The notes under the pieces were generated by a model that was not told where the DNA came from, ran no database searches, and saw nothing but the letters and a program-made list of their open reading frames with translations. A program made the translations under genes and the position numbers. Below are positions 1 to 15,703 of a DNA stretch of 15,703 bases, in pieces. The stretch covers positions 1-15,703 of the forward strand of contig JAFGFO010000435.1 of assembly GCA_016931085.1 (NCBI GenBank), written 5' to 3'. This stretch comes from Thermoflexales bacterium. Its GTDB lineage: Bacteria; Chloroflexota; Anaerolineae; Fen-1058. Every line of letters starts with the position of its first letter. Positions within the stretch are counted from its first letter, which is position 1.

Positions 1-107
1 CAGGTTTCCATACCTGCCGCAAGCTCGGCGGCTATAGAAAGCCGCCCTACAAAATGCTCTCTCCGACAAGCTCCTAGCCATAAGAATGGCCTACAGAGGA
101 TTTGAAC
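1..107. other. Upstream non-coding stretch with two small hairpins
   Basis: No gene is visible before the first start codon. Two short inverted repeats can be seen. Positions 1-5 and 12-16 (CAGGT/ACCTG) could form a 5-bp stem. Positions 27-33 and 40-46 (GGCGGCT/AGCCGCC) form a perfect 7-bp stem with a 6-nt loop. Neither is followed by a T-run, so a rho-independent terminator of an upstream gene is possible but not clear. A ribosome binding site (AGAGGA, 95-100) lies just before the first gene. Confidence 0.45.
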
Positions 108-1193
108 ATGTTAAAACTCAGTGTCATTATTCCTACCTTGAATGAAGCAGCCTATCTGCCCGCCTTGTTGGATGCGTTGAAAGCGCAGACCCGCCAGCCG
201 GATGAAATCATTGTCGCCGACGCCGGCTCCACGGACGGCACGGCAGACTTGGCGCGGGCGCGCGGCGCCACTGTCGTGCCCGGCGGCAAGCCCGGGCCAG
301 GGCGCAACGCCGGTGCGCGAGTGGCAAAAGGCGACGTGTTCCTGTTCTTTGACGCCGACGTTCAGCCGCCCCCCGCCTTTATCGAGCACGCGCTGGATGA
401 ATTCACGCGCGCGAATTACGCCGTTGCAACATGCCTCATCTCGCCCCTGAGTGGCGACTTGGCGGACCAAGTCATTATGGAGGCGCTCAACCTGTATATG
501 CAGGTCGTGCGGCCGATTTCGCTGCGTGCGCCGGGCTTTTGTATTCTGGCCCGCCGCGATGTTCACCAGGCCATTGGCGGATTTGACGAATCGCTCAAGC
601 TGTGTGAGGATTATGATTACGTGCAGCGCGCTTCACGCCACGGCGAGTTTGGCATATTGACCGATATGCACATTCCCGTCTCTATGCGGCGATTGGAGAA
701 GGAAGGGTTTACGCAGCTCGCGTTCAAGTATGTGTGGTGCGAGATGCACGCGCTGGCGGGCAAGCCGGTGCGCTCGACGCCTTTTGACTACGAGTTCGGC
801 GCGTTTCAGGCGCCATTAGGAAGTGGCGCACCGTCGACGGGGCGCTTCCTGGTTGACATCGCGGAACTGCGCGCGCAGTTGGGGCGCTTTGAAAATCCTA
901 TCCAACGCTTGAGCCGGGCGGGATTGGATCGACTTTACCGTTGGGTAGAGTTGGATCCGGTGGATGCGACGCGTGAGCGCTTTCGCCTGTTGCTCGAGCG
1001 CGCCGACCTCGATACCTTGGATCACTATCTGCGGCAGCGCTTGACACTCGTTCGTGAGAAAAGCTTGTTGACTGAGAGCTGGTCGAAGTTAAAGACATTG
1101 CCACAAGAGAGTATTCGCCTTTTAGAATCCGATTGGCTGCGGTCACTCCGCTGGGGCGATGCGCCAGCGGAGCAAGAGGACCCAGATGCGTGA
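108..1193 (+). CDS. Family 2 glycosyltransferase (GT-A fold)
   Basis: Predicted to transfer a sugar from a nucleotide-activated donor to an unknown acceptor, on the cytosolic side. The N-terminus has the standard GT2 layout: a first beta strand with SVIIPTLNEA (residues 5-14), then DAGSTDGT (38-45) for nucleotide binding and FDADV (81-85), which carries the DxD-type metal motif. A later segment, GGFDESLKLCEDYDYVQRA, has the usual acceptor-site ED. Residues from about 220 onward match no domain I recognise and contain charged helices. No clear membrane segment is seen, unlike polymer-exporting GT2 enzymes. I chose ATG 108 over the in-frame TTG at 102 because AGAGGA (95-100) is 7 nt from the ATG but almost touches the TTG. 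The last 8 nt overlap the next gene, which suggests translational coupling. Family assignment is firm; donor and acceptor are unknown. Confidence 0.9.
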   Translation: MLKLSVIIPTLNEAAYLPALLDALKAQTRQPDEIIVADAGSTDGTADLARARGATVVPGGKPGPGRNAGARVAKGDVFLFFDADVQPPPAFIEHALDEFTRANYAVATCLISPLSGDLADQVIMEALNLYMQVVRPISLRAPGFCILARRDVHQAIGGFDESLKLCEDYDYVQRASRHGEFGILTDMHIPVSMRRLEKEGFTQLAFKYVWCEMHALAGKPVRSTPFDYEFGAFQAPLGSGAPSTGRFLVDIAELRAQLGRFENPIQRLSRAGLDRLYRWVELDPVDATRERFRLLLERADLDTLDHYLRQRLTLVREKSLLTESWSKLKTLPQESIRLLESDWLRSLRWGDAPAEQEDPDA

Positions 1194-3864
1194 GGGGCAG
1201 CCATCAGCCCTGGCGTTGCTTGCGCCGCTCGCTGCCGATGCGCGTGCCTTGGATGGTGAATGGCGTGTGGCGTTCGCCAACACGCCGGCGGAGGATTGCG
1301 AATACGCCGCCGCGGAGATCGACGACTCGAATTGGGAACGGGTTCGCCTGCCGCATTTGCGCCAAGCGAGCGTCGGGCGCGACACGCTGTGGTATCGCCA
1401 TCGCTTTTCACTTGAATCTCTGCCGCATGACGCACACACGCTCTTGCGATTCGGCGGCGCGTTTTACGATACGTGCGTTTGGCTCAACGGCGTCGAATTG
1501 GGTGCGCACCAGGGCTATTTTCAACCCTTTGGTTTTGACGCCGGCGATCAGTTGAAGGTGGGCGAGAATGTCTTGGCCGTGCGCTGCCGTTTCCCGGTCG
1601 AAGCCGGCGCGCTCAAGCGTAAAACGGCGGTGGCGGGCATCTTTGCCGATTGGGATTGCAAGCCGTACCCCTCAGCCTATTATCCGAACTTGCCTGCGCC
1701 GCACGAGTGGACAGTGCCGCTTGGCCTGTGGCGGCCGGTGTACCTACAGGCCGCGGACGATGTGCTCGTCGAGTCGTTCAATGTTTTTGCTGAGGCGATC
1801 AACCCGCGCTGGACTGAGGGCACAGACTTGGCCAACGTGCGCGTGGTGCTGCAACTGCGCTCGCTCCGCGCCGCGCCCACCGTGCAAAAGGCGCGCGTCA
1901 GAATCGAGATTGCGCCTCACAACTTTGACGGCCCAGCAGTTGCCAAGGATGACTGGGAAATCGCGTTAGGTGGCGCGCCTTGTCACCGCGTCGAGCTCGG
2001 GCTGAGCCTGCCGCGGCCGCGCTTGTGGTTCCCGTGGACACACGGGGCGCCGGACCTGTATCGCGCCACGCTGTGGGTTGAAAGCGAGGGTGGTGCGAAG
2101 CACGAACTCGTGCGGGCCTTTGGCGTGCGCACGATTCAGGCGCTCATTGACGAGCAGCGTTGGGAGTGGTGGCTGAATGGGCGGCGCATTTTCCCAAGGG
2201 GCAGCAACGTCATTGCGGATTTCTATCTCGACCGTCTGAGCAGCGAAGGACTGAGCCACGACCTGGCGCTGGCGCGCAAGGCGAACCTTGACCTGCTGCG
2301 AGTGCACGCGCACATCGGCTCATCCGAATTCTACCAGTTATGCGACGAACAGGGCCTCATGGTGATGTGCGACTTTCCGCTGATCTGGACCTACGCGCAC
2401 GATTTGCCGCCGGAAGAACGAGAGGCATTTCGCGCCAGTGTTTTGCGACAAGTGGAGGACATGGTCGGATTGCTCGGCTCGCATCCCAGCATTGTTCTGT
2501 GGTCCATCCATAACGAGTCGCCCTGGACGCCCGATGCGAGTTTTCTGGGCGACGACGTGCACACCTCAGAGGCGAATCGCCAGCTTGACGAAGAGGCGGC
2601 CCAGCGTGTGCGTGCCCTGGATGTGACGCGGCCGACCATCACGGCGTCGGGACACTATGACCGGCACGTGTATAACGGCTGGTACACGGGCAATTGGCGC
2701 GACACGCGCGACCTGCGCCCAGCTTTCCCGACCGAGTTTGGGGTGCAGGCGCTGCCGAGCCTTTACTCGCCGGTTTGGGCCTCGCTCAACGAGACCGTGG
2801 ACCTGAATTGGCCTGTGGACGTTGACGAGCCGGCCTGGGCGCACGCCGGCTACCAGTCGGTGTTTTGGGTCAGCCCCGGCGTGGGGGCGCCATCGCAGTA
2901 TGCGACGCTGGCCGAGTACGTCCAAGAGAGCCAGGCGTATCAAGCGTTCTACATTCGTTACACGATCGACCAATGGCGCCGCCGCAAGTTCCAGCCGGCC
3001 GGCGGCTATATCCATTTTCTTTTCACCGATGGCTGGCCGGCGATCTCCTGGGCCGTGCTCGACTATTACCGTTTGCCCAAGGCCGGCTATCGTGCCCTGG
3101 CCGAGGTCTCGCGCCCGGCGCACGTGTGCGTGGATCTCGAGGACGGTTACAAGGTCGAGGGCGCGTTCCACCTGGTTTACGGAGAAGGCGCGCGCTTCAA
3201 GGCGAACTTGTATGTGGTCAATGATGACTATGGGCTGGGCGGGCGTGCTCAAGTTCGCTGGTGGATCGAGCCACGGCGCGGATGGCTGCGCGCCTGGCTG
3301 CGGAGGCTGCTTGCGCCGCGCCTTACGCTCGAATTGCCGGGCGCGGATGAGGGCGCGCGCTTGGTCAAGTCGATTGACATCCCGCTGCGCCAATCGGGCG
3401 AGTACACTTTCCGCGTGCGCTTGATCCAAGGTGGCCACGTGCTCGACGAGAATCATTACGACTTGCGGGTTGGCGCGGCACAAGCCAGACGGCGTGCGCC
3501 GCGCCGCGTGCCGGGCTTTTTAGTGGGGCGTGTGTACGAGTTCGGCAGCTTGCGTCACACCGCCGACGGTTTTGCGTTTCGATTGCACAACCCGGCCATG
3601 CCTGTGCTGCTTCAGCGTGTGGCCGAGCTGCGCGTGGACGGAGAGTTAATCAGCTCAGCGCGCGTAGAGCTGGTTCGCGGCGGGCACTCGCGCCACCTGT
3701 CGACCGTCACGCCCGAGTCGCCGCTCGAGTTCTCCCCCGGTGAATACCTCGCAGTGGTGGTACGCGACCATCGTCTGCCGCTCGGTGCGCACGAAGTGGA
3801 GGCGACGGTCCAGTTCCTCGGCTTGGGGGAACTCACAGCGCGCTGGCGTGACCGGCTGGTGTGA
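1186..3864 (+). CDS. Glycoside hydrolase family 2 (beta-mannosidase/beta-galactosidase-like)
   Basis: Retaining exo-glycosidase of the GH2 superfamily, 892 aa from the chosen start. Order of domains: N-terminal jelly-roll sugar-binding domain (about residues 25-190, with WLNGVELGAHQGYF), Ig-like sandwich (about 195-315), TIM barrel (about 325-620), then C-terminal beta domains. The acid/base Glu lies in LWSIHNESPW (E444) and the nucleophile Glu in FPTEFGVQALP (E517), both in the expected GH2 order. The barrel segment around LCDEQGLMVMCDFP resembles beta-mannosidase-type GH2 members, but substrate cannot be set from this. No signal peptide is seen, so it probably acts in the cytosol on imported oligosaccharides or glycosides. 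ATG 1186 was chosen because AAGAGGA (1174-1180) lies 5 nt before it; an in-frame ATG at 1159 lacks such a site. It overlaps the glycosyltransferase stop by 8 nt. Confidence 0.9.
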   Translation: MREGQPSALALLAPLAADARALDGEWRVAFANTPAEDCEYAAAEIDDSNWERVRLPHLRQASVGRDTLWYRHRFSLESLPHDAHTLLRFGGAFYDTCVWLNGVELGAHQGYFQPFGFDAGDQLKVGENVLAVRCRFPVEAGALKRKTAVAGIFADWDCKPYPSAYYPNLPAPHEWTVPLGLWRPVYLQAADDVLVESFNVFAEAINPRWTEGTDLANVRVVLQLRSLRAAPTVQKARVRIEIAPHNFDGPAVAKDDWEIALGGAPCHRVELGLSLPRPRLWFPWTHGAPDLYRATLWVESEGGAKHELVRAFGVRTIQALIDEQRWEWWLNGRRIFPRGSNVIADFYLDRLSSEGLSHDLALARKANLDLLRVHAHIGSSEFYQLCDEQGLMVMCDFPLIWTYAHDLPPEEREAFRASVLRQVEDMVGLLGSHPSIVLWSIHNESPWTPDASFLGDDVHTSEANRQLDEEAAQRVRALDVTRPTITASGHYDRHVYNGWYTGNWRDTRDLRPAFPTEFGVQALPSLYSPVWASLNETVDLNWPVDVDEPAWAHAGYQSVFWVSPGVGAPSQYATLAEYVQESQAYQAFYIRYTIDQWRRRKFQPAGGYIHFLFTDGWPAISWAVLDYYRLPKAGYRALAEVSRPAHVCVDLEDGYKVEGAFHLVYGEGARFKANLYVVNDDYGLGGRAQVRWWIEPRRGWLRAWLRRLLAPRLTLELPGADEGARLVKSIDIPLRQSGEYTFRVRLIQGGHVLDENHYDLRVGAAQARRRAPRRVPGFLVGRVYEFGSLRHTADGFAFRLHNPAMPVLLQRVAELRVDGELISSARVELVRGGHSRHLSTVTPESPLEFSPGEYLAVVVRDHRLPLGAHEVEATVQFLGLGELTARWRDRLV

Positions 3865-3889
3865 CGACGATGATGACGATGACGACGAT
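3863..3889 (+). repeat. GAC/GAT trinucleotide run between GH2 and HD genes
   Basis: Nine consecutive GAY triplets (mixture of GAC and GAT) start inside the GH2 stop codon and fill most of the 37-nt gap to the next gene. A run of this kind can expand or contract by slippage. Changes here would alter the spacing between the two genes, or the GH2 C-terminus if the stop were lost. Confidence 0.7.
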
Positions 3890-3901
3890 AGGGAGTGAAT
3901 T

Positions 3902-4597
3902 GTGCACAAGATCGACGACTTGATAGCCATCGAAAGTGTGGTAGGTGATTGGGAAGTGCCGCTGGCCAAATTGGTATACGATTACGTAACTGACGATCCC
4001 ACTGGGCACGACATTTATCACTGCCTGCGCGTCAAGGAGCTGGCTCTACGCATTGCCGAGGGCGAGGGACTCGACCGGGACATCCTGGTCGCCACGGCCT
4101 ACTTGCACGACGTCGGGCGGGGCCGAGAACACGCCGGCGAGGGAGATCACGTCGGGATCGGCATGCGCAGCGCTCAAGAGTTCCTGCCGACCCTGGCGTT
4201 TCCTCCCGACAAGATCCCGGCCGTGATTCGCTGCATCGAGCATCACGAAGAGTACGCATGGGCCAGCCAGCCGGGCAGCGGTGAGCACGGTTTAGAAAAT
4301 GAAATCCTCGGCTTTCAAGACGCCGATAGATTGGACGCCATCGGGGCGGTGGGGATTGCGCGTATGTTTGCCTTCGGTGGAGCTTACCGGCGCCCCATTT
4401 GGATCCCCGGGATTCAAGCCGGGGACTGGCAGCATGGCAAACTGGGCACCAGCACCTACACTCACTTGTACGAAAAACTCCTCAAGCTTAAGGACACCAT
4501 GAACACGGCCACCGGGCGACAGCTGGCTCAGGCGCGCCACCGCTTTATGGAGCAGTTCGCGGAAGAATTCGAAAAAGAGTGGGCCGGCGAAAGGTGA
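3902..4597 (+). CDS. HD-domain phosphohydrolase (YedJ/YpgQ-like)
   Basis: Metal-dependent phosphohydrolase of the HD superfamily, 231 aa, cytosolic. The metal ligands are in the usual order: H36 in GHDIYHCLRV, the H69-D70 pair in YLHDVGRG, H114/H115 in CIEHHEEYAW, and a distal Asp in the segment DADRLDAIGA (140-149). Length and motif spacing fit the small stand-alone YedJ/YpgQ group, for which nucleotide (pyro)phosphatase activity is known in some members; the substrate here is not predictable. The start is a GTG with GGGAG (3891-3895) 6 nt upstream. It follows the GH2 gene by 37 nt on the same strand and may be co-transcribed, though no functional tie to the sugar genes is evident. It could alternatively be a housekeeping nucleotide-pool enzyme. 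Confidence 0.88.
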   Translation: MHKIDDLIAIESVVGDWEVPLAKLVYDYVTDDPTGHDIYHCLRVKELALRIAEGEGLDRDILVATAYLHDVGRGREHAGEGDHVGIGMRSAQEFLPTLAFPPDKIPAVIRCIEHHEEYAWASQPGSGEHGLENEILGFQDADRLDAIGAVGIARMFAFGGAYRRPIWIPGIQAGDWQHGKLGTSTYTHLYEKLLKLKDTMNTATGRQLAQARHRFMEQFAEEFEKEWAGER

Positions 4598-4621
4598 TGG
4601 TCTGGGGACGGAGGCGGCGGT

Positions 4622-4706
4622 GGCCCCCTCCCCACCCCTCCCCCGTGGAACGGGGGAGGGGGTTAGACCTCCCCCCTGCGAAGCGGGGGGGATTAGAGGG
4701 GGGGCC
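4622..4706. repeat. GC-rich compound palindrome between convergent genes
   Basis: An outer inverted repeat (GGCCCCCTC at 4622-4630 against GAGGGGGGGCC at 4696-4706) encloses two hairpins. The first has a perfect 11-bp stem (4635-4645 with 4651-4661, loop TGGAA). The second has a stem of about 10 bp with one wobble pair (4670-4679 with 4683-4692, loop GAA). There is no T-run, so it is not a textbook terminator. Its position between converging genes suggests a bidirectional transcription block. The sequence type (CCCCTCCC...GGGGGAGGGG) is a common interspersed repeat in environmental bacterial genomes, from memory. Confidence 0.65.
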
Positions 4707-4725
4707 TATTAGCGATAGCCCCGGC

Positions 4726-6030
4726 CTACATGCCCATTCCCTTGAAGGGGTCTACCCAGGCCTCTAAGGCTGCTTTCAACTCAGGAGACTCCTTCGCCTC
4801 CTCCTCCAGGGAACGGCCCTGCAGCGTGGCCTGGATCGCCTGGCGGAAAGCCCGCGCGCCGGCGACCGGTCCCTGTGGGTGAGCGTGGATGCCGCCGCCG
4901 GAGCCGATGACGATGTCCGGTCCCAGGTCCTTGATCACGCTGGGCACCATCTTGGGCGTGATGCCGCCGCTGGGCATGGGGAAGGTCGGCTTGAGCTGAT
5001 AGAGCGGGAAGCTGAGGTTCTGGGCCACCCGTTGAAATTTTTCCGGCAGCACGGGCGCCTTGCCGTAGGGAGCCGGGAAGACGACGATGTCTGCCCCGGC
5101 CAGGCGAGGCAGTTTGCCCAAGACCAGGTGAGAGCTGATGCCGTGCCACTCGGAAGCATACAGCGCCCCGGCCACATCCATGTGCGCCAGGATGGGCACG
5201 TTGATGGCAGGGTCCTCGGCCAATGCCCGCAGGACCGGGAAGCCAACCGCCAGGTAGTTGACCATGATCGCGTTGCAGCCCAGCTCCACCGCCCGGCGGG
5301 CGTTCTCAAAGACCTTGGGCACCTCGTCCGTGACGTTGACGGTGTACAGCGTGTGCTCGCCGGTCTGTTCGTAAACCTGCCGCTCCGCCTCCATGTAAAG
5401 CTTGACCCGCGCCTGGATCTCGTTGAATGGCGCGTTGGCCAGCAGCTCGTCGTCCTTGATGATGTCGCATCCACCCGTGGCGGCGGCGCGGAACAGCTCC
5501 ACGCCTACTTCCGGCGTGTAGCCGGTGCAGGGCTTGATCATGTTGTTCAGAAGCGGCCGGCCCTGCACGCCCAGGCGCTCCCGCACGCCCTTGATGCCGA
5601 ACTTACAGCCCTGGAATCCGGCGACGTATTTTTCTGGGAAGCGGATGTCCAGCACCTTGATTCGCCCCGCCATCGAAATGTTACCGATGACGGTGGTCAA
5701 GAGCATCGGGATCTGCGAGCCAAAGTTGAGCTGGGGGAAGGCGACCTGGATGATGTAATCGCGCTTTTCCACCTCGTGCGGAACCATCCACTCGTAGTCA
5801 GGCACCTCGTAGACGCCGATGACTTTGGCCACGTGACAGCGGCGCACCTCGGGCGTCTCTCCCGGGACAGGTACCCACGTGCCGGTGGATTGCTCGATGG
5901 CCAGCGCGGGGGCCAATTGAGGCACCGGGATGCTCTTGGGATAGGATACCAGGTATGTGCCGATCACGTATTCGGAATAGTCCACCCCATCGGGCAAGGC
6001 GATGGGCAAGGATTGCACGTCTATCTTCAT
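4726..6030 (-). CDS. RuBisCO-like protein (form IV type), not a CO2-fixing RuBisCO
   Basis: RuBisCO large-subunit fold, 434 aa, acting on a phosphorylated sugar-like substrate. Alignment by eye with spinach RuBisCO gives these pairs. Retained: E60 (E46), T65-W66 (T51-W52), N123 (N117), K175 (K166 in NMIKPCTG), carbamylated K201 with D203/E204 (K192, D194, E195 in IIKDDELL), H294 (H283), K334 (K324), S379-G380-G381 (S354-G356 in MPSGGITP) and the G403-G404 region (IGSGGG). Replaced: K177 (C168), R295 (M284), H298 (A) and H327 (V317). The metal site and C1-phosphate site are therefore kept, while the second phosphate pocket is lost. Known RuBisCO-like enzymes enolise, isomerise or decarboxylate such substrates (MtnW, methylthioribulose-1-phosphate isomerase, OiaX). 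The start has AGGAGG 5 nt upstream. The upstream partner is an FGGY kinase 172 nt away. Confidence 0.9.
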   Translation of the reverse strand: MKIDVQSLPIALPDGVDYSEYVIGTYLVSYPKSIPVPQLAPALAIEQSTGTWVPVPGETPEVRRCHVAKVIGVYEVPDYEWMVPHEVEKRDYIIQVAFPQLNFGSQIPMLLTTVIGNISMAGRIKVLDIRFPEKYVAGFQGCKFGIKGVRERLGVQGRPLLNNMIKPCTGYTPEVGVELFRAAATGGCDIIKDDELLANAPFNEIQARVKLYMEAERQVYEQTGEHTLYTVNVTDEVPKVFENARRAVELGCNAIMVNYLAVGFPVLRALAEDPAINVPILAHMDVAGALYASEWHGISSHLVLGKLPRLAGADIVVFPAPYGKAPVLPEKFQRVAQNLSFPLYQLKPTFPMPSGGITPKMVPSVIKDLGPDIVIGSGGGIHAHPQGPVAGARAFRQAIQATLQGRSLEEEAKESPELKAALEAWVDPFKGMGM

Positions 6031-6035
6031 ATTAG

Positions 6036-6041
6036 CCTCCT
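6036..6041 (-). promoter_or_regulatory. Strong ribosome binding site of the RuBisCO-like gene
   Basis: AGGAGG on the - strand, 5 nt before ATG 6030, fixes the start of the RuBisCO-like gene and suggests efficient translation. Confidence 0.8.
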
Positions 6042-6046
6042 GTAGT

Positions 6047-6060
6047 TATATTGAAATATA
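6047..6060. promoter_or_regulatory. AT-rich 14-bp palindrome just upstream of the RuBisCO-like gene
   Basis: TATATT-GA-AATATA is a perfect dyad (6+2+6) ending 17 nt before the RuBisCO-like start codon and just upstream of its ribosome binding site. It is the most AT-rich spot in this arm. It could be an internal promoter -10 region or an operator giving the RuBisCO-like gene expression independent of the kinase. No convincing -35 box was found, so function is open. Confidence 0.35.
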
Positions 6061-6084
6061 GCAACTGCTCAGGTCAGAGCCTTA

Positions 6085-6232
6085 ATTTGCCACAGAGACA
6101 CATCCAATCCCTTACGGGGATTGGCGAGCACAGAGATTTTTAATATTTCTTTGTGTCCTCGCAGTTTGGCAAAGCCGAACTGATGCCTCTGTGGCTAAAC
6201 CTTTACGATGGCGAGTTCGGCTTCCGAACTGC
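6085..6232. repeat. Interspersed repeat cluster between kinase and RuBisCO-like gene
   Basis: The gap holds nested inverted repeats. The outer pair is TTTGCCACAGAGACA (6087-6101) against a near-complement ending at 6198 (TGCCTCTGTGGCTAAA). Inside are a perfect 8-bp hairpin (6104-6111 with 6117-6124) and a 9-bp hairpin with one wobble (6162-6170 with 6174-6182, loop AAA). A sister hairpin, AGTTCGG/CCGAACT (6214-6220 with 6224-6230), sits inside the kinase 3' end. The 'CCACAGAGACACAGAG' type is a familiar degenerate intergenic repeat of environmental bacteria, recalled rather than searched. Confidence 0.6.
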
Positions 6233-7780
6233 GGGCGCTGTCGCCTCCCGGCATTTGCGAAATCGCTTTTCGTTCACCTCCCGATAGAGTCCGCGCAGGC
6301 AGCCATAAAGCCGCCGGTAGGTCCTGTAAAGGTCCTCGTAACATTCGGCATTGCAGGCGTGTGGCTCGAACTCGCGCTCCACGCGGACGACCTTGCTGAT
6401 CGCCCCAAAATCGGGATACAGTCCCAGGCCGACGGCAGCCGTGAGGGCGATGCCGACCGCCCCGGCTTCTTGTGGATGAGCGACAGACTCGACTCGCCGG
6501 CATGTCACATCGGCGATGATCTGCATCCACGGCGCGCCCCGCGCCCCGCCGCCGATGACCCGCAGCACCGGCAGTGGAAAGCCAAATTCTTTCTCCACGA
6601 TCTCGATGATCCAGCGCAGGTTGTACGCCACGCCCTCGTAAACCGCGCGCAAGAGGTGCTCGCGGCTATGGTTGGCGCTCAGGTTGAAAAAGGTGGCCCG
6701 CAGCCAGGTGTCGTTGACGGGCGAACGCTCGCCGTACATCCACGGCGTGCAGACCAGGGAGTCGGAGCCGGGCGGCACCTCCTGCACTTTTTGATCCATC
6801 AGCGCGTAGACGTTGGGCACGTTCGGATCGGCCCGCTCGGCCCGGTAGAACTCGTCGGCGATCCACTTGAGGCACGCCCCGGCGGTCTCCATCTCCGCGA
6901 ACAACAGCGCCTTGGCCGGGTCGGCTGACTGCAGGCAAGCGACACCGTGGCGGCCGGTGGGGTTCTTACGGGTGATGACGCCTACCCAACCTGATGTGCC
7001 CAGGTAGATGTGCCCGGCTCCTTCGCTGGTTGCCCCGGAGCCGACTGCTGCGCCTTGAGCGTCTCCCCCGCCGCCAAAGACGGGCGTTCCCTCTAGCAGC
7101 CCGCACTCGTGCGCCGCTTGCGCCGTCAAGCCGCCCACCTGGTCAACCGAGCGCACCAGGGGTGGAAACTTGGCTTGATCCAAGCCAATGTAGCGAATGA
7201 TCCCTCGTAGCCAATCCTTTTTCTGCAAGTCGAAGCCTACCGCCGAGGCGCACGACCAGTCATAGACTTGCCGGCCGGTGGCCCGGTAGGTGAGGTAGCC
7301 GTTGACGTCCAGGAAGCACGTCATCCTCTGATAGATATCTGGCTCGTTCTCTTTGAGCCAGAGCAGCTTGGCCAGGCCGTCCTTGCCTGATAGTTCCGCG
7401 CCCGCGATGGCGGCAAAGATCCGCCGCCCCAAGAACTTGCGCATGATGCGCTCGGCCTGCTCCGGTGCGCGAGCGTCCAGCCAGATGATGGCCGGGCGGA
7501 GAGGGCAGCCGTCAGCACCCATGGGAACGATGCCCAGAAGCTGCGTGGCATGCGCGATGCCGAGGATCTCGCTTGGGGAGATCCCTGCCTGCTGTACGAC
7601 CTGGCGGGTGGTGGAGACAATCGCAGCCCACCAATCTTCAGGCTCTTGCTGCGCCCAATCGGGACGAGGATAGTGAATGGGGTAGGGGGTGAAAGCGGAA
7701 GCGCAGACGCTTCCGTCGGTCCCCACGAGCACGGCCTTGTTGCCACTGGTGCCGACATCGTGAGCGAGTAAATAGCCCAT
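6203..7780 (-). CDS. FGGY-family carbohydrate kinase (xylulokinase-like), first of two
   Basis: ATP-dependent kinase of the FGGY family, 525 aa, expected to phosphorylate a ketose, sugar acid or polyol in the cytosol. Visible landmarks: the N-terminal ATPase motif HDVGTSGNKAVLV with D8, WLDARAPEQ (100-108), the catalytic-Asp loop FGGGGDAQGAAVG (D240), the phosphate loop YLGTSGWVG, MYGERSPVND, and the C-terminal FGGY signature GGGARGAPWMQIIADV. The whole family length is present. I chose ATG 7780 over an in-frame GTG at 7801 because homology begins there and GGGAGG lies about 9 nt upstream. It is the first gene of the - strand arm and precedes the RuBisCO-like gene, so its product is a candidate substrate for that enzyme. 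The last residues (VRKPNS) are encoded by a repeat hairpin. Substrate is not assignable; xylulokinase is only the nearest general label. Confidence 0.92.
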   Translation of the reverse strand: MGYLLAHDVGTSGNKAVLVGTDGSVCASAFTPYPIHYPRPDWAQQEPEDWWAAIVSTTRQVVQQAGISPSEILGIAHATQLLGIVPMGADGCPLRPAIIWLDARAPEQAERIMRKFLGRRIFAAIAGAELSGKDGLAKLLWLKENEPDIYQRMTCFLDVNGYLTYRATGRQVYDWSCASAVGFDLQKKDWLRGIIRYIGLDQAKFPPLVRSVDQVGGLTAQAAHECGLLEGTPVFGGGGDAQGAAVGSGATSEGAGHIYLGTSGWVGVITRKNPTGRHGVACLQSADPAKALLFAEMETAGACLKWIADEFYRAERADPNVPNVYALMDQKVQEVPPGSDSLVCTPWMYGERSPVNDTWLRATFFNLSANHSREHLLRAVYEGVAYNLRWIIEIVEKEFGFPLPVLRVIGGGARGAPWMQIIADVTCRRVESVAHPQEAGAVGIALTAAVGLGLYPDFGAISKVVRVEREFEPHACNAECYEDLYRTYRRLYGCLRGLYREVNEKRFRKCREATAPAVRKPNSPS

Positions 7781-7830
7781 CGCTAGTTCCCTCCCTATCA
7801 CCTGTATCTAAACGCGGCACGATCTAGGGC

Positions 7831-7897
7831 GGTCGAAGACGACCTCACGCAGTTTTGGCCAAAGGCCAAAACTGCTTCGCTGAGGCTTTGCCGAAGC
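7831..7897 (-). promoter_or_regulatory. Structured 5' leader of the kinase/RuBisCO-like arm
   Basis: Three inverted repeats lie between the candidate promoter and the kinase start. A perfect 12-bp stem (7849-7860 with 7864-7875, loop AAA) can be extended by CCTCA/TGAGG (7843-7847 with 7881-7885). A second hairpin, GCTTCG/CGAAGC (7874-7879 with 7892-7897), and a third, GGTCG/CGACC (7831-7835 with 7840-7844), share bases with the extended form. They cannot all form together, which resembles an attenuator. No T-run follows, so a simple interspersed repeat is the alternative. Confidence 0.4.
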
Positions 7898-7907
7898 GCC
7901 TACTATC

Positions 7908-7936
7908 AGCATAGTACACTTTCTCATTTCGCGCAA
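7908..7936 (-). promoter_or_regulatory. Candidate sigma-70-type promoter for the kinase/RuBisCO-like arm
   Basis: On the - strand TTGCGC (7936-7931) and TATGCT (7913-7908) are separated by exactly 17 nt. The -10 matches the consensus at 4 of 6 positions and the -35 at 3 of 6. Transcription would begin near 7901 and give a leader of about 120 nt before the kinase ATG. This is a by-eye match only. Confidence 0.35.
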
Positions 7937-7988
7937 GCGGCGATTTGTGGTAAACTTGTAGTGGGTGTGGATAAAGAAGATTTTTAAT

Positions 7989-8100
7989 CACGAATGTCAC
8001 CAATTGGACGATAGCCCCCTTCGGGGCTCCGAAGCGGATGGCACGAATTGGGTTAAACAAAGAGACATTCGTGAAATTCGACTATTCGTGTCATTCGTGA
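7989..8100. repeat. ATTCGTG-type interspersed repeat upstream of the aldolase
   Basis: CACGAATGTC (7989-7998) is inverted perfectly at 8064-8073. Inside is a 6-bp hairpin AGCCCC/GGGGCT (8013-8018 with 8023-8028) that overlaps an alternative CTTCGG/CCGAAG stem (8019-8024 with 8029-8034). The motif ATTCGTG then recurs at 8084-8090 and 8093-8099. Such ATTCGTG strings are familiar degenerate repeats in environmental genomes. Together with the kinase leader and promoter, this accounts for most of the 351-bp gap between the divergent arms. No clear + strand promoter was found. Confidence 0.55.
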
Positions 8101-8131
8101 CTTATTTTCGAAGCAGACTAAGAGGTGCGCT

Positions 8132-8830
8132 ATGGGACAGTTTGACCTGGTCAAACAACGTGTTGTGGAGACGGCCCGCTTGTTGGTCGAAAAGGGCTAC
8201 CTGGAGGGCACGGGCGGGAATGTCTCCGTGCGGGCAGAAGGGCAGCCGGCCTTTGCCATCACCCCCTCGAATTATGATTACCTCAAGATGTCACCCGGCG
8301 ATGTGTGTGTGATGGACTGGCAGATGAAGGTCCTGGAAGGAACGCTGAAACCCTCCATTGAGGGCGGCATGCACGCCGCAGTGTACCAGGTGCGCGCCGA
8401 CGTGAACGCCATCATCCATTCGCACCAGGTCTATGCCAGCACGCTGGCCTTGATCGACGCGCCCATCCCGGCTCTTTTTGACGAACAGGTGCGCTATTTG
8501 GGGCGCTCGGTGGAGATCATCCCCTATGCGCCCTCGGGGACAGGCTTTCTGAAAAAGAACGTCCAGTCCAAAGTTCGAAATGGGCACAACGCTTACATCC
8601 TGAAAAATCACGGCGCGCTCGTCCTGGGCGCAGACACCGAGCGCGCAGTGCATAACCTGGGACTGCTGGAGAAATGCGCCCTGGCTTACTTGCTGGCGTT
8701 GTGCACCGAGCGCCAGGTATCCCGCATCCCGCTGGCGATACGCGAGATTGCCTTCGCCAAGCTGCGGGCGGATGAGAAGAAGTACGCGACACTTGCGCCT
8801 GCGCGCAGTGCAGGTGAACGTGATGCGTAA
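8132..8830 (+). CDS. Class II aldolase/adducin-family protein (FucA/AraD-like)
   Basis: Zinc-dependent aldolase or epimerase of the L-fuculose-phosphate aldolase family, 232 aa, near the usual length. Zinc ligands and catalytic base are visible: E77 in KPSIEGGMH, H96 and H98 in IIHSHQVYAS, and H160 in ILKNHGALV. The glycine-rich phosphate loop GTGGNVSVR (26-34) is present, so a phosphorylated ketose is the expected substrate, with retro-aldol cleavage to dihydroxyacetone phosphate and an aldehyde. AraD-type epimerases and MtnB dehydratases share these residues, so aldol cleavage is the likeliest, not the only, reaction. Start ATG 8132 follows AGAGG (8121-8125) by 6 nt. It is the first gene of the + strand arm, divergent from the kinase/RuBisCO-like pair, and 124 nt before the aminotransferase. 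Confidence 0.9.
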   Translation: MGQFDLVKQRVVETARLLVEKGYLEGTGGNVSVRAEGQPAFAITPSNYDYLKMSPGDVCVMDWQMKVLEGTLKPSIEGGMHAAVYQVRADVNAIIHSHQVYASTLALIDAPIPALFDEQVRYLGRSVEIIPYAPSGTGFLKKNVQSKVRNGHNAYILKNHGALVLGADTERAVHNLGLLEKCALAYLLALCTERQVSRIPLAIREIAFAKLRADEKKYATLAPARSAGERDA

Positions 8831-8863
8831 GGTGTAAAGTCACGTTTTACGTGTCATGTTTTA

Positions 8864-8935
8864 TTATCCGCTAATCTACGCGAATCTGCACAAATGATTA
8901 AAAATTAGTGAAAATTAGCGTGAATTCGCGGATAA
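8864..8935. repeat. ATCCGCGAATT-type interspersed repeat between aldolase and aminotransferase
   Basis: TTATCCGC (8864-8871) is inverted perfectly at 8928-8935, and CGCTAAT (8870-8876) at 8914-8920, so the 72-nt stretch forms an interrupted dyad. The AT-rich core contains repeated AAAATTAG units (8902-8909 and 8911-8918). The type is a common degenerate intergenic repeat in environmental bacteria, from memory. It lies inside a probable operon, so the transcript would carry it. Confidence 0.55.
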
Positions 8936-8954
8936 AAATTAATGGGAGGCTGCT

Positions 8955-10409
8955 ATGACCGACACTCAATCCTACGCCATCTCCGAATGGCACGACACGG
9001 ACGCGATCTATGCCCGGCTGAATGAGCTGGTCCGCCAGCCTCTCCGCCCCATCCGGCGCGACAGGATGCAAGACTTTCTCAACTATTATGAGACCCGCTG
9101 CGCCCGTTCCAAGGCGCTGACCGACGAAGCCAAGCAACTCATCCCCGGCGGCGTGCAGCACAACCTGGCGTTCAACTATCCTTTCCCGCTGGCCGTCGAG
9201 AAAGCGGACGGGGCCTATTTATGGGACGTGGATGGCAACCGCTACATTGACTTTTTGCAAGCGGGAGGGCCGACGGTGCTGGGCAGCAACTATGCCCCGG
9301 TGCGTGACAAGGTCTTGGAGATGCTGCAGTCCTGCGGCCCCGTCACTGGCCTGTTCCACGAATACGAGCTCAAGCTGGCCCAGTTGATCAACCGACTTAT
9401 GCCGTCCATCGAGATGTTTCGCATGCTGGGTTCGGGCACAGAGGCGGTGATGGCGGCGATCCGGGCGGCGCGGCTGTTCACCGGCAAGAAGAAGGTTATC
9501 AAGGTTGGTGGCGCCTATCATGGCTGGAGCGACCAGATGGTCTATAGTCTGCATATCCCTGGCACCCGCCGTATGGAAGCCAAGGGTATCCCGGCCGGCT
9601 GTAGCCACGACACACAAGAGTTTTACCCGAATGACCTGAATGCCCTGCGGCGGCTGATGACGCTCGACCGGCTGCGCGGCGGCACGGCGGCCGTCATCGT
9701 CGAGCCGCTCGGCCCTGAAAGCGGGACGCGCCCAATTCCACGCGACTTTAACAGAAACGTGCGCGAGCTGTGCGACGAGTTTGGCGCGTTGTTGATCTTT
9801 GATGAAGTCGTGACCGGCTTCCGCATCGGCATGGGCGGGGCGCAGGGCTACTTTGGCGTCAAACCCGATCTGACCGTGTTTGGCAAGTGCATCACCGGCG
9901 GTTACCCGATGGCAGGCGGGGTAGGGGGGCGGCGCGATGTCATGACGCGCTTCGCGGCCGGCATCGGCGGCACCGGCGAGCGCGCCTATATCGGCGGGAC
10001 GCTTTCGGCCAATCCGCTTTCGTGCGTGGCCGGCTATTACGCCCTGCTCGAAATGGAACGCACCCATGCCGCCATCATCGCCGGGCGAGCGGGCGACCAA
10101 TTGACCAAGGGGCTGCAAAGCATCATCGAGCGACTCAAGCTGCCGTTCGTGGCTTATAATCAGGGTTCGATCGTCCATCTCGAAACTTCGGGCGTGATGC
10201 TGCTCGACTTCAAGGACCCACTCAAGCTGATGCGCGAGCTCAAACCGCGCAAGCATATGATGGAAGAGATGGGAGCGGCCTACATGGCGCAAGGCCTCGT
10301 CACGCTGGCAGGCAGCCGCATGTACACCAGCATGGCGGATACAGACGAGGTGATCGGCGAAGCGTTGAAGGGCTTTGAGGCTGTGCTTTCGAGCGTCGAA
10401 GGGGTCTAG
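8955..10409 (+). CDS. Class III PLP aminotransferase, glutamate-1-semialdehyde aminomutase-like
   Basis: Fold-type I PLP enzyme, 484 aa. The Schiff-base Lys is K311 in TVFGKCITGGYPMAGG, the cofactor-pyridine Asp is D283 in LLIFDEVVTGFR, and the phosphate-binding loop reads LGSGTEA (158-164), the GSA-aminomutase variant rather than the GSAGNE-type loop of other class III enzymes. AYHGWSD (187-193) is also typical. A 60-residue N-terminal extension precedes the conserved GG, longer than HemL itself, and the gene sits among sugar-phosphate genes rather than heme genes, so a true HemL role is unlikely. It more likely moves an amino group onto or off an aldehyde or ketose-like compound of the pathway. 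Start ATG 8955 follows GGGAGG (8944-8949) by 5 nt. It ends 4 nt before the next gene's start, indicating coupling. Confidence 0.9.
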   Translation: MTDTQSYAISEWHDTDAIYARLNELVRQPLRPIRRDRMQDFLNYYETRCARSKALTDEAKQLIPGGVQHNLAFNYPFPLAVEKADGAYLWDVDGNRYIDFLQAGGPTVLGSNYAPVRDKVLEMLQSCGPVTGLFHEYELKLAQLINRLMPSIEMFRMLGSGTEAVMAAIRAARLFTGKKKVIKVGGAYHGWSDQMVYSLHIPGTRRMEAKGIPAGCSHDTQEFYPNDLNALRRLMTLDRLRGGTAAVIVEPLGPESGTRPIPRDFNRNVRELCDEFGALLIFDEVVTGFRIGMGGAQGYFGVKPDLTVFGKCITGGYPMAGGVGGRRDVMTRFAAGIGGTGERAYIGGTLSANPLSCVAGYYALLEMERTHAAIIAGRAGDQLTKGLQSIIERLKLPFVAYNQGSIVHLETSGVMLLDFKDPLKLMRELKPRKHMMEEMGAAYMAQGLVTLAGSRMYTSMADTDEVIGEALKGFEAVLSSVEGV

Positions 10410-10413
10410 CCGC

Positions 10414-11988
10414 ATGACTGACGAAACTGTTGTCCTGGCCCTTGACCTCGGCACGTCGGGCGCCAAAGTGGCGCTGGTCAGCGTTCACGGACATGTGTTG
10501 GGCTGGGAGGCCGAGCCTGTCAAGCTCGCCGTCACGCCCGACGGTGGGGTGGAACAATCACCCGAAGAGTGGTGGCAAGCCTTTTTGTCAGCGGCGAGGC
10601 GGCTGCTGGGCCGAGACCTGGTGGCCAAGCGCTCGATCCGGGCTGTCTGCTGTTCGACGCAGGGGGAGGGCACGCTCCCCGTTGCCGAGGATGGAAGCGC
10701 GCTGATGAACTGCATCCTGTGGATGGACATGCGCGGCGCGCCCTACCTGCACGAGCAGGCGCGCGGCGCCATCAATGTGCTCGGCGCAGATGTGTTCCGA
10801 GTGCTGCGCTGGATTCGCCTGACGGGTGGCATGCCATCCATGACCGGCAAGGACCCGGCGGCGCACATGCTGCTGGTGCGCGAGCGTTTCCCCGAAATTT
10901 ATGCCCGGACGTTCAAGTTCTTGAACGTGCTCGATTATATGAACCTGCGCCTGACCGGCCGCCTGGCGGCAACCTTCGATTCGATCTTGACCTCGTGGGT
11001 GACCGACAACCGCGACCCGGATGACATCCGCTACGATGCGCGGCTGGTGCGTGACAGCGGCATCGACGCCGAGAAATTTCCTGAAATTGTGCCCTGCACA
11101 ACCGTGCTCGGCACGCTGAGGGCGGACGTGGCCGGGCAGTTGGGGCTGGCGGCGGATGTGCAGGTGGTGGCCGGCTCGATCGACAACACGGCGGCGGCGA
11201 TCGGCTCAGGCGCGGTGGAGGATTTTAGCCCGCATTTGTACATCGGCACCTCGTCGTGGATTGCGGCGCACGTGCCGTTCAAGAAAACCGACCCTATCTC
11301 GTCACTGGCCTCTGTGCCCTGTGCCGTGCCGCATCGCTATTTGCTCACCGCTTTGCAGGCGACCGCCGGCGGCAACTTGACCTTTTTGCGCGACAACATC
11401 TTGTATCATCAAGACGAGCTGCTGCAAGAGGAGCGCGCGCCGGACGTTTTCAAGGTCATGGACAAGATGGCCGAGCAGGTGCCAGCCGGCAGCAATGGCG
11501 TGCTGTATACGCCGTGGATTTGGGGCGAGCGCGCGCCGGTGGACGAGCGCACCTTGCGGGCCGGGCTGTACAACCTCTCGCTCCATAACACCCGCGCCGA
11601 CATCATCCGCGCCTTTTTGGAGGGCGTGGCGTTCAATACCCGCTGGCTGCTTGCGCCGGTGGCCAGCTTCTTGGGACGTCCGGTGGAGGCGATCAATGTG
11701 GCAGGCGGCGGCGGCAATTCGGATGTATGGTGCCAGATTATGGCCGACGTGCTCGATGTGCCGGTGCGCCAGGTGCAGGACCCCATCCTGGCCAATGCGC
11801 GCGGCGCGGCGTTTATCGCCGCCGTGGGCTTGGGGGAGATCACGTTCGACGACGTCCCGGCCCTGGTCCAATTCAAGCGCACCTACGTGCCCGATCCGCG
11901 CAACCGGGCGGTTTACGACGAGCGCTTTGGCGTGTTCAAGCAGATTTATAAACAGATGAGCGGCGTGTACAAGCGTTTGAACGGCTAA
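10414..11988 (+). CDS. FGGY-family carbohydrate kinase, second of two
   Basis: A complete second FGGY kinase, 524 aa. Landmarks: LALDLGTSGAKVALV with D11, WMDMRGAPY (103-111), catalytic Asp D257 in AGSIDNTAAAIGSG, YIGTSSWIAAH, YTPWIWGERAPVDE, and the C-terminal signature GGGGNSDVWCQIMADV. It diverges clearly from the first kinase in the substrate half (for instance STQGEG here against ATQLLG there), so the two are unlikely to be recent duplicates and may act on different intermediates. ATG 10414 was chosen because GAAGGGG (10398-10404) precedes it within the end of the aminotransferase gene and homology begins here; an in-frame upstream ATG at 10375 would overlap that gene. The 4-nt gap upstream and 15-nt gap downstream indicate one transcript with the aminotransferase and transporter. 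Confidence 0.92.
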   Translation: MTDETVVLALDLGTSGAKVALVSVHGHVLGWEAEPVKLAVTPDGGVEQSPEEWWQAFLSAARRLLGRDLVAKRSIRAVCCSTQGEGTLPVAEDGSALMNCILWMDMRGAPYLHEQARGAINVLGADVFRVLRWIRLTGGMPSMTGKDPAAHMLLVRERFPEIYARTFKFLNVLDYMNLRLTGRLAATFDSILTSWVTDNRDPDDIRYDARLVRDSGIDAEKFPEIVPCTTVLGTLRADVAGQLGLAADVQVVAGSIDNTAAAIGSGAVEDFSPHLYIGTSSWIAAHVPFKKTDPISSLASVPCAVPHRYLLTALQATAGGNLTFLRDNILYHQDELLQEERAPDVFKVMDKMAEQVPAGSNGVLYTPWIWGERAPVDERTLRAGLYNLSLHNTRADIIRAFLEGVAFNTRWLLAPVASFLGRPVEAINVAGGGGNSDVWCQIMADVLDVPVRQVQDPILANARGAAFIAAVGLGEITFDDVPALVQFKRTYVPDPRNRAVYDERFGVFKQIYKQMSGVYKRLNG

Positions 11989-11990
11989 AC

Positions 11991-12006
11991 AGGAGGTGAT
12001 CATGTG
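11991..12006 (+). promoter_or_regulatory. Strong RBS and GTG start with abutting ATG-TGA
   Basis: AGGAGGTGAT (11991-12000) is an extended match to the anti-Shine-Dalgarno sequence. The first ATG after it (12002) runs straight into TGA (12005), so that ATG is a one-codon frame. The transporter frame opens with GTG at 12004, which overlaps it. The GTG start is therefore forced, and the minimal ATG-stop could slightly dampen initiation. Confidence 0.75.
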
Positions 12007-13203
12007 AGCAATCAATACCGTCTCTATGGCTACCGCTGGGTGGTGCTGGTGGTTTTCATGGCCATCAACCTGGCCATCCAGATGCTGTGGATTGGCTACG
12101 CGCCGATCACGGGGCCCGCTGCCGCGTTTTACGGCGTGAGCGATCTGCAAATCGGCATGCTGGCGATGTCGTTCATGATCGCCTTTATCCCACTTTCCAT
12201 CCCGGTTTCGTGGGTGATAGACACCTATGGGTTCCGCGTTGCGGTCAGCATCGGCGCGGTGATGATGGCTGTGTTTGGCCTGGCGCGCGGATTGGCAGGA
12301 GCGAATTACCCGCTCGTCTTGGGCAGCACAGTGGGCATTGCCATTGCCCAGCCCTTTCTGCTCAATGCGTGGACCAAAGTGCCTGCCAACTGGTTCGCCA
12401 TCGAGGAGCGCGCCACGGCTGTGGGGCTGGTGACGCTGGCCAACCTGGTCGGTACGGCGCTCGGCATGGTGCTGACGCCGATCCTGATCGAGAGCATACC
12501 CATCCCCACGGTGCAGTTGATATACGGAGGGATTGCCGCGCTCTCGGCAACCTCCTTCGTCATCCTGGCGCGTGAGACTCCGCCCACCCCGCCATGTCCA
12601 CCCGGCATGGAAGCCCGCGCCTTGATGCTCGATGGCCTGAAGCACGCGCTCACCGTCAAGTCCTTTTGGCTTTACCTGCTGGTCTCGTTCATCGGCCTGG
12701 GGATTTTCAACGGCATCACCACTTGGGTGGAGAACATTATCCGGCCGCGCGGCTTTACTCCCACCGATGCTGGGACACTCGGCGCGCTCTTGCTGGTTGG
12801 CGGGATCCTGGGCGCGGTCGTCATTCCGCCGTTCTCGGACAGGCAGCGCAAGCGCCAGCCTTACCTGCTGTTGGGCATCACGCTCGCCATTCCGGGGTTG
12901 ATCGGACTGACGTTTGCCACGTCCTACTGGCTGTTGCTCGTTTCGGCGTTTTCGATGGGTTTCTTCCTGGTGAGCACGAGCCCCATCGGCATGCAGTATG
13001 CCGCCGAGGTGACCCATCCCACCCCGGAGGGTACGTCCAATGGCTTGATTCAATTGTTCGGACAGGCCTCGGTCGTGTTCGTGTACATCATGGAAGCCAT
13101 GAAAACAAGCGGTGGCGCATTCACACCCGCGCTGTTGCTGGCGGTCGGGCTGCTGGGGGTGAGCGCGCTGGTTGTTACGCAGATGAGAGATCCTGCGCGC
13201 TGA
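12004..13203 (+). CDS. MFS transporter with 12 predicted helices
   Basis: Major facilitator superfamily permease, 399 aa, inner membrane. Twelve hydrophobic stretches can be counted, at about 10-32, 47-71, 76-97, 101-122, 137-161, 168-188, 219-242, 257-276, 286-305, 307-329, 346-364 and 373-392. A central cytosolic loop (about 190-218) lies between helices 6 and 7. The motif-A positions show as SWVIDTYGFR after helix 2 and FSDRQRKRQP after helix 8. The W-x-x-D-x-x-G-x-R form recalls the FLVCR/SLC49-like branch of MFS, a weak assignment. As last gene of the + strand arm behind a kinase, its likely job is uptake of the substrate of this pathway by proton or sodium symport. Start is GTG 12004 with an excellent ribosome binding site. 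It ends only 16 nt from the converging FG-GAP gene. Confidence 0.9.
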   Translation: MSNQYRLYGYRWVVLVVFMAINLAIQMLWIGYAPITGPAAAFYGVSDLQIGMLAMSFMIAFIPLSIPVSWVIDTYGFRVAVSIGAVMMAVFGLARGLAGANYPLVLGSTVGIAIAQPFLLNAWTKVPANWFAIEERATAVGLVTLANLVGTALGMVLTPILIESIPIPTVQLIYGGIAALSATSFVILARETPPTPPCPPGMEARALMLDGLKHALTVKSFWLYLLVSFIGLGIFNGITTWVENIIRPRGFTPTDAGTLGALLLVGGILGAVVIPPFSDRQRKRQPYLLLGITLAIPGLIGLTFATSYWLLLVSAFSMGFFLVSTSPIGMQYAAEVTHPTPEGTSNGLIQLFGQASVVFVYIMEAMKTSGGAFTPALLLAVGLLGVSALVVTQMRDPAR

Positions 13204-13219
13204 AAGTTCGATTCAAGCG

Positions 13220-14209
13220 CTAAGCTGCCCGGATGATCACCGGAAGAAAGATGAATTTCAGCACGGCCACATGCAGTGTGACTGTAGCGGTCTGGGAGGC
13301 AGCCATCCCCTCGTGAGCGGTGTAGGTGAAATGGTCGACGCCAATGTAAGTAGCCGTGGGCGTGTAGGTGAAAGAGCCATCCGGCTTGAACGCCAGCTCG
13401 CCGTTGCCCGGCCCATCCTCCAAGGTTGCCGTCAGCGAGTCACCGGCGCTGATGTCGTTCGCCAACACGCCTGGCGCGGCGACGACCAGGACAGAGTCTT
13501 GGTCAACCAGGAACATGTCATTTACGGCTATCGGGTCGCCCGCCGCAGAAAACACGTAGGCTGAGCCTTGCTGCTGGTTGCTGCCAATGCGATCTTGATA
13601 CGCCCCGGCCACGATGGTGCCCCCGCTGATGGATACAGAGCGGCCGAACAGATCGTTCGCCGCGCCATCCGAGGCCACTACTTTCTTGACCAGTCCCCAG
13701 TTGTCCGTTCCGCCCTGGTTGCGTGCAAACACGTAGGCTGCGCCTTGGAAGATGTTAACGCCGTATGCTCCAACCGCGAGTGTGTCTCCGTTGATGGACA
13801 CGGAAGAGCCAAAATAGTCGCCTCTCTTGCTGTCGGACGCTGTCAGCTTTTTGACCAATCCCCAGTTGTCGGTTCCGCCCTGGTTGCGGGCAAAGACATA
13901 GACTGCGTTCGCGCGGTGCGCTCCGACGACGAGCGTGTCTCCACTGATGGATATCGAGATGCCAAAGTTGGTATCCGCCGCACCATCCGGGGCGACCAGC
14001 TTTTTGACCTGGCTGGCAGCCGTGATCGTCTCTTCGGCTTGAGGAAGTGATGGCCTGGTGGCTGCTGACCCGGCCTCGCTGCCGGCCTGGCTTGCGGCTG
14101 GCGGGGTGACATTGCACGTCAGCCCGACCAGCAGCATCATGACAAGCCACAGACGGCATAATCCTGTTTTGCTTGCGAGAGAACATTTAGCAGGCATGTC
14201 TTTTGTCAT
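13220..14209 (-). CDS. Secreted FG-GAP repeat protein with bacterial Ig-like domain
   Basis: Exported protein of 329 aa, role unknown; such proteins are commonly surface or adhesion proteins. A signal peptide with basic start and hydrophobic core (about 17-32, RLWLVMMLLVGLTC) is visible. A Cys at 32 suggests a lipoprotein, but the lipobox is not canonical (GLTC). Three FG-GAP-type repeats follow, each with a VKK..ASDG start, an FG.S(V/I)SI.GDT core and a YVF end; only three are present where a full beta-propeller needs about seven. Residues about 229-318 form a Big_9/cadherin-like Ig domain (AVNDMFLVDQD, PGVLANDIS, DGSFTYTPTATY). The C-terminus FIFLPVIIRAA resembles a tail I associate with exported Chloroflexota proteins. 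Its ATG overlaps the stop of the upstream SUMF1-like gene by 4 nt, so the two are translationally coupled. Confidence 0.85.
   Translation of the reverse strand: MTKDMPAKCSLASKTGLCRLWLVMMLLVGLTCNVTPPAASQAGSEAGSAATRPSLPQAEETITAASQVKKLVAPDGAADTNFGISISISGDTLVVGAHRANAVYVFARNQGGTDNWGLVKKLTASDSKRGDYFGSSVSINGDTLAVGAYGVNIFQGAAYVFARNQGGTDNWGLVKKVVASDGAANDLFGRSVSISGGTIVAGAYQDRIGSNQQQGSAYVFSAAGDPIAVNDMFLVDQDSVLVVAAPGVLANDISAGDSLTATLEDGPGNGELAFKPDGSFTYTPTATYIGVDHFTYTAHEGMAASQTATVTLHVAVLKFIFLPVIIRAA
13686..13900 (-). repeat. Intragenic 165-bp-period repeat in the FG-GAP gene
   Basis: Near-identical stretches begin at 13686 and 13851, 165 nt (55 codons) apart. Both encode the identical peptide YVFARNQGGTDNWGLVKK. 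A third, weaker unit starts near 14004. The near identity at DNA level indicates fairly recent duplication, and makes the gene prone to unit gain or loss by recombination. Confidence 0.75.
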
Positions 14210-15210
14210 CGCTCCACCCCCTTCGCGCCCTTTTCCTTAGCCTTTGCTTTGCTCGTCCCTGCTTTGGCCTCGACTTGAAAGCCTGGCCAGTGCTCGCACT
14301 GCCAAGCGTCTCTTACCGGTCGAAAGCCAATGTACATGGGGACGGCATGGCACACAGCTGTTTGGTAAGTGACCATATTGTAGTACCAATATGGCGGGCT
14401 GCTGTCTTTGACGGGATTAGCTTTCAAGATCGGTCCTTCGTTATTCGAGTTCACGACCTTTTCTATGGACATTGTCCATTCGGCCACATTGCCCACCATA
14501 TCCCATACCTCGTAGGGGCTGGCGCCCGCAGGATAGGCATCTACCGGCGTCTTCCACGTCTGGTCGCTTGTGTTCGGGGGGCGGCCTGGTGCATCTACGC
14601 TCTGGATAAAATTGCCTCGACTTGGATCCCACTTGTTCCCCCACGGATAAAGACGCCCATCCACACCACGGGCAGCCTTTTCCCATTCTGCGGCCGTGGG
14701 CAACCGTCCGCCCACCCAATGACAAAACAGGTCGGCGAACCCCCAATCGGCTTCTTCGGGGTAATCGGGCGGCTCGTACCCTGGCCATACCCGCCCCTTG
14801 CGCAAGCGTCGTTGGTGAGCATAGTGGGCAATAAACTCGTTTACTTGTTGGTGCGTCACCGGGAAACGGGCGATGTAGAAAGTATCCAACTTGACAACGC
14901 GCTGTGGCCTTTCATATTGCAGGGAAGCTTCTAGTTCAAGGATTCGGCCAAAATCTTGGTCCCGGGCCAGTTCGTTCTCCTCAGGGGGCAGATTCCACCC
15001 ACTGCCGACTTGATACTCTAGGTGCAATTTGCGCTCACGCCACAGGCGAAACTTTTCGACCACTCGCTCGGCGGCTGCTCGCTTGTGATCGTCGAACTGA
15101 TCCATGCCTGCTTCGGCGCGCACCCGGCTTCGGATATCGGCAATCTGTTGCTCAGAAAGCCCCATCAAGAACTCGCCAGCGGGGATTTCGACCCAGTCAA
15201 TGGTAATCAT
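14206..15210 (-). CDS. SUMF1/FGE-sulfatase-fold protein, probably not a formylglycine-generating enzyme
   Basis: Protein of 334 aa with the C-type-lectin-like FGE-sulfatase fold. Family motifs in order: DWVEIPAGEFLMG (5-17), ERPQRVVKLDTFYIARFPVT (100-119), VGGRLPTAAEWEKAARG (166-182), LYPWGNKWD (188-196), VGNVAEWTMS (239-248) and IGFRPVRD (294-301). A charged helical insert of about 80 residues splits the first two motifs, which are normally close together. The C-terminal region lacks the closely spaced catalytic Cys pair of true FGE (only C287 and C304 are present) and the usual GGSW, so sulfatase activation is unlikely. The tail is Lys-rich (KAKAKEKGAKG). No signal peptide is seen. No Shine-Dalgarno precedes ATG 15210; two ATTGATAT units stand there instead, so the message may be leaderless or weakly translated. 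It overlaps the FG-GAP gene by 4 nt. Confidence 0.82.
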   Translation of the reverse strand: MITIDWVEIPAGEFLMGLSEQQIADIRSRVRAEAGMDQFDDHKRAAAERVVEKFRLWRERKLHLEYQVGSGWNLPPEENELARDQDFGRILELEASLQYERPQRVVKLDTFYIARFPVTHQQVNEFIAHYAHQRRLRKGRVWPGYEPPDYPEEADWGFADLFCHWVGGRLPTAAEWEKAARGVDGRLYPWGNKWDPSRGNFIQSVDAPGRPPNTSDQTWKTPVDAYPAGASPYEVWDMVGNVAEWTMSIEKVVNSNNEGPILKANPVKDSSPPYWYYNMVTYQTAVCHAVPMYIGFRPVRDAWQCEHWPGFQVEAKAGTSKAKAKEKGAKGVER

Positions 15211-15253
15211 ATTGATATATTGATATTGAGGCCCGATTGGGCAGTTTCGACAC
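15211..15253 (-). promoter_or_regulatory. Short AT-rich leader of the SUMF1-like/FG-GAP operon
   Basis: The start codon is preceded by tandem ATTGATAT units (15211-15226) and a GCCC/GGGC hairpin (15231-15242). There is no purine-rich ribosome binding site. The AT-rich stretch could hold a -10 element of a leaderless transcript, but no specific promoter can be named. Confidence 0.3.
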
Positions 15254-15415
15254 CTTTCATAGCATTAGTGTCAACTTAACGGTTTGTCATTGCGAGCCGC
15301 CACAGGCGGCGGAGCAATCCCCACCGCGTCTGAGATTGCTTCGGCGCTCCGCGCCTCGCAATGACAGTGCGTCGAGTCAGCTTTGGGCCTTAAGTTGACA
15401 CTCATGCTTTCATAG
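15254..15415. mobile_element. 144-bp MITE with 17-bp terminal inverted repeats and 9-bp target duplication
   Basis: The element is 15263-15406. Its ends read CATTAGTGTCAACTTAA (15263-15279) and, on the other strand, CATGAGTGTCAACTTAA (15406-15390), a 17-bp inverted repeat with one mismatch. Both ends are directly abutted by the perfect 9-bp direct repeat CTTTCATAG (15254-15262 and 15407-15415), the mark of a transposition event. It carries no transposase gene. The terminal CAT...TCAACTTAAG pattern recalls the ends of IS231-type members of the IS4 family, whose target duplications are about this long; that link is from memory. It lies 53 nt upstream of the SUMF1-like start codon. Confidence 0.8.
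15285..15366. repeat. Nested palindrome of the 'GTCATTGCGAG...GCAATC' type inside the MITE
   Basis: TGTCATTGCGAG (15285-15296) is inverted perfectly at 15355-15366, and AGCAATC (15313-15319) at 15334-15340, giving a long two-part hairpin. This core matches a widespread bacterial palindrome whose chance translation reads like HCEARSAEAIS. Here it is the cargo of the MITE. Confidence 0.7.
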
Positions 15416-15703
15416 AAAGCAAAAAGGCTGCTCATCGCGCCGAAAGCAAGCGGCTTTGTAGAGTGGTGTGTGACTGTCATTCGCCGCTGGCTTCGGCTTG
15501 GCTGTGCTCCAGGCGTTTCATTGCCTGGGGCATGCGTGCATGCTACCATGGACTCCGTAATTTGCAAAACCAAAGAGGTGTGGGCTTTCGCAGCGATTGG
15601 CAATTACGAGCATACATGGGACTCCGCAGCAATAGGCGACAACGAGCATACGTCCCCCCCAATGGCGTCATTTTGCGGCTGGGCGCCCCACTTACCTCCC
15701 CGA
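15416..15703. other. Non-coding tail with hairpin and 36-bp-period direct repeats
   Basis: No convincing gene is present. A 6-bp hairpin CCAGGC/GCCTGG (15509-15514 with 15523-15528) is followed by GCATGC-GT-GCATGC (15530-15543). Two 27-nt units, 15589-15615 and 15625-15651, match at 22 of 27 positions with a period of 36 and end alike in ACGAGCATAC. A third, partial copy of the ATGG(G)ACTCCG segment lies at 15548-15557, matching 15616-15626. The window ends before any further gene. Confidence 0.5.

Follow-up and report, generated by a model that had tools for sequence, protein, structure and literature searches.

Two possible alternative catabolic modules, with a RuBisCO-like protein or a class II aldolase, for an amine-bearing substrate

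The window, i.e. the whole stretch of 15,703 nucleotides analysed here, carries six genes in a divergent cluster, and all of them matched the families named in the original prediction well above the Pfam cut-offs. On the reverse strand lie a RuBisCO-like protein of 434 aa (RLP, 4726..6030; RuBisCO_large, 171.7 bits with a cut-off of 30.1) and, directly upstream of it, an FGGY carbohydrate kinase of the FK1 clade (FK1, 6203..7780; FGGY_N/FGGY_C). The forward strand encodes a fuculose-phosphate aldolase-like member of the class II aldolase/adducin family (ALD, 8132..8830; Aldolase_II), a class III aminotransferase that is HemL-like by sequence (AT, 8955..10409; Aminotran_3), a second FGGY kinase, of the FK2 clade (FK2, 10414..11988; FGGY_N/FGGY_C), and an MFS transporter, a putative importer of an amine substrate (MFS, 12004..13203; MFS_1). 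The starts of both kinases are those from the gene calling done in this analysis. Between the gene ends of the two groups, the gap at 7781..8131 contains a perfect inverted repeat, AGTTTTGGCC-AAA-GGCCAAAACT, at about 7851-7873. The Pfam and NCBIfam scan took in 10 of the 11 called window genes (all but the one at 13220-14209), and among these no DUF1537 kinase, mtnA, mtnK or cupin isomerase was found, in accord with the original observation. No isomerase gene was seen in the window.

The RLP family is sister to MtnW in the tree, and MtnW was the best structural match of the window RLP, with the same fold and 38% identity to 2oem; we presume that this clade may equal the 'IV-DeepYkr' group. The RLP scored 344.2 of 513.6 bits with the MtnW profile TIGR03332 and 395.4 of 409 bits with NF007095, below the cut-off in both cases, and 176.3 of 700 bits with the OiaX NCBIfam profile, likewise below the cut-off; OiaX falls on a separate tree branch. 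Active-site columns were counted over 81 RLP loci (80 fetched loci plus the window), using what we take to be the RuBisCO residue numbering and roles, namely an enolisation/carboxylation set and a second phosphate site formed by R295 and H327. The columns E60, T65, W66, N123, K175, K201, D203, E204, H294 and K334 were kept in 81/81 RLPs and K177 was Cys in 81/81, and thus 10 of the 11 checked catalytic columns are kept. Because the R295 column held Met in 80/81 RLPs and the H327 column Val in 81/81, one phosphate site is kept. The position that we assume to be the catalytic Lys98 of MtnW (GKLSL) was Asn in 81/81 (Asn117 in the window RLP). The loop-6 lysine, one of the ten kept columns and a residue of the carboxylate/CO2 side, was present in 81/81 (K324 in the window RLP), where MtnW has Ser. 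Family cut-offs, active-site residues and context therefore all agree with the prediction that RLP is neither MtnW nor OiaX. The loci were titled as bacteria and archaea, including Chloroflexota, Caldiserica, Actinomycetota, Deltaproteobacteria, Thorarchaeota, Baldrarchaeota, Archaeoglobus and others. Matches to RLP were found in 367 plasmid records, all below 60% identity, the best among the 25 of 367 listed being an mtnW at 41%.

An FGGY kinase was present in 68 of the 81 RLP loci, and in 57 it stood immediately upstream of RLP on the same strand. The arrangement FK1-RLP, hereafter module A, is not due to chance, and the predicted FGGY type of the kinase partner is borne out. Many module A loci show no transporter of the window's MFS kind, so internal salvage fits better than uptake. 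The remaining window genes form module B (ALD-AT-FK2-MFS), a separate operon usually found in genomes without RLP. RLP was absent from all 11 Chloroflexota genomes, besides G001, that have the aldolase, AT and an FGGY kinase together (the three genes on one contig in 10 of them and over two contigs in G476), and from all four Deltaproteobacteria genomes of the aldolase type. Since aldolase-type genomes are thus mostly without RLP, RLP and the aldolase look like alternatives within the pathway. A single linear pathway running in turn through both kinases, RLP and the aldolase, as originally proposed, was rejected because the modules mostly occur apart. The expected co-occurrence of RLP with both kinases, the aldolase and AT was found in full only in Candidatus Cryosericum septentrionale, which carries all six genes on a single contig (locus L020, genome G012), and at none of the other loci examined; genomes G001 and G006 have the greater part of each module, at non-adjacent positions.

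Nevertheless, several features connect the two modules. In Dehalococcoidia, the AT family is found next to RLP (order FK1-RLP-AT), as it is in five further genomes of the Deltaproteobacteria phylum plus L079 (order FK2-AT-RLP), while in other genomes it adjoins ALD. Both kinase types occur with RLP or with the aldolase, so that all four pairings exist; the FK2 clade was found elsewhere with the aldolase, RLP or a saccharopine-dehydrogenase-like protein, and at L104/G080 an FK1-type kinase accompanies ALD without RLP.

Some RLP and aldolase loci also share a related TetR regulator and the same palindrome. TetR cluster c21 occurred at 5 RLP loci and cluster d4 at 11 ALD loci, and the two were 41-65% identical, while the best three pairs by E-value with the unrelated TetR cluster c4 were at 23%. 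The palindrome CTTGACNNNGTCAAG was found at 4/5 c21-RLP loci and 6/11 d4-ALD loci, and its exact form was missing at the other one and five, respectively; the palindrome and the called TetR start overlap at L035 and L045. Across 21 genomes there were 16 palindrome matches, seven of them off-module, and the reversed control gave 10. Of the off-module matches, three fall within long reading frames (G018:C120, G019:C41, G196:C1) and two in gaps or close to them (G481:C59, G001:C146); in these five of the seven stretches (all but G476:C5 and G381:C16), no relatives of the queried cluster proteins were found. Two sites at L040 were dropped, as the word is a dispersed repeat with 29 copies in that genome (G020). 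In the window, the full 19-bp palindrome was absent even with up to 3 mismatches allowed, and no TetR occurred among the scanned genes. The core TTGACNNNGTCAA gave a single window match at 8142..8154 (expected 0.02; reached by 4 of 200 shuffles), which is weak because it falls within the opening codons of ALD. Based on the AT family common to both, the four kinase pairings and the related TetR with its palindrome, modules A and B look like parts of one pathway.

The amine step was examined through three clusters, namely c2 (a saccharopine-dehydrogenase-like NAD(P) enzyme), AT and c5 (another class III aminotransferase). Among the 81 RLP loci, c2 was present in 31, AT in 16, c5 in 9 and none of them in 25, and no locus held two of the three. 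At the genome level (32 genomes), c2 at 55% identity or more was found in 14 and AT in 12, with one overlap (Fisher p=0.002); when c2 relatives of at least 49% were admitted, 3/32 genomes held AT plus c2 (p=0.033). These p values treat related genomes as independent, and the genome-wide search was made for c2 and AT. Within three genes of RLP, 27/81 loci had none of the three enzymes, including 15 with more than 1.7 kb on both sides of RLP. L064 and L069 combine c5 with a HisC-like aminotransferase and L059 combines c2 with a 29%-identical AT relative; the exclusivity thus holds for c2, AT and c5 only. By this gene replacement, amine chemistry belongs to the pathway, in line with the role foreseen for the aminotransferase.

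Gene content, module structure, replacement pattern, the related regulator with its shared palindrome and the conserved active-site columns were computed here, and every reaction, direction and substrate that follows we infer. As an evenly balanced judgement, the two modules would be alternative ways to break down the same substrate, either an amine-bearing polyol or a polyhydroxy amino acid. The substrate would enter via MFS or arise inside the cell, and AT would take off its amino group to give a ketone, a step that c2 or c5 may perform elsewhere. The FGGY kinase (FK1 or FK2) would then phosphorylate the terminal hydroxymethyl group. RLP would enolise the keto-phosphate via its Mg/carbamate site and perhaps then decarboxylate it, or the aldolase-family enzyme, a candidate retro-aldolase or decarboxylase, would form the same kind of enediolate instead; both branches would yield a product at the triose-phosphate level. 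The exact chemistry could be 2-amino-3,4-dihydroxybutanoate (4-hydroxythreonine type) to 2-oxo-tetronate, 2-oxo-4-phosphotetronate and finally DHAP + CO2, though we consider this particular substrate improbable. Glutamate-1-semialdehyde aminomutases act beside an aldehyde and not on an alpha-amino acid, and because their models were the best matches of AT, this counts against an alpha-amino acid substrate. AT itself scored 279.0 of 527.3 bits with the hemL model, below the cut-off, and is without the Arg of the NSPVRAF motif, presumably a functional residue in HemL, which falls in an alignment gap. Comparable reactions are described in the cited passages: a bacterial bypass leads from 2-oxo-L-threonate to DHAP with the kinase 2-OtnK and 2-OtnC, and the E. 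coli decarboxylase 3-OtnC has an Aldolase_II domain (PMC12540250), while an RLP is known to decarboxylate 3-oxo-isoapionate-4-phosphate (PMC6302742). The surroundings of RLP at L072, a galactitol-type PTS and a PdxA-like gene, also speak for this reading, although no FGGY kinase was found in that locus. We tentatively suggest, with clearly more doubt than belief, that a widespread bacterial and archaeal RLP family employs an almost complete RuBisCO catalytic site, with the loop-6 lysine, to decarboxylate (or, reversed, carboxylate) a keto acid that carries one phosphate and stems from an amino acid. This reaction would conclude a route of three enzymes to triose phosphate, and an Aldolase_II enzyme could take the place of RLP there.

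A substrate without a carboxylate would also accommodate part of these data. An amino-polyol would lose its amino group through AT and become a ketose, which the FGGY kinase would phosphorylate. ALD would cleave the ketose phosphate to DHAP and an aldehyde, while RLP would instead isomerise it by a keto shift, as the Rhodospirillum rubrum RLP does, to an intermediate of the pentose-phosphate pathway. The top models of ALD, those of fuculose-phosphate and ribulose-1-phosphate aldolases, and the best kinase model, XylB (329.3 bits for FK1 and 244.7 for FK2; NCBIfam cut-off 380.25), point in this direction, all with scores below the cut-offs, as does L072, where zinc alcohol dehydrogenases accompany the galactitol-type PTS near RLP. 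However, the loop-6 lysine of all 81 RLPs, which MtnW lacks, and the amino-acid enzymes carried by two operons (L123 and L128) argue against it, and we regard this explanation as unlikely, though still the strongest competitor.

The pathway might also run in the biosynthetic direction, with the kinase and RLP making a keto-phosphate to which AT or the saccharopine-dehydrogenase-like enzyme would add an amino group, giving a building block, for instance an amino sugar or an amino acid. The amine enzyme indeed follows RLP in many module A loci (FK1-RLP-c2 and FK1-RLP-AT), few of which show MFS. On the other hand, MFS is part of module B in 11/14 AT-bearing Chloroflexota genomes, AT precedes RLP in loci of the Deltaproteobacteria phylum, and a TetR type and palindrome common to the modules are more like substrate induction, which makes this direction quite improbable. 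An anaerobic variant of methionine salvage, with RLP acting in the manner of MtnW as an enolase on methylthioribulose-1-phosphate or deoxyribulose-1-phosphate and with methionine made by the aminotransferase, draws on the sister position of MtnW and its top rank among the structural matches, but is very improbable given the scores below both MtnW cut-offs, Asn117 for Lys, Lys rather than Ser in loop 6, and acireductone dioxygenase (PF03079) found in 0/32 RLP genomes other than that of the window, as compared with 5/14 control genomes.

For the proposed catabolic modules, no description of the gene combination was found in the literature searched, at the level of search listings save the cited passages. 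The route thus looks undescribed, in keeping with the original view that the set matches no nameable pathway. To our knowledge, reactions have been assigned to only a few RuBisCO-like families, and passages in the literature describe their functions as incompletely known. This one is broad, stands next to MtnW, drops the second phosphate site and keeps the loop-6 lysine, the residue by which RuBisCO is tied to CO2 chemistry. The search for its function is narrowed by its partners to a carbonyl formed from an amine, the FGGY kinase and an aldolase-family enzyme exchangeable with RLP. A set of three or four purified proteins would allow this function to be tested directly, and it has implications for the origin of CO2 chemistry within the RuBisCO superfamily.

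Among known systems, methionine salvage and the apionate (OiaX) pathway were rejected by cut-offs, residues, kinase type and the acireductone dioxygenase search. MtnW, the 2,3-diketo-5-methylthiopentyl-1-phosphate enolase, resembles RLP in its one phosphate site and KDDE metal/carbamate motif, whereas the window RLP is partnered by an FGGY kinase and an amine enzyme. OiaX, the 3-oxo-isoapionate-4-phosphate decarboxylase of apionate catabolism, is likewise an RLP beside a sugar-acid kinase and keeps the loop-6 Lys; however, the kinase beside it in the one comparator locus is of the four-carbon acid sugar (DUF1537) type rather than FGGY, and no aminotransferase was found within its 13 kb. The aldolase in the study of 5-deoxyribose salvage is reportedly of class II. 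That three-gene cluster performs phosphorylation, isomerization and aldol cleavage, but the start of the abstract names no amine step (PMC6079011), and its isomerization differs from the window, which shows no isomerase gene. According to the cited passages, L-threonate catabolism (LtnD/2-OtnK/2-OtnC or LtnD/OtnI/3-OtnK/3-OtnC) follows a logic like the one proposed here, i.e. 2-oxo-tetronate, a kinase and then DHAP with loss of CO2, but it begins with a dehydrogenase on L-threonate, employs OtnK kinases and ends with an FBP-aldolase or Aldolase_II enzyme instead of an RLP (PMC12540250).

The six genes of the window that the original prediction had placed in one cluster, a RuBisCO-like protein (RLP), two FGGY kinases (FK1 and FK2), a class II aldolase/adducin family protein (ALD), a class III aminotransferase (AT) and an MFS transporter, were borne out in position and family by family profile matches. 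The closest RLP loci, among the best 80 of 540 relatives, are titled Chloroflexota, Thermoflexia or Anaerolineae, and the cluster of Candidatus Cryosericum septentrionale (locus L020) contains all six genes at 50-74% identity. Downstream of the window cluster, a repeat-bearing protein (13220-14209) and an FGE-sulfatase-like protein (14206-15210) are apparently unrelated to it. An odd pairing was seen in the glycoside hydrolase family 2-like protein at 1267-3864, whose C-terminus scores 42.7 bits against Pfam HMG-CoA_red_N (cut-off 27).

The best 80 of the 540 relatives (RLP 59-89% identical) were compared together with the window, giving 81 loci whose genes were called by our own gene caller and clustered at 35% identity and 60% length. 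The RLP gene was called in all 81 of these loci. The FGGY cluster as counted here takes in FK2 types; a kinase belonging to it was present in 68 and lay immediately upstream of RLP on the same strand in 57. Of the 55 loci in which more than 1.7 kb flanked RLP on both sides, 50 had the kinase, which in 41 stood immediately upstream. Several of the 13 loci without it are cut by contig ends, while L055, L060, L072, L075 and L076 have none despite more than 2 kb on both sides. In four loci of the Deltaproteobacteria phylum (L151:6714-7787, L152, L153 and L155), the gene next after RLP is conserved and encodes about 360 aa; the L151 copy matched nothing in Pfam or NCBIfam.

The third gene of this FK1-RLP module varies. 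Among the same 81 loci (best 80 of 540 plus the window) 31 have c2, 16 a member of the AT family, nine a different class III aminotransferase (c5) and 25 none of the three, and in no locus did two of them stand together (0/81). Within three genes of RLP, the respective counts were 31, 14, 9 and 27. The c2 proteins are saccharopine-dehydrogenase-like (Pfam Sacchrp_dh_NADP), with carboxyspermidine dehydrogenase 8deb as best solved-structure match. As a PLP aminotransferase thus gives way to a dehydrogenase whose superfamily handles amines, we place amine chemistry in the pathway. Amine enzymes outside the three clusters do co-occur: L059 has both c2 and a 29%-identical AT relative, and L064 and L069 have both c5 and a HisC-like aminotransferase. 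In these two Baldrarchaeota loci both aminotransferases lie directly before FK1-RLP, and the genome of L064 (G027), like G025 and G031, carries a second, RuBisCO-type gene. Across 32 whole genomes, AT orthologues (at least 45% identity) were found in 12 and c2 (at least 55%) in 14, overlapping in one, G028 (Fisher p=0.002, uncorrected for relatedness); this test covered AT and c2. Lowering the c2 limit to 49% gave three overlapping genomes of the 32 (p=0.033, likewise uncorrected). Several further genomes carry remoter c2 relatives (31-37% identity), and in G016 and G018 extra c2 copies adjoin an FK2-type kinase without RLP.

The ALD-AT-FK2-MFS operon was followed through AT. Searches of 400 genomes of the phylum of G001 (Chloroflexota by the title of L001; E<=1e-110), 247 of that of L079 (titled Deltaproteobacteria; 1e-100) and 54 of the Cryosericum phylum (1e-60) gave 14, 10 and 4 genomes, respectively. 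In the fetched Chloroflexota stretches, aldolase adjoins AT in 12 of 14, and an FGGY kinase is present in 12 and the MFS in 11; in G166 and G224 the contig ends within AT. Leaving G001 aside, 11 Chloroflexota genomes combine aldolase, AT and kinase, on a single contig in 10 and split between two in G476; RLP (E<=1e-20) occurred in none of these 11, and in only one, G166, of all 13 AT genomes. Likewise, four Deltaproteobacteria genomes place aldolase next to AT or to its kinase, and RLP was found in none of the four; five others and L079 have FK2-AT-RLP, and for two of these five the stretch retrieved includes an aldolase. Of the genomes from the Cryosericum phylum, G012 has all components, G056 and G080 the aldolase module with no RLP, and G081 AT and RLP (54%) on separate contigs. 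Conversely, five of the 32 RLP genomes contain aldolase relatives of at least 46% identity, and 14 any match at E<=1e-25. Both genes are present in the window, L020, G001, G006 and a few others. Since RLP and aldolase are apart in most of these genomes, they look mostly like alternatives. The ALD-AT-MFS-FK2 operons of L123 and L128 also encode a D-2-hydroxyacid dehydrogenase and a beta-hydroxyaspartate-dehydratase-like protein, with a trans-3-hydroxyproline-dehydratase-like protein beyond FK2 (families from the L128 copies).

In a tree of 91 kinases, FK1, FK2 and a third group separate, with some deep branches poorly supported (0.31 for the Deltaproteobacteria kinases). FK1 types accompany RLP and also aldolase without RLP (L104); FK2 types accompany aldolase, RLP (Deltaproteobacteria) and c2. 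Thus the module kinases, each type occurring with RLP and with aldolase, look like interchangeable parts.

TetR regulators beside RLP (c21, five loci) and those adjoining the aldolase operons (d4, 11 loci) are 41-65% identical, against 23% for the best three pairs with an unrelated TetR cluster, c4. The palindrome CTTGACNNNGTCAAG has 12 sites in 122 non-duplicate loci versus 0.09 expected; of these, the five c21-RLP loci hold four, the eleven d4-ALD loci six and L040 two. The L040 pair was dropped, the word being repeated 29 times in that genome (G020, 1.4 Mb), where the CTTGACTTCGTCAAG-type palindrome is a dispersed repeat. In L035 and L045 the palindrome overlaps the TetR start as called here. 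Nine of 16 sites in 21 other genomes lie at modules (three RLP, six aldolase); the reversed palindrome gave 10 matches there, so about 10 chance matches are expected somewhere in the genomes and position is what counts. The full palindrome is absent from the window, and its core matches once, inside the aldolase start. A perfect 10-bp inverted repeat with a 3-bp spacer (7851-7873) in the divergent FK1/ALD gap is possibly the operator of a regulator that is not of the TetR type.

Precedents exist for both enzyme kinds. PMC12540250 describes a bacterial bypass from 2-oxo-L-threonate to DHAP via the kinase 2-OtnK and 2-OtnC, and decarboxylation of 3-oxo-4-phospho-L-threonate by 3-OtnC, whose E. 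coli form has an Aldolase_II domain; PMC6302742 describes decarboxylation of 3-oxo-isoapionate-4-phosphate by an RLP. Therefore, enzymes of both kinds could act on a single intermediate, of the P-O-CH2-C(O)-CH(OH)-COO- type, and this would account for the mutual replacement of RLP and ALD. The L072 neighbourhood, where a PdxA-like gene (above the pdxA cut-off) and a galactitol-type PTS lie close to RLP and no FGGY kinase was found in the locus, also points to four-carbon acid phosphates. Against this reading, ALD is closer by profile scores to true aldolases than to 3-OtnC, which leaves some probability to an amino-polyol route, in which AT would make a ketose, the kinase phosphorylate it, ALD cleave and RLP isomerise with no carboxylate involved. 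We found no account in the openly licensed literature of RLP combined with FGGY, saccharopine dehydrogenase, aldolase or aminotransferase; no openly licensed paper matched RuBisCO-like with saccharopine dehydrogenase or with FGGY. PMC7325909 describes an RLP from actinobacteria whose function is unknown and whose neighbourhood is different, and according to PMC11650866 the functions of form IV are incompletely understood.

To set the columns, the 81 RLPs were aligned with form I genes and with the RuBisCO genes, one of them partial, found in three archaeal genomes. Those of RuBisCO E60, T65, W66, N123, K175, K201, D203, E204, H294 and K334 are invariant, while R295 is Met in 80/81, and H327 is Val and K177 Cys in 81/81; the numbering and the catalytic roles referred to are those of RuBisCO. 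Because there is one phosphate site together with the enolisation and CO2-side residue set, the alignment suggests a singly phosphorylated keto compound as substrate and perhaps decarboxylation as the reaction. In the tree, built without the short L073, the partial RuBisCO or one over-long comparator, the 85 tips of the family form a monophyletic group (support 0.91), sister to MtnW (0.98) and apart from OiaX. The AlphaFold model (pLDDT 83, 15 sequences) also matched MtnW best (TM 0.86). MtnW is without the Asn of the N123 column and the loop-6 Lys, both kept by this family, whereas OiaX keeps the loop-6 Lys and R295 and is without E60, W66 and N123.
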